IMG/VR virus record: IMGVR_UViG_3300028392_000084
Coordinates: 1-52,692 of that record
Source: a virus
Length of the DNA stretch: 52,692 bases
Direction: 5' to 3' (one strand)
Shown: piece by piece, positions 1 through 52,692 of the stretch
Numbering within the stretch: position 1 is the stretch's first letter
Layout of the letters: every line of letters begins with the position of its first letter
The notes under the pieces: generated by a model
Told to the model about the DNA's origin: nothing
Seen by the model: the letters and a program-made list of their open reading frames with translations, nothing else
Databases searched by the model: none
Program-made: the position numbers and the translations under genes

Positions 1-648
1 GCTGAAAAAGCAGCACAAAGTGCTACTGGAGAAGAGATTGATGGTGACACCGCAGCCGGTCTTGCCTCTGCTGCCATGAAAGCTTCTTCACAAAAAAATA
101 GTCTTAGTATTTTTGAGCAAGCTAAACGTGCTCTTCAAGAAGGACTATATGATGATCCAAACACTGCATATGATGAACCAGGCCTAATGCCTGATCATGT
201 CTCTGATGAACAAGATTATGATGATCCAATGACATCTGAAGACTATGAAGATAAATATCCCGGAATAGATCTTGAATATGATCATGGAGTAGGCGAAAAA
301 GAAGCTCATCAAAAAGCAGAAACTTATGGCAGAAAAGGAAATCCTGCAGACTCTGGAGTTGATGGACTAGATCCTAAGAATTATCATGGTGATCCAGTAA
401 AAGTTACCTCTTCAAAGGCCAGACACATGGCCAAAGAAACAGTGGTTAAAACCTGGAATTCAGTTATTGAAATGGTAAATGACAATTGCAATGGTGAGTT
501 GCTTGAGGTTGTAGACAAGAGTGAATTAACTTCAGTTCTTAAAGACATTTATGAGTCACATAGTGGTTTTAGTGGTCTTAGTGAAAAGAAAGTTGCTACA
601 ATTATGTACCAAGAGCTCTCATACCTCACAGAAAGCCTAGGGCTGTAG
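1..648 (+). CDS. Acidic hypothetical protein, 5' end outside window
   Basis: The frame is open from base 1, and the first in-window ATG (76) has no Shine-Dalgarno, so the true start almost certainly lies upstream. The visible 215 residues are hydrophilic and rich in D/E/Y in the middle (repeated DDP and YDDP-like runs). A more ordered C-terminal helical part follows, about the last 70 residues, ending TESLGL. No known domain was recognised. The stretch around window position 140 contains ALQE|G, which fits the (L/I)xE|(A/G) prohead-cleavage pattern seen in neighbouring head genes. An internal head or core protein is therefore possible but unproven. A rho-independent terminator follows about 90 nt after the stop. 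Confidence 0.7.
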   Translation, partial: AEKAAQSATGEEIDGDTAAGLASAAMKASSQKNSLSIFEQAKRALQEGLYDDPNTAYDEPGLMPDHVSDEQDYDDPMTSEDYEDKYPGIDLEYDHGVGEKEAHQKAETYGRKGNPADSGVDGLDPKNYHGDPVKVTSSKARHMAKETVVKTWNSVIEMVNDNCNGELLEVVDKSELTSVLKDIYESHSGFSGLSEKKVATIMYQELSYLTESLGL

Positions 649-736
649 TACCATACGGCGTTAGCGCGATTTCATCATCCTGCGCGGTTTCGTCAGTTTG
701 ATCAAAAATAAGTATATACCAGACAACAACTTAGAA

Positions 737-758
737 GGAGCAGAAATGCTCCTTTTTT
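737..758 (+). terminator. Rho-independent terminator
   Basis: GGAGCA (737-742) pairs with TGCTCC (747-752) around a GAAA loop and is followed by six T. It ends the transcript of the partial first gene. The 649-736 stretch before it is more GC-rich than its surroundings and holds no recognisable gene. Confidence 0.85.
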
Positions 759-796
759 GTTATTTTGTCATTCTAGCAAAAAAGTTAAATAACTTT

Positions 797-825
797 TTTA
801 CATTCTCTTTGGCTCATGTTATATT
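797..825 (+). promoter_or_regulatory. Sigma70-like promoter, leaderless type
   Basis: TTTACA (797-802), a 17-nt spacer and TATATT (820-825) form a near-consensus promoter. The -10 ends exactly 6 nt before the ATG at 832 and there is no Shine-Dalgarno, so transcription would be expected to begin at or next to the start codon. The same -35/-10 pair recurs before the genes at 11541, 12009, 31343 and (minus strand) 25341. Confidence 0.7.
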
Positions 826-831
826 AGACAT

Positions 832-1653
832 ATGAAAAATATTGTCTGGTCAGCATCACGTATTAAAAAGTTTCACCAATGCAAAAATGAATACAATCTC
901 AACTATAATGTTGGTGTTAAAGCTGATTGGGCCAGTCCTCATACTACCAAAGGCTCTGCGTTTCATTATATTGCTGAACATTATCGTGATAATGAATCTT
1001 TATCTTTTGACCAGTGGGTTACCAAGCTTCGTGAATATGAAAATTATGGTAAAAAGCTTGATATTGACTCTATCAATCTGCCTGAGCTTGAGGCTGCTTT
1101 TGGCAATTTTAAAGTATTCTGGAAAGAATTTGTTGTGGGTGGAAACTTTGATCAGATTCATACTGAAGAAAAAGTTGAATTCTCCCTGGATGGTGCAAGC
1201 TTTCAAGGTGTACTAGACCTGGTTCTTATTCGTGGCGATGAATACATTGTTCTTGATTACAAGACTGCCAAGTCTGGCACTGGTGATCATGACCTGCAGC
1301 TTTCAGTTTATGTCATGGCTGTTCATGCCAAATATGCTCCTCAGGTTCCTATCAAAGACTTTTTGCAAAAGATTACTGTGTATATTTACTATCCTTATGC
1401 CAAGTACAAATCTTCTCCACTTGAGACTCTTAAGTCTATTAAGCTTAAGTTCTCTGATGTGGATATCAGCAAAGATTCTATTCTTCAAACTATTGATTCT
1501 ATTGCTGAAGAAACTGAATGGAAGCCTACTGTTAGTTATGCTTGTCAGTTTTGTATCTTTCAAGGCCATGCTGATTATTGCTCTGCATCTCTAGCTCGTG
1601 GCTTTCATAAAGTACGTGGCCTGGTATACACCAATAAAAGCGCAGCTACATAG
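832..1653 (+). CDS. Cas4/RecB-like PD-(D/E)XK nuclease with Fe-S cysteines
   Basis: This 273-residue protein has the layout of the RecB/Cas4 nuclease family (PDDEXK_1 type). The family motifs are visible in order: a His in GSAFHYIAEHY (about residue 45), Asp129 in GVLDLVL, the D-Y-K motif at 142-144 and QLSVY (Q156/Y160). One Cys in the N-terminal helix (C17, HQCKNEY) and three near the C-terminus (C238, C241, C250) match the four-cysteine [4Fe-4S] arrangement of Cas4 and AddB. It probably acts as a DNA exonuclease in replication or recombination, or against host DNA. There is no CRISPR array or cas gene nearby, so a CRISPR-adaptation role is not supported. It has its own promoter, appears leaderless, and overlaps the 3' end of the convergent terminase by 8 nt. 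Confidence 0.85.
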   Translation: MKNIVWSASRIKKFHQCKNEYNLNYNVGVKADWASPHTTKGSAFHYIAEHYRDNESLSFDQWVTKLREYENYGKKLDIDSINLPELEAAFGNFKVFWKEFVVGGNFDQIHTEEKVEFSLDGASFQGVLDLVLIRGDEYIVLDYKTAKSGTGDHDLQLSVYVMAVHAKYAPQVPIKDFLQKITVYIYYPYAKYKSSPLETLKSIKLKFSDVDISKDSILQTIDSIAEETEWKPTVSYACQFCIFQGHADYCSASLARGFHKVRGLVYTNKSAAT

Positions 1654-3688
1654 CTATTCCTATTCCCATTTTGTCCATAAAATCTTGCAAATTTTGTTTT
1701 GCAAGATCTTTACTAAGAATTCCTTCATGGCTTTCATTCCAGATCTCAGGAGCTCCTAGTGGAGCCAAAATCATGTTTGCAGCGTATACTGATCCGCATA
1801 CAGCGTCAGATACGTCTTTTGCATTCATTCCAATAATGCTAGTTTCCCAAGCAGAATCGCCATGCGGATCAGGTATTGGACCATTAGTATGATCCACTTT
1901 AGGAGATCCTGTTTTGTTTCTTTTTACAATTTCTAAAGATTTTAAATTATTCTTAAAGAATATGTTTCTTCCCATCTTAAATCTCCCGGACTCTACCATA
2001 GAGTATAGGTGATAATACGGTTCAGTTGATCTGTCTACTGATAGCTTGGCAATATTAAAGCCACGACTTTCAAGATATTGAACTGATGCCTCTGATTGAA
2101 ATGTGTCATATGAGACTTGAGCAATATTCATATGACCTTTATTTCTTAAATCTTCAATAAAGAATTTTACAGCATCAAGACTTATTCTTCCTCCATCAGG
2201 AGCAATTGCAATACTGAAGTCAGTTATAAACATTATCTCACCGGTATCTGCATTCTTTTCCACATGAGTAGCTGCAATACCAGTTATGTCTCCTGTTGTA
2301 CTAGAGTCAATGTGTATTGCTCGTGGAAGATGTGGCTTATAATAGAAAGAAACTTTTAGCCCATCATTTTTAAAGAATTGAGAGTGCACTTTATTCCATA
2401 TGAGATCTTTTGGATCATCTTTGGTTGATGCAGTAATATAGGTATAAAGATTTTTTAATTTGGTTGAAAAACAGCTATCAATGCTTTCATAATTCATAAA
2501 TAAACGAGCCTGACTACCAGATGGTAGCCCAGCCAGGTCTCTTAGGGATTTTACTGGATTATTCTTAAATGAGTTTTTTAAGTCTCCAGGAACCCAAAGA
2601 ACCTGACTAACATCAAAATTATTTATTTCTGAGTCTTCTAGTATTTGAGGAGGACGCCCTGCTCCACCTCTATAGATAGGAAATAAATTATTCATGTCAT
2701 GATTTTCTGGCGACCACTCCCACATGGATCCACGTACTATCATATTGGTGTGATCTTCTTTTGCGTTACCATTTATATACTGATCAACAGCTCCGCTTAT
2801 ATCATCAGGAGACGAGTCTAGGATAACTCTTCCCCAATAATTACCTTTCATGGTACGAACCTGAACGCGGTTTCTAAGTTCCCAAAATGTATCCATGATA
2901 TAGTCGTCTGTCATTCCGGCCTCTCTAAAGTGAGAGAGCTCTGTAACTGCACCACCCACCAGATTTAGACCTAGAAGTCTGTGTAAGCTAGAAACAATTT
3001 TAATTTGAGTTCCATTGGATATGTGAATATGAGAGCTAGGAGAAGCTGTGGTCCAGAATATTTTATCTATCTGATTGTTATGAGCTTGTTCTGCTTCTCT
3101 TTTGGCCATGCCGTCTCGTGTATGAACCTTCTCATACATTGGACTATTTTCAAGAGCAAGAAGAAATGGCTCAAGTAACGTTTCTTGGACTTTTTCAATT
3201 GAAAATGATAAAAATGCTCGGGCTATTGGAGATGCAGGGTTCAAGCCTAGATATCTTTTAGCGTTTCTCATTAACGCAATATGCGTATCACAATAGAGTG
3301 ACATAAACATAGCAGCGTACGTTTTTCCCCATCCCATATGCGGGTATAGAATTAGATTGCGATAAGGCGTTGTAGGATTCATAAAATCCAAGAATGTTTG
3401 TTTTACTCGTGGATAAGTATGCTCTGCAAGTGGACCTATCCACTCTTCAGTCATAAACTCTTCAGGAGTTGGTGGTTTACGCTTATAAAAGATTTTCCAA
3501 GAATTTCCAATATAGTGAAGCTTTTTGGCCTCTGAAAGATTTTCATTATTTACCAGATAGTCTAGCGCCAGTTGAATTTTATTAAAATCAAAGTTTTTAA
3601 GCTGCTCTCTGGAAAGAGTAGACATATCTCCGGCCATGAGATCATCAAGAATCACTGAAGTATTTTGAACAATTTTAATGTCTGACAT
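1646..3688 (-). CDS. Terminase large subunit (TerL, T4 gp17-like)
   Basis: This is the packaging motor ATPase and nuclease, 680 residues. The N-terminal ATPase has a Walker A-like PHMGWGKT (residues 116-123), a strand ending in GAVTE with E250 in the catalytic glutamate position of the Walker B segment, and the arginine-rich region of a terminase fold. The C-terminal RNase H-like nuclease shows acidic residues at D461 (HIDSSTTGD), D528 (SYDTF) and in the PIPDPHGDS segment near residue 630. T4 gp17 is about 610 residues, so this version is slightly longer, mainly at the N-terminus. It lies alone on the minus strand, away from portal and capsid. A possible leaderless start is suggested by TATAAC 7 nt before the ATG with no close Shine-Dalgarno. 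Confidence 0.93.
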   Translation of the reverse strand: MSDIKIVQNTSVILDDLMAGDMSTLSREQLKNFDFNKIQLALDYLVNNENLSEAKKLHYIGNSWKIFYKRKPPTPEEFMTEEWIGPLAEHTYPRVKQTFLDFMNPTTPYRNLILYPHMGWGKTYAAMFMSLYCDTHIALMRNAKRYLGLNPASPIARAFLSFSIEKVQETLLEPFLLALENSPMYEKVHTRDGMAKREAEQAHNNQIDKIFWTTASPSSHIHISNGTQIKIVSSLHRLLGLNLVGGAVTELSHFREAGMTDDYIMDTFWELRNRVQVRTMKGNYWGRVILDSSPDDISGAVDQYINGNAKEDHTNMIVRGSMWEWSPENHDMNNLFPIYRGGAGRPPQILEDSEINNFDVSQVLWVPGDLKNSFKNNPVKSLRDLAGLPSGSQARLFMNYESIDSCFSTKLKNLYTYITASTKDDPKDLIWNKVHSQFFKNDGLKVSFYYKPHLPRAIHIDSSTTGDITGIAATHVEKNADTGEIMFITDFSIAIAPDGGRISLDAVKFFIEDLRNKGHMNIAQVSYDTFQSEASVQYLESRGFNIAKLSVDRSTEPYYHLYSMVESGRFKMGRNIFFKNNLKSLEIVKRNKTGSPKVDHTNGPIPDPHGDSAWETSIIGMNAKDVSDAVCGSVYAANMILAPLGAPEIWNESHEGILSKDLAKQNLQDFMDKMGIGIAM

Positions 3689-3697
3689 ATCTTATGT

Positions 3698-3730
3698 TAT
3701 ATTCCTATCTAAATAGTAGCTTACTAACTA
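3698..3730 (+). promoter_or_regulatory. Candidate promoter(s) of the riboswitch transcript
   Basis: Two overlapping options are visible. TATATT at 3698-3703 resembles the -10 of the other TATATT promoters but lacks a good -35. TACTAACTA at 3722-3730 matches the putative late motif; counting 6 nt after TACTAA puts the start at about 3734, one base before the first riboswitch helix (3735). The second fit is the more striking. Confidence 0.5.
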
Positions 3731-3822
3731 TTAATCAGAAAGCTGTGGAATTCAGCGCCGGCCTCCGCCGACTGTCATAAAAAGTCAGACCTGAAAAATC
3801 ACTAATCGATGTGGAGGTCGAC
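3731..3822 (+). promoter_or_regulatory. Compact cobalamin (B12) riboswitch controlling translation
   Basis: The leader carries the conserved pieces of the cobalamin riboswitch core in order: GTGGAATTC (3745-3753; family pattern GUGNAANUC) capping helix GCTG/CAGC (3742-3745/3753-3756), then CCGCCGACTGT (3765-3775; family CCCGCNACUGU), then AGTCAG-ACCTG (3783-3793; family GYCAG..ACCUG). TCAG (3735-3738) and CTGA (3791-3794) close the core. GACT/AGTC (3770-3773/3783-3786) form a short P6-like helix, so it is a reduced form lacking the large peripheral helices. Downstream, TCGA/TCGA (3806-3809/3818-3821) makes a hairpin whose loop exposes the Shine-Dalgarno GGAGG (3813-3817). That loop is complementary to CCTCC (3762-3766) in the P5 loop, as in the L5-L13 kissing switch. 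Ligand binding is therefore predicted to hide the ribosome site. Confidence 0.85.
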
Positions 3823-4404
3823 GTGCAATCATTTTTCTCTAAGCAGTCCAATGTGACTGTGGTAATATCTTTATCTCTTATTTTCCTGGCTATAGTTGCA
3901 AGGATATTTCATGTGGCAGACAACTTTTCTCCAATAGGCGCAATTGCTCTTTTTGCTGGAACAATGCTAGCAGGAAATTCACGATGGTTTATACCTTTTG
4001 CAGGTCTAGCGCTTAGCGATGTAATTCTTGCGCTAACCAATACATATGGCCTAAGTGTGTATCAATATCTTTCAGGAAGCCCAGCGGTATATTTGGCATT
4101 TTTACCAATTATTCTTTATGGCTTCATGAATAAATCTAAGAATCCATTGGTTACTCTTGCAACAATTCCTGCAGCTTCATTAACATTTTTTATCATATCT
4201 AATTTTGTGACCTGGATTAATTTAATTCCTGCATGGCCTAGCATGTACGCCATGACATGGGACGGTTTAATGCAATGCTATGTGGCAGCAATTCCTTTCT
4301 TTAAGAATACTATAATGAGTGATACTGTTTATTCAGCTGTTCTTTTTGGAGCTTATTACTTATCTTTGGTTGGAGTAAAAAAACTTACAAAAGTACAACT
4401 GTAA
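3823..4404 (+). CDS. DUF6580-family putative transporter (membrane protein)
   Basis: This 193-residue integral membrane protein has five to six hydrophobic segments. Family-like motifs are NFSPIGAIALFAG near the N-terminus, ALSDVILAL in the middle, and a long C-terminal signature with TWDGLMQCYVAAIPFFKNT and SAVLFGAYYL. From memory these are hallmarks of the DUF6580 'putative transport protein' family, whose topology resembles ECF-transporter S components. Substrate is not known from sequence; the cobalamin riboswitch upstream points to B12, a precursor or cobalt. The GTG at 3823 is chosen because GGAGGT (3813-3818) sits 5 nt upstream inside the switch hairpin. An in-frame GTG at 3811 has no ribosome site and would destroy this architecture. 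The gene stands alone between the riboswitch and a terminator. Such a gene is not a usual phage gene and is probably host-derived. Confidence 0.85.
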   Translation: MQSFFSKQSNVTVVISLSLIFLAIVARIFHVADNFSPIGAIALFAGTMLAGNSRWFIPFAGLALSDVILALTNTYGLSVYQYLSGSPAVYLAFLPIILYGFMNKSKNPLVTLATIPAASLTFFIISNFVTWINLIPAWPSMYAMTWDGLMQCYVAAIPFFKNTIMSDTVYSAVLFGAYYLSLVGVKKLTKVQL

Positions 4405-4450
4405 CATATAAATTACAGTTAACTCTTAAATGTAACTTGTATAATACATT

Positions 4451-4473
4451 AGGACCCGTGAGGGTCCTTTTGT
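4451..4473 (+). terminator. Rho-independent terminator after DUF6580 gene
   Basis: AGGACCC (4451-4457) and GGGTCCT (4462-4468) pair around GTGA, followed by a T-rich run. It isolates the riboswitch-transporter unit from the structural genes that follow. The 4474-4570 leader of the next gene contains alternative short stems (AAGCC/GGCTT, ATCTC/GAGAT) of unclear meaning. Confidence 0.8.
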
Positions 4474-4570
4474 TGTCTAATAACTAACTATATATTAATA
4501 TGAGTGTCTTGGAAAGAAGCCTAGTAATCTCTTGGCTTTGAGATGCGAAAAAATTTATAAAGGATATTAA

Positions 4571-5251
4571 ATGAAAGTATCTAGCAAAGCAAAGGCTCTG
4601 TATTTATATGAACAGCTTTTGACTGAAGAAGATCCTAGCGCAATGGCTATGCCTCCACAAGACGTGGCTGGTGGTGGTCCTGCTGCTCCCGCTCCTGAAG
4701 GTGAGTCTGAAATGGCACCACCCGGTGATGATATGGGTGCATCTCCTCAAGTTCCTCCTGGCATGGTTCCTCTCTATGTTCCTATTGAAGCTCTTCAGCA
4801 GGCAATGGGCGGAAATATGTACGACGGCGGAGTGGGAAATGATGTAAACTCCAATCTAACTGGAGCTCCTCCTCAGGTGACTGGTGGAGTTGGTCCGGGC
4901 GCTGGAAATGGCGTTCAAGGAATTGGGGCTATGCCTCAAAATGCTGAAGAACAACAAGTAATTGAAGCATTTCGAGCGTGGAAGAAAAACAAAATAAACG
5001 AAAAAGCCAAGAATCTTTACAAACAGATAAACGAAGCTTATGATGAAGATAGGCCTGCTAAAGACGGTCGTGGAAATAAAGTCTGTGATGAATGCGGAGC
5101 TAAAGTCAACGACAATGATAAGCTTTGTTCTATATGCTTTCAAAAATCTGAAGAAAATGAACTGTTTGGTTCTAGCACATGCCCATCTTGTGGAGAACCT
5201 TTAGGAATGAAAGATAAGGTTTGTAAACATTGTGGAGAAAAAATGCTATGA
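4571..5251 (+). CDS. Double zinc-ribbon protein with Pro/Gly-rich linker
   Basis: This 226-residue protein has a helical N-terminus (KVSSKAKALYLYEQLLTEED). A low-complexity segment rich in P, G, A and M follows (residues about 25-115), then a short helix and two C-terminal zinc-binding knuckle pairs: CDEC...CSIC (about 173-191) and CPSC...CKHC (about 204-222). LTE|E near residue 19 resembles the prohead-protease site, so it may be a head-associated protein, but function is unknown. AAAGGA lies before the ATG at good spacing. It runs directly into the next gene, with which it is probably translationally coupled. Confidence 0.8.
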   Translation: MKVSSKAKALYLYEQLLTEEDPSAMAMPPQDVAGGGPAAPAPEGESEMAPPGDDMGASPQVPPGMVPLYVPIEALQQAMGGNMYDGGVGNDVNSNLTGAPPQVTGGVGPGAGNGVQGIGAMPQNAEEQQVIEAFRAWKKNKINEKAKNLYKQINEAYDEDRPAKDGRGNKVCDECGAKVNDNDKLCSICFQKSEENELFGSSTCPSCGEPLGMKDKVCKHCGEKML

Positions 5252-5274
5252 ATGAATCAAAAAAAGGAAACAGT

Positions 5275-6324
5275 ATGAATACACTAACAGAACAAGAGCT
5301 CAATCTACTTGAGACTCTAATGATAAAAGAAGCCCGCGCCACCAAGGCCGGTAAGAAACTTGCTCTCAAGGACCGAGTACAACTTGCCGTTCTTAAGAGA
5401 AACCTCAAGCGCCAGTTTGAGAATGAAGATGGATCAATTGGAATGGAAGGACCTACCGGAGCTGGTAAGATGCCTGGTACTCCTCAAGAAGTTCCTAATG
5501 AAGAAATGAGCGATGTTGGATTTGCTGCTGATATTGAAGCTGCCATTATGCCAGAGAGCAAGGCTGCTCGTATCAAGGCTATCAAGGAAAAGATTGCTCA
5601 ACTTAGAAATCTTAAAGAAGAAGATCTTGCTGATCATGAGATGGGCGAAACTCCTGAAGAAGAGACCATGGAAGATGATGAGGACATGGAAGACAAAGAG
5701 GGCAAGGGACTTGCAGAGCCTGCCACGGTTGGTGATCTTGTTGACGCTCTTCAGGGCGCAGCTGATCAGCTTGCTGGTGCTGCTGTTGAAGACGAAATGG
5801 AAGATGAAGATCTTGATCAAGTTCTTGAATCAGTTCGCCAAAAAGTTCTCTCACGCAGAGAGAAGCTTGCCAATCTTCGCAAGAGCATGAATGAAGATGA
5901 TTCTACTCCCATGGCTGATTTGCATGTTGACAACCAGGGTCCTTATGTTGGCTGGTTGAATGTTGCTGGTCTTATTGGTGAAGATGATGACACTATTTCC
6001 AAGACTGAAGCTACCAAGTCTGATCGCAGCAAGAAAGTTGAAGCCATCAAGGCCAAGATTGCCAAGAGCAAGAGAGAAGCTGAAGTAATGGCTTGGAAAG
6101 TTAAGGGTGCTCAGAACGGATCAGGAGCTATTTGGGGAAAAGAAGCTGGTGACGGTCATAAGGTAAAGCACAATCAGGAAGGAATGCCTGGTGCTGATTC
6201 ACTTGGTGCTAGCTCACTAGCTTCCAAACCCGCTGGTTATCCTGACAACAGCAAGCCTTCAAAGAAAGGTCTTACTGAAAAGCTTGACTTTGAAAATCTT
6301 CTTAAGAAAGGAATTTTAGGTTAA
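5275..6324 (+). CDS. Acidic, helical head-core-like protein
   Basis: This 349-residue protein is highly charged, with an acidic central block (runs of E/D with EEETMEDDEDMED) flanked by lysine-rich amphipathic helices. That composition is typical of prohead core and scaffold proteins. IKE|A at residues 17-20 fits the T4-type prohead protease consensus (L/I)xE|A, suggesting removal of a short N-terminal peptide. The ATG at 5275 is preferred because AGGA (5265-5268) lies 6 nt upstream. An in-frame ATG at 5248, overlapping the previous stop as ATGA, is the alternative. No domain was recognised. A strong terminator follows. Confidence 0.75.
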   Translation: MNTLTEQELNLLETLMIKEARATKAGKKLALKDRVQLAVLKRNLKRQFENEDGSIGMEGPTGAGKMPGTPQEVPNEEMSDVGFAADIEAAIMPESKAARIKAIKEKIAQLRNLKEEDLADHEMGETPEEETMEDDEDMEDKEGKGLAEPATVGDLVDALQGAADQLAGAAVEDEMEDEDLDQVLESVRQKVLSRREKLANLRKSMNEDDSTPMADLHVDNQGPYVGWLNVAGLIGEDDDTISKTEATKSDRSKKVEAIKAKIAKSKREAEVMAWKVKGAQNGSGAIWGKEAGDGHKVKHNQEGMPGADSLGASSLASKPAGYPDNSKPSKKGLTEKLDFENLLKKGILG

Positions 6325-6335
6325 TTCATAATGTA

Positions 6336-6367
6336 AATAAAGGAGAAAAGCAATTTTCTCCTTTATT
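6336..6367 (+). terminator. Long hairpin terminator
   Basis: A perfect 14-bp stem, AATAAAGGAGAAAA (6336-6349) with TTTTCTCCTTTATT (6354-6367), closes on a GCAA tetraloop. The right arm supplies the T-rich tract, and the A-rich left arm makes it usable in both directions. Confidence 0.8.
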
Positions 6368-6402
6368 ACAACACTGTTTAAACCTAAAAAAGGTAATACA
6401 TT

Positions 6403-7095
6403 ATGGTACAAGCAAAAAAAGATGGAAAGTCAAGATTTGTAATCACTAATCTTTCTCAGAATGACTCATTTATTATAAAGCCTGGCTATTATATTGTTAG
6501 CGTAATTGCTGAACAGATTGCTGCTACAGTTTCAGCCAATGCAGTGTCAATCAGCACAACCCCCGCTATTAATCAGCTTGGTAAGTTTACTGTCTCCGGA
6601 ACATCAACTCACGTTTCCACTGTATTCTCCCTTGGTGGAGTTGCTGCAGTTACTCAAATCAGTGCCACTGCTACTGTTGCAGAAACTGTTTTGCATATCT
6701 GGAATGAGTTTGGACCCGGTGGAGCCAAGGCTGCTGAACTTGCTGCAACTGCTGGTATTGTTCTTACTGATTATAGCACTGCAACTGGTATTATTAACTG
6801 GAAGAGCAATCCTGCTAACACAAGTGATCTTCCTGCTGTAGTAACAACCAGCCTCACCGGTCAGACCATTACAAGAACAAACCTCACAACTGGAGTTCTT
6901 CCTGTAGATGTAATGGCTCGAACCACAATGGGAGCCTACGCTGCTCACACACTCAAGAACTACACATCAGCTGTAGTAACTGGTGGAAAGTGGGGAGTTG
7001 CCGCAGGTGGAACCGCTCGTACCTATTATGTACACAGCGATTTGATTGGTGTTGGAAACACTAATGTCTATGTTCAAATTGAAAAGATGAACTAA
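6403..7095 (+). CDS. Beta-rich virion protein, paralogue of the 23926 gene
   Basis: This 230-residue protein is rich in T, A, V and S with alternating beta-strand pattern and no signal peptide. It aligns end to end with the product of 23926-24648. Shared parts are the N-terminus (MV..KK.G..R.VI), a GDSF/NDSF turn, a central FGP.G segment followed by GI and a WK.(N/S)P element, and the C-terminus SDL(I/L)GVG....YV(E/Q)I(Q/E)KMN. Such low-complexity beta proteins between head genes are often capsid decoration or whisker-like proteins; the assignment here is inference. It is bracketed by two terminators, so it is probably expressed as a single abundant transcript. AAAGGT precedes the start. Confidence 0.75.
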   Translation: MVQAKKDGKSRFVITNLSQNDSFIIKPGYYIVSVIAEQIAATVSANAVSISTTPAINQLGKFTVSGTSTHVSTVFSLGGVAAVTQISATATVAETVLHIWNEFGPGGAKAAELAATAGIVLTDYSTATGIINWKSNPANTSDLPAVVTTSLTGQTITRTNLTTGVLPVDVMARTTMGAYAAHTLKNYTSAVVTGGKWGVAAGGTARTYYVHSDLIGVGNTNVYVQIEKMN

Positions 7096-7111
7096 GACAG
7101 CTTAGTAAATC

Positions 7112-7138
7112 AAAAAGGAGCCGCGAGGCTCCTTTTTT
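7112..7138. terminator. Bidirectional terminator between convergent genes
   Basis: GGAGCC (7117-7122) and GGCTCC (7127-7132) pair around GCGA with A5 before and T6 after, so it works on both strands. The T tract overlaps the stop codon of the minus-strand gene. Confidence 0.85.
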
Positions 7139-9452
7139 ATTCTTTAAATTTGTATTTTTCCAACATCATTGCTGGAGCACCACCAGGTCTTCCAACTTTA
7201 TCTCTTACTTTAATTGAAACTGTCATACCATCAGTTTCAAGTGCGATTTCAAATCCATCGCTTGGCGCAACAGGATAAATTACATACTTAATTCTTGGAT
7301 TTGCAGACAAGAGCATTCTTTTTTCTGTGCTCATAAAAAATACATGCTTATTATGTACGTAAAGATATCCTTCACCAATGGCATGATTTATAAAATCTGT
7401 AACAAATGGTGGATTGGTTAAAACTATTTCATTGTCTATTTCTTTTGATAATGTCACCGCGTTATTGGTATCAAATGCTTGAAGAGCTCTATCTATATTA
7501 ATATCAGGCGAAATAATTGAGAAAAATTTTCTAAAATTATTTTTCCATATATCAGAATTTCCTTTAACTGATCCAAAACCACAATTTAAAAATGCCAAAC
7601 TAGATCCGTATTTTACAGAGATAGGTAGAATATCTTCTGGACCACCATCGCCATAAATGTTAATGTCAGATAAGGCTCTTCCAATTGCAATAAAGTCTCC
7701 AAACTTAGCACCCTCTGGTAGCGGAACAAGATTTTCTGATGACCAGTTAATAGGTCTTCTTACATTTAATCCACCAACTTTTTCAACGTCTTCTTCAGTG
7801 TAGTCTAGCTCAGAAACTGTTAAAAGATGTAATAGCTCTTGAGCCCATGGCTCTTGTGAATATTCTGAAAGCTCTTTTAGTTTTAAAACATCTAAAACAT
7901 TATCTTCAAAAGTATGTCCTTTATTTCCTTCTAGAGATCCTAACGGTTTGGTTGCAATTGTAAACTTATCTATCTTAATATCTTTATCTTTTCTTAACAA
8001 AGAAATCTCTGATTCTGGAGGAGTATCATTTGAAATTAATTCAGATGCAAGATCTTTTGTGATAGTGGTTCTTTCTGGCTTTGGCACTTCAACGGTCAAA
8101 GACTTTGAAGTTTGTGTTCTTATTGGAAGACCTTTATTATTAACAACATTTTTTAAGTCATCAAAGCTATACACCTCTAAAAACTCTTTAACAGATTCTG
8201 ATATAGTAGCTTCTGCATTCTTTTGCCAGCCTTTTAAAATATTAGGATCAAAATTCATCTTACTAAATTCTCCTCTATCCACAAGCTTAACAGCATTTCC
8301 TTCTTGATCAGAGATCATGAAACCCTCTTGATTGGTTGTCATAATATTTCCGTCTAAAGTTTTTAAATACGTTTTAAATTGACCTAAATAGTTTAACTTT
8401 TCTATAAACTTAGATTTAAGATTGGTAAGAATATTTATTAGCTCTACAATCATAACTATTCTTGTATCTTGAGCTAAAGACAGATAGGAATCAAATTTTT
8501 GTTGAGTGTCTATTTTTCCTTTTTCTGTTTTTTTAGAATCTATTTCTTTTTGTACTCTATTATTTAGCCAAGAATTAAATCCATTATAGAATTCTTTTGG
8601 ATCAACAACTTGAGTTCCTTGACGTACAAGAGTATTCTGATAAGTGCTAAATAACATAGTAAAGTTTTCATTTTGTATAATATCTTCAATATCTAATGAA
8701 CTAATAATCTCTTCACAAACTGATAATTGCTCATTGATGTAGTTGGATTCTTCCAAAGAGAATTTAACTTTTCCAGAAAGAGATGGTATGTAAGGATCTG
8801 TCATAAACACACCAGGCGTGGGATTTAATTCAGATACTTTAGCGTTATAGTTTGCTTTAGCATTATCAATAGTTCCAGTATATCGCGTATGAAATGCAAT
8901 GCCAATATCAGAATTAGCTATATCACCTGCTAGTGCAGAGTCTAGTGGAACAGCGTATATAATGGTGTTGGGCTGAAAAGTCAAGCACTCTTCTCCGCCA
9001 ATCATCTCAGTGCTTAATGATTCACTATCATAAAGAAAATCACCCTGCCAAACTTCACCCTCAGGTATACCCATATTAGGAATTGATAGCAAAAGTTTTT
9101 GCATTTTTCTAACAAGATCTGGAGCGTGGCCATAAAGAACTTGACAATCTTCAGGAGTTCTAGCATACTTGGGATTTTTAGCAAATAGGCCTTTGGTAGC
9201 AACTCCAGGCCCCTCAAGACCTGGAAAACTCATAAAACACATGGCAGCTGGAGCACCGTCAATTTTTACAGATTTTGTAATACTAGATTGATTCTCTGAT
9301 TGCAAATCAGAGAATATATTTTTTAGAGTTTCCAATAACCAATTTACACCAAACTTTCCACCCAAATGAACCAAATCTTCAGCATGAGTACTATGAAGGT
9401 TTGTACCTTTTCCAAATGCTTCTTGAATAAATTGCTTAGCATAAATCGTCAT
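7137..9452 (-). CDS. DUF6267-like protein with KxDG motif
   Basis: This 771-residue protein has an N-terminal half matching what I recall of the DUF6267 family of T4-like marine phages: HAEDLVHLGG (23-32), KIDGAPA (63-69), VATKGLFAKNPK (84-95), GEVWQGDF (132-139) and NTIIYAVP. K-x-D-G followed by a GE-V element resembles motifs I and III of the nucleotidyltransferase superfamily (ATP/NAD ligases, capping enzymes), but ligase activity has not been shown as far as I know. The C-terminal third has TFED, then SDINIYGDGG and ISVKYG, which could be a PD-(D/E)XK-type nuclease site. It lies downstream of the sigma-like gene. GAGG precedes the ATG and an AACTAATTA motif lies at 9476-9484, so it may have its own late promoter. 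Confidence 0.75.
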   Translation of the reverse strand: MTIYAKQFIQEAFGKGTNLHSTHAEDLVHLGGKFGVNWLLETLKNIFSDLQSENQSSITKSVKIDGAPAAMCFMSFPGLEGPGVATKGLFAKNPKYARTPEDCQVLYGHAPDLVRKMQKLLLSIPNMGIPEGEVWQGDFLYDSESLSTEMIGGEECLTFQPNTIIYAVPLDSALAGDIANSDIGIAFHTRYTGTIDNAKANYNAKVSELNPTPGVFMTDPYIPSLSGKVKFSLEESNYINEQLSVCEEIISSLDIEDIIQNENFTMLFSTYQNTLVRQGTQVVDPKEFYNGFNSWLNNRVQKEIDSKKTEKGKIDTQQKFDSYLSLAQDTRIVMIVELINILTNLKSKFIEKLNYLGQFKTYLKTLDGNIMTTNQEGFMISDQEGNAVKLVDRGEFSKMNFDPNILKGWQKNAEATISESVKEFLEVYSFDDLKNVVNNKGLPIRTQTSKSLTVEVPKPERTTITKDLASELISNDTPPESEISLLRKDKDIKIDKFTIATKPLGSLEGNKGHTFEDNVLDVLKLKELSEYSQEPWAQELLHLLTVSELDYTEEDVEKVGGLNVRRPINWSSENLVPLPEGAKFGDFIAIGRALSDINIYGDGGPEDILPISVKYGSSLAFLNCGFGSVKGNSDIWKNNFRKFFSIISPDINIDRALQAFDTNNAVTLSKEIDNEIVLTNPPFVTDFINHAIGEGYLYVHNKHVFFMSTEKRMLLSANPRIKYVIYPVAPSDGFEIALETDGMTVSIKVRDKVGRPGGAPAMMLEKYKFKE

Positions 9453-9475
9453 TTAAATACCTCAACATAGTTAAG

Positions 9476-9484
9476 TAATTAGTT
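9476..9484 (-). promoter_or_regulatory. Late-promoter-like motif for the DUF6267 gene
   Basis: Read on the minus strand this is AACTAATTA, one base off the recurrent TACTAA(A/T/C)TA motif, about 24 nt before the ATG at 9452. Confidence 0.4.
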
Positions 9485-10170
9485 CAAGACTCATGTATCC
9501 TATTACGAACTTCTAGCATAAAAATCTCAAAAAGCATTTCTTCTTGTTCAGAAAAGAATGTCTTTATAAATCTAGGTATAGAGAAACGACTCTTAGGACG
9601 TCTCATCCAGAGTAGCAAACCAATCTTAAACAAAATTTGAAGACGATAAGGCAGCTCAGTCTTCATCTCATTAAACACTGACATTATAGTTTGAATAATT
9701 TCATTAAGATCATTTGTGGAATTCTTTTCATAGTCTGAAGAGCTAATTGAGGTAAACTTTAGCTTTTCTTGTATATCAATAAGCTCCATTTCATTATCAT
9801 ATGAAATCATGGTATTTAAGCTTACAATTCTATCAAGCTTTCTTTGCTTGCTGCCGTAAAGTTGTTCAAGTATAGGATACTTAATCCAGCCAGCAAAAGA
9901 CATCTCTACTTTAAACTCTGGATCTTTATCATATCTATCAAAGACTTTAAGTGTAGAATCATAAGCAATCTCCATGACTCTGGATGGTGCAAGATATACT
10001 TTGCCCTTATTTATTTTAAGGGCAAGAGATCTGGCATAAGCTGTCATGGTTGTAAAAAAAGGATCTAATTTCTCTTGAGTACGACCACTCTCAATCCACT
10101 CATTTTGAAGACGTATTAGCTCTTTTTCTGTGGGCGGTTTTTCGGTGGTGTATTCATTAGAAATGTTCAT
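9484..10170 (-). CDS. Sigma-factor-like protein (region 2-like)
   Basis: This 228-residue protein has a helical core, about residues 40-115, that follows sigma-70 region 2 style: a helix with FFTTMTAYARSLALKI, an acidic/aromatic helix with TLKVFDRYD, a FAGWI(K)YPI core element of the kind found in region 2.3/2.4, and a basic turn (GSKQRKLDR). The C-terminal part is helical and basic (WMRRPKSRF). Its ATG directly follows the stop of the clamp-like gene (TAAATG), indicating coupled translation. In T4, late transcription needs the sigma-like gp55 together with the sliding clamp gp45, so this arrangement fits a late sigma factor. The sequence resemblance is weak and is pattern-based. Confidence 0.5.
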   Translation of the reverse strand: MNISNEYTTEKPPTEKELIRLQNEWIESGRTQEKLDPFFTTMTAYARSLALKINKGKVYLAPSRVMEIAYDSTLKVFDRYDKDPEFKVEMSFAGWIKYPILEQLYGSKQRKLDRIVSLNTMISYDNEMELIDIQEKLKFTSISSSDYEKNSTNDLNEIIQTIMSVFNEMKTELPYRLQILFKIGLLLWMRRPKSRFSIPRFIKTFFSEQEEMLFEIFMLEVRNRIHES

Positions 10171-11286
10171 TTATACCAACTTTGCAAATACAATATTGTC
10201 TGTTCCATTCTTTACAAGAATGCCTAGCTTCTTTTCTTCCACATAGAATTCAAATTCACCTTGAAGCTTTGAAACAAAGTTCTTGATTGAGTCTGAGTCA
10301 ATCACAAACTTGGTCCAGGCAGATCCGGGATTTAGTGGACCAACCTTTCTAGAGATATTAGTTACAGACGGTACAGAATATTCAACCTCAAGTTCACCGT
10401 CTTTATTTACAAAAGTTAGCGGCTTCCAGGAGTTGCCCACAAAGAATCCAGAAAAGAATGCTACCAGTTCATCAAGAGCCTCTTTTGAAAGAGAGAAAGA
10501 ATGATGAGTTGGGCAAATAGATTTAAGATCATCTTCTGTAGGAAGAGAAACCTCAGCCTGAGCATTACTAATAAAAAGCTCCATAGAGTTGTCTGAGATC
10601 ACAAAAGAGTCAGAGGTCTTGGGCTTCTTCTTTAAGAGAACCTGAGTAAGATCATTCTTATTAAACTTAAAGAAGTTTGTAAGAACTGAGAAGATATTCT
10701 TATGAAGAATCAATCCATCATCACAAATTCCCACATTAGACTTGGTAACAAGATCTTTTGTGTAAATTTGAGATCTATCTGAGTACATAACCTTATTGTC
10801 AAATATAGATCCTGCATTGTTCTTGGAAAGAGCAATGAGAGAATTTGTCATGGCCATACCAGCAATAACATTCTCAGACAATGAGATATTTTCAGAGTAG
10901 TCTGAAACCTTAAACACATTTACAATGTCCATGGTGGGATCTTTTTCTTCAATCTTGGAACACAGTAAGTCCACAATAGCCACATCTGTGGTAACTTTCA
11001 TGGTAGAATCAGTGACCTCAATTACCAGGTCACCATTTGAATTTTGAACTAGATGAAGAAACTTTTCATAGTCAACTTCATAATTTGCATCTTCATCACA
11101 GGATAGTGATCCTAAGCTGGCTTTTGCAAACAATCCATTGCTGATATAATATAAGGAAGAATCACCAGATTTCTTGAAGAGAAATACAATCTTCTTTCGG
11201 TCCAAATTGACACCGTTGATAACTGACACATAACGGTTGATTGAAATCACACTATCCAAAAAAGTCTGATTTAAAGTAGCTTTCAT
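10171..11286 (-). CDS. Sliding-clamp-like protein (DnaN-like size)
   Basis: This 371-residue protein matches the size of bacterial beta clamps (about 366) rather than T4 gp45 (228). It shows the repeating strand-helix-strand texture of three clamp domains, with segments such as (V/Y)DYEKFLHLVQNSNGDLVIEV near residue 75, a Ser-Leu-Ser helix start near residue 265 and a terminal strand NIVFAKLV. No catalytic motif is present, as expected. A processivity clamp would serve the phage polymerase, which is not in this window, and possibly late transcription. It is the first gene of a minus-strand unit with the sigma-like gene; AGGAG lies before the ATG. Identification is by length and pattern only. 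Confidence 0.5.
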   Translation of the reverse strand: MKATLNQTFLDSVISINRYVSVINGVNLDRKKIVFLFKKSGDSSLYYISNGLFAKASLGSLSCDEDANYEVDYEKFLHLVQNSNGDLVIEVTDSTMKVTTDVAIVDLLCSKIEEKDPTMDIVNVFKVSDYSENISLSENVIAGMAMTNSLIALSKNNAGSIFDNKVMYSDRSQIYTKDLVTKSNVGICDDGLILHKNIFSVLTNFFKFNKNDLTQVLLKKKPKTSDSFVISDNSMELFISNAQAEVSLPTEDDLKSICPTHHSFSLSKEALDELVAFFSGFFVGNSWKPLTFVNKDGELEVEYSVPSVTNISRKVGPLNPGSAWTKFVIDSDSIKNFVSKLQGEFEFYVEEKKLGILVKNGTDNIVFAKLV

Positions 11287-11374
11287 TTATATAGAGTCTC
11301 CTATTGTAGATACATATAACCAAGGGTTTCTAAGTTTCCATAAAGATTTTTCTTATAGAATGATAAGCCTTCAT

Positions 11375-11478
11375 GGAGACGCTGTCTCCTAAGAGAATAG
11401 ATATTATATTATTACTATTATAGATATTATATAGCTGCCATTTTATGGCAGACTGTAGACTGCTTAATAATGGCAGTC
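11375..11478. repeat. Cluster of short inverted and direct repeats in divergent intergenic region
   Basis: Between the clamp-like gene (minus) and the deaminase (plus) lie GGAGAC/GTCTCC (11375-11380/11384-11389), CTGCCAT/ATGGCAG (11435-11441/11445-11451) and GACTGC/GCAGTC (11458-11463/11473-11478). A 12-bp direct repeat TAGATATTATAT occurs at 11398 and 11421. The AT-rich repeats beside hairpins could be operators, leader structures for the minus-strand transcript, or an origin element. Nothing here codes convincingly. Confidence 0.6.
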
Positions 11479-11494
11479 TGGTGTAAAATTCTTT

Positions 11495-11522
11495 TTTACA
11501 TAGTGCAAACACGTATTATATT
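11495..11522 (+). promoter_or_regulatory. Sigma70-like promoter of the deaminase
   Basis: TTTACA (11495-11500), a 16-nt spacer and TATATT (11517-11522), the same class as the promoter at 797-825. An AGAGG ribosome site follows before the ATG at 11541. Confidence 0.7.
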
Positions 11523-11540
11523 ACTTTGGTAGAGGTACAT

Positions 11541-11954
11541 ATGCACAACAAGATGCCAGAGAGATGGGCATTAGGTTTTAGACAGGCCAGAACATCCTCA
11601 AACAGCTCCAACGCGCGAATGGTATCCAAAAGAATGGGAGCTGTTCTAATTAATGGCAAAAATGTTGTAAGCAAAGGTTACAATACTTTCTCAAAAACTC
11701 ATCCAGAGTATCAAGACATTGATGAAGAGGGAGAAGACTTCTTGCGTAATAGCCATGCAGAGCTCATGGCATTGGTACGTAGAAAGCATCATGACATTAA
11801 CAATCTTACAATGTATGTTTATCGTGAACTTGATGACGGCACTCCATCTTTCTCTCGTCCCTGTCACATATGCATGAAACTTATTAAAGAGTTTGGTGTT
11901 AAGCGTGTACGATTTATTGATGAAATAGGCAATTTTGTAGAAGAAAAACTATAA
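11541..11954 (+). CDS. dCMP/cytidine deaminase-like zinc enzyme
   Basis: This 137-residue protein has the zinc-deaminase signature: H72-A-E74 (catalytic glutamate and first ligand) and P107-C108-x-x-C111 (PCHIC). After it comes a helix and GVKRVRF strand as in deoxycytidylate deaminases. It likely converts dCMP to dUMP (or a related base/nucleotide substrate) for phage nucleotide supply. An RNA-editing deaminase of the same fold cannot be excluded. The start is placed at ATG 11541 because AGAGG lies 5 nt upstream; a TTG 15 nt earlier has no site. It has its own promoter and is followed by another promoter for the next gene. Confidence 0.8.
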   Translation: MHNKMPERWALGFRQARTSSNSSNARMVSKRMGAVLINGKNVVSKGYNTFSKTHPEYQDIDEEGEDFLRNSHAELMALVRRKHHDINNLTMYVYRELDDGTPSFSRPCHICMKLIKEFGVKRVRFIDEIGNFVEEKL

Positions 11955-11960
11955 AAGTTT

Positions 11961-11989
11961 TTTACAATTCACCATGGCTGCATTATATT
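11961..11989 (+). promoter_or_regulatory. Sigma70-like promoter of the second sigma-like gene
   Basis: TTTACA (11961-11966), a 17-nt spacer and TATATT (11984-11989), followed by AAGGAG and the ATG at 12009. Confidence 0.75.
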
Positions 11990-12008
11990 AGACCTACAAG
12001 GAGAATAC

Positions 12009-12650
12009 ATGGACTATTCTAAGATGACTGATCGCAGCTTAACTACACTTGCAAAGCAAGGAAATGATGAGGCAACTCATCAACTATACTTTCGTTATAA
12101 GAATTTTGTTTATAATCACTGGTCAAAGCTTCGGTTGAATCTTGAAAAGATTAACAATAAGACTTACACTAACAATCTGGCAAATCTCAAAACAGATTTT
12201 GAGAATGATTCATATGTTGCATTTATGGATGCTCTTAACTATACAAATATGGAAAAAGTTGAGAATGATAAGTGGAAGTTTCTAGGTCCTTATGGTTTCT
12301 ACTTGTCTAACCTACGCCGCACTTATCGTCGTAAAGCTCTCAAAGGAAATAAAGAAATGAGCCCAATCATGTCTTTTGGCGAAGAAGAATCTAATATGCT
12401 AGACTCTGTAAAATATGCTCATATTTCTGCAGAAGATGAATTCATTAGAAATGATGATGAGCATAAAGCTGAACTTTTTATTAAAGATCTACAAAAGCAC
12501 TTGAATAGTGAAGAATTCAAGATCTCTACGCTTAAGAAGCGCGGTTTATCTATCTCTGAAATCAAAAAAGAAATGGGAATTACCACTAATGTTTATTACA
12601 AGATCACCAATAACATTAGAGCAAAAGTTTCATCTTATATGAATTCTTAA
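12009..12650 (+). CDS. Sigma-70-family-like protein with C-terminal HTH
   Basis: This 213-residue protein begins like sigma-70 region 2: LTTLAKQGNDEATHQLYFRYKNFVY, which matches the usual 'L..GD..A...L......V' opening. A middle segment resembles region 2.3-2.4 (YGFYLSNLRRTYRRKAL, aromatic then basic). The C-terminal helix-turn-helix has LKKRGLSISEIKKEMGIT, as in region 4. It could direct host RNA polymerase to middle or late phage promoters. It is transcribed from a TTTACA/TATATT promoter, so it should be made before late genes. Its stop overlaps the stop of the convergent minus-strand gene. Together with 9484-10170 the window has two candidate sigma factors. Confidence 0.65.
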   Translation: MDYSKMTDRSLTTLAKQGNDEATHQLYFRYKNFVYNHWSKLRLNLEKINNKTYTNNLANLKTDFENDSYVAFMDALNYTNMEKVENDKWKFLGPYGFYLSNLRRTYRRKALKGNKEMSPIMSFGEEESNMLDSVKYAHISAEDEFIRNDDEHKAELFIKDLQKHLNSEEFKISTLKKRGLSISEIKKEMGITTNVYYKITNNIRAKVSSYMNS

Positions 12651-13246
12651 TGTAAGAACCAGCCAGCAGCAAAGCCTATTATCAAAGCCACTGGAACTCC
12701 CCAGAGAAGTAAATTTCTTTGGAGTTCAAGGCTTTGTGATATAGTTTTCAAACTGTTGATTGAGGTTTCCAAATTGCTGTAATTGGTTTTCAAAACTGCT
12801 ATTTGATCCTTGGAGTCTTGTAATTCCTTCGTTAATTGCACCAAGGTTTCCTTTGAGGTCTTCAACTGATCTACTAATAATTCCAATTGACTTTGCAGAG
12901 TCTTGGACAGATCGCTTAATTCCTGATTGGACTGTTGCAATATTGTCAACTGTGCTTGCAATTGCAGATAATTGCCCTGTGAGGCTGATAACGCTGTCTG
13001 AAGTTCTATTAAGCGCGTCTTGTAGTCCACTAATATTTTGTCTAACTGTAGCTTGATCGTCTTGTAACTGTTTAATAATTGTGGTAAGCTTACTGTCACT
13101 GGTTCCAGTGAGGGTGTTGTAGATGACGTCTCCTGTGTAAACAGTGAAGGAGATAGCAAACAGACCAGCAAGAGCAATAAGAACAGTTTTGATGCTTGGC
13201 TTAAATCCAAAAAAAGTAAAGCTTTTTTTCTTATCATTTTCCACAC
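12647..13246 (-). CDS. Spanin-like coiled-coil protein, frame B (signal peptide and C-terminal TM)
   Basis: From the GTG at 13246 this frame gives 199 residues: a basic N-terminus, a strongly hydrophobic leucine stretch of signal-peptide type (LFLLLLLVCLLSPS), about 125 residues of leucine-heptad coiled coil, and a C-terminal membrane span (LLLWGVPVALIIGFAAGW). That order resembles unimolecular spanins (outer-membrane or signal anchor plus C-terminal TM); the LLVC box is a poor lipobox. The frame stays open about 80 nt past the stop of the overlapping frame and ends exactly at the convergent gene, which argues it is real. AGGA (13255-13252) is 5 nt before this GTG. A later ATG at 13237 is possible. 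It sits next to the transglycosylase gene, as lysis genes do. Confidence 0.6.
   Translation of the reverse strand: MWKMIRKKALLFLDLSQASKLFLLLLLVCLLSPSLFTQETSSTTPSLEPVTVSLPQLLNSYKTIKLQLDKILVDYKTRLIELQTALSASQGNYLQLQAQLTILQQSNQELSDLSKTLQSQLELLVDQLKTSKETLVQLTKELQDSKDQIAVLKTNYSNLETSINSLKTISQSLELQRNLLLWGVPVALIIGFAAGWFLH
12726..13244 (-). CDS. Spanin-like coiled-coil protein, frame A (N-terminal TM), nested
   Basis: From the GTG at 13244 this frame gives 172 residues: a charged N-terminus (ENDKKKS), one N-terminal membrane span (TVLIALAGLFAISFTV), and a long periplasm-type coiled coil with I/V/L heptads, S/D/Q-rich, ending NYITKP. This is the layout of an inner-membrane spanin (Rz type). It lies almost entirely within the gene of frame B but in another frame, as Rz1 lies in Rz. 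Its GTG overlaps the GTG of frame B (GTGTG) and uses the same AGGA at 7 nt. Codon use looks normal in this frame, so this is the safer of the two if only one is real. Confidence 0.65.
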   Translation of the reverse strand: MENDKKKSFTFFGFKPSIKTVLIALAGLFAISFTVYTGDVIYNTLTGTSDSKLTTIIKQLQDDQATVRQNISGLQDALNRTSDSVISLTGQLSAIASTVDNIATVQSGIKRSVQDSAKSIGIISRSVEDLKGNLGAINEGITRLQGSNSSFENQLQQFGNLNQQFENYITKP

Positions 13247-13271
13247 CAGTTTCCTCACATATAGAAGCCAA

Positions 13272-13285
13272 TTACTAATTAGTAA
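13272..13285. promoter_or_regulatory. Palindromic late-promoter-like motif, divergent
   Basis: TTACTAATTAGTAA is a perfect 14-bp palindrome carrying TACTAATTA on both strands. It lies between the minus-strand spanin-like pair and the plus-strand gene at 13335, so it could serve as a divergent promoter. Confidence 0.5.
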
Positions 13286-13334
13286 ACAATAAGAAAGCTA
13301 TTTTATTGTTATATTTTGCTTTGGAGATTTACTA

Positions 13335-13676
13335 ATGGCTACTGCATATGCTAAGATTTTAGGATCTGACAATATAAAAATTGAGGCTGGTACAACTTTA
13401 ACCTCTGTTGCTGCGGGAGATAAAATAATATTTCCTGCAGGCTATTTCATTGATAAGATTGTAATTCATAGAACAGGTGGATTAGCCTCAGATACCATAG
13501 TAGTAACCGGTCTTATTACTTCTGCTACATTAAGTAGTGAATATATGGTTTATAGCAGAAGCGATTTAATTGTTCCCACTACAAGTGGGATATATACTGA
13601 CACTTCTTCTTGTACTATTGGAACACTTTCTGGAAGTGGAACTTACAAGATTATTTTTTATCTTACAAAGCTTTAA
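13335..13676 (+). CDS. Small beta-rich protein, possible virion component
   Basis: This 113-residue protein consists of alternating beta strands rich in G, T, S and I (for example GDKIIFPAGYFIDKIVIHR). It has no signal peptide or membrane span. The 'IxFPAGYxIDKIxI' part resembles the strand pattern at the N-termini of the virion-like proteins at 6403 and 23926, but this is only a texture match. TTGGAG precedes the ATG. It lies between the membrane coiled-coil genes and the transglycosylase, so a lysis role is also conceivable. Function is unknown. Confidence 0.65.
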   Translation: MATAYAKILGSDNIKIEAGTTLTSVAAGDKIIFPAGYFIDKIVIHRTGGLASDTIVVTGLITSATLSSEYMVYSRSDLIVPTTSGIYTDTSSCTIGTLSGSGTYKIIFYLTKL

Positions 13677-13710
13677 GGGATAAGTTTAAAGCACATTTTT
13701 ATTTTTTAAA

Positions 13711-14283
13711 ATGAAGAATTTTATTATTGGTTTTGCTATTTTATTTGGCGCTATTATTTTTTTATTTGGAGCTACAACCCAGTCTATCACAAAAGAACAG
13801 CACGTTGACCTAAGAAAAGCAGACATTTCAGTTATAAGAGGTGTTGTAAATAACTCTTTAAAAGAGACTCAATACCTATATAAGAGTTCTTACACTGCCA
13901 TGATTTTTGAAAAAGCAAAAGAATACAACGTTCCTGTTCATCTTGCTCTTGCTCTTATTGACACAGAGTCTGGTTTTGATCCACAAGCAACCAACATTAA
14001 TAAAAATGGAACAATAGATGTAGGGTTAATGCAACTGAATAGCTCAACATTTCATACTCACACAATAAAACAATTATTTAATCCAGAGACAAATGTATCC
14101 TTAGGGCTAAGATATTTACGAGATATGTATGATCGCTTGGGATCTTGGGAAGACGCCATTATGGCTTATAATGCTGGGCCCTATCGTGTAGAACAGGGCG
14201 CAGCACCAGACAGAACAATTGCTTACATGTATAAAATCATGCAAGAAGAACGAGATTTAAATTCTGCGTTCTTGGGCATATGA
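13711..14283 (+). CDS. Lytic transglycosylase (SLT type), membrane-anchored
   Basis: This 190-residue protein has an N-terminal hydrophobic segment (residues 3-22) usable as a signal or signal-anchor. An SLT/GEWL-type domain follows, cleaving the MurNAc-GlcNAc bond of peptidoglycan. Catalytic E86 is in LIDTESGFDPQAT, then GLMQLN (105-110), NVSLGLRYL and the AYNAGP motif (152-157). It is probably the endolysin, or a virion/tail lysin, exported by its own signal. The uncleaved-anchor look would fit a SAR endolysin, though the segment is not especially G/A-rich. No clear Shine-Dalgarno precedes the ATG. Its stop overlaps the start of the next gene (ATGA). Confidence 0.88.
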   Translation: MKNFIIGFAILFGAIIFLFGATTQSITKEQHVDLRKADISVIRGVVNNSLKETQYLYKSSYTAMIFEKAKEYNVPVHLALALIDTESGFDPQATNINKNGTIDVGLMQLNSSTFHTHTIKQLFNPETNVSLGLRYLRDMYDRLGSWEDAIMAYNAGPYRVEQGAAPDRTIAYMYKIMQEERDLNSAFLGI

Positions 14284-14708
14284 AAGAGAGTGACTTAAAT
14301 AAAGTAATAGGTGATAGTCTTGATTGGTATTATAAGATAAGCGATTTGGATGCGTCTTTAGGAGTAGCCGCTGCAAAAAAACCGTTTGATGGATTTGGAG
14401 CTTCCAAAGGATTTCCTGTTTATTGGGAAGGAAAGTATTTACATAAAGTAGAGGCATTTAACTTTGCTGATCTTAAGCAGCATCAGATTGATAATCTTAT
14501 AGCTTTAAAAAAAGAAATACCTTATGCAAAATGCTTATTCATAATAGGAATTCAATGGGCGCCAAGAGAGCTAAGAGCATATGTATTTGAAAATCTGCAA
14601 GAGATTGAAAAAAGAAAAGAAGAAAAGCGATCTATTTACGCAGAAGAGTTTCGTAAACTAGATAACTACGTAGTAAAAAAAGATGGTATATTCCCGTTTG
14701 ATTTCTAG
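14280..14708 (+). CDS. RecU-like Holliday junction resolvase
   Basis: This 142-residue protein has the compact PD-(D/E)XK layout of the RecU family: D37 in KPFDGFG, E50-G-K52 in VYWEGKYL, and AFNFADLKQHQIDNL, where HQ is a RecU hallmark. It would cleave branched recombination or replication intermediates, and in T4 an analogous activity (endonuclease VII) clears branches before packaging. Its ATG overlaps the previous stop, so it is translated with the transglycosylase. The C-terminal 35 residues are very basic and acidic-helical, suitable for DNA contact. Confidence 0.8.
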   Translation: MKESDLNKVIGDSLDWYYKISDLDASLGVAAAKKPFDGFGASKGFPVYWEGKYLHKVEAFNFADLKQHQIDNLIALKKEIPYAKCLFIIGIQWAPRELRAYVFENLQEIEKRKEEKRSIYAEEFRKLDNYVVKKDGIFPFDF

Positions 14709-14720
14709 GAGGAACAAAAC

Positions 14721-14990
14721 ATGGTATTTTATGATTTTCATTGCGAGACCTGCAACACGGTAATAGAAAAAGAGTTTGATAATTTTGCTGCTTACGAAAT
14801 TTTAATTGAGAAAAAAGAAATCGTTTGTGAAGTGTGCAATGATGCACTTAAAAGAAGTTATGGCACGTCTAGTATTCATATTCCTGAATACATGAGAGCA
14901 GGTACTGAAGATAACGCCTCTCAAGACTATGCTAAACATATTATGCACAAAGCAAAACGGCCTAGTGGCAAAGAAAAAATTTACTATTAA
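14721..14990 (+). CDS. Small zinc-ribbon protein (FmdB-like)
   Basis: This 89-residue protein starts with YDFHCETCNTVIEKEF and has CEVCNDALKRSYG about 28 residues later. Two CxxC pairs in this setting are typical of FmdB-type zinc ribbons common in bacteria and phages. The C-terminal half is basic (KAKRPSGKEK). Function is unknown; possibly regulatory or head-associated. A strong AGGAGG site precedes the ATG, and the portal promoter-like motif follows the gene. Confidence 0.75.
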   Translation: MVFYDFHCETCNTVIEKEFDNFAAYEILIEKKEIVCEVCNDALKRSYGTSSIHIPEYMRAGTEDNASQDYAKHIMHKAKRPSGKEKIYY

Positions 14991-15008
14991 TCACTTATCT
15001 AATTTTAT

Positions 15009-15017
15009 TACTAAATA
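15009..15017 (+). promoter_or_regulatory. Late-promoter-like motif abutting the portal start
   Basis: TACTAAATA at 15009-15017. The hexamer TACTAA ends exactly 6 nt before the portal ATG (15021), and no Shine-Dalgarno is present, predicting a leaderless transcript. Confidence 0.5.
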
Positions 15018-15020
15018 ACT

Positions 15021-17168
15021 ATGAGTGATATAAATGATGGACAATTACAGTCAAAAATAGCTCGAAGAGGATTCTGGAAATCGGTTGCAGCACTTGTTGG
15101 TGGCTTTATACCCGGTGATAAAAAATCCAATTCGACCATAAGATCTAAGAATACCAATATTGAATTTGTAAAGATGCGAGAACCCAATAAGTTTGAAGAT
15201 CTTTTAAATCAAAGTAATATCTTACGTGGAAATGGTTCTGAGAGACTTGAAAAGCTTTTTGATGCTTACCTAAGTGATGTTACTGACCTGAGTTATCAGG
15301 ACAGAATGAAGCTGGTTTCAGAGATTGATTTCATGGCTCAAACAGATCCGTTTATCTCCAGATACCTAAATCTTCAAGCTGATGAAGCCACGCAATTGGA
15401 CGTTCAAGACAATATTATTTCAGTTGAAGCGCCAGACACTCGTCTTACAAATCGTATTTATTCATTATTTAGACAATGGGGACTTACTCAAAATAGAATA
15501 AGATCCACTATTTTCTCTATTGCCAAATATGGCGATGCTTTCTGGGGCCAAAAAGTTTCAGAAAAAGGCGTGGAAAAGATTTTTCCACTATCAGTAAAAC
15601 AAATCTTATCGCGTCTTGAATTTAATCCAGTTAATGTAATGAGCTCTCTTAATGAGCTAAGGGGATACTCCAATCTCTTAGCCAAAGATGCTCAAATTCA
15701 AATGATGATTGCCAATCTTCAAGGAGAAGAGGGAGATGGAAGTAATGTTACTGACATCTTTGACACCAAGCTTTTTGGTTTCACTCTTTATGAAGATCTG
15801 GTTGTTCCGCCTTGGGAGATTACTCACTTCAGAATTAATGCTGAAGGATCTGAAATGTTTCCTTATGGCCGCACAGATCTAATAGATTGTTTAATTCCTT
15901 TTAAACTATCTCAGTCCACTCAAACCTTACAAGCTCTTGCCAGAACCATGAGCTTTCCAGTGCACGTTTATAGTATAAAGACCACTCCAGGTATGGATGA
16001 AGTATCACAGTTTCAGGTGGTTGAAAAAGTACGACAAGAGTATGAGAATGTTGGTGTAACACCTGCTTCAGGTCAATCAGAAGTGTACTCTGTTAATACC
16101 AAGATGTGGATTCCTGAAGGTCTCGTTGATTTGGATATTCACAAGCCAGAGGTTGACATTGACTTTGTTGAAGACCTTGAGATGTATTTTGATCGTGTTC
16201 TTATTGCAACCGGTATGCCAAAAGGTTATGTTGATCAAGAGTTTGGTGGATTTGGAAACAGCGCCATCTCTCTTATGGAGCAATATAAACCATTTGCCAG
16301 AAAGATTTACACACTTCAATCCTCATTTTTGGATGGACTTGAATCTCTGGTTCGTCTTCATTTTGCTCTTACTGGCGAGTTTGACTACAAGACTCCATTC
16401 ACTCTTTCAATGCGTTTTCCTGCAGAAGAGATGTCTGATGATAGAACAAATATACGTAACAATTCATTGGACTTGGTTTCAGGAATTATTGATGCTCTTA
16501 AACTTGCTCTTGGAACCTCTGAGGAAGAAGAGCTGCCTCCTGCAGTTATTAAAGATATTTTAAGTAAATATAGTTTCCTATCTCCAGAAGATATTGCAAA
16601 ATGGACAAATGATGCCAACATTTATTGGACTTCAGCTATTGGAAAAATGAAATCTGGAGATGGTGAAGAAAGTGGTGGTTCAGATCTTGGTGCAGATTTA
16701 GGTGGCGGTGGCGGTGGCGGTGGAACCACACCTCCAGAAGAAGAAACTGAAACACCAGAAGAAGAGACTCCTGCTCCAGACGTTGAAAATGATTTTGATT
16801 TTGGTGAAGGATTACAAAGTAAATCACGAGCCAATGTCCTTAGAGAGCTACACGCCAAACGATTTAAAGAATTAAGCAAGCGTTATACTGAAACCAAGAG
16901 TCAAATCTATATTAATTCTTTGGTAGAAAATAACATCATGGAGTTCACAAAAAACAAGAAACATGTTAAGCTAATGAATTATGTAGAAAATTCCTCTTCA
17001 CATTTCCTTGAAGTACTTGCAAGCAGCAAGGGTACTCAGCTTGGCTCTAGAAGAATTAAAGAAACAAAAACCACACTAACAGATCATATTAATCAATCAA
17101 GAAAAGAATTTAATGACGGAAAAGAAGACTTGCTATCAGAAGTGATGAAAAGTAAAGAAATTGATTAA
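15021..17168 (+). CDS. Portal protein (T4 gp20-like)
   Basis: This 715-residue protein forms the dodecameric DNA channel at the capsid vertex. Recognisable portal features are the central block with ATGMPKGYVDQEFGGFGNSAISLMEQYKPFARKI (about residues 395-428), the preceding wing and stem segments, and the DDRTNIRNN-type helix. It is longer than T4 gp20 (524) because of a C-terminal extension: a Gly-rich run and an acidic Pro/Glu/Thr-rich linker (about 545-595), then a basic helical tail of about 110 residues. The extension could contact the core or terminase. It is the first gene of the portal, protease-scaffold, internal protein, capsid series. Confidence 0.92.
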   Translation: MSDINDGQLQSKIARRGFWKSVAALVGGFIPGDKKSNSTIRSKNTNIEFVKMREPNKFEDLLNQSNILRGNGSERLEKLFDAYLSDVTDLSYQDRMKLVSEIDFMAQTDPFISRYLNLQADEATQLDVQDNIISVEAPDTRLTNRIYSLFRQWGLTQNRIRSTIFSIAKYGDAFWGQKVSEKGVEKIFPLSVKQILSRLEFNPVNVMSSLNELRGYSNLLAKDAQIQMMIANLQGEEGDGSNVTDIFDTKLFGFTLYEDLVVPPWEITHFRINAEGSEMFPYGRTDLIDCLIPFKLSQSTQTLQALARTMSFPVHVYSIKTTPGMDEVSQFQVVEKVRQEYENVGVTPASGQSEVYSVNTKMWIPEGLVDLDIHKPEVDIDFVEDLEMYFDRVLIATGMPKGYVDQEFGGFGNSAISLMEQYKPFARKIYTLQSSFLDGLESLVRLHFALTGEFDYKTPFTLSMRFPAEEMSDDRTNIRNNSLDLVSGIIDALKLALGTSEEEELPPAVIKDILSKYSFLSPEDIAKWTNDANIYWTSAIGKMKSGDGEESGGSDLGADLGGGGGGGGTTPPEEETETPEEETPAPDVENDFDFGEGLQSKSRANVLRELHAKRFKELSKRYTETKSQIYINSLVENNIMEFTKNKKHVKLMNYVENSSSHFLEVLASSKGTQLGSRRIKETKTTLTDHINQSRKEFNDGKEDLLSEVMKSKEID

Positions 17169-17173
17169 TCTAT

Positions 17174-17182
17174 TACTAATTA
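17174..17182 (+). promoter_or_regulatory. Late-promoter-like motif
   Basis: TACTAATTA lies 20 nt before the protease-scaffold ATG and just after the portal stop. Here a Shine-Dalgarno (AAAGGA) is also present. Confidence 0.5.
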
Positions 17183-17202
17183 ATAGTTAAAGGATATAGA
17201 GA

Positions 17203-18951
17203 ATGATCAAGCTAGTAGAAAGTTTTAGTATGACCACCGATCTTCAAAAACAGATTAGAAAAGTTGAAGATCCAGCATTACGTGAATCTCTTTTAAATCA
17301 TTATAATGGTAATAAGTTGACTGAGGGCGCTTCATTAACCGAGGGTGTAACTCTTTGGGAAATGCCTGTTTCACGTTATGATACAACAAATGCTAATGGA
17401 AGAATTTATGAGAAAGCTCTTTGGGAGAGAGTTATTTCCGAACAAAGACATATTTGGGAAGGGGGACTGGGCCTCGCAGACCACCCAAGTAACGATAGTG
17501 ATGGCAACTTTAAAGAAGCGGCTGTTGTGTGGCTAGACCTCAAACTTGATGAAAATCAAGTGGTTTGGGGTACATGCGCATTCGTAGGAAATTATGGTAC
17601 TCTTGCCGAGGACATTATCCGCAAGGGTGGGAGAGTAGGATTCTCTTCATCAGGTCTTGGTGACCTGCTTGAGGGTGGACGAGTTGACCCAAAAACCTAT
17701 CTCATTGAAAGAATTGCAGACATTGTGCTTAATCCTTCACAAAACGTGTTTGGTACAGCAAGTAATAAGCGGGAATCGGTAAGTTCAAATACTGGCCGTC
17801 AACAGACAGAGTCTGTTGAAACAAACCTTCCAGATAAGGGGAACATCAGAATGTCAGAGAGCGTAACCATCTCTAAGTTAGAAGAAAAGCGTTTTAGAAA
17901 GGACATTGAAACTTTCCTAAATGACGCTGAAAAGATCTCAGATCCACAAAAGAAGCTTGCCGAAATGGAAGATCTTCTTTCCATGTTTAATAATGGAGCA
18001 GCTCCTGAACTAAGAGAGGCTGTAGAGAAGAAAATTGAAGGTCAGAAAGCCAAGATTTCTTCAATGCTCTCAGAAGCTGGACAAGTAGAAAAAGACTTTG
18101 GAGTTGAAAATACTCAAAAGCTCAAAGAAGGAGTTTCTCTCCTGGCCGCTGAAGTTCAAGTTGCTGCTCAAGAAGCCAAAGATTGGGAAAAGATTGCCAA
18201 TGTGCTCTCAGAGTCACTTAAGAAAGCCAAGGCCAAGCTTGCAACCACTCCTTCAGCCAATTACGCTGCCTCACTAGCCGACAAGATTCAATATCTTCAA
18301 GGCGCTCTTAAAGAACGAGACAAGCAAGTTTCCACTCTTAAAGAAAGATCACACAAGATTCTTTCAAATGGCGCTTCAAAGCTAACTGAAGCCTCAGAAC
18401 AACATGATAGCATTTCCACTCAGCTTGAAGAAGCCAATGCGCATGTTACCAGACTAGAGAAGAGAAACAAGATTCTTTCAGACATGGTTGTTTCACGTAA
18501 TGCCGCAATTAAAGAAATGAAAGCTATGTTTAACAAGAAGATTGATGAAGTAAAAGTTGAGAAGAAAGCTCCACTGGTTCCTACCGCCAAGGAAAGACTT
18601 GGTGAGATCTTGAACATTAATGAGAAATCAGACGTTGAATCCTATTGGACTGACCTAATTTCACGTCACGGCAGCTCAATTCTTCCTTACAAAGAAAGAA
18701 TTCTTCGTTGCAGAACCATGAAAGAAGCTCAAGGCGTATATCTTAAGGTTCTTCCTTCACTCAATGAGGGCGCTGACTACTATGCCAGCCTAGGTGTTCC
18801 TGGTGGATCTGGCATTGGTATTAATGAAAGAGCTGCTCTACAAGAGAGCGTTGGTTTCGTAAAAGACATCAGTCCTGTTCTTTCAAGATTTCAAGAGCAA
18901 ATTGATGTTGAAGCAAGCGACCGTTCATGGTCTTCAAAGCACAAGAAGTAA
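17203..18951 (+). CDS. Prohead protease fused to scaffold (gp21-gp22-like)
   Basis: This 582-residue protein has an N-terminal U9/U35-type prohead protease (about residues 40-190): His94 in LADHPS, the Ser motif GRVGFSSSGLG (144-152), and the strand-rich core with ERIADIVLNPS. Two likely self-processing sites, LTE|G, lie at residues 39-42 and 45-48. A Ser/Thr/Gln linker (190-212) leads to a long charged coiled coil (about 220-450), typical of scaffolds, with more consensus sites (KLTE|A, SLNE|G). In T4 these are two genes; here they are one frame. M217 may be an internal start for scaffold alone. AAAGGA precedes the first ATG. Confidence 0.88.
   Translation: MIKLVESFSMTTDLQKQIRKVEDPALRESLLNHYNGNKLTEGASLTEGVTLWEMPVSRYDTTNANGRIYEKALWERVISEQRHIWEGGLGLADHPSNDSDGNFKEAAVVWLDLKLDENQVVWGTCAFVGNYGTLAEDIIRKGGRVGFSSSGLGDLLEGGRVDPKTYLIERIADIVLNPSQNVFGTASNKRESVSSNTGRQQTESVETNLPDKGNIRMSESVTISKLEEKRFRKDIETFLNDAEKISDPQKKLAEMEDLLSMFNNGAAPELREAVEKKIEGQKAKISSMLSEAGQVEKDFGVENTQKLKEGVSLLAAEVQVAAQEAKDWEKIANVLSESLKKAKAKLATTPSANYAASLADKIQYLQGALKERDKQVSTLKERSHKILSNGASKLTEASEQHDSISTQLEEANAHVTRLEKRNKILSDMVVSRNAAIKEMKAMFNKKIDEVKVEKKAPLVPTAKERLGEILNINEKSDVESYWTDLISRHGSSILPYKERILRCRTMKEAQGVYLKVLPSLNEGADYYASLGVPGGSGIGINERAALQESVGFVKDISPVLSRFQEQIDVEASDRSWSSKHKK
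17836..17853 (+). promoter_or_regulatory. Internal ribosome site for a separate scaffold product
   Basis: AAGGGGA (17836-17842) lies 8 nt before an in-frame ATG (17851, residue 217), exactly between protease and coiled-coil parts. It would yield a 366-residue scaffold, as lambda C/Nu3 does. Confidence 0.45.
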
Positions 18952-18965
18952 TAGGAAAAAAACTA

Positions 18966-19562
18966 ATGAAAATTACATCAAAAGATATTCTAGAAGCAGT
19001 TATTAACAAGACAATCTCTATTCAAGAGGCAAAGTTTCTTCTTGAATCCGGTGGTGTAGAAGTAAGATCCAAAAGTATTCTTTCAAAACATGGTGTCAAG
19101 CGAACATCCCAAGTTACAGAAAACTACAACGATCAATGGATGTCTGACGATAACTTTGCTCAAGAACCTGAAGACGATATGGATATGACCGTTGACCATG
19201 TTCGTAAACTAGTAACTGATAAGCTTGTAGATGAAGAAGGCTGGAGACATGAAGATGTTGAAGGCGTCTTAGATCAAATAGCTGATAGAGATTATATTCG
19301 ACAAAGATTAGAAGGTGGAGAAGACGCTGTATCTTTAGCTAGAGAGTTTTTTGACAAGACAATCTCTATTCAAGAGGCAAAGCTTGGTAAATCAAAAATT
19401 ACAATGAATGATATTAATCATGCATATGAATCAAAAATTATTACTTCTAAAGAAGCGCAACTTCTAGTAGAAGAATACGGTCAAAAAGATGGAATGTGTC
19501 CTGATTGTGGTTGCAAGCTAGAAGCGGATGGACACTGCGCAATGTGTGATAAACAATACTAA
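18966..19562 (+). CDS. Internal head protein candidate with capsid-targeting-like N-terminus and zinc ribbon
   Basis: This 198-residue protein begins MKITSKDILE|A. Ten residues ending in I-L-E before Ala match the form of the T4 internal-protein targeting peptide (MKTYQEFIAE|A, recalled) that the prohead protease removes. A related 'KTISIQEAK' unit appears twice (residues about 15 and 131), encoded by a 29-bp perfect DNA repeat, and a third diverged copy follows (ITSKEAQLL). The middle is acidic; the C-terminus is a CPDCGC...CAMC zinc ribbon. The ATG at 18966 is chosen because AGGA (18953-18956) lies 9 nt upstream, and the N-terminus then matches the repeat. An upstream in-frame ATG at 18927 overlaps the scaffold gene. 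Confidence 0.7.
   Translation: MKITSKDILEAVINKTISIQEAKFLLESGGVEVRSKSILSKHGVKRTSQVTENYNDQWMSDDNFAQEPEDDMDMTVDHVRKLVTDKLVDEEGWRHEDVEGVLDQIADRDYIRQRLEGGEDAVSLAREFFDKTISIQEAKLGKSKITMNDINHAYESKIITSKEAQLLVEEYGQKDGMCPDCGCKLEADGHCAMCDKQY
19006..19382 (+). repeat. 29-bp perfect direct repeat within one gene
   Basis: Copies lie at 19006-19034 and 19354-19382, 348 bp apart and in the same reading frame, encoding KTISIQEAK. The exact nucleotide identity, unlike the recoded fibre repeats, suggests a recent copy event. Confidence 0.9.
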
Positions 19563-19566
19563 ATAT

Positions 19567-19617
19567 ACTAATTAATTAAACAGAGAATGGAGACAGGTCG
19601 TTGGCCAGTCTCTTTAT
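19567..19617 (+). promoter_or_regulatory. Late-promoter-like motif and leader hairpin before the capsid gene
   Basis: TACTAATTA (19567-19575) is followed by GAGACAGG/CCAGTCTC (19591-19598/19606-19613, one A-A mismatch) and a short T run. The 150-nt leader of the major capsid gene that follows is AT-rich. The hairpin may be a weak terminator for the upstream gene or a 5' stabiliser of the capsid mRNA. Confidence 0.45.
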
Positions 19618-19765
19618 CTATTATACAATATGAATAAGTTGGGATGTTATATACCCGAAAAAGATCGATCTATATATCGAACAAAACAAGAATTTTTTAA
19701 GAAATTCGTTTATATACGAAAAACGTTAAGAAAAAAGAATATAGATTTTATTTCGGAGAAAAATA

Positions 19766-21310
19766 ATGTCCCTAACCGCAACAATGCAGCGCAACGCTGC
19801 TGGTCCTGCTGTTGATAAGGCCTATCTCAATGAGAGATCCTATCGCGCAGACCGTCTTGTCGAGAAGTGGTCACGTATTCCTGAAGTTGGTGTAGGCCTC
19901 AAGAACCTTGACGAAGGCACCGCTCGCAATACCGCCATTTACTTGGAAAATCAGACTCGTATCATGAGTCGTTTGACTGAAGCTCAGCTTTCAAGCTCAT
20001 TTCAAGGCTTTTCACCTGAAAACATGCTACGCCTAATTCGCTTGGTTTATACCAACGTAATTCGTCCCAAGCTATTTACTGAGTTTGCTATGGAGACGAC
20101 CAAGGATAGCATCAAGTACATTCGCCCAGTTTACACCACTTCAACTGGTGGAACCGCTATCGATCGTACTTTTGGTGATTACAACCTCAACGGTACTCAG
20201 AAGCCCCAGAGCAGCGATTACCGCAAGGCCATGTATGAAACCTCAGAAAGCCGCTATGCCTCAGAGGTAGCCAATGCTCAGGTTATTGGTCGAACTGGTG
20301 GTGGTTACTACTTCAACTTTGGCGCTTTTACCGTTGATGCCAACGGCGCGGCTACTGCCACTGCCAATGGTGCATTTGCTCTTGGTTATATTGACGGTTA
20401 TGCCGCAGTATTCGGAGTTGGTGGTGAACAAGATCCACTAGCCGTTCAGGACAAGATGACCAAGGCCTGGTTTGTAATTCCCGGAGCTGGCGTTACTGTA
20501 ACTCAAGACAGTCCTACCCTATTCCATGTAACTGGTTATAGCGGTGGTACTCCTCTTGCTTATGGTCGCTACGACTCAGAAAGAGACCTCACTGGTACCA
20601 ACCTTGGCGAAGTTGAACTCGTCATGGACGACTACCAATTCAATCCTCGTCCTTGGACACTTGGCGTGACCATGACTCAACTCACTCAGATCACCTTGGA
20701 TACGTCCTTTGGTGTTTCTGGCGAAGAGTTGCTTCTTGACTACGCTGGCCAGGAAATTCGCCGTTCACTTGACTACTCTGCTGTTAAGGATGCTTACATT
20801 GCCGCTCTTGGTAATGGCACTGCCTATTACACTGAGTTTGATGCTGAAGCTGGCGCTGGTACCAATGACTCATACGGACACACTGCTCAGCTTGTTGGAC
20901 AGGCCATCGAGAGAATCGGTGACAACATGTACAATGACATCAAACGTGGTGGCGTAACTCGTATCGTTGGTGGACCCAAGGCTGTTTCTTACCTCCGCCT
21001 CAACACTGGCTTCACCACCAAGGGTGCCCAGGAAAGAAACGGTGGTTACCAGGTTGGTGAACTTCAAGGAATTCCTCTATTCAAGGTTCCCTCTGATGTT
21101 ATTCCTAACGACGAACTAGTAACTGTGTTCAAGAATCCCGAGAACGAGGCTGACGTAGGCATTGCTTACGGTGTATTGGTACCTTTCGTATCAACTGGCC
21201 TCATTCAACGTAAGAACTTCTACGCAGAAGCTGGGCTTGCGACCTACCAAGACAAAGCTGTTCTTAATAGCAAGTACTTTGGTCGTATCAAGATCACTTC
21301 AATCCGCTAA
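19766..21310 (+). CDS. Major capsid protein (T4 gp23-like)
   Basis: This 514-residue protein follows the portal and protease-scaffold as in T4-like phages. The N-terminal propeptide ends at a consensus site LTE|A (residues 70-73); T4 gp23 is cut at E65 in the same setting. The sequence directly after it (FSPENMLRLIRLVYTNVIRPKLFTEFAMET) and the HK97-fold parts with TWTLGV-like, LGVTMTQLTQI and GGPKAVSYLRL segments fit gp23. Codon choice is visibly richer in C-ending codons than neighbours (AAC, GAC, TAC, ACC), as expected for the most abundant phage protein. GGAG precedes the ATG, and a strong UUCG-loop terminator follows. Confidence 0.93.
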   Translation: MSLTATMQRNAAGPAVDKAYLNERSYRADRLVEKWSRIPEVGVGLKNLDEGTARNTAIYLENQTRIMSRLTEAQLSSSFQGFSPENMLRLIRLVYTNVIRPKLFTEFAMETTKDSIKYIRPVYTTSTGGTAIDRTFGDYNLNGTQKPQSSDYRKAMYETSESRYASEVANAQVIGRTGGGYYFNFGAFTVDANGAATATANGAFALGYIDGYAAVFGVGGEQDPLAVQDKMTKAWFVIPGAGVTVTQDSPTLFHVTGYSGGTPLAYGRYDSERDLTGTNLGEVELVMDDYQFNPRPWTLGVTMTQLTQITLDTSFGVSGEELLLDYAGQEIRRSLDYSAVKDAYIAALGNGTAYYTEFDAEAGAGTNDSYGHTAQLVGQAIERIGDNMYNDIKRGGVTRIVGGPKAVSYLRLNTGFTTKGAQERNGGYQVGELQGIPLFKVPSDVIPNDELVTVFKNPENEADVGIAYGVLVPFVSTGLIQRKNFYAEAGLATYQDKAVLNSKYFGRIKITSIR

Positions 21311-21326
21311 TCAGATTTATGATTGC

Positions 21327-21357
21327 AAAAAAGGAGAGCTTCGGCTCTCCTTTTTTT
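21327..21357 (+). terminator. Strong UUCG-tetraloop terminator after the capsid gene
   Basis: GGAGAGC (21333-21339) and GCTCTCC (21344-21350) pair around TTCG with seven T after and A6 before. Confidence 0.92.
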
Positions 21358-21467
21358 ATGTATATGAAATTTTGTCAAAGTAATTTTAATTTAAGTTCAT
21401 ACAAAATTAAATTATGACCAATCCTTCTATGAATATGCTTAGATTGATAATTTTACACTAACTAGGT

Positions 21468-21797
21468 ATGAATCAACAAGATAAAACCAGATATCGCGCT
21501 TCACCCAAGTGGAAAGAGACAAGACGGCTAATTCTTATTGAATATGATTACACCTGCTACATCTGCCAGATCTCCAAGAGAGCTTCACAATCACGATACC
21601 TGCAAGTACATCACACTGTGCCAGCTTCATATGGTGATGAGCATCTTAGTGAGCTTGTGCTGCTCTGCAGCAGCTGTCATAAACATTTACTAGAGCGCAT
21701 ACTACGACGTAAAGAATTTGATATGCCAGGTTTTTTAAGGCGATTGGAAGAGATATATAATAGAACTAAAGATAGCAAAATCAAGATAAAGTCTTAA
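21468..21797 (+). CDS. HNH endonuclease
   Basis: This 109-residue protein has the HNH/zinc-finger nuclease layout: C30-x-x-C33 (CYIC), catalytic pair H48-H49 in LQVHHTVP, C67-x-x-C70-H71 (CSSCHKH). It probably acts as a free-standing homing nuclease, cutting the equivalent site in related phages; a packaging-associated HNH is the other option. It lies between the capsid terminator and the next late-promoter motif. No intron or split gene was seen next to it. No obvious Shine-Dalgarno precedes the ATG, suggesting weak expression. Confidence 0.88.
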   Translation: MNQQDKTRYRASPKWKETRRLILIEYDYTCYICQISKRASQSRYLQVHHTVPASYGDEHLSELVLLCSSCHKHLLERILRRKEFDMPGFLRRLEEIYNRTKDSKIKIKS

Positions 21798-21801
21798 ACG
21801 C

Positions 21802-21810
21802 TACTAATTA
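21802..21810 (+). promoter_or_regulatory. Late-promoter-like motif
   Basis: TACTAATTA directly after the HNH stop, 28 nt before the ATG at 21838, which also has TAGGAG. Confidence 0.5.
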
Positions 21811-21837
21811 CCATATCTATTATCTAGGAGATTATAT

Positions 21838-22827
21838 ATGCCCAGTACCGGGAGTATTTCAAAAGAAATTAAATTGGATTTAAGCCCAGAAGCACTACAA
21901 AACGGAAACATTTTGCCAGGTTTTCTTACTCCTCAACAAGTAATGACCTTAGGAGCTAATGCTGAAAAAGATGCAGATCCTAAAGTCAAAGGTTTAGCTA
22001 ATCAAATAGCTCAAACAGTTCAAGAATCATTAAAACAAAGCAATAAGCTTTTAAAAAGTCTTTTAAAAGAAGGTAAGGTTCCTAAGAAAGAATCCTACAT
22101 GATTCTTAAAGAGTATGCTATTCTCTATGAAGAGCTAAATCTTTTTATTGAAGGTGAAGGTTTTGATAACTTTTCCAATGGAGTTAAACAAGCAGCTGGT
22201 AAAGCGTATGCTGGAGCAGGTGCTGCATTAACAGCAGCTCAAAGAGGTATTGGTAAAGGAGTAGGCAAAGTAGCACAATTTGGATCTGATCATCCAGTGT
22301 TATCAAAAGTTCTAATGGCTGCTGCGGCAATTGGATTAGCTGCCGCTTTTGGTGGTAATCAGGCCGGAGCTTCTGAATTACTGGGAACGGTTACTCAACA
22401 GGCAACAGCTAATGGAGTATCTGGCACTGAAATTCATAGGATGTTTGCAACCGATGGGTCTGATATTCTTAGAATTCTTGTTGGTTATATGGGAGATCCT
22501 AGTCTACCAACCAATCCAAAATTGCACAATGCTCTTGGAAAAGTTATTCAAGACTATATTCAGGGTCATAGCCTTATAGTTCCAGTTCCTAGCGGTAACG
22601 AATTTCTTCCTATACCAAGTGATATACTTACTAATCCTAATTCTCTTAGAAAAGCAATTGATAATATAGAAAAATTCACAAGTTCAATTCCTGCGGGTGG
22701 TGGACATCTATCACTAATCAGTGTAGATAACCCAATTCCTTTTACTCCTGACGCGCTTGATGGCGTTGCTAGACAAGCAAGTGTAAATGTAGTAAAAAGT
22801 GTTGGTGATGTAAACATTCTTAAGTAA
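21838..22827 (+). CDS. Virion-associated protein candidate with central hydrophobic segment
   Basis: This 329-residue protein has an N-terminal helical part (residues 1-110). A Gly/Ala-rich amphipathic stretch with KQAAGKAYAGAGAALTAAQ (about 120-150) and a membrane-like segment MAAAAIGLAAAFGG (about 160-175) follow. The C-terminal half is rich in P, N and I with 'PVPSGNEFLPIPSDIL'. The A/G-rich stretch resembles segments of ejection or core proteins, but no domain was recognised. It has its own late-like promoter and ribosome site and ends in a bidirectional terminator. Confidence 0.7.
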   Translation: MPSTGSISKEIKLDLSPEALQNGNILPGFLTPQQVMTLGANAEKDADPKVKGLANQIAQTVQESLKQSNKLLKSLLKEGKVPKKESYMILKEYAILYEELNLFIEGEGFDNFSNGVKQAAGKAYAGAGAALTAAQRGIGKGVGKVAQFGSDHPVLSKVLMAAAAIGLAAAFGGNQAGASELLGTVTQQATANGVSGTEIHRMFATDGSDILRILVGYMGDPSLPTNPKLHNALGKVIQDYIQGHSLIVPVPSGNEFLPIPSDILTNPNSLRKAIDNIEKFTSSIPAGGGHLSLISVDNPIPFTPDALDGVARQASVNVVKSVGDVNILK

Positions 22828-22840
22828 TAATAATTAAATA

Positions 22841-22867
22841 AAAAAGGAGCCTCGCGGCTCCTTTTTT
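22841..22867. terminator. Bidirectional terminator
   Basis: GGAGCC (22846-22851) and GGCTCC (22856-22861) around TCGC, with A-rich left flank and six T on the right. The 22868-23044 stretch beyond it has no confident gene. Confidence 0.87.
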
Positions 22868-23044
22868 ATTGCAAATATAAACTACTTTACAAGCGGTATA
22901 AGCTGCTTCTTTTGAGCAAGTAGGATATCAGCAGGTAAGCTAAAAAATCCCAGCTTATTGGTATATTTACCAGCGCTGTTCCTCCAGAATAAAAGATTAG
23001 TATGGCGAATATTAATTTAATGTTAAATCTGAATTTAAAATTAG

Positions 23045-23803
23045 TTAAACGCCTCTGGTTTCTTTATTTAAAAGATGAGTAAGCTTATCAGCGTACTTGT
23101 GGAGGTCATGATCTTCAATGGTCTTAAAAGGATGCTTATTAAACATTGAATAAACCAAAACTGAAAGACCTTCAACCCAACGATCCCAAGAGTTCATCTT
23201 GGAGATTTCACCGTGACTATCAATCCACTGAAGATCTCCAGCATGATTATAACCAAAGTTAGCTGGTGGAACATGTGGAACAATATCATTAAGATTTACA
23301 TAACGTAGATAAGGAACATTAATGGCATTTAAAAATGCTGTATTTCCAAGACGTGGTTGTCCAAAGGTGATAAGCTGCGCTACTTGCAACCCCTCTTTCT
23401 CTAAAAGATAGGTGGTGTAAAGAGCAAGAGCTCCACCAAGACTGTGGCCTGTAACATAAATGTCTTTTCCAGAATTCTTATTGCACCAATCTTTTACTCC
23501 TTTCCATAACTTAAGAGATTCATTTCTAAAACCCTGATGAACAATTCCATCGCCTTCCTTAACTTTAATCACGTCAAGATCTGCAAACACGTCACTAACT
23601 TCTTCTACCTGCGTGCCACGAAATGCGATCACCACTTCAGTGTCACTAGCGGCTAGTTGACAGTTAGCACCATCAACATTGAGTTCTTTATACTTATCAA
23701 ATCCTAAACTTTTGTAAACATCTTTTTGGCCATCGCTATAAGATGCTATAGAGATAATTGCAGCATCAACACTTTGACCTAACCGGGTTTTTCCTTTAAA
23801 CAT
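23045..23803 (-). CDS. Class 3 lipase-like alpha/beta hydrolase
   Basis: This 252-residue protein belongs to the Lipase_3 type. It has the FRGTQ oxyanion segment (61-65), nucleophile S121 in GHSLGG (119-124), Asp173 in LNDIVPHVPP and His235 in DHDLHKYAD, a complete Ser-Asp-His triad with the family's FGQPRLGN strand. No signal peptide is visible, so it would act in the cytoplasm, be released at lysis, or be carried in the virion. It probably hydrolyses an acylglycerol or phospholipid. The ATG at 23803 is chosen because GGAGG lies 7 nt upstream; the longer start at 23842 has none. A TACTAAATA motif stands just before it on the same strand. Confidence 0.87.
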   Translation of the reverse strand: MFKGKTRLGQSVDAAIISIASYSDGQKDVYKSLGFDKYKELNVDGANCQLAASDTEVVIAFRGTQVEEVSDVFADLDVIKVKEGDGIVHQGFRNESLKLWKGVKDWCNKNSGKDIYVTGHSLGGALALYTTYLLEKEGLQVAQLITFGQPRLGNTAFLNAINVPYLRYVNLNDIVPHVPPANFGYNHAGDLQWIDSHGEISKMNSWDRWVEGLSVLVYSMFNKHPFKTIEDHDLHKYADKLTHLLNKETRGV

Positions 23804-23819
23804 GAATAGCCTCCATTCA

Positions 23820-23828
23820 TATTTAGTA
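23820..23828 (-). promoter_or_regulatory. Late-promoter-like motif for the lipase
   Basis: TACTAAATA on the minus strand, 16 nt before the lipase ATG and overlapping its longer alternative reading frame. Confidence 0.45.
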
Positions 23829-23925
23829 GCTAAGCCAGTCATCTGTCTCTACTAACTAAAAGGAAGATCTCGGTATTAAGATCTCAAAAAAAGAGGAACC
23901 TTTTTAAGGTAAATAGGAGATGTTT

Positions 23926-24648
23926 ATGGTTAAGAATAAGAAGGGTGGCAATAACCGCGTGGTTATTTCACCTCTAGGTCAGGGAGACTCATTTGTTCTT
24001 CCTAATGGTTGGTCAATCACTAAAGTGTATGCTGAATCAAACAGTTATTTAGGCCATACAGTACGTGTTGCTATTGGAACCAATGCACCCATTGAGGCTG
24101 TTGGTAGAACATCCATCTGGTGGAGAGCCAATGATAATGACAATATGTATTTTGGTGGAGTAGCTCTTGCTGACTATGATGTATATGTTACCAATCTAGA
24201 TTACGGCAGAGCAGTAGCTCATAAGGTTTATGATCTTTTTGGACCAGAAGGCGATGCACAAGCACGATTTGAACTTCTTCAAAATGGTTGGGAAGTTACC
24301 GGTATTACTGATATTTACAGTCATGCAGCGTCCATTCATTGGAAGGGATCACCTCGCAAGTATGATGATACTCCTGGCTTTGATACTGATGACAATGTTG
24401 GCTTGGGATGGAGTGAGACCTCAGAAGTAGAAGGTGACTATTCAGATAACGTACTTTATCGCTATTCCTACAGTGCTGGCTATGTTGGTGAAGCCGAAGA
24501 TATGACCGCCGACCACCTAGACTCTTGGGGAAGCAACCTTGGTGCTTATGACGAGTATACCACTGATGGTAGAATGTGCTATGTATCTTCTGATCTACTT
24601 GGTGTTGGTAGAATGGCATTGTATGTTGAAATTCAGAAGATGAACTAA
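23926..24648 (+). CDS. Beta-rich virion protein, paralogue of the 6403 gene
   Basis: This 240-residue protein is rich in D, Y, G and V. It shares its N-terminus (MVKNKKGGNNRVVI), the GDSF turn, the FGP.G segment, the WKGSP element and the SDLLGVG...YVEIQKMN C-terminus with the product of 6403-7095, but has a more acidic, tyrosine-rich middle. The start is set at ATG 23926: AGGAG (23915-23919) is 6 nt upstream and the paralogue begins at the same residue, whereas the ATG at 23920 touches the ribosome site. It probably forms a surface or decoration protein. A TACTAACTA motif lies at 23850-23858. Confidence 0.77.
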   Translation: MVKNKKGGNNRVVISPLGQGDSFVLPNGWSITKVYAESNSYLGHTVRVAIGTNAPIEAVGRTSIWWRANDNDNMYFGGVALADYDVYVTNLDYGRAVAHKVYDLFGPEGDAQARFELLQNGWEVTGITDIYSHAASIHWKGSPRKYDDTPGFDTDDNVGLGWSETSEVEGDYSDNVLYRYSYSAGYVGEAEDMTADHLDSWGSNLGAYDEYTTDGRMCYVSSDLLGVGRMALYVEIQKMN

Positions 24649-24669
24649 GGATAAAGGAGAAAAAACATT

Positions 24670-24855
24670 ATGGCAGTAACATTTGAAGACGCAGTTGATA
24701 AGGATCCTGCAGTAACAGGCTGGGTAAATCCCAAGGCCGCGGTTAAGAAGGCAGTAAAAGATCCCGCTTTTGTAGAAGTAAAAAGCCTGGATGAAATGCT
24801 TGCAAAAGTAGCCGCTGACAGAGCCGCTGCTGAAGCAGCCGCAGCCAAGAAATAA
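24670..24855 (+). CDS. Small Ala/Lys-rich protein
   Basis: This 61-residue protein has an acidic N-terminus (FEDAVDKDPAV), a middle WVNPKAAVKKAVKDPAFVEV and a terminal alanine-rich helix. AAGGAG is 10-11 nt before the ATG. It is cotranscribed with the decoration-like gene upstream (21-nt gap) and both end at a strong terminator, so it may be a small virion partner of that protein. No family recognised. Confidence 0.65.
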   Translation: MAVTFEDAVDKDPAVTGWVNPKAAVKKAVKDPAFVEVKSLDEMLAKVAADRAAAEAAAAKK

Positions 24856-24872
24856 TATCTTGGCTTAAAGCC

Positions 24873-24899
24873 AAAAAGGAGCCGTAAGGCTCCTTTTTT
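24873..24899. terminator. Bidirectional terminator between convergent genes
   Basis: GGAGCC (24878-24883) and GGCTCC (24888-24893) around GTAA, A5 before and T6 after, ending at the stop of the convergent small gene. Confidence 0.87.
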
Positions 24900-25125
24900 A
24901 TTGTACAATTTTTTCTTTAAGAAATTGTCGATAAGCCTTATTCATAAAGGGCTTAAGATCTTCTTCATACTTTTCTTGAATGCCAGCAAGCGCTGCTCGT
25001 TCTTCATCTGATAAGTAATTCATAGCAACGCCATTAAGATGCTTATCTGTTTCATTAAGCACCATAAGTGAATAGCTTTTCTTTTCACCCATAGCCTTAA
25101 GATATGTAAAATCTTTGGTTTTCAT
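24898..25125 (-). CDS. Small hypothetical protein (75 aa)
   Basis: The protein is helical and charged, with SYSLMVLNETDKHLNGVAMNYLSDEERAAL in the middle and a basic C-terminus. GAGG lies before the ATG. It is second in a short minus-strand unit begun by the TTTACA promoter at 25376-25348. The promoter class suggests expression before the late genes. Function is not recognised. Confidence 0.65.
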   Translation of the reverse strand: MKTKDFTYLKAMGEKKSYSLMVLNETDKHLNGVAMNYLSDEERAALAGIQEKYEEDLKPFMNKAYRQFLKEKIVQ

Positions 25126-25152
25126 ATTTCTACCTCTATGGTAGAATATAAC

Positions 25153-25341
25153 CTACTTCTTCTTGGGTTGTTGAATTTCTATAACAGAACCTTTCTTTAT
25201 TAAAAGATTGCCATTAATAACAACATTATCCTTTATCTGCTCTTTTCTCTCAGCCACATATAAGGGGTGCTGAGGAGCGTCTTCTAGATCTAATAGCCCT
25301 AAAATTCCATCTCGTGTCATAGCCATAACTTTATTCTCCAT
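25153..25341 (-). CDS. Small hypothetical protein (62 aa), leaderless
   Basis: The protein has a helical N-terminus (DGILGLLDLEDAPQHPLY) and a beta-like C-terminus (VVINGNLLIKKGSVIEI) ending in a basic tail. The ATG lies 6 nt after a TATTTT -10 hexamer and no Shine-Dalgarno is present. First gene of a two-gene minus-strand unit. No family recognised. Confidence 0.6.
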   Translation of the reverse strand: MENKVMAMTRDGILGLLDLEDAPQHPLYVAERKEQIKDNVVINGNLLIKKGSVIEIQQPKKK

Positions 25342-25347
25342 GTATCT

Positions 25348-25376
25348 AAAATAACCAGCTATTGTGGCTTTGTAAA
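25348..25376 (-). promoter_or_regulatory. Sigma70-like promoter on the minus strand, leaderless type
   Basis: Read on the minus strand: TTTACA (25376-25371), 17-nt spacer, TATTTT (25353-25348), then 6 nt to the ATG at 25341. Same class as the promoters at 797, 11495, 11961 and 31292. Confidence 0.65.
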
Positions 25377-25413
25377 AAAATAATTTAGATAACTATTGTA
25401 GTTAGTTACCGGT

Positions 25414-25422
25414 TACTAATTA
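25414..25422 (+). promoter_or_regulatory. Late-promoter-like motif abutting a start codon
   Basis: TACTAATTA; TACTAA ends 6 nt before the ATG at 25426, no Shine-Dalgarno. Heads the 25.4-29 kb operon. Confidence 0.5.
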
Positions 25423-25425
25423 CTT

Positions 25426-25950
25426 ATGCCAAGAAACATTCAATCCAGATTAGGCTCAAAATTAGATAGACTCAAAAGAAAACTGATTGATAACTCAATT
25501 TCATTGGCTGGTAATACTCTTGATTTTATGCGAATATCGGCCAAATACACAAAACAGGGAGACCTGGAATCAAGAACCATTGATGATATAGGTCTTATTG
25601 AAGTGGTTATGCCACCAATGATTGATATTCCCATGCGTAGAGTTATTAATACAGAAGGAACTCTAAGCCTTGATTCTCTTGATCCTTTTAACATGTTTCC
25701 TTTTGAGTGTTATACTCTTAATAAATATAATATTGATAAGGACGATCTGCTGATTCGTGTACTAAAAGATCCTGAAGTAGACAGACCGTATGTAATGATT
25801 CTTCAAGTTCTTGAAACATTTATAACCATAGGCACAAATTATGCGCTTTGGAGAAAGTTTAATTGCGCATACTACAACAATACTCTTCCTCAAGAGATCT
25901 TGGAATTGGTGTCAGACGCTCAATTACGAAGGACGGAACTTGGATGGTAA
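25426..25950 (+). CDS. Hypothetical structural-operon protein (174 aa)
   Basis: The N-terminus is basic (RLGSKLDRLKRKL); the rest is mixed alpha/beta with DPFNMFPFECYTL in the middle. No domain recognised. It is the first gene of a compact operon of seven or eight proteins in which starts overlap stops, which is typical of neck, tail-completion or baseplate genes of myoviruses. This is position-based inference only. It appears leaderless. Its stop overlaps the next start (ATGGTAA). Confidence 0.65.
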   Translation: MPRNIQSRLGSKLDRLKRKLIDNSISLAGNTLDFMRISAKYTKQGDLESRTIDDIGLIEVVMPPMIDIPMRRVINTEGTLSLDSLDPFNMFPFECYTLNKYNIDKDDLLIRVLKDPEVDRPYVMILQVLETFITIGTNYALWRKFNCAYYNNTLPQEILELVSDAQLRRTELGW

Positions 25951-26855
25951 AGCTAAATGAATTTGTTGCTCATGTTCCTGGTCACAAGAATTCAGCGGGC
26001 GAATCTGCTCCTTGGGTGGTCAAATCGCATGAAACAGGCAAGATAATCTCAAGTCATACCTCAAAAGCCGCTGCAGAAGCTCATTTAACTCAGATGCGTT
26101 ACTATGGAAGCAAGAAAGAGAATAAAATAAAAGAACTTGTTGGGTCTACTGAATTTAATCCGGATTTTGTTAAAGATCTAGATCCTGAAATAACATTTGA
26201 CAATCTTGATGAACTTTTAATTCCAGGAAAAACCAATGTACGCTTATTAAAAAATATACTGGTGCATTTACCTGAAGATGATCCTTTAGGTATTGACTAT
26301 CAGGTGGATTTTCATGTTGATATTGATCAGGATCCTGACATAGCCATACTAGAAATAATTTTTTACGCTATCAGTAGAAGATCAGGAAGTCCCTATACTC
26401 AAGTGTTACCAGATTATGTAACAAATAGCAAAGATGAAAGCATTAAAAAACTTAGAACCAAAAGAATGTTTCAAATTTTTTCTTATGTTTTCAATGAAGC
26501 GCATAACATAGTAAATAAGTATTCAAAAATAAGAATGGTTTCTTTCTCTGCAAAATCATCAGAGGGTTATAGATCTTCTATTTATCAAAGATTTGCCAAA
26601 TCTTTTGGTGGTGAAGTAAAAACTCGCCTTGAAGGCGGATTTGTTGAGTTTGAAATCTATCTTCCCGAACCTGAAAAAAAGGACATAAAAAGCTTTTTGG
26701 AGTTCTATTTTAAAGAGGATGGTGAAGGCGGAATTGGTGGTGGAGCAATAAATGCGTCCACTGGTGGAATTGGATCAGCTCAAGCAGAAGCTCCAGAGAA
26801 TGCACTTAAAACGGTTACTTTAAATAGGAAAAATAAAAATGAAACTGAGTTATAG
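25944..26855 (+). CDS. Hypothetical two-part protein (303 aa)
   Basis: The N-terminal 55 residues have SAPWVVKSHETGKIISSHTSK with AAAEAHLTQMRYYGS, a short module I have seen in other phage virion-type proteins. The remainder includes DYQVDFHVDIDQDPDIAILEI and a segment VSFSAKSSEGYRSSIYQRFAKSF that loosely resembles a small acyltransferase-like or nucleotide-binding motif. It ends in a Gly/Ala-rich tail. The ATG at 25944 is chosen since it overlaps the preceding stop; the longer reading from TTG 25863 lies inside the previous gene. Function is not known. Confidence 0.6.
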   Translation: MVKLNEFVAHVPGHKNSAGESAPWVVKSHETGKIISSHTSKAAAEAHLTQMRYYGSKKENKIKELVGSTEFNPDFVKDLDPEITFDNLDELLIPGKTNVRLLKNILVHLPEDDPLGIDYQVDFHVDIDQDPDIAILEIIFYAISRRSGSPYTQVLPDYVTNSKDESIKKLRTKRMFQIFSYVFNEAHNIVNKYSKIRMVSFSAKSSEGYRSSIYQRFAKSFGGEVKTRLEGGFVEFEIYLPEPEKKDIKSFLEFYFKEDGEGGIGGGAINASTGGIGSAQAEAPENALKTVTLNRKNKNETEL

Positions 26856-27267
26856 ATATAAAGAATACGCTACCAATGATGAGATTAATTATAATGGAAA
26901 TACTGTTACGGTGGGAGAAGATGACATATACGTGGATTTTATAATATCAAACTTTAATCAATTTTATTCAAAAGTCTTAGACTACTTTGGTGTTAAACTA
27001 TCAGGAAAACTTGAAGAAAGATATATTATCCCAACAGATGATATTTTATCTTACGTAAAACACATATTTGTGTTTGATAAAAAATATCTTAAAGACCCAA
27101 ATAGTCCAATACAATTTAAAAATAGGTCTATTTCAATATATCGTTCACAATTCAATGTGTATGAGGATATTTTGTATTTTACTAGAGATATAAATTTTAA
27201 CAATATAAAAAAAGATAACCCATTATGGAGCGATATTAGAGCATTCTTTAAAATTCTTGAAGATTAA
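26839..27267 (+). CDS. Hypothetical protein (142 aa)
   Basis: This is a beta-rich protein with many Y, F, I and N (for example YVDFIISNFNQFYSKVLDYFGV). AGGA lies upstream and the gene overlaps the end of the previous one by 17 nt. No domain recognised. Its place in the operon suggests a tail or neck component. Confidence 0.6.
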   Translation: MKLSYRYKEYATNDEINYNGNTVTVGEDDIYVDFIISNFNQFYSKVLDYFGVKLSGKLEERYIIPTDDILSYVKHIFVFDKKYLKDPNSPIQFKNRSISIYRSQFNVYEDILYFTRDINFNNIKKDNPLWSDIRAFFKILED

Positions 27268-27305
27268 TTTATTCTACCGGTTATATCTTCTTTAAAGGAA
27301 TTTTA

Positions 27306-27833
27306 ATGAGAACAAGAGGCGGAATAGCAGATCAAAGTGAATATGATATTCAAGACCGCGAAGCAGCTTTCTTAGAGTATGTTCAACAAAAACTAGCTGA
27401 AATTCGTAAATATTCGCAGCTAGGAAAAGACGGAATGCTTACCTTCTTTGATCTGAATCGAGCTCTTATGGAATACCAGAACACCAATCTTACTCTTATT
27501 GCCATGCATTCTATTGCACGTAATGAGTTTAAACGCTCTGAAGAAGAGTATGAAGACTGGTACGCAGATAAGTATATTCAGGTTAGAGAAATAGAAAATC
27601 CTAAATCAGTGTCACCGGGAAAATGGGCTTCACAAAAAGAAATAGAATATATTGTGCGTACCAAATTTTCTGAGGAATTTAAACAAAAAAAGCATGAGCT
27701 CAATATGAAAGAAGCTCAGATTTCCTTCTTAAGACGATTAACTGAATCATGGGGACAACAGAATTTTATACTAAGCAATCTTTCAAAAAATTTGCAATCA
27801 GAAGTTGCAGGTTTGGGAATATCCAAGGACTGA
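27306..27833 (+). CDS. Helical hypothetical protein (175 aa)
   Basis: This is an almost fully alpha-helical, charged protein: an acidic N-terminus (EYDIQDREAAFLEYVQQKLAEIRKY), a central EEEYEDWYADKY segment and a C-terminal helix AQISFLRRLTESW. AAAGGA precedes the ATG. No domain recognised; a structural or chaperone role is possible. Confidence 0.65.
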   Translation: MRTRGGIADQSEYDIQDREAAFLEYVQQKLAEIRKYSQLGKDGMLTFFDLNRALMEYQNTNLTLIAMHSIARNEFKRSEEEYEDWYADKYIQVREIENPKSVSPGKWASQKEIEYIVRTKFSEEFKQKKHELNMKEAQISFLRRLTESWGQQNFILSNLSKNLQSEVAGLGISKD

Positions 27834-27835
27834 TA

Positions 27836-28222
27836 ATGACATCTACTATTCAAAATTTATTTTTTAATTATATATCATTCTCTATGAAACAAGATAAAAT
27901 TTCTAAATTAAAAGTTCAAAATAATGTAAAGTTAGACTCTAAACAGCTTCTTAAATTTGAAAATACTCTTTTTCTTCCCTCTAAAATAGAAAAAAATATT
28001 ATTTTTTTTGAAAACAAAAAGTTAGATATTAAAAAAGGATCTAAATCAGAATCTTATACTATAAGCATAAAAATAGAATTTAATAAAGACAATCCTTGGT
28101 TATCCAGTGTTAGTGATATTAAAGATAATAGTAAAGTTATACCTGATAGAGGTGAAATAGCTTTTCTATACACATTTATAGTTGCAAAATTTTACAATAA
28201 AATTATACTAAATAAGATATGA
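27836..28222 (+). CDS. Hypothetical protein (128 aa), Lys/Ile-rich
   Basis: The product is strongly K/I/N/F-rich, with PDRGEIAFLYTFIVAKF near the C-terminus. The start at 27836 is 2 nt after the previous stop with AAGGA upstream; the longer frame from 27749 would run inside the previous gene. The high A+T makes the composition stand out from neighbours. Function unknown. Confidence 0.55.
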   Translation: MTSTIQNLFFNYISFSMKQDKISKLKVQNNVKLDSKQLLKFENTLFLPSKIEKNIIFFENKKLDIKKGSKSESYTISIKIEFNKDNPWLSSVSDIKDNSKVIPDRGEIAFLYTFIVAKFYNKIILNKI

Positions 28223-28632
28223 GTGATACTTTGTCTACAATATTTATTGACTCAAAAAAAGCGGCTAAAATCGCAAACTTTGACGTCTTTGGAATACTAG
28301 ATTTACTTGAAGTATCTTATCAAGATGATAGCAATGTCTCATTAAAGATAAAATCTCTATTATGCATGAAAGAAGAATGGTCTCCTTGCATAAATTATAG
28401 TGATAAGATTCAAATGACCGAAGATGAAATGATACGCTATCTTAAAAATGATCGCCACGTAAGTGGAATTATTTGGATTCCTATTAAAAATACCTATAAT
28501 GAAGTATTAAGTCTTCTTAATAGTAAAAAAATACGCAGTATTGTCATCAATGAAGAACTAAGTCAACAAGTGCACTCTGCTGACATTAAGAATGTAAACT
28601 CTATTTTACAAGAACTAGGAAAATCCATATGA
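28219..28632 (+). CDS. Hypothetical protein (137 aa)
   Basis: This alpha/beta protein (FDVFGILDLLEVSYQDD, SGIIWIPIKNTYNEVLSLL) has its ATG overlapping the previous stop as ATGA and its own stop overlapping the next start in the same way, so translation is coupled across three genes. No family recognised. Confidence 0.62.
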   Translation: MSDTLSTIFIDSKKAAKIANFDVFGILDLLEVSYQDDSNVSLKIKSLLCMKEEWSPCINYSDKIQMTEDEMIRYLKNDRHVSGIIWIPIKNTYNEVLSLLNSKKIRSIVINEELSQQVHSADIKNVNSILQELGKSI

Positions 28633-28988
28633 GTATAAAACAGGTTGTCAATAGAATTGATCAAGATGTAGCTTATGCCTTTAAAAAAATAAATGAAATG
28701 GATTATAAGAAAATTCTTAAAAGTGGCATTCTTTTAGAAGATCTAGAAGATAAAGAATTAGGAACCCGAGCTTATTCTTTAAGAGATAAAGAAAGAGCTA
28801 TATATATGTTAAATCAAATGAAAATTTGGATGAGCTTGGTTAAAAAGTATCCATCACTGGATAATGATCAGTCAGAGTTTATAAAGTTTGCCTCCTGGTA
28901 CCCAGAATTCATTAATTCATTGGATAGATATCCTAATGAGAATGAAGGAGAAAACTGGTATCTGTCTAGTAAAGATAAACAATACTAA
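28629..28988 (+). CDS. Hypothetical helical protein (119 aa)
   Basis: Charged and helical, with RIDQDVAYAFKKINEMDYKKIL and IYMLNQMKIWMSLVKKYPSLDN. Coupled by ATGA overlap to the upstream gene. No family recognised. Small helical proteins at this place in T4-like genomes can be baseplate wedge or neck parts; that is positional inference. Confidence 0.62.
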   Translation: MSIKQVVNRIDQDVAYAFKKINEMDYKKILKSGILLEDLEDKELGTRAYSLRDKERAIYMLNQMKIWMSLVKKYPSLDNDQSEFIKFASWYPEFINSLDRYPNENEGENWYLSSKDKQY

Positions 28989-29015
28989 TAAGAGTATATT
29001 AAAGGAGATTATTAT

Positions 29016-29294
29016 ATGAGTCCAGATTCTTATATTTCTAGTATTTGCCTATTTGGTGGAGGAATGTGGCGAGGTGGACCACGAGGCTGGATGGCTTGTG
29101 AAGGTCAATCCATGACCATCAAAGATCATGCTGCTCTTTATTCTATTATTGGCACCATGTATGGTGGAGATGGAACCGCCACTTTCAAACTTCCAGATCT
29201 GCGTGCAAAGGATGAGCATGGAACTCCTCAACCATGGGGACCGCATCCTGTTCAAATGATCTGCATTGAAGGAACATATCCAAGCTTCCCTTGA
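29016..29294 (+). CDS. Mini tail-collar domain protein (92 aa)
   Basis: The product is a single phage tail collar fold: GGGMWRGGPRGWMACEGQSM, then ALYSIIGTMYGGDGTATFKLPDLRA, matching the collar pattern 'P.GW..C.G....I.....L....G..YGGDG..TF.LPDLRGR'. Normal collar proteins carry further domains; this one stops shortly after LPDLR. It may be a stand-alone fibre tip, a truncated fibre, or a donor module for the long fibres of this phage. AAGGAG precedes the ATG. Confidence 0.82.
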   Translation: MSPDSYISSICLFGGGMWRGGPRGWMACEGQSMTIKDHAALYSIIGTMYGGDGTATFKLPDLRAKDEHGTPQPWGPHPVQMICIEGTYPSFP

Positions 29295-29309
29295 TGTTTC
29301 TGTAAAAAA

Positions 29310-29335
29310 CTCTTAGGGGTTTGCATCCCTAAGAG
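29310..29335 (+). terminator. Hairpin after the collar gene, T-tract absent
   Basis: CTCTTAGGG (29310-29318) and CCCTAAGAG (29327-29335) form a perfect 9-bp stem. There is no T run, so it may be a processing or stability element rather than a terminator. Confidence 0.55.
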
Positions 29336-29365
29336 TACTAAATAATTGTTGGGTAGCGGCCGCTA
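29336..29365 (+). promoter_or_regulatory. Late-promoter-like motif and palindromic leader of the Hsp20 gene
   Basis: TACTAAATA (29336-29344) is followed by the perfect 12-bp palindrome TAGCGGCCGCTA (29354-29365), an unusually GC-rich patch here, flanked by GTTG/CAAC. A long structured leader then runs to TTGGAGG before the ATG at 29427. Confidence 0.5.
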
Positions 29366-29426
29366 GCAACAAAAACACAAGCTGCTTCGTATGAAGGGCT
29401 AAACTAAAACTTTTGGAGGTTCTATT

Positions 29427-30044
29427 ATGAACGCCAGATTTGCTTCACTCTCTAATTGGGCTGATGAACTATTTGATTTATTTGAAGTTGCATCAAAGCC
29501 TATTACTTCTTACCATGTTTCTACTCTTCCCGCAGCTACAGTGAATACTTCATATACCACAACCACTAACTGGGGTGGGGTTGTTGGAGGAACTTCAGTT
29601 AATATGGGTGGATATGCATACAATTCACCAACAGTTGAATGGTACACTCCTGTCACAAACTATATTACAAGTCACGGTACTCCATGGGACAAAGTAAATG
29701 GCTTTCCTCCTTGCAAAATTGAGATACAAAAAGACACCAAGTCTTTACGCTTTACTTTTGCTCTGGCTGGGATTCAAAAAGATCTTGTAGATCTTGAATT
29801 TGATGAAGATCTTATGGTTCTTTCTATCAAGAAAGCTGAGAAAAAAGAGGACAAGAAAGATAGTAAGTGGGCAACTTTACGTAATACCATAAAAGAAAAC
29901 GTGAGTGGAGAGTATAAGTATGAGATTCCACAAACACGTTTTAGTGTTGCTGATGCAGAAGCTCATTGGGAAGGCGATCTCTTGGTAGCAGAAATTCCTA
30001 TGAAGGATGAAAAAGTACCAGTAAGGGTCAAGATTTCTAAATAA
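29427..30044 (+). CDS. Small heat-shock protein (Hsp20/alpha-crystallin)
   Basis: This 205-residue protein has an N-terminal aromatic/Thr-rich arm (1-85), an alpha-crystallin domain (about 90-200) with LRFTFALAGIQKDLVDLEFDEDLMVLSIKKAE as strands 2-5 and a terminal AEIPMK..KVPVRVKISK. The VPVRV element corresponds to the usual I-x-I/V C-terminal anchor region. Hsp20 is a typical auxiliary gene of T4-like marine cyanophages, where it is thought to hold unfolded proteins during virion production. It has its own promoter-like motif and terminator. Confidence 0.88.
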   Translation: MNARFASLSNWADELFDLFEVASKPITSYHVSTLPAATVNTSYTTTTNWGGVVGGTSVNMGGYAYNSPTVEWYTPVTNYITSHGTPWDKVNGFPPCKIEIQKDTKSLRFTFALAGIQKDLVDLEFDEDLMVLSIKKAEKKEDKKDSKWATLRNTIKENVSGEYKYEIPQTRFSVADAEAHWEGDLLVAEIPMKDEKVPVRVKISK

Positions 30045-30051
30045 TCATTAA

Positions 30052-30086
30052 GGGCAATAAACAACACTAGCTTATTGCCCTTTTTT
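30052..30086 (+). terminator. Rho-independent terminator after Hsp20
   Basis: GGGCAATAA (30052-30060) and TTATTGCCC (30072-30080) pair, followed by six T. Confidence 0.88.
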
Positions 30087-30108
30087 CTAAAAAAAATAAA
30101 ATCAGTGT

Positions 30109-30114
30109 TATATT
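30109..30114 (+). promoter_or_regulatory. TATATT -10 element of the BMP lipoprotein gene
   Basis: TATATT with GT before it, as in the other promoters of this class; the -35 region is A-rich and poor. A CAGGAGG ribosome site follows. Confidence 0.45.
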
Positions 30115-30137
30115 CTCACTATCCTCAGGAGGGATTA

Positions 30138-31211
30138 ATGAACTCATTTATAAAAATGCTACTTCTATCTTCGGTAGCACTTGCTCTATTTTCTTGTACT
30201 CCCAGTGAAGTGGCGTCAACTGGACCACGCGTGGCCTTTGTGTATATTGGACCACCAGGTGACGGTGGCTGGACCTATCAACACGACGAAGGTCGTAAGT
30301 ATATGGAAGGAAAGCTTGGAATTAAGGCAGACACGGTTGAAAATGTTCCAGAGGGGTCTGATGCTGAACGTGTAATTGCAGACCTGGCCACCAATCATGA
30401 TGTGGTGTTTACCACCAGTTTTGGTTACATGGATCCAACAGTCAATGTTGCCGCCAAGAATCCCAAAGTGGTTTTCTTGCATGCTACCGGATACAAGTCA
30501 ACAGAGAATCTGGGAACCTATACCGGTAAGAACTGGGAAGCAAGTTATCTAGCAGGTATTGCGGCTGGAAGTGTTACCAAGAAGAATGTTCTAGGATATG
30601 TGGGTGCATACCCAATTCCAGAAGTGATTGCCAACGTCAATGCATTTACTCTGGGCGCGCAAAGTGTAAATCCCAAGGTAAAAGTTCTTGTGGTCTGGAG
30701 TAACACCTGGTTTGATCCAAGCACTGAAAAGCAAGCTGCTAATTCGCTGCTAGACAAGGGTGCTGACGTGCTTCTTGCCTATCAGGACAGTCCAGCCTCT
30801 GTGCTAGCCGCTAAGGAACGTGGGCTATTTGCTGGTGGAAACGATAGTGACATGAATCGCTATGCTCCAGATACCTATCTAACCAACGCAGTCTGGAACT
30901 GGGGTCCATATTACACACGAGTGGTAACTGCCGTTCGTGATAAGACCTGGAAGAGTGAACAGTATGTGGGTTCCATGGCAGATGGTCTTGTAAACCTGGC
31001 ACCACTTGGTAAGAATGTTCCTCAATCTGTTAAGGATGCAGTAGCCAAGGTACACGATTCTCTGGAACAAGGAACTTTTGATCCTTACACCGGTCCACTT
31101 ACTGATCAAGACGGAAAGGTACGAGTACCCGCAGGTTCAGTTCTACCACTTAACAATATTCTTTCAATTAACTGGTTTGTAAAGGGCGTTGAGGGAACCA
31201 TTCCCAAGTAA
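30138..31211 (+). CDS. BMP/PnrA-family substrate-binding lipoprotein
   Basis: This 357-residue protein has a lipoprotein signal peptide (MNSFIKMLLLSSVALALFSC, Cys20 as the lipidated residue), followed by the BMP (basic membrane protein/Med) fold. Signatures are VAFVYIGPPGDGGWTYQHDEG, the NWEASYLAGIAAG loop, VLGYVGAYPIPEV, and KGADVLLAYQDSPA. In bacteria such proteins (for example Treponema PnrA) bind purine nucleosides and pass them to an ABC importer; no permease or ATPase is present here, so host partners would be needed. The start at ATG 30138 has a CAGGAGG site. Base composition is visibly more GC-rich than the flanks, suggesting transfer from a bacterium. It is flanked by a terminator and a long hairpin, so it is an independent cargo unit. 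Confidence 0.9.
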   Translation: MNSFIKMLLLSSVALALFSCTPSEVASTGPRVAFVYIGPPGDGGWTYQHDEGRKYMEGKLGIKADTVENVPEGSDAERVIADLATNHDVVFTTSFGYMDPTVNVAAKNPKVVFLHATGYKSTENLGTYTGKNWEASYLAGIAAGSVTKKNVLGYVGAYPIPEVIANVNAFTLGAQSVNPKVKVLVVWSNTWFDPSTEKQAANSLLDKGADVLLAYQDSPASVLAAKERGLFAGGNDSDMNRYAPDTYLTNAVWNWGPYYTRVVTAVRDKTWKSEQYVGSMADGLVNLAPLGKNVPQSVKDAVAKVHDSLEQGTFDPYTGPLTDQDGKVRVPAGSVLPLNNILSINWFVKGVEGTIPK

Positions 31212-31236
31212 GATTGCTACTAAATAGCATCATTTG

Positions 31237-31273
31237 CCTCCACAAAGTATCACGAAATGATACTTTGTGGAGG
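31237..31273 (+). repeat. 16-bp perfect hairpin between BMP and DUF932 genes
   Basis: CCTCCACAAAGTATCA (31237-31252) and its exact complement (31258-31273) surround CGAAA. There is no T tract. It may end the BMP transcript, serve as an RNase III-type processing site, or act as an operator; a TACTAAATA motif precedes it at 31218. Confidence 0.85.
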
Positions 31274-31291
31274 AAAGTGTGCAATTATTTT

Positions 31292-31320
31292 TTTACATTT
31301 GTTTTTAGTGTGGTTATATT
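31292..31320 (+). promoter_or_regulatory. Sigma70-like promoter of the DUF932 gene
   Basis: TTTACA (31292-31297), 17-nt spacer, TATATT (31315-31320), then AAGGAG and the ATG at 31343. Confidence 0.75.
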
Positions 31321-31342
31321 AATACTACAAGGAGTCATTAAA

Positions 31343-32200
31343 ATGACAAAAAAAAGAATTCTTAAAAACATGAAGAAAAGTGAAGATACAAACTGCTTCT
31401 TTGGAGTAGAGCGCAAGCAGCTAATGAACAGCTATGGTCTACCTACTCATTTTGATGAGCTTGTTCGCTCAGACAATCACGAAACCCTTTCAGTTGTTCG
31501 TCCTGCTTATAAGCTAACTGAGCATGGTACTGCAAACACTTTTGTGGATGATCTTCTTGCCGCAAATGAAATTAAGTTTGAAACTCGCAAGATGACAGTT
31601 GCTCGCAAAGGCTCACTCTTTCAGCGAGAAATTATTCTTCCAGAGATTAAGTTTGATGTCTCTGCAAAAGGCATTGATAGTAAAGCGCAGGATGATGGAT
31701 ATTCTCCACGTATTATTGTTCAAAATTCCTATGACCGCTCATCTTCCTTAACTTTCATCTTTGGCAATTATCGTTGGCTATGTGAAAATGGTAGTTCTGT
31801 TGGTCAGACTATAGAACTTCTACGCTTTCCTCATGTTAAAGAGCCTGACTATAATGAGATTGGAAAAATTCTTATGGAAGCTCTTGAAAAGAATTCAGCG
31901 GGCTTTGCTGCAAAAGCCAAGACACTTTCTGAAATCTATGGACAAAAGCTTAGCCCCACACTCAAGCTTCTTATGATGGAAGTGCTCTCCAAGAGACTGG
32001 CTAAAAAAGTGGTTGAACTTTCATCTGGTCTGGTTCATCTAGAGTATAACAAAGACGGTGATATTGTGGATGTTACTGCTGGAAAAGATGCTACAGCTTA
32101 TATGTTGTTGCAATTGGCAACTGAGGCTGTAAGTCATCATGTTCCCAAGCTTTCCCAAAGAGTTTCTTGGGATCGCCGAGTCTCTTCAGTTTTTGGTTAA
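31343..32200 (+). CDS. DUF932-family-like protein
   Basis: This 285-residue protein has the DUF932 hallmark IVQNSYDRSSSLTFIFGNYRWLCENG (family pattern 'NS.DGS.A.....G.FR.VC.NG') near residue 130. Helical regions follow, as in the family. DUF932 genes occur on plasmids and in phages and lie near replication or recombination genes; the biochemical role is unsettled. The start at 31343 has AAGGAG and follows a good promoter; the longer frame from 31214 crosses the hairpin and promoter. A 12-bp hairpin separates it from the convergent next gene. Confidence 0.72.
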   Translation: MTKKRILKNMKKSEDTNCFFGVERKQLMNSYGLPTHFDELVRSDNHETLSVVRPAYKLTEHGTANTFVDDLLAANEIKFETRKMTVARKGSLFQREIILPEIKFDVSAKGIDSKAQDDGYSPRIIVQNSYDRSSSLTFIFGNYRWLCENGSSVGQTIELLRFPHVKEPDYNEIGKILMEALEKNSAGFAAKAKTLSEIYGQKLSPTLKLLMMEVLSKRLAKKVVELSSGLVHLEYNKDGDIVDVTAGKDATAYMLLQLATEAVSHHVPKLSQRVSWDRRVSSVFG

Positions 32201-32208
32201 AATGAAAC

Positions 32209-32236
32209 TCCTCTTAGACTAAAAAGTCTAAGAGGA
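32209..32236. terminator. Hairpin between convergent genes
   Basis: TCCTCTTAGACT (32209-32220) and AGTCTAAGAGGA (32225-32236) form a perfect 12-bp stem with AAAA loop. It lacks a clear T tract but sits where a shared terminator is expected. Confidence 0.65.
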
Positions 32237-32243
32237 TGCTATG

Positions 32244-33578
32244 CTAGCAATTCCATCTTTTTAAAGCAAGTGCTTTGCGAGTTGGCTCACCATTGGGTTT
32301 CTTCATAGGACCTTTGACACCACCCATACGAGCACAAAAAGATTTTCTTCTTTTTGCAGCTTTGCTTCCAGGTTTTAATTTACTTGGTGGAGTTGTTACT
32401 GGCGCCTGTAAATGACTACCACTTTTCTTATTCTCTGCATCGCGACCTTTTTGAGTCAAGCCACCTTTAGAACTTTTGTGACCTTTGGCATCAACTGCAT
32501 ACTCTAATAGATCTTGATCAGGAACTTGTTCAAGCTCTTCCCAAATATATTCTGAATCTAGATCATATAATAGTGCTAGTTCTTCAACTACAGATTCAAT
32601 TAGATCAAATTGTGATTGAGCTTCTTCCATTAGAAAGAACTGAGCTTCTTCAATAGAGAGTGTTTTGCTAATTAGAGCCTCTAAAATATCTTGTGATGTA
32701 ATTTTTATAATACTCTCCTTAGGATTATTAGGAACACAATTAGGTACCTCACGTCCATCTTTGTCTTTCATACCAACCATGTGGTAATCATCCCAACATG
32801 GATCTTCTTTTTTTGTCATAATTTTTTTTTCACTAAGCATACTTTCAAATTTTAACATTCTCACCGCCTTTCTTGCATCTATATCTGCTCTTTTTTGAGC
32901 ATTTGCCGCATCTCTGGCTTTCTTGACGTTTGCTTTATTGATGTCAATTTGCTGTATTTCATCAAAATTATTTTTAATTATACGAAATAATTCTAGCTTT
33001 AGGTCTTCATCATGTGAATCAATCATTTTGCTAAAGCTATCAAAATTGTCATTTAAAACGCACTGTCTAAGCGTTGTTCCACTTATTGTTTTTATAAAAT
33101 CAGTATCACTGGCTGCGCTGCTTAATCTATCTCCTGCTTTTTCAAAAGTTAATGGGTCTAAATAGTATTCTTTTCCATTGTAAGATTTCACTATAGACTC
33201 ATATTCGTCTTCTCCACCCTCAACTCTGTCTGATCCAGCAATAAATGTTACTCCAGTATAGCCCATTTCATATAGCTTTTTAGCGGCTAAAACCGGACTT
33301 GAGGCGTCCGGTTTATCATACACCTGTATAGACCAATTATTTTCTAAAACAATCTTTTGTAATAATTCTATTTTAAACTCAAATGGTATTGGGTTTCTCA
33401 TTCTGTCTTTTGCATTTGAAGCTTTATTGGTTTTCCAATAAGAGGTGGTTGTAAATATCCAACCATCCGCATCTAAATCATTGGATAGATCATTTACTTT
33501 TTTAAAAACCACACTATGACCTTTTGTTGGTGGAGCAAATCTTCCAATACAGACCACAGCTAGATCTTTTGTTCTCAT
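32244..33578 (-). CDS. Nucleotidyltransferase (NMNAT-like) fused to head-protein motifs
   Basis: This 444-residue chimera starts with a cytidylyltransferase/NMNAT-like domain (about 1-200): GRFAPPTKGH (12-21, the nucleotide-binding GxFxPxHxGH-type motif with K for the first His), AGSDRVEG and ISGTTLRQ (165-172, the ISxT motif). It may transfer a nucleotide to NMN or another phosphate. Then come DPCWDDYHMVGMKDKDGREVP (259-279), a phage motif, and KITSQDILE|A (292-301), the same unit as the start of the internal head protein at 18966. The very basic C-terminus has KAAKRRKSFCARMGGVKGPM and ends TRKALALKRWNC, found in other phage proteins. A prohead protease cut at E300 could separate the parts. 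AAGAGAG precedes the ATG. Confidence 0.75.
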   Translation of the reverse strand: MRTKDLAVVCIGRFAPPTKGHSVVFKKVNDLSNDLDADGWIFTTTSYWKTNKASNAKDRMRNPIPFEFKIELLQKIVLENNWSIQVYDKPDASSPVLAAKKLYEMGYTGVTFIAGSDRVEGGEDEYESIVKSYNGKEYYLDPLTFEKAGDRLSSAASDTDFIKTISGTTLRQCVLNDNFDSFSKMIDSHDEDLKLELFRIIKNNFDEIQQIDINKANVKKARDAANAQKRADIDARKAVRMLKFESMLSEKKIMTKKEDPCWDDYHMVGMKDKDGREVPNCVPNNPKESIIKITSQDILEALISKTLSIEEAQFFLMEEAQSQFDLIESVVEELALLYDLDSEYIWEELEQVPDQDLLEYAVDAKGHKSSKGGLTQKGRDAENKKSGSHLQAPVTTPPSKLKPGSKAAKRRKSFCARMGGVKGPMKKPNGEPTRKALALKRWNC

Positions 33579-33655
33579 TTCAGACTCTCTTTATGATAAA
33601 CTATTTCTAAATAATTAGTAATAAGATTGGCCAATGGTGAATAAAGACAGCTATA

Positions 33656-33670
33656 TACTAATTATAAATA
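33656..33670 (+). promoter_or_regulatory. Late-promoter element, exact TATAAATA
   Basis: TACTAATTA (33656-33664) overlaps TATAAATA (33663-33670), the exact T4 late -10 consensus, 15 nt before the ATG at 33686. It heads the tail-fibre operon. Confidence 0.6.
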
Positions 33671-33685
33671 GACACGAGGTATCCC

Positions 33686-34270
33686 ATGATAGAGAATAGA
33701 CGCCAATTAGCATTTACAGGTTCACATACACACAAATCATATGATGGTCTTGCCGGGAACTCTCCTAATTCAGATCCTGCGGTTAGCACTGGGTATAACC
33801 TCATTTCAACAGATCGTTTTAGAAGATTGTCTCTCATCAATGATTCTGACAATACCCTTTATGTAGTGCTAAATGTGACTGTTCCAAGCGCCCCTATTGC
33901 CTACCTAACAATTCTTACTGGAGAAACTCTGGCTATTGATATGGATGGAACCGCTGTGTGGCTTAAATCAGACAACACTGGAGATACTTCTGCTTATAGA
34001 CTCACTCTCTATGGCGTTGTTATTCCTGAAGTTTCATATGTTCCATTTCATTCAATTGAGATTCAATTTGATGGCAAGATTGATGATGGCACTGACATTC
34101 TTTATGATATTGCAAATGCTACAGGAGATCTTATGAGAGGAATGATTATTTCTACAATGGGAATTGATCCTGGAACCTATCTACAACACCCCAATAGCGA
34201 TGGAACCTGGACCATAAGCCACCTACAATCTGGAAATATCAATACTACTATAACAGGAATTTATTATTAA
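33686..34270 (+). CDS. Tail-associated protein (194 aa)
   Basis: This is a beta-rich protein with an N-terminal FTGSHTHKSYDG segment and strands such as YLTILTGETLAIDMDGTAVWLKS. The C-terminus resembles small fibre-base domains. No specific family recognised. GAGGT precedes the ATG. Its stop overlaps the next start (TAATG), making it the first of a coupled series leading to the giant fibre. Confidence 0.65.
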   Translation: MIENRRQLAFTGSHTHKSYDGLAGNSPNSDPAVSTGYNLISTDRFRRLSLINDSDNTLYVVLNVTVPSAPIAYLTILTGETLAIDMDGTAVWLKSDNTGDTSAYRLTLYGVVIPEVSYVPFHSIEIQFDGKIDDGTDILYDIANATGDLMRGMIISTMGIDPGTYLQHPNSDGTWTISHLQSGNINTTITGIYY

Positions 34271-34635
34271 TGGCAGCAAATCTTCAGATATCCATAAATC
34301 GAGGAGAAACTTTCAAAAGAAAGTTTACCTATAAAGATTACGCTGAAGTTCCATTCAATATGACCGGATGGACCGGTGTAGGCCAAGTACGTATTAATCC
34401 AGAAGATAATAAGTTTTATACAATTAATGTGACATTTAATCCTGATCAGTCTGATGGAGTGTTCTATATTGGAATGAATTATGAGGTGTCTTTATCCATT
34501 CCTCAGGTATCACGAGATCCAACAGTTCCAGATATCTATGTTTATGACATTTTTTTAATTCATCCAGATCTTACAAGAGAAAAAATCCTTTTTGGTAAAG
34601 CGTTAATTTATCCTTCAATAACAAAAGGGGTTTAA
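34270..34635 (+). CDS. Baseplate/fibre adaptor-like protein (121 aa)
   Basis: The product starts with NLQISINRGETFKRKFTYKD and PFNMTGWTGVGQVR. An N-terminal 'rGdtf...F....Pi(N/D)LTG(Y/W)....QVR' pattern is common in BppU-like baseplate adaptors and fibre-anchoring Ig-like domains. The rest is beta-rich. Coupled at both ends to its neighbours. Role inferred from pattern and position. Confidence 0.6.
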   Translation: MAANLQISINRGETFKRKFTYKDYAEVPFNMTGWTGVGQVRINPEDNKFYTINVTFNPDQSDGVFYIGMNYEVSLSIPQVSRDPTVPDIYVYDIFLIHPDLTREKILFGKALIYPSITKGV

Positions 34636-35046
34636 GTGTCCACAAACCTAATCTATGCTGAAAATCCTGACACCATTCTCACAGTTGATAATGCAAATTT
34701 AGATACTCAACTTACTCCAACTATAGTAATAACTCACACCATTAAAGATGAAGGTGGAGTAGGACCTCAAGGACCAGGTGTTCCCGCTGGAGGAGTGTCT
34801 GGAGATGTTCTTGTTAAAATAGACTCTACAAACTACCACACTCAATGGGTAGCTCCTTCATATAATTATGTTCAGACTTTACCAAGCACAACCTGGACAA
34901 TAGCTCATAATCTAGGAAGAAAACCAATAGTGATGACTTACACCGCCGGCGGTGTAAGTCTTCTTGGCACAGTTACTAATTTAAGTAATAACGTTTTAGT
35001 TATATCATTTTCAGCTCCTGTAGCTGGAACAGCACGGCTTATCTAA
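34636..35046 (+). CDS. Fibre-type protein with short collagen-like turn (136 aa)
   Basis: The GTG start directly follows the previous stop, with AAAGGGG upstream. It contains GGVGPQGPGVPAGG (about residues 40-53), a short collagen-like or hinge segment. A C-terminal domain TTWTIAHNLGRKPIVMTYTAGG follows, the 'HNLGR.P' module frequent at fibre ends. Probably a small fibre or connector. Confidence 0.68.
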   Translation: MSTNLIYAENPDTILTVDNANLDTQLTPTIVITHTIKDEGGVGPQGPGVPAGGVSGDVLVKIDSTNYHTQWVAPSYNYVQTLPSTTWTIAHNLGRKPIVMTYTAGGVSLLGTVTNLSNNVLVISFSAPVAGTARLI

Positions 35047-35061
35047 AGGAAGGACATATAT

Positions 35062-35898
35062 ATGGCTACATCACACACTGGAACTTATGTTTATACCGAC
35101 TTTGACTTTAATGGCGTCAGTAGGATTATCAATATTCCTGATGCAACTGAAGATCAATCACCAGTAACATTAGCTCAATTCAATTCATTTTCTGAAGGAC
35201 TTGCCTGGAAGGACAATGTCAGAGTAGCATCTCAAGGTAACATTACACTATCCTCTCCTGGTGCAACCATCAATGGCATTACCATGGCTCAAGATGACAG
35301 AGTTCTGGTAAAAGCTCAAGATGATGCCAAGACCAACGGCATTTACATTTGGAACTCTGCTAGCACCCCCATGGTTCGTTCATCAGACATGAATTCCAGT
35401 TTGGAATTTAACAATGCAGTTATTACTGTTGATGAAGGATCTTCAGCTGGAGTGTCTTTTAGACAAACTACAGTAAAGCCTGTCTTAGGTGATGATGATA
35501 TCGTATTCTCTATTTTTGGAACAGGAACTCCTACAGCTTCAGAAACCACAGGTGGTACAGTAGAGCTTGCTACACAGGTTGAAGTTAACATTGGAACAGA
35601 CCCTGGTAGAGTAATTACTCCTGCAACACTAACCGCCTGGACTGGACAGATCAAAAAGTACTCAGTACCCATTGGTGACACTTCTGCCACATCATTTACT
35701 GTTAATCACGGTCTAGGAACAAGAGACGTAACAGTCTCAGTGTACAGAAACAGTGGAAATTATGATCAAGTTCTTGTAGATGTACAGCATACTGATCTCA
35801 ATAACATCACAGTTAAGTTTGCAACAGGAAATGCTCCTGGAACCGATGCTTTCCAGGTTGTTGTTATGGGACAGATTGATGATAGAGGCTTAACCTAA
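35062..35898 (+). CDS. Tail-fibre protein (278 aa)
   Basis: It carries the common fibre module with FSEGLAWKDNVRVASQGNI, then PGATINGITMAQDDRVLVKAQDDAKTNGIY, followed by beta repeats and a C-terminal FTVNHGLGTRDVTVSVY domain of HNLG type. A diverged copy of the same DRVL(V/I)K(A/D)Q..NGIY module lies inside the giant fibre (about 38.9-39.3 kb), pointing to module exchange between fibre genes. A strong AAGGAAGG precedes the ATG. Confidence 0.78.
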   Translation: MATSHTGTYVYTDFDFNGVSRIINIPDATEDQSPVTLAQFNSFSEGLAWKDNVRVASQGNITLSSPGATINGITMAQDDRVLVKAQDDAKTNGIYIWNSASTPMVRSSDMNSSLEFNNAVITVDEGSSAGVSFRQTTVKPVLGDDDIVFSIFGTGTPTASETTGGTVELATQVEVNIGTDPGRVITPATLTAWTGQIKKYSVPIGDTSATSFTVNHGLGTRDVTVSVYRNSGNYDQVLVDVQHTDLNNITVKFATGNAPGTDAFQVVVMGQIDDRGLT

Positions 35899-35912
35899 GA
35901 TTCTTTAGTATT

Positions 35913-35921
35913 TACTAAATA
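35913..35921 (+). promoter_or_regulatory. Late-promoter-like motif before the giant fibre
   Basis: TACTAAATA, 29 nt before the ATG at 35951, which is preceded by AAGGA. Confidence 0.5.
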
Positions 35922-35950
35922 AGGTAGTAGAACTCTATTAAGGATCTAAA

Positions 35951-38900
35951 ATGGAAATATTAGGACCAGCTCCGACAACTCCTCATGGAATTCCAGATAA
36001 AGCGTATGTAGACACTGGAATTCCTCAATGGTCTAATGTCATAACCTATGAGCAATATGCTGTTACAAACTCTGCAGGCACTCTTTACTATTCAATAAAC
36101 GCGGCTAATTTAAATCATGATCCTGTTGCAGATACAAGTCATACTTATTGGGCTCTTATTGTATCATCTACTGGAGGATCTGATCCATCTGATCCTATTC
36201 CACAATGGTCTTCAACAGTTACATACAGTCGATACGCCATTACAAATGTCGCAGGTATTCTTTATTATTCAGTAAATGCAGCGAATTTAAATCATGATCC
36301 TGTTGCAGATACTAGTCATACTTATTGGGCTCCTCTTAATGAATCAGTCACATCACAGTTAGCAAATACTGTATTTGCAGCGCCAGATGGGTCTGATGGC
36401 GTTCCATCATTTAGATCTCTTGTTGTTAATGACATTCCAACAGCAGATATTACAAGCGTAGGCGGAGGATATAATGCTCTTACCATAAATGGGACTGGTG
36501 GGTTGTTTCTTATAGCTGGAAGTGACACAATTAATTCTGGAACATTATTTAAAACAACTGCAGAAGATTATTCACTTGCTTTAAGCGGAACCCAAAAATT
36601 GGTCTATGATGGTCCATTTTATGCTACCACATTTAATGGTGTTTCTGTTCATAATGTTCCTGGATTAGGGCCAAGTAATATTGGAATTGGTGAAGGTACT
36701 TTGACTAATACCGGAGAATTTAGTGATCAAATTGCTATTGGCCAGAATGCAATGCAAGTCTCATTTGGTATCGGAAATGTTGCTATAGGTAGCGGTTCTA
36801 TGTATTCTTTAAACTCTGGTAGTTTCAATGTTTCAATTGGACTAAGTTCAGGGTTTAGCATATACGATGGAAATGATAATACTCTCATTGGCAATAAAGC
36901 TGGATACACAATAACTTCTGGTTCACAAAACATAGTTATTGGATCTACTCCAAGCACAATTAGTGAACCAACCTCCTATATTTCAGATGGAAGTAACAAC
37001 ATAGTAATTGGTTTTAATGCAAAGCCATCTGATACAAGTGTTTCTAACGAAATAACACTAGGTAACTCAAGTTCAGAAGTTGTTAGATTTGGTACAAGTA
37101 CTGTATGGAACAATGGAGTACTCACATCTACAGCTTTAACTGGAACCGCCCCATTGGCTATAACCAGCACAACTGTAGTTGATAACTTAAATGCAGATTT
37201 GTTAGACGGATACAACACCTCTACCTCAGCATCTAGTGGCACCATTCCTGTACAAGGTAATGCTACTACTTTTACAACCATTGAGTCAACAAACACAACG
37301 GATAACACATTAGGCACTGTTGCCTCTGGCGCTGTTCAGATTGCTGGTGGTGTTGGTATAGCCAAGAACCTGACAGTGGGCACAGGTTTACAGTTGAATG
37401 CCAACGCCAACTTGACAATGTCTTCTGGTACTGGATATTTTTACCAGGATTATACAGGAACTGATAACGATGCTTTTTCCATAACCGCTAGCTCATTAAC
37501 CACAGCATCTGCAATAGCTATTTATAATACAGATGCTTTAACTTCAGGTAGAGGACTTGATATAGTATCATATAGCACAAATAGAATAACCGGATCCAGC
37601 TTGGCTTCATTTTATGAAGGCGGAGCTAACGATTCACCTGACGTTACAGCATATGGAATATCTTCATTCATGGGTAAGACTGGAACAAATAACACAAACG
37701 TTGCAGCTTATCTGGAAGCCCGAGAAGGTACCAGAAATTATTCACTATTTTCATCCCTTGGTCTAATCTATCAAAACGATGCAACTAATAACACTCTTGG
37801 AACAGTGGATACTGGTTCTATTATCACTACGGGTGGTGTTGGTATATATAAAAACTTAACCGTTGGTGGATCATTGAATCTTGTTATAGGAAGTCTAGCT
37901 GCAAGTGCAGGTAACTTGTTCAGGACATCTGCACCTCCGGCTCCCACAGGAACTGATAAGCTGGTCTATGATGGAAACTTTTATGCTACTAACGCTTTTG
38001 CAAAAACATTTACATCATCAATAGCGACCGGAACTGCGCCATTAACTGTTACTAGTACTACTAAAGTAGACAATCTTAATGCAGATCTGTTAGATGGATA
38101 CAATACCTCAACATCCGCATCAAGCGGCACCATTCCGGTTCAAGGCAATCCAACAACTTTTACAACCATTGCCTCATCAATCTCTACTGGAACCGCGCCA
38201 CTAACAGTGCTAAGCACCACAAAAGTAGACAATTTAAATGCAGATTTACTTGATGGATATAATACTTCAACCTCTGCTTCAAGTGGAACGATTCCAGTTC
38301 AAGGATATCCAACAACTTTTACCACAATAGCTTCCTCAATAGCCACGGGAACCGCTCCATTAACCGTACTTAGTACTACTAAAGTTGATAATCTTAATGC
38401 GGATTTGCTTGACGGGTATAATACATCAACTTCAGCCCTTTCAGGCTACATTCCCGTGCAAGGTAATGCCACAACTTTTACCACAATAGCTTCTACAGAT
38501 GCAACTGATAACACTCTTGGCACTGCGGCTTCTGGTGCGGTTCAAATCACGGGTGGAGCCGGAATAGCTAAAAACTTAACAGTTGGTGGATCACTGAATC
38601 TCGTTGCAGGAAGTCTAACCGTAAGTGCAGGCAATCTGTTCAAGACGTCTGGAACACCAGCACCCACAGGAACTGATAAGCTTGTTTATGATGGCAACTT
38701 TTATGCTACCAATGCTTTTGCAAAAACGTTCACATCTTCAATTGCAACCGGAACTGCTCCTTTTTCAGTATCAAGTACAACCAAGGTTACAAACCTTAAC
38801 GTGGATTTGCTAGACGGTGCTCATCTGGATACAGATGGCACACTGGCCGCAAACTCAGATACTGCAATTCCTACTCAAAAAGCGGTTAAAACCTATGCTG

Positions 38901-41900
38901 ACAATATTGCTGCTGGCCTAGACCTAAAAGCGTCCGTGATTGCAGCGTCTCATCCGGGTGACAATGTGGGAACAGGCGCTACCGCTCTTACCATAACCGG
39001 AGTTGCAAGCCCACTGGTTCTTGATGGCATAACCATATCTCTTAATGATCGGGTACTCATCAAAGATCAGTCAACCACAAAGAGCTCAATTGCTGCAGCA
39101 GCTCAAAATGGTATTTATTATCTTTCAACCGTGGGTACCGGGTCAAATGGTGTACTGACACGAACCGCAGATGCAGACAATACTCCAGGCGTTGAAGTTA
39201 CCACAGGTATGTATGTTTTCGTAGAAACTGGAACTCAAAGTGGCCAAGGATGGATTCTGGCTGGAGTTAGTGGAGCAGTTACCCTGGGAACCACTGCTCT
39301 TAATTTTACTCAGTTCTCAGTTGCTAATAAAACTGCTCTAGATTTGCAATCAAATGCTACCACGGGTACCATGAGAATAACTGGACCAGCAGCTGAATCT
39401 ACACGAATCAAGACCGTAAGAGACGCAGATGATACACTACTTGAAGCGGGTGGTAGTTATACACCATCGGGTACCTGGACGAGTCTTAAACTCAATGAAA
39501 ACGTTGCACTGACCACAACCTCTACCAAGCTCAATTATCTGACAAGTGCAACCGGAACCACAGGAACCACTTCAACCAATATTGTTTTCAGTGACACACC
39601 AACCATATCAACCCCTACAATAGCACAAATTAATGGTTCTACTTCTGTTTCAGGTACCCTTCTTCTTCAGTCTTCATCAAATGCAACTAAAGGTGTAGTA
39701 ACAATAACCGGTAGTGGGGTGACCCTAAGCCATTTAACTACAGCAGGGGTAATTCTTACTTCGGCTTCTGGGGTTACCAGCAGTGTTGGTATTCTTACCA
39801 GTGTAAATGGTGGCACAGGTAACGGATTTACCAAATTCAGTGGACCCACAACCGCAGAACGAACAAAAACACTTAGTGATGCTAATGATACAATTCTTGA
39901 GTTGGCTGGTAGCTATACTCCTACTGGAACATGGACAAGCCTTAAGTTAAATGAGAATGTAGCGTTAACAACAACATCAACTAAACTTAACTATCTTACG
40001 AGTGCCACAGGAACTACGGGTACTTCCTCAACCAATATTGTGTTCAGCACTTCCCCAACACTAACAACACCTATCCTTGGTGTTGCTTCTGCTACATCTA
40101 TTAACAAGATGAGTATTACTGCGCCAGCAACTGGCTCAACTCTTGCTGTTGCCGATGGTAAAACTTTTACTGTTAATAATACCATCACCCTTTCTGGTAC
40201 TGATTCTACTACAATTACTCTACCATCTACAACTGGTACTGTTGCGCTAAATAATCAAACATTCTATCTTGGTACAACTTCAATTGCTATCAATAGGTCT
40301 TCTGCTTCACAGTCATTAACTGGTATTACCAGTATAGATGGTTCAGCTACAACCCTTACTACTGCCCGTGCAATTTATGGTAATAACTTTGATGGTTCTG
40401 CATCTCTTACTCAAATTATCGCATCTACGTATGGTGGTACTGGTAACGGATTTACAAAGTTTACAGGACCTACAACAACAGAAAAAACAAAAACTCTAAG
40501 TGATGCAACTGATACCATTTTAGAGTTGGCTGGTTCATATACTCCAACAGGTACTTGGACAAGCTTAAAATTGAATGAAAACGTAGCATTAACAACAACA
40601 TCCACAAAATTAAACTATCTTACCAGCGCCAGTGGAACTACAGGAACCAATACAACCAGTATTGTTTTCAGTACATCTCCTGCACTTACAACCCCAACTA
40701 TAGTAACAAGTATTACCTCTTTCTCACACGCCAGCGCATCATTGGGAACCCCAGGACTGGGTTGGAGTAATTTATATTTGGGAACTGGCGGAGTAATTAC
40801 CTGGGGAGATGCATTCACTCCAAACGTACAACTTGCTCATTCAACTGGAATTCTAACCTTGAGTGGAACACTGGCTCTGGGATCAAACAACCTAACAATG
40901 ACAGGATCACTAGGAGCAACCGGATCTGGAAAGCTAACCAAGGGCTGGTTTACCGACCTGGAAATTACAAACCTGCCATCTATCAATGGCACTGCAATTA
41001 CTACCACGGCCACCAAGCTCAACTATCTAACAAACGCAGGTGGAACAACGGGAACAAACACCACCAATATTGTATTCAGCACTTCTCCAACGCTTACCAC
41101 TCCAACCATAACAACTTCAATTACTGCACCACTGCTTATAGGCGGAACTACAACTACCTCTACACTGATACTCAGGTCAACTTCCGGTGTAGGAACAACG
41201 GGTGCTGATATAATATTCCAGACAGGCAACAACGGTTCTATTGAAGGAATGAGATTGCTGAATAATGGTAATCTTTCCCTTGGGGTTGCTGGAGCATCTT
41301 TTACTTTGACGGCTGGTACTGCTACTACTGGGTCAGGTACCTTCTTTAAGACTACAGCCACACCAGCACCCGCTGGAACTGACAAAACAGTTTATGATGG
41401 TAACTTCTACGCCACAAACCTTTTCGGAGGTACTTTAACATCCACAGTTGCAACCGGAACAGCCCCATTCTCAGTAACAAGCACCACAAAAGTCACAAAT
41501 CTTAATGCTGATCAGGTGGATGGAGCAAGTGTTTCTACTGATGGAACGTTTTCCACCAATAGTGATACATTAATTCCTTCAGAAAAAGCAGTTAAGACCT
41601 ATGTTGATAAGGGTGTTCCTGCTTGGGATGCCGCAATTAGCTATGCTTCTGGGGCAGTAATTCAAAAAGTGGGTATTCTTTATCGCTCCGTTGGCGGTAG
41701 TAACCTAAACCATGATCCTGCTGCAGATATTTCAAACACCTATTGGGCTCTGGCCGGTGGAAGTGGCGCTCCTACATTTATTGTAGGTGCAAGCACTGTT
41801 TCTGCCAATAGCGTGGTTTATATTACATCTGCAGGACTGGCTCAATCAGCAGACTATGGAAATGAAACAACTGCCACCTCAATAGGAATTGCAACTAACA

Positions 41901-43432
41901 CGGCTACTTCTGGTCAAACAGTTGTTGTTCAAACCTCTGGGTTGCTTAAGAGTTTTTCAACTGGTAAAACTCCTGGAACTCCAGTATTTTTAGGAGCATC
42001 TGGCGCTGTCATAGTGGATCCCAATACAATTCCGGTAAATAGTTATCGTCTTCTTATTGGATACATGGTAAGTGCTACAGATCTTGTGATATCAATTGGT
42101 GAACCGGTTCGTATTTCACTCTCCTCTCCAGTAAATGTTGGACTTGGTACAATATCTCTATGGCCTGCATCCACTATTGCATCAACTTCAGTAATATCGA
42201 GTCTTCCTGCTAACCTTCTTCAAATGAATGGAGCCTCTCTCTTAAGAGCTAATTATTCTGATCTGTTCAGCATGATTGGCACCACTTATGGAAGTGTTGA
42301 TAGTACTCACTTTAATCTACCTTCATGGCAAAATCCTACAAACTCTTCTGGCTATGTAACCAGCTTTTGGGTAATTCAAGCTTATCCAGATAGCATGATA
42401 GTTTACTCTACAGGAACTGTTTCAACACTAAACTTACAATCTAACGCAACCTCAGGAGTTATGCAAGTGGTTGGGCCTGCAGCTTCATCCACCAGAATTA
42501 AAACAATAAGAGATGCCAATGATACCATTTTGGAATTGGCTGGTGATTACACCCCAAGCGGTACTTGGACAAGCCTTAAACTTAATGAAAACGTAGCATT
42601 AACCACCACTTCTACCAAGATAAACTATTTAACAAGCGCAACCGGAACCACCGGAACCGCGTCTACCAATATTGTATTCAGTGGTTCTCCTACTTTTACA
42701 GGAACCCCTTCTCTTCCAACCGGTACTACTGCTACAACTCAATCGGCAAACGACAATTCGACCAAATTGGCAACAACTGCTTATGCAAACGCCATTCTCC
42801 CAATTGGAACTATTATTGCTTTTGACGCCAACAGAACTGCTGGATCATCTGGAGGCGGTACTGGTGGGTGGACAGACAATGTAACCCTAGTTGGTTGGTA
42901 TGCTTGTGTATCTGCAAATTCGATTTGGGGTTGCCCTGATCTTTCAGGAAACTCTTATCTATCTGGAAAAGTAGTAGCTGGTTCTGGAACTACTTTTGGT
43001 TCAAACAGTTACAGTTTAAGTGTTGCTCAACTACCTTCACACAACCATACAGGAACAACTGATTCTACAGGTATAAGCCATAACCATGGTGGACCAACTG
43101 ATTCTACAAATACAGACCATACCCATGGAGGAACAACCGCCTCAAGTACTGCAAACCTTCAAATAGCTAATGGAACTCCCGGAGGTAATGGTTATAACGC
43201 TTTATATGTTGCTGCAGGATCTAATAACTATGGAGGAAATAATAGTACCCATACTCACACGTTCACAACTAATGGTCAAAATTCTAATACTTCACATAGT
43301 CACACGTTCACAACTAGTACTGTTAATCCTGCACATACTCATACTTTTACAACTGCTAATACGGGATCTGGAACTGCAATAGATAGTAGACCAGCATCAT
43401 ATAGTATAATTTGGATTCGCAAATGCTCATAA
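35951..43432 (+). CDS. Giant tail fibre, 2,493 aa, multi-repeat
   Basis: It begins with two CBM5/12-like units (IPQWS....Y..YA(V/I)TN..G.LYYS......HDPVAD....YWA). Beta-helix-like segments with S.NIGIG and NTLIGNKAG follow. Then come three tandem 53-residue repeats with TTKVDNLNADLLDGYNTSTSA (38.0-38.5 kb), the DRVLIKDQ..NGIYYL module (about 39 kb) and five copies of the unit GTWTSLKLNENVALTTTSTKLNYLTSA (39.4-42.7 kb). A third CBM-like unit and a collar-like segment (about 41.6-42.4 kb) lead to the C-terminal collar end with AQLPSHNHTGTT and His-rich repeats. Collar and SHNH parts usually form the metal-binding receptor tip. T and S dominate throughout. It is one of the largest genes in the window and likely a long, host-range-determining fibre. 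Confidence 0.9.
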   Translation: MEILGPAPTTPHGIPDKAYVDTGIPQWSNVITYEQYAVTNSAGTLYYSINAANLNHDPVADTSHTYWALIVSSTGGSDPSDPIPQWSSTVTYSRYAITNVAGILYYSVNAANLNHDPVADTSHTYWAPLNESVTSQLANTVFAAPDGSDGVPSFRSLVVNDIPTADITSVGGGYNALTINGTGGLFLIAGSDTINSGTLFKTTAEDYSLALSGTQKLVYDGPFYATTFNGVSVHNVPGLGPSNIGIGEGTLTNTGEFSDQIAIGQNAMQVSFGIGNVAIGSGSMYSLNSGSFNVSIGLSSGFSIYDGNDNTLIGNKAGYTITSGSQNIVIGSTPSTISEPTSYISDGSNNIVIGFNAKPSDTSVSNEITLGNSSSEVVRFGTSTVWNNGVLTSTALTGTAPLAITSTTVVDNLNADLLDGYNTSTSASSGTIPVQGNATTFTTIESTNTTDNTLGTVASGAVQIAGGVGIAKNLTVGTGLQLNANANLTMSSGTGYFYQDYTGTDNDAFSITASSLTTASAIAIYNTDALTSGRGLDIVSYSTNRITGSSLASFYEGGANDSPDVTAYGISSFMGKTGTNNTNVAAYLEAREGTRNYSLFSSLGLIYQNDATNNTLGTVDTGSIITTGGVGIYKNLTVGGSLNLVIGSLAASAGNLFRTSAPPAPTGTDKLVYDGNFYATNAFAKTFTSSIATGTAPLTVTSTTKVDNLNADLLDGYNTSTSASSGTIPVQGNPTTFTTIASSISTGTAPLTVLSTTKVDNLNADLLDGYNTSTSASSGTIPVQGYPTTFTTIASSIATGTAPLTVLSTTKVDNLNADLLDGYNTSTSALSGYIPVQGNATTFTTIASTDATDNTLGTAASGAVQITGGAGIAKNLTVGGSLNLVAGSLTVSAGNLFKTSGTPAPTGTDKLVYDGNFYATNAFAKTFTSSIATGTAPFSVSSTTKVTNLNVDLLDGAHLDTDGTLAANSDTAIPTQKAVKTYADNIAAGLDLKASVIAASHPGDNVGTGATALTITGVASPLVLDGITISLNDRVLIKDQSTTKSSIAAAAQNGIYYLSTVGTGSNGVLTRTADADNTPGVEVTTGMYVFVETGTQSGQGWILAGVSGAVTLGTTALNFTQFSVANKTALDLQSNATTGTMRITGPAAESTRIKTVRDADDTLLEAGGSYTPSGTWTSLKLNENVALTTTSTKLNYLTSATGTTGTTSTNIVFSDTPTISTPTIAQINGSTSVSGTLLLQSSSNATKGVVTITGSGVTLSHLTTAGVILTSASGVTSSVGILTSVNGGTGNGFTKFSGPTTAERTKTLSDANDTILELAGSYTPTGTWTSLKLNENVALTTTSTKLNYLTSATGTTGTSSTNIVFSTSPTLTTPILGVASATSINKMSITAPATGSTLAVADGKTFTVNNTITLSGTDSTTITLPSTTGTVALNNQTFYLGTTSIAINRSSASQSLTGITSIDGSATTLTTARAIYGNNFDGSASLTQIIASTYGGTGNGFTKFTGPTTTEKTKTLSDATDTILELAGSYTPTGTWTSLKLNENVALTTTSTKLNYLTSASGTTGTNTTSIVFSTSPALTTPTIVTSITSFSHASASLGTPGLGWSNLYLGTGGVITWGDAFTPNVQLAHSTGILTLSGTLALGSNNLTMTGSLGATGSGKLTKGWFTDLEITNLPSINGTAITTTATKLNYLTNAGGTTGTNTTNIVFSTSPTLTTPTITTSITAPLLIGGTTTTSTLILRSTSGVGTTGADIIFQTGNNGSIEGMRLLNNGNLSLGVAGASFTLTAGTATTGSGTFFKTTATPAPAGTDKTVYDGNFYATNLFGGTLTSTVATGTAPFSVTSTTKVTNLNADQVDGASVSTDGTFSTNSDTLIPSEKAVKTYVDKGVPAWDAAISYASGAVIQKVGILYRSVGGSNLNHDPAADISNTYWALAGGSGAPTFIVGASTVSANSVVYITSAGLAQSADYGNETTATSIGIATNTATSGQTVVVQTSGLLKSFSTGKTPGTPVFLGASGAVIVDPNTIPVNSYRLLIGYMVSATDLVISIGEPVRISLSSPVNVGLGTISLWPASTIASTSVISSLPANLLQMNGASLLRANYSDLFSMIGTTYGSVDSTHFNLPSWQNPTNSSGYVTSFWVIQAYPDSMIVYSTGTVSTLNLQSNATSGVMQVVGPAASSTRIKTIRDANDTILELAGDYTPSGTWTSLKLNENVALTTTSTKINYLTSATGTTGTASTNIVFSGSPTFTGTPSLPTGTTATTQSANDNSTKLATTAYANAILPIGTIIAFDANRTAGSSGGGTGGWTDNVTLVGWYACVSANSIWGCPDLSGNSYLSGKVVAGSGTTFGSNSYSLSVAQLPSHNHTGTTDSTGISHNHGGPTDSTNTDHTHGGTTASSTANLQIANGTPGGNGYNALYVAAGSNNYGGNNSTHTHTFTTNGQNSNTSHSHTFTTSTVNPAHTHTFTTANTGSGTAIDSRPASYSIIWIRKCS
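38030..38490 (+). repeat. Three tandem 159-bp fibre repeats, recoded
   Basis: Units start at GGA 38030, 38189 and 38348. Over a 30-residue stretch (GTAPLTV...TSTSA) units two and three are identical in protein but differ at 19 of 30 codons, all synonymous. A single earlier copy begins at 37142. Confidence 0.9.
39350..42700 (+). repeat. Dispersed LKLNENVALTTTST fibre repeats
   Basis: Units of about 70 residues with TWTSLKLNENVALTTTST and a T/S-rich TTGT..NIVFS tail begin near 39.47, 39.92, 40.55 and 42.56 kb, with a shortened form near 40.97 kb. The DNA of the copies varies at synonymous sites, so selection acts on the protein unit. Confidence 0.85.
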
Positions 43433-43445
43433 TAGGAGAAGAAAA

Positions 43446-43952
43446 ATGAAAATTATTTTGCTTAATGACAAAATGATTCTACGAGAAAAAACACGACAAA
43501 TAGATAGGTTCAACAATATGTTTTCGGCCTCATTTTCTGTTGAACCAGCATTTGGTGTTATTTTTGATTCTGAACTACAATCATTAATGATTTCTGTTGA
43601 CATACTTATTTTAGGTAAAGAAAATCCTGATTTATGGGATTTGGTAAAAAACTCAAGCCAACAAGAAATGGTTGATATATTGTACAAATATCTTATGGGG
43701 CCAAATAATCTTTATCTTGCTTATATTAAGCATTATGATTATTTGAAAAATCCTAAAATTGAAACAGTTCAAGCCACTGATGTGTCTGGTAATATAATTC
43801 CAAACGGCAGTACTTATGAAGTTCAACAACCATCTGGTTTTGAAGATAAAATTGCAATTGCAATTGATGAAGGGTTTCAAAATTCAGGGTTGTCTATATT
43901 TCAACTTTTTTATGCAACAAATATCAAAACAATCTCATTGGTTGATATCTGA
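43446..43952 (+). CDS. Hypothetical protein after the giant fibre (168 aa)
   Basis: This is an alpha/beta protein with KTRQIDRFNNMFSASFSVEPAFGV and DLVKNSSQQEMVDILYKYLMGP. TAGGAG precedes the ATG. A gene at this place could be a fibre-assembly chaperone or fibre-bound protein, but no family was recognised. Confidence 0.65.
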   Translation: MKIILLNDKMILREKTRQIDRFNNMFSASFSVEPAFGVIFDSELQSLMISVDILILGKENPDLWDLVKNSSQQEMVDILYKYLMGPNNLYLAYIKHYDYLKNPKIETVQATDVSGNIIPNGSTYEVQQPSGFEDKIAIAIDEGFQNSGLSIFQLFYATNIKTISLVDI

Positions 43953-44007
43953 TACTTGTATTAAAAAGTTTACCTAACTACTATTTAATCCAAGAGAGGT
44001 TATAAAA

Positions 44008-44361
44008 ATGTATGATATAAGAGTTTCTAAATTTTATTTGAAAAAAATTCAAAAGTGTTATAATGAATCTTCAACAATAAATAAAGATATAGTTACTATT
44101 CATGAAGATCCTGCGGTCTCTAAAGAAGTAGGAGCTATCATAATGATAAAAGATGATACCAATACCATTAAAGAATGGGGTTTTCGTGGAGTTAAAATGA
44201 TGATGGGCTTTATTAAACTAGGATATTTTCCTAATTTAAAAAAGTGCCCGCTTATTCATAAGCAGTGTATTGGAATAAAATGCTCTTTGTTTATAGTCCA
44301 TAAAGGTGTAGGAGATTGTTCTTTTATTTGGAGTGCAATTAATTCATTAAAGACTAACTAA
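44008..44361 (+). CDS. Four-cysteine hypothetical protein (117 aa)
   Basis: The N-terminal part is basic and helical. The C-terminal part has CPLIHKQCIGIKCSLFIVHKGVGDC (about residues 80-104), a CP-x5-C-x4-C-x11-C spacing of the kind used for Zn or Fe-S binding in small bacterial proteins. GAGAGG precedes the ATG. It is out of character between fibre genes. Function unknown. Confidence 0.65.
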   Translation: MYDIRVSKFYLKKIQKCYNESSTINKDIVTIHEDPAVSKEVGAIIMIKDDTNTIKEWGFRGVKMMMGFIKLGYFPNLKKCPLIHKQCIGIKCSLFIVHKGVGDCSFIWSAINSLKTN

Positions 44362-44384
44362 TAGGTATTAAAAGAGAGAATATA

Positions 44385-46733
44385 ATGGCACTATATAGAG
44401 ACTTTCCAGGCAACTATGCAACCTCATTTACTAACACAGCTGGTGGAAATGCAGCTTTACCCTCTAATAAGCTGTTTATTGGCAGCACGGCTGATGATGC
44501 ATCAGGTGCCCTGTTGCAGGTAACTGGAGGGGTTACAGTAACTGGGTTATTGACACAAACTTTCACTGGAACTACTACAAATGCCCTCTCAATAACAGCA
44601 AACTCTTTAACAAGTGGAAACGCTTTTTATACCAGTACAAGTTCTACTGCAAGAACAGTAACTGCCCCTTCAACAACCACCGCCAGCAACTCTTTGGTAG
44701 CCGCTATTTCAAATGGGGCAAATGCTACAAAAAGTGCCTATTCTATTGGATATTACGCTCATATTGCTAATACAGGCAACACCCCACTTAACTACAGCTT
44801 CTATAGTAGTAATGGTCTATTATATCAAGCTGATACTACAGATAATACACTAGGAACAGTGGCTTCAGGTTCTATTCAAACCGCTGGCGGTGTTGGTATA
44901 GCTAAAAACCTGACAGTAGGTACAGGACTTACTCTTAATGCAGATGCCAACTTAAGAATGACTTCTGGTACTGGATATTTTCAACAAGTATATGTAAATA
45001 GCTCAGCTACTGCAGCAGCATATCAGGCTAATACTATATCAAGCACTAGAAGTGGGGCTGTTAATTCTGTTTCAGCAGATTATAACTATGCACTAACTGT
45101 TACAGCTAGTAGAACCTCTGCGGTCTCAGCTCTCGCTTTGTATGATTATGGAGTGAATGCATATGTGACTGGTCAGGCTATTGCTAGCCAAAATGTTTAT
45201 GGGGGTCAGTTTAGCGGATACATTCCTTCTTCTACATTAGGTACAATATACGGCGGTCTTTTTAGTAGCTCGGGTGGAGCTACTTCATATGGTATTTACT
45301 CTACTGCATCTGGTGGAACAACCAATTATAGCTTCTATGGTGGTGCGGGTACTTTATATAATGCTGGTAACGTTCTTATTGGGACGACGACTGACGATAC
45401 GAGTAATAGACTTCAAGTGGTTGCCAGTGGTAAAGACAAGGCCAGATTCTCCAATTCTGATTATGTAGCTGGGACTACTGGTACACTCCTTCAACTGGGA
45501 CAAAGCGTCTCCACTGGGAATGGTGTATCTGTAATCTCTTCATTCGTCAATGGCGGGGGAATGGTTGGACCATTAGCACTTAATCAAGGCGGTGGTAACG
45601 TCCTGATTGGGACTACCGCCAGTAATACTGCTCTTGTTGCTATTGATGGTGGTGGTGCTGCAACGCTTTCCAACTCCACAGGTTTTTTTCAAATAGGAAA
45701 TTCTGCTGGAAATAATATAGTTGTGGATTACAACAAGATTCAATCAAGGAATAATGCATCTTCTAATGTTCTTTTGGTAAATCCTCTTGGCGGAAACGTC
45801 CTGATTGGGACTGCTACAGATAACGTGGGAAAACTGCAAGTATTTGGTACAGGAACCACAAATGCTTACTATGCAAACGGAGACGCCGCTGGTTCAACTT
45901 TATATCTTCAAGACTCAAGTGCTTCAACAAATTCTGGAGGTTCAATACTTTTTGGTTCTGCTTTTGGAGTAAGTGCTCAAATAAAAATGCTTCTTCAAAA
46001 CGGAACCGGTCCAGCAGGAGACCTCATATATTCTACTAGGAGTAGTTCAGGCAACGTAGTAGAGAGAATGAGAATCACTAGCACTGGTAACGTTCAGGTC
46101 GGCGGGCCTATAAACCCAACATCAGAAGTGTGGTTTAACCCAACAGGTGCTTCAAAAGCAATAAGTTGGGGTGGGGTAACAGCAGGGGGACTAAATGGTA
46201 CATACTCTAGAATTTATGACGCTGGAAACCTAACAATTGCTACAGATGATACTGTGGAGTTCAGACATATTACCGCAGCAACAGGAGCCGTTGGCAACGT
46301 GGTTGCCAGTTTTAACCTAACTGATACAACGGGTTCTTTTACCGCCACATCTAAAAGCTTTGATATAAGAGACCCTAGACAAGAAGATGAAGATGTAAGA
46401 CTTGTACATGGGTCTCTAGAGGGCCCAGAGTTTGGAGTATATTATCGAGGAAAAAGTAAACTTGTTGATGGAGTTACAATAATTAATTTGCCTGATTATT
46501 TTGAATCTTTGGTAGACTTAGAAAATAGAACTGTTATCTTGACACCAGTATTTGTGTCTGATGAGACAATAAGTCAATTAGCTTCATCTGAAGTAGTGAA
46601 TGGACAGTTTACTGTTAAATGTACAGATAACAATAACCTATCTCAATCTTTTTTTTGGGAGGCTAAGGCATTTAGAAAAGATATCCCACCTCTTGAAGTA
46701 GAAAAAATAAGAGTACCAAAAGTACGAACTTAA
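44385..46733 (+). CDS. Tail fibre with KSF..RDP/EGPE C-terminal domain (782 aa)
   Basis: The T/S/A/G-rich fibre body has repeated N(V/T)LIGT(T/A) and YNAGNVLIGTTTDDTS-like beta units, shared in style with the giant fibre (both have NTLGTVASG..Q.AGGVGIAKNLTVG). The C-terminal 130 residues form a distinct domain starting SKSFDIRDPRQ, with VRLVHGSLEGPEFGVYYRGKSKL, INLPDYFESLVD and FFWEAKAFRKDI. This KSF...HP/DP..EGPE.gVYYRG domain occurs at the ends of many phage and giant-virus fibre-like proteins, usually as a trimer-tip or assembly domain. The C-terminal domain is different from the S74 peptidase (no S/K dyad pattern seen). Confidence 0.85.
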   Translation: MALYRDFPGNYATSFTNTAGGNAALPSNKLFIGSTADDASGALLQVTGGVTVTGLLTQTFTGTTTNALSITANSLTSGNAFYTSTSSTARTVTAPSTTTASNSLVAAISNGANATKSAYSIGYYAHIANTGNTPLNYSFYSSNGLLYQADTTDNTLGTVASGSIQTAGGVGIAKNLTVGTGLTLNADANLRMTSGTGYFQQVYVNSSATAAAYQANTISSTRSGAVNSVSADYNYALTVTASRTSAVSALALYDYGVNAYVTGQAIASQNVYGGQFSGYIPSSTLGTIYGGLFSSSGGATSYGIYSTASGGTTNYSFYGGAGTLYNAGNVLIGTTTDDTSNRLQVVASGKDKARFSNSDYVAGTTGTLLQLGQSVSTGNGVSVISSFVNGGGMVGPLALNQGGGNVLIGTTASNTALVAIDGGGAATLSNSTGFFQIGNSAGNNIVVDYNKIQSRNNASSNVLLVNPLGGNVLIGTATDNVGKLQVFGTGTTNAYYANGDAAGSTLYLQDSSASTNSGGSILFGSAFGVSAQIKMLLQNGTGPAGDLIYSTRSSSGNVVERMRITSTGNVQVGGPINPTSEVWFNPTGASKAISWGGVTAGGLNGTYSRIYDAGNLTIATDDTVEFRHITAATGAVGNVVASFNLTDTTGSFTATSKSFDIRDPRQEDEDVRLVHGSLEGPEFGVYYRGKSKLVDGVTIINLPDYFESLVDLENRTVILTPVFVSDETISQLASSEVVNGQFTVKCTDNNNLSQSFFWEAKAFRKDIPPLEVEKIRVPKVRT

Positions 46734-46859
46734 GATTAATTAACGTCAATACCTTTTAACAAAAAAGTACTTACAAATACTGGTCCCGGTGTATCTGACA
46801 TGACACTTTCATATGTCTAACTTTGCATAACAGAAGAAAAATACGATAAGACTATTAAA

Positions 46860-46868
46860 TACTAATTA
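46860..46868 (+). promoter_or_regulatory. Late-promoter-like motif abutting a fibre start
   Basis: TACTAATTA; TACTAA ends 6 nt before the ATG at 46872 with no Shine-Dalgarno, predicting a leaderless fibre mRNA. The preceding 46734-46859 stretch holds nothing else I recognise. Confidence 0.5.
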
Positions 46869-46871
46869 GCT

Positions 46872-49529
46872 ATGGCAATAAACTTCTTTGATCAAAGCAT
46901 ACCATTCTGGAATACAAATACCACATATGCTCAATACGAAATAGTAAGCTATTTGGGTATAATTTACTCGTCAAAATCCAGTCAGGCCGGTAATAATCCA
47001 GCCTCTGATATAACAAATACCTACTGGGCTTTAGCAGGTGGCGGTGGAGTTCCTAATGGTTTGGTAGGCACCACCACTGTTTCAGCCATGAAAGTGGTGT
47101 ATGCAACCTCTACCGGAACAATTCAGCATGCTGATTATAGCACAGAATTAACCACAACTGCCATAGGTATTTCTACTTATGGTAATACCACTGGTCTGAC
47201 TGTGGCCTATCAACCCTCAGGTCTTTTAAAGTCTTTCTCTACTGGAATGACTCCGGGTCTTCCGCTTTTCTTGGGCGCAAGCGGAGCAGTTATCACTGAT
47301 CCTACAACCATTCCTATTGGCTATTATCGTGTTATGATTGGATACGCCATAAACGCTACTGATATCATGATAAACCTTTCAGAGCCAGTACAAGTGTTGG
47401 CAAATAACGTGGTAAAGGTTGGACTAGGACGAGTTACTCAATGGCCTATTACCACAGCCTCTCTTCCGTCTAACATGATTCCTCTGGATGGTCGAGCAAT
47501 TAGCATGACGTTTTATGCAGACTTATACGCTCTTTGGGGTACCACCTATGGCACTGGAGACGGTACTTCCACATTCAATGTGATTGATTGGACCTCTCTT
47601 AATGTTAAGGACAGCACTGGAACAACCGTTGGTTATTGGGTAGTGCAGGCTTTTCCTGATACTGTTATTGTGAACCCCACAGCAGTTGCATCAGCAACCT
47701 CTTATATTCCCAACGGAGATTTTGAGAATTCCACCACCGGCTGGGCAACCTATTATAACGGCTCAGCCACGGCCTCACCAAATGGTACTATAACCGGTAC
47801 TGCCACCAATCTTAACTTTGCAAGAAATACCACCACTCCGCTATTTGGAACAGGTGATTTTAAACTCAATCAGACTGGCACCTCAAAAGGCGCAGGTTTA
47901 ACCTATGATTTCACTCTGGATCCTGGGCTTTTTGGTCAGGTAATGTCACTAAGTTTTTATTATAAGACCATTGATGTAAGTGGAACAGCCTATGTGGATA
48001 GTGATTTTTCAGTATTTTTATATGATATAACAAACTCGTCTTTTATTCCCCTTTCTACGAGCGGTATTTCAAGAAGTACCAGTGCTAGTAAGTTTTATTC
48101 AAGTTGGTTTCCTAGTACCTCAACACGTTACAGAATATTTATTCATCAAACATCAACCACCACTGGAGTTTATTCTCTAGAGGTGGACAGAGTTGATGTA
48201 TCTCCTCAGACCACCCCCAATGCGGCGGCGGTGGGGGGATGGAATACTTATACTCCTAGCATTGTTGACTCTGGTGGAACTTCTGTTTTATCAGCTTCTC
48301 CAAATGTTAATGTTGGGTACTGGAGGCGTGTTGGGTCTAACATGGAAGTTAGATTCGCATATTATCATCAAACTACTGTTGGAACACTTGGTGCGGCTGG
48401 AAATTATAGAATTAAGATTCCATCTGGTTACACAATAGATTCTTCATTTACCAGTGGTAGTGGTAATAGTGCTGTTGCTGTTGGAGTAGCATCCGGAGAC
48501 CTTGGTGGAGGAACATTAACTAATTTTACCTTAGGATTAGAACCAAGCTATAATGGTGTTAGGGCTGGTAATTTAACTGGCACTCAATTTGCTAGTGGTG
48601 GCAATTTCCAAATGAACACCGCATATCTTTCAATAAATGGTTCGTTTACCGTCCCCATCGCCCAGTGGACGACCAACATTAACCTTGCAACTGATTTTCG
48701 TGAATACGCTTGGAACTCATCTGCTACAACTGCCAATGATACAACAAGTTTTTCAAATGGAGTAGGCGGAGTTCTACTTCAATCTTTTGCACCAACGCTG
48801 TTGGTTGCAGTTACAAAATATGTTCAGTTCACTAGACCGATACAAATCACTGATGACTTGATTCTTGAAGTTGATACATCTTCTGGTGGTTGGGTAGACG
48901 CAAGAAACTTAGGCTATGGTTTTCAAGAAAATGATGCTGGCACAACCTATTATGGTTTTACTCTTAGTCAGATTTCCACCACTCAAGTCTCTGTAAACTT
49001 TTACTCAAAAGCCAATAAAAGCACAGCATGGTCAACACTAACTGCTAGAAAATGGCGTGTCCGCAAGGTGTCCAATGGGAACATGGCTGAGGTGCCGCCG
49101 GTGGTTCATGCATTTGCCTTTGGAAATACTGGACAATCAATTCCTAACAATACTGTGACAAATGTAAACTATTCCACTAAGGTAGAAGATACGCATTCTG
49201 CACTTAGTTTAAGTGGTGGAGTGTTTACAGCCCCCATTTCTGGTCTATATCAAGTTGTGCATAAAGTTGTTTGGTATGCTCCTTCAGTAACATTTACAGA
49301 CGTTCGACATATTGTTTACGTGTCCGGTACGGCGAAAGATATGAATTTAACTACCTTTACGGCATCTGCAAGTGGATACCAAACTACGTCAATTACCTCG
49401 CTTCTCAGGGTTCTTGCAGGGCAGACAATTACTGCTACAGTATACCAAATATCAACAGCGGCAAGAACACTTCAAAACGACACGTCAAATCAATTTACTT
49501 CAATTGATGTCACAAGGATCGGCTCATGA
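46872..49529 (+). CDS. Tail fibre with CBM-like, collar-like and C1q-like domains (885 aa)
   Basis: Order of parts: a CBM5/12-like unit (IPFWNTNTTYAQYEIVSYLG...TYWALAGG, residues 10-57); a collar-like region with VTQWPITTASLPSNMIPLDGRAI; a carbohydrate-binding-like jelly roll (YIPNGDFENSTTGW...LEVDRVDVSPQ, about 275-450); a shaft with VPIAQWTTNINLATDF; and a C-terminal C1q/TNF-like domain (STKVEDTHSALSL...GLYQVVHKVVWY, about 760-885). The jelly roll and shaft parts are shared with the fibre at 50700. It is probably a receptor-binding fibre. The start is leaderless-like. The last codons overlap a small ORF (ATGA). Confidence 0.85.
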   Translation: MAINFFDQSIPFWNTNTTYAQYEIVSYLGIIYSSKSSQAGNNPASDITNTYWALAGGGGVPNGLVGTTTVSAMKVVYATSTGTIQHADYSTELTTTAIGISTYGNTTGLTVAYQPSGLLKSFSTGMTPGLPLFLGASGAVITDPTTIPIGYYRVMIGYAINATDIMINLSEPVQVLANNVVKVGLGRVTQWPITTASLPSNMIPLDGRAISMTFYADLYALWGTTYGTGDGTSTFNVIDWTSLNVKDSTGTTVGYWVVQAFPDTVIVNPTAVASATSYIPNGDFENSTTGWATYYNGSATASPNGTITGTATNLNFARNTTTPLFGTGDFKLNQTGTSKGAGLTYDFTLDPGLFGQVMSLSFYYKTIDVSGTAYVDSDFSVFLYDITNSSFIPLSTSGISRSTSASKFYSSWFPSTSTRYRIFIHQTSTTTGVYSLEVDRVDVSPQTTPNAAAVGGWNTYTPSIVDSGGTSVLSASPNVNVGYWRRVGSNMEVRFAYYHQTTVGTLGAAGNYRIKIPSGYTIDSSFTSGSGNSAVAVGVASGDLGGGTLTNFTLGLEPSYNGVRAGNLTGTQFASGGNFQMNTAYLSINGSFTVPIAQWTTNINLATDFREYAWNSSATTANDTTSFSNGVGGVLLQSFAPTLLVAVTKYVQFTRPIQITDDLILEVDTSSGGWVDARNLGYGFQENDAGTTYYGFTLSQISTTQVSVNFYSKANKSTAWSTLTARKWRVRKVSNGNMAEVPPVVHAFAFGNTGQSIPNNTVTNVNYSTKVEDTHSALSLSGGVFTAPISGLYQVVHKVVWYAPSVTFTDVRHIVYVSGTAKDMNLTTFTASASGYQTTSITSLLRVLAGQTITATVYQISTAARTLQNDTSNQFTSIDVTRIGS

Positions 49530-49651
49530 GCATTGAACTGGTAGAAACTTCACTTGGTGAGATGATGGCATTTTGGCAATTAAAAATATTAAAAGAAAAG
49601 GAATTAATTAAATGTATATTGAGAATACAAGTTCATTTAAGAACCGAATAA
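49526..49651 (+). CDS. Small ORF (41 aa) starting MSIEL, overlapping fibre stop
   Basis: The ATG at 49526 overlaps the fibre stop as ATGA, which is typical of coupled translation. The frame reads MSIELVETSLGEMMAFWQLKIL and then runs into the next fibre gene. The same overlap and MSIEL start recur after the paralogous fibre at the end of the window, so the ORF start is conserved. It may be a real small protein, or the head of a longer gene cut by insertion of the following fibre. Confidence 0.45.
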   Translation: MSIELVETSLGEMMAFWQLKILKEKELIKCILRIQVHLRTE

Positions 49652-50679
49652 TAAATGGTGACTTCCGCATCTGGCAGAGAGGTACTAGCGTAGCGGGTAC
49701 CGCTACGACTCAATCCACAAAGCTATACCAACCCGATAGATTTTTTGTAATCTACGCTGGTCTTACTTCTACTACTGCAATTACTCTTGCCAAATCGAGC
49801 ATGACAATAAACTCAATTTCAAAAATATCAGCAAGAGCAACAAAAAGTGCAATTGCTGGTAGCGTCCTGACGGGTGGGAACTTTATGCAAGGTCTTTCCT
49901 ATATCCTTGAGGACTATGATTCTTTTTCACTTAATGGTCAGAAAGTAACCCTGTCTTTTTGGTTTAATGCCACGGTAGCAGGAACGTATTCAATTGCAAT
50001 AAGAAACAGTGCCAATACAAACTGTTTGGTGACCACCTTTACTGTCTCGGCTTCTACTCCTACAAAGATATTCAAGACTTTTACAGTACCCTCTACGTTT
50101 ACTACCAGTACGCCAACAGGGGCTTCTGGGCTTGAAATAAATATTGGCTCATATGCGGGAACCGCAGGTACATATGCTACCTCCACTTTAGACTCTTTCG
50201 CTTCAGGAAACTTCATCGCCTCTACAACTACTACCAACTGGTTGGCCAATGCTACAGCGGACTTCATAGAAATAGCTCAAGTACAACTAGAACAGGGTGA
50301 TACAGCAACAGACTTTGAGTCACGACCATATCAGGTGGAGTTAGCTCTGTGTCAGAGGTACTATGAGCAAGCCTTATTAGCAGACTCTTCAGGTGGTGGT
50401 ATATATGGAGTTTGTAAAATAATTGTAGCAATGACAACAGCTGCTCTTCCCGGGCTTCAATGGAGAGTTCAAAAAAGAGTAACTCCTACTACAGTAATAT
50501 TATATAGTAGAAATAATACTGCTAATGCTGTATCTTCAGTGAACACCGGGGGAGACATAACTGGAGTTACTATGTCTAATATAAGTGCTTTTGGTTGTCA
50601 AACTATTGGTTCATCACCTGCTGGGTTTACTACTGGATTAGCATATGAAGTATATTACACTTGTAATGCTGACTTCTAA
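49612..50679 (+). CDS. Tail fibre / receptor-binding-like protein (355 aa)
   Basis: The product begins with the frequent fibre-tip module FKNRIINGDFRIWQRGTS...YQPDRFFV. It has a central carbohydrate-binding-like jelly roll (LNGQKVTLSFWFNATVAGTYSIAIRNS) and the marker VQLEQGDTATDFESRPYQVELALCQRYYE, which closes this module in many phage fibres. The C-terminal 100 residues are unique, Gly/Ser/Thr-rich. AAGGAA lies before the ATG. It sits between two paralogous fibres, which suggests insertion of an alternative tip gene. Confidence 0.82.
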   Translation: MYIENTSSFKNRIINGDFRIWQRGTSVAGTATTQSTKLYQPDRFFVIYAGLTSTTAITLAKSSMTINSISKISARATKSAIAGSVLTGGNFMQGLSYILEDYDSFSLNGQKVTLSFWFNATVAGTYSIAIRNSANTNCLVTTFTVSASTPTKIFKTFTVPSTFTTSTPTGASGLEINIGSYAGTAGTYATSTLDSFASGNFIASTTTTNWLANATADFIEIAQVQLEQGDTATDFESRPYQVELALCQRYYEQALLADSSGGGIYGVCKIIVAMTTAALPGLQWRVQKRVTPTTVILYSRNNTANAVSSVNTGGDITGVTMSNISAFGCQTIGSSPAGFTTGLAYEVYYTCNADF

Positions 50680-50699
50680 TAGAAAAGGACTAATATAAT

Positions 50700-52670
50700 A
50701 TGGCTAACCTATTCAATCAGTATCCACCACCACAGTCAGTAACCAGTTCCACAAGTAGTTCATCTTCAACCGGAGTTAACTATCTTACTAACGGGCTATT
50801 TGAGACTGACATCAGTGGATACGCCAAGTATACTGACACAGCTCAATCAACTCCGGTCACTGGAGCTGGTACGTTTACTGGTAGCAATCTTACCATAGCG
50901 CGTAATACCACATCTCCGCTATTCAGTACCGGAGACATGTTGATCTCCAAGACCGCAGTGGGATCGCTGCTGGGATTTGGTGTAAGCTATGACTTTACTC
51001 TGGACAGCGGTATTACCAGTCAGATAATGAGTATTGAGCTATTTAGTAAACTACAAAGTGGTACTTATACAGACGGTGAGCTAGGTGTGTTTCTTTATGA
51101 CAAGACCAACGCTGCGTTTATTCCGCTAAGCATGCAGAATATAACTGCCACCACCAGTGGTAGTAATCGCTTTTATGCGTCCTTTTTTCCCAGCACCAGT
51201 ACCTCTTATAGACTCATCTTTCATAATACCATTGCCAATACAACCACCTCTTGGGCAGTACAGGTTGACAGAATCATAATTGCTCCTCAGACCACACCCA
51301 ATGCGGCGGCGGTGGGGGGATGGACGGCTTATACGCCTAGTTGGACTTCTTCTGGGACACAACCGGCAATCGGCAATGGTACTATTGTTGGTCAATACCG
51401 ACGAATTGGACAAAACATATCTTGTCGAATTGCACTTACGACAGGATCAAGTACAACCTATGGAACAGGAGACTATCTGTTTTCCTTGCCTAGCGGATTA
51501 ACCATTGATACATCGTTCCAAGCCGTCGGTGATGACTTTGAAACAATTTCGTCAGCCAGCCTTTTGCAGTCTGCTACTACAAGATTTTTGGGCACTGTTA
51601 AAGCAAGAACCACAACAACGGTTATCGTACAAACACCGACAACGACATCAACCGTTGCTGTTGCGCCTGTTGCAAATAACGTTCCACTAGGCCCAACATC
51701 TCCTGCCACGTGGACGGGTGCGGGCAACCAGTTCAACTTGGAGTTCTCCGTCCCCATCGCCCAGTGGACCACCAACATCAACTTGGCGACGGATTTTACG
51801 GAGTATGCTTACAATACAGATACGACCACAACCGCAGGGGCAACGGCAACAACTGGTTCTGTAAGTGGTAGGGATGGGGCAAACTTTATTGCAATAGACA
51901 GTGTTACCGTTGCGTCTCAGACAATTAAGGAAGTGGTGTTTTCCAGAGCAATTCAAGACACTGACAAAATCCTAATCGAGCTAAGAGACCCTACCAGTGG
52001 TAGGTGGGTAATACCCTCTGACATTGATTGGGCGAATAGGTCTGCCAATAGTGCGATCTACGGTATAGACGTGTTTCCTCATCCCACAGATTCTTTCCGA
52101 GCAAGAGTACGTTTTGGTAACGCAGGAAGGACTGCGTATAATGGGGCTTACGGCGCAACAAACTCTCAGGCCTGGTCTGGTGTAACAACTTGGAAATGGC
52201 GTGTCCGCAAGGTGTCCAATGGGAACATGGCTGAGACTCCTCCGGTGGTGAGGGCTGAGTATACTGTTAGTCCTACTGCCGCAATTGTTCCAACATCTAG
52301 CTTAACATTGCTTACAGGTGCCTCTTCAACTGTTGTAAAAGTTGAAGATACAAACTCTATGGTATCCACATCTGGCACTATTACAGTCACTATACCAATA
52401 AGCGGTGTTTACCTATTTGATTTATCTTTCCAAGCAACTGTTGCATCAAGCACATCAGGATCATTTTATGTAACACTTTACAAAGCCGCTTCTTACTACA
52501 GAACAATTTTTGTTTCACCAATTGGAAATACTATTGGATGTGAAGGTGGTGGATCTACTACAATGAGATGTTTAGCTGGTGATTCAATAACATTTGCACA
52601 AAAAGCTGTAAATAACACTTCTGGAAACTTTGCGGCATACAGAATTACTTCGGCAAGGATCGGCTCATGA
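50700..52670 (+). CDS. Tail fibre, paralogue of the 46872 fibre (656 aa)
   Basis: Lacks the CBM- and collar-like start of its paralogue and begins with a Ser/Thr-rich linker. The jelly-roll part (YLTNGLFETDISGYAKY...VDRIIIAPQTTPNAAAVGGW), the shaft VPIAQWTTNINLATDFTEYAYN and WKWRVRKVSNGNMAE elements, and a C-terminal C1q/TNF-like domain (STVVKVEDTNSM...SGVYLFDLSFQATV) follow in the same order. Three patches are almost identical at DNA level to the other fibre. AAAGGA precedes the ATG. It ends with the same codons (ARIGS) overlapping ATGA. Confidence 0.85.
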   Translation: MANLFNQYPPPQSVTSSTSSSSSTGVNYLTNGLFETDISGYAKYTDTAQSTPVTGAGTFTGSNLTIARNTTSPLFSTGDMLISKTAVGSLLGFGVSYDFTLDSGITSQIMSIELFSKLQSGTYTDGELGVFLYDKTNAAFIPLSMQNITATTSGSNRFYASFFPSTSTSYRLIFHNTIANTTTSWAVQVDRIIIAPQTTPNAAAVGGWTAYTPSWTSSGTQPAIGNGTIVGQYRRIGQNISCRIALTTGSSTTYGTGDYLFSLPSGLTIDTSFQAVGDDFETISSASLLQSATTRFLGTVKARTTTTVIVQTPTTTSTVAVAPVANNVPLGPTSPATWTGAGNQFNLEFSVPIAQWTTNINLATDFTEYAYNTDTTTTAGATATTGSVSGRDGANFIAIDSVTVASQTIKEVVFSRAIQDTDKILIELRDPTSGRWVIPSDIDWANRSANSAIYGIDVFPHPTDSFRARVRFGNAGRTAYNGAYGATNSQAWSGVTTWKWRVRKVSNGNMAETPPVVRAEYTVSPTAAIVPTSSLTLLTGASSTVVKVEDTNSMVSTSGTITVTIPISGVYLFDLSFQATVASSTSGSFYVTLYKAASYYRTIFVSPIGNTIGCEGGGSTTMRCLAGDSITFAQKAVNNTSGNFAAYRITSARIGS

Positions 52671-52692
52671 GTATTGAACTGGCTATAACGAT
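52667..52692 (+). CDS. Start of a small ORF (MSIELAI..), cut by window end
   Basis: The ATG overlaps the fibre stop as ATGA, and the first residues MSIEL repeat those of the ORF at 49526. Only eight codons are visible. Confidence 0.4.

Follow-up and report, generated by a model that had tools for sequence, protein, structure and literature searches.

Two distinct membrane-anchored coiled-coil proteins are encoded in overlapping reading frames of one ~510-base stretch of a viral window (the whole 52,692-nucleotide sequence analysed). On the evidence of sequence comparison, this is an old pair of overlapping genes, found in Spirochaetota and in their phages, with both frames under selection. 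In the window, frames A and B are both open and the pair is real. Frame A (12647..13246, minus strand) yields 199 residues from a GTG at 13246, or 196 from an alternative ATG at 13237, ends in a TAA at 12649-12647 and has a counterpart frame in 15 further loci, and frame B (12726..13244, minus strand) yields 172 residues from a GTG at 13244 to a TGA at 12728-12726. The starts are fused as GTGTG (13242..13246, minus strand; 13246-13244 for A and 13244-13242 for B) behind a common Shine-Dalgarno-like GAGGA (13252..13256, minus strand), spaced 5 nt from the GTG of A and 7 nt from that of B, the minus strand reading GAGGA-AACTG-GTGTGG. The original prediction of a minus-strand Shine-Dalgarno (13256-13252) followed by a fused GTGTG (13246-13242), with the first GTG opening a 199-residue and the second a 172-residue frame, was therefore correct, but it exchanged the frames in stating that B continues past A with a TM segment: frame A runs 79 nt beyond the stop of B, with a clean TM segment there (LLLWGVPVALIIGFAAGWFLH), and its 3' end overlaps the stop of a convergent sigma-like gene (12009..12650, plus strand) by 4 nt.

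Topology was assigned by hydropathy and inspection, signal peptides being predicted in the same way. The DNA at ~13130-13190 encodes at once an N-terminal hydrophobic segment of A, a predicted signal peptide (KLFLLLLLVCLLSPSLF; 13136..13189, minus strand), and the N-terminal TM of B (TVLIALAGLFAISFTVYTG; 13131..13187, minus strand). Both proteins continue into predicted periplasmic coiled coils, a Leu-heptad coil in A (12713..13087, minus strand) and an Ile/Val/Leu coil in B (12735..13097, minus strand), neither containing Cys, and A ends in a C-terminal TM (LLLWGVPVALIIGFAAGWFL; 12653..12712, minus strand) lying beyond the end of B. Hydrophobic residues recur with a period of 3.50 in A and in B (p<0.0005), which bears out the TM and heptad features originally claimed for both frames. 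AlphaFold models A as a helix at residues 4-31, a disordered linker and one continuous helix at 51-195 (mean pLDDT 79, and >90 along most of the long helix), and B as a TM helix followed by a helix at 50-170 (mean pLDDT 67). To our knowledge, few protein-protein overlaps are as dense as this one, in which two coiled coils follow one heptad register.

Recurrence in phages and Spirochaetota

Relatives were sought by neighbours, by profiles and by a scan for same-strand overlapping ORFs both carrying a TM, in which no homology was used and which covered ~3.5 Mb of related phage contigs with overlapping loci. The contigs are fragmentary. At least four more phages, all divergent (L007, L039, L133 and L143), have the same overlapping pair, and in the five phages the overlap amounts to 79-100% of both genes. 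A profile search picked up L039 (in G004); the scan, artefacts aside, yielded nothing beyond the pairs already known and two additions, L133 (G022) and L143 (G021). Multi-TM overlapping ORFs in L054, L057 and L162 were discounted as antisense or low-complexity artefacts, together with poor pairs in L122 and L197. In L007 the portal is 69% identical to that of the window and the pair is diverged (A 32%, B 29% identical), lying at the same site, from the sigma-like gene to the SLT side, on the opposite strand; in L143 it comes after clamp-like and sigma-like genes, the latter corresponding by position to the sigma-like neighbour shared by the window and L007. The pair in the window (12647-13258) is inverted relative to its neighbours when compared with L007 (5576-6200) and L143, a sign that the cassette was inverted locally. 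In G003 the sigma and clamp neighbours occur with no pair adjoining them. Close copies are nearly uninformative: L001 is identical to the window across the pair, and L002/L003 carry 6 substitutions within it, though 5/6 are synonymous in one frame or the other.

Searches by sequence returned little: tblastn of A and B against 50,697 phage records gave no match beyond marginal ones (E 0.1-0.9), a contig search of genomes with the portal gave none, and PHROG and Pfam profiles gave only cross-matches to assorted coiled coils, none above the coiled-coil background. Homology of the coils beyond close groups is judged by architecture, phase and context and not by sequence alone. A B-like protein without an overlapping A in G017 (L096, 1363-1998, minus strand), whose weak homology rests on coil sequence, was not used as a relative; next to it, a divergent 88-residue protein (2051-2317, plus strand) has a C-terminal TM resembling that of A. 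Other observations on these contigs concern the major capsid protein, whose homology is split between two ORFs 1.3-3.3 kb apart in G004 (14006-14350 and 15661-16806) and likewise in G016 (12780-13049 and 16388-17440), which may reflect an intron or some other insert in this gene.

The window carries two possible or unusual cargo genes, one for a 197-residue multi-TM protein with no PHROG match (3811-4404) and one for a phage-borne BMP-family (PnrA-like) lipoprotein (30129-31208) that offers a clue to the host. The best genome match of the latter, at 68% over residues 2-360, is in a Spirochaetes MAG and is followed mostly by matches in Paenibacillaceae, and the inferred host of the phage is probably a spirochaete. 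Because of this best match, Spirochaetota genomes were searched, and profiles of A identified at least 11 with an overlapping pair, a lower bound since only ~30 loci were listed for 393 genomes. In 16/16 pairs (5 phages and 11 Spirochaetota), A is the +1 frame of B and comprises a signal peptide, a coil and a C-terminal hydrophobic segment or TM, which in most members falls outside B; by inspection, several A relatives have signal-peptidase-I-type sites (AWAQ, LSAQ, VYSQ). In each checked A-type gene picked by A alone, frame B runs without a stop for 114-176 codons; the remaining alternative frame is broken, its longest open run being 17-81 codons.

In most pairs both starts use one Shine-Dalgarno. 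Fused RTGTG occurs as GTGTG in the window and as ATGTG in L321 and L318 (both with AGGAG) and L330, and nearly fused starts occur as ATGGAATG in L143, ATGAATG in L331 and TTGATTG in L326, whereas in L133 the start of A lies 124 nt into B and has an AAGGA to itself. The fused start proposed for the window thus returns in distant relatives (L318, L321, L330) and is a recurring design, if not a universal one.

Two of the spirochaete pairs, L317 and L318, are chromosomal, with no phage genes around them; the L318 pair follows a VanY carboxypeptidase gene that about half of the searched spirochaete genomes contain. The A protein of L318 is TP0222 of Treponema pallidum, annotated as hypothetical, the published coordinate 228259 and residue E46 both matching (PMC10013896). 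We found no mention of a B frame overlapping TP0222 for Treponema pallidum.

Chance and selection in the two frames

Could only one frame be a gene, the other being an accidentally open +1 or +2 frame, rich in Leu or kept open through codon bias? Such frames do arise by chance in the window, where four genes have Leu-rich open +1 frames of 110-145 residues and a +1 frame is open for 167 codons once elsewhere, within the portal gene, so that the window by itself is only suggestive and no proof. The Leu content of A is likewise no higher than expected (0.21, as against 0.20 for resampled B), and Leu-richness was rejected as evidence. Nevertheless, this explanation is very improbable. The recurrence of the pair in 15 other loci places it beyond doubt, the 16 independent pairs agreeing in phase and in the topologies of both products, and in most members the C-terminal TM of A is encoded outside B. 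Resampling argues in the same direction. As a null we used exact dynamic programming over synonymous codings, with one frame fixed and codons resampled, and obtained for the window a probability of 1.5e-6 for A being open given B and of 4.8e-10 for B given A. Across the five phages an accidental second frame has a probability of 1.6e-5 to 5e-10 in each, with summed log10 P of -36.7 (A given B) and -41.1 (B given A). The nulls for individual spirochaete loci, which rest on small codon samples and include some GC-rich loci, are weaker (6e-2 to 1e-5 for A given B; 3e-3 to 4e-11 for B given A). The heptad power of A in the window is 2.38, compared with a mean of 0.55 for the +1 frame of resampled B, and heptad strength is above this null in the window, L007 and L143 and not in L133, which argues that the coil of A is not merely a by-product of the coil of B.

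Selection on both frames is also visible between related prophages. Between L321 and L322, a C39-like neighbour has 26/27/82 differences at codon positions 1/2/3, as against 54/50/60 in B (p=5e-5 against this neighbour) and 53/58/66 in A (p=6e-5 against the same neighbour). Other prophage comparisons agree, the third-position excess being lost in A and B and kept in the adjacent endolysin candidate. Between the window and L007, B agrees (p=0.013), while A is too diverged (p=0.36).

Lysis setting and comparison with known spanins

The transglycosylase gene said to lie next door is indeed present, as a gene for an SLT-domain protein with an N-terminal TM (13711..14283, plus strand; PF01464, 5.5e-27) that may be an endolysin, but it stands one gene away from the pair and on the other strand. 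An SLT protein is found near the pair in the window, L007 and G002, its place beside the pair being conserved in L007, and no holin was found near the pair in the window. The predicted lysis setting is supported more strongly in the relatives. In L321, L326 and L328, a C39-like peptidase (PF13529) and a 2-TM holin-like ORF precede the pair, and L322 has a gene order similar to that of L321; an M23 peptidase directly precedes the pair in L331, and in G004 a C39-like protein homologous to the prophage ones (8e-22) is encoded ~3 kb upstream. After the pair, L321 and L326 have a TM-plus-coil ORF and then Phage_Mu_Gp27 (PF11985, 8e-18 and 8e-22), and in L330 Gp27 also follows the pair (7e-14). The TM-plus-coil ORF of L321, which shows weak similarity to an Rz-like PHROG (7.5e-4), might be an i-spanin in its own right; DUF2730 (Mu gp25) was tested for in a 99-residue ORF downstream of the pair and was not found. 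On the Mu map, gp27 comes after the lysis genes. These are the gp22 endolysin, then the gp23/gp23.1 spanins and the gp25 releasin, a small membrane protein in the lysis cluster (PMC9239132). By gene order, the pair of the Mu-like spirochaete prophages occupies the gp23/gp23.1 spanin slot, between endolysin/holin-like genes and Mu gp27.

Like Rz/Rz1 of lambda and gp23/gp23.1 of Mu, the pair consists of overlapping frames with the partner in +1, it follows endolysin/holin-like genes in the Mu-like prophages, and B shares the i-spanin topology, a single N-terminal TM and a periplasmic domain, here a coil, being found for B in 15/16 pairs. A lysis cassette is seen in the spirochaete prophages (C39-like or M23 peptidases), and in the window as the SLT gene only. 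Spanins require an outer-membrane lipoprotein (PMC6139136), whereas the partner A has a signal peptide, a coiled coil and a C-terminal TM. No o-spanin lipobox occurs in A or B of the window, no credible lipoprotein gene was found near the pair in the window, G001, G002, G004, G021 or G022, and neither product is a predicted lipoprotein in 15/16 pairs, the exception being B of L331 (LSSC). In some B proteins the TM is followed by a Cys (WRGC, FRSC), which we rejected as a lipobox because of Arg at -2. By definition, therefore, the pair is not an Rz/Rz1-type spanin, and of the predicted spanin-type pair the spanin-like lysis setting stands and the membership does not. The predicted overlap denser than that of Rz/Rz1 is supported: surveyed embedded o-spanins mostly start at 0.4-0.5 of the i-spanin (PMC6139136), whereas in most members here the overlap sets in at the start codons or close to them.

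Lipoprotein-bearing versions may nevertheless exist, as hinted by the L331 B protein and by L224 (G024), where a lipoprotein gene abuts a single-frame A-type gene without B (1102-1476 and 680-1102, both minus strand), with a C39-like peptidase and a multi-TM ORF upstream, an arrangement in which the same lysis step may be carried out by separated genes. A also resembles the unimolecular spanin T1 gp11 in its export signal, periplasmic domain and C-terminal TM; such spanins combine an N-terminal lipoprotein signal with the C-terminal TM, whereas A has no canonical lipobox, is paired with B and is helical, the u-spanin domain having been proposed to be beta-rich. With XhlA-type hemolysin and other lysis proteins of coil plus C-terminal TM (phrog_1193) it shares that order of elements, the profile match (0.0028) being weak and at the coiled-coil background level, and A is more than twice as long, with a signal peptide and an overlapping partner.

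Proposed function and significance

We propose, with a probability of roughly 0.7, that the pair works like a spanin pair in the last, envelope-opening step of lysis, without claiming membership of the spanins. Starting from the dual coding, the predicted topology and the cassette position, we infer a complex and its mechanism as follows. A and B would both be made from one ribosome-binding site, at two starts a few bases apart. The N-terminal TM of B would keep it in the inner membrane, its coil reaching into the periplasm; A would be exported through its signal peptide and tethered at its C-terminal TM, and its coil, too, would be periplasmic. The modelled rods of about 120 and 145 residues would bundle as one complex, which, judging by gene position, would open the envelope after holin and endolysin, the job of Rz/Rz1 elsewhere. 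In most members no phage outer-membrane lipoprotein would be needed; perhaps a host outer-membrane partner takes part, or the rods collapse once the wall is cut. A 21-nt heptad period is common to both frames, NTT codons (Ile/Val) of B placing Leu codons (TTR) in +1, which may be why A is always the +1 frame of B. We give even odds to the fuller reading, namely that the envelope-opening complex consists of two oppositely anchored inner-membrane coiled coils, encoded with near-complete overlap behind one ribosome-binding site and acting with no phage outer-membrane lipoprotein, and that Treponema pallidum has come to harbour one copy as a resident pair, TP0222 with an unannotated partner.

Two other functions were weighed. 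A holin-, antiholin- or releasin-like control of endolysin release at the inner membrane, with no opening of the outer membrane, would fit the apparent inner-membrane anchoring of both products, the small membrane protein gp25 (releasin) in the same cluster of Mu (PMC9239132) and a weak match of the A protein of L324 to a holin PHROG (2.6e-5). It seems unlikely in view of the separate 2-TM holin-like ORF before the pair in L321, L326 and L328, the further TM-plus-coil ORF that occupies the gp25 position after it, and the long (~120-145 residues), predicted periplasmic coils, which are unlike gp25 and unlike holins, small proteins of 1-3 TMs with little soluble domain. The chromosomal copies L317 and L318, the latter behind VanY and with TP0222 as its A protein, make a non-lysis envelope role possible, and the pair might be a host envelope factor for wall or outer-membrane maintenance that phages acquired, its lysis position being secondary. 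We consider this improbable, as the Spirochaetota pairs whose neighbours are informative are mostly found in Mu-like or endolysin cassettes, and both chromosomal copies could be what is left of prophages.

In the literature searched, lysis by spirochaete phages seems to have received almost no study, and the spanin-like pair proposed here is a candidate for its last step. The pair also points to a gene that has probably been missed in spirochaete genomes, the partner of TP0222 included. Lastly, our results suggest that phages in which no spanin has been found may carry non-lipoprotein pairs that are invisible to lipobox-based searches.
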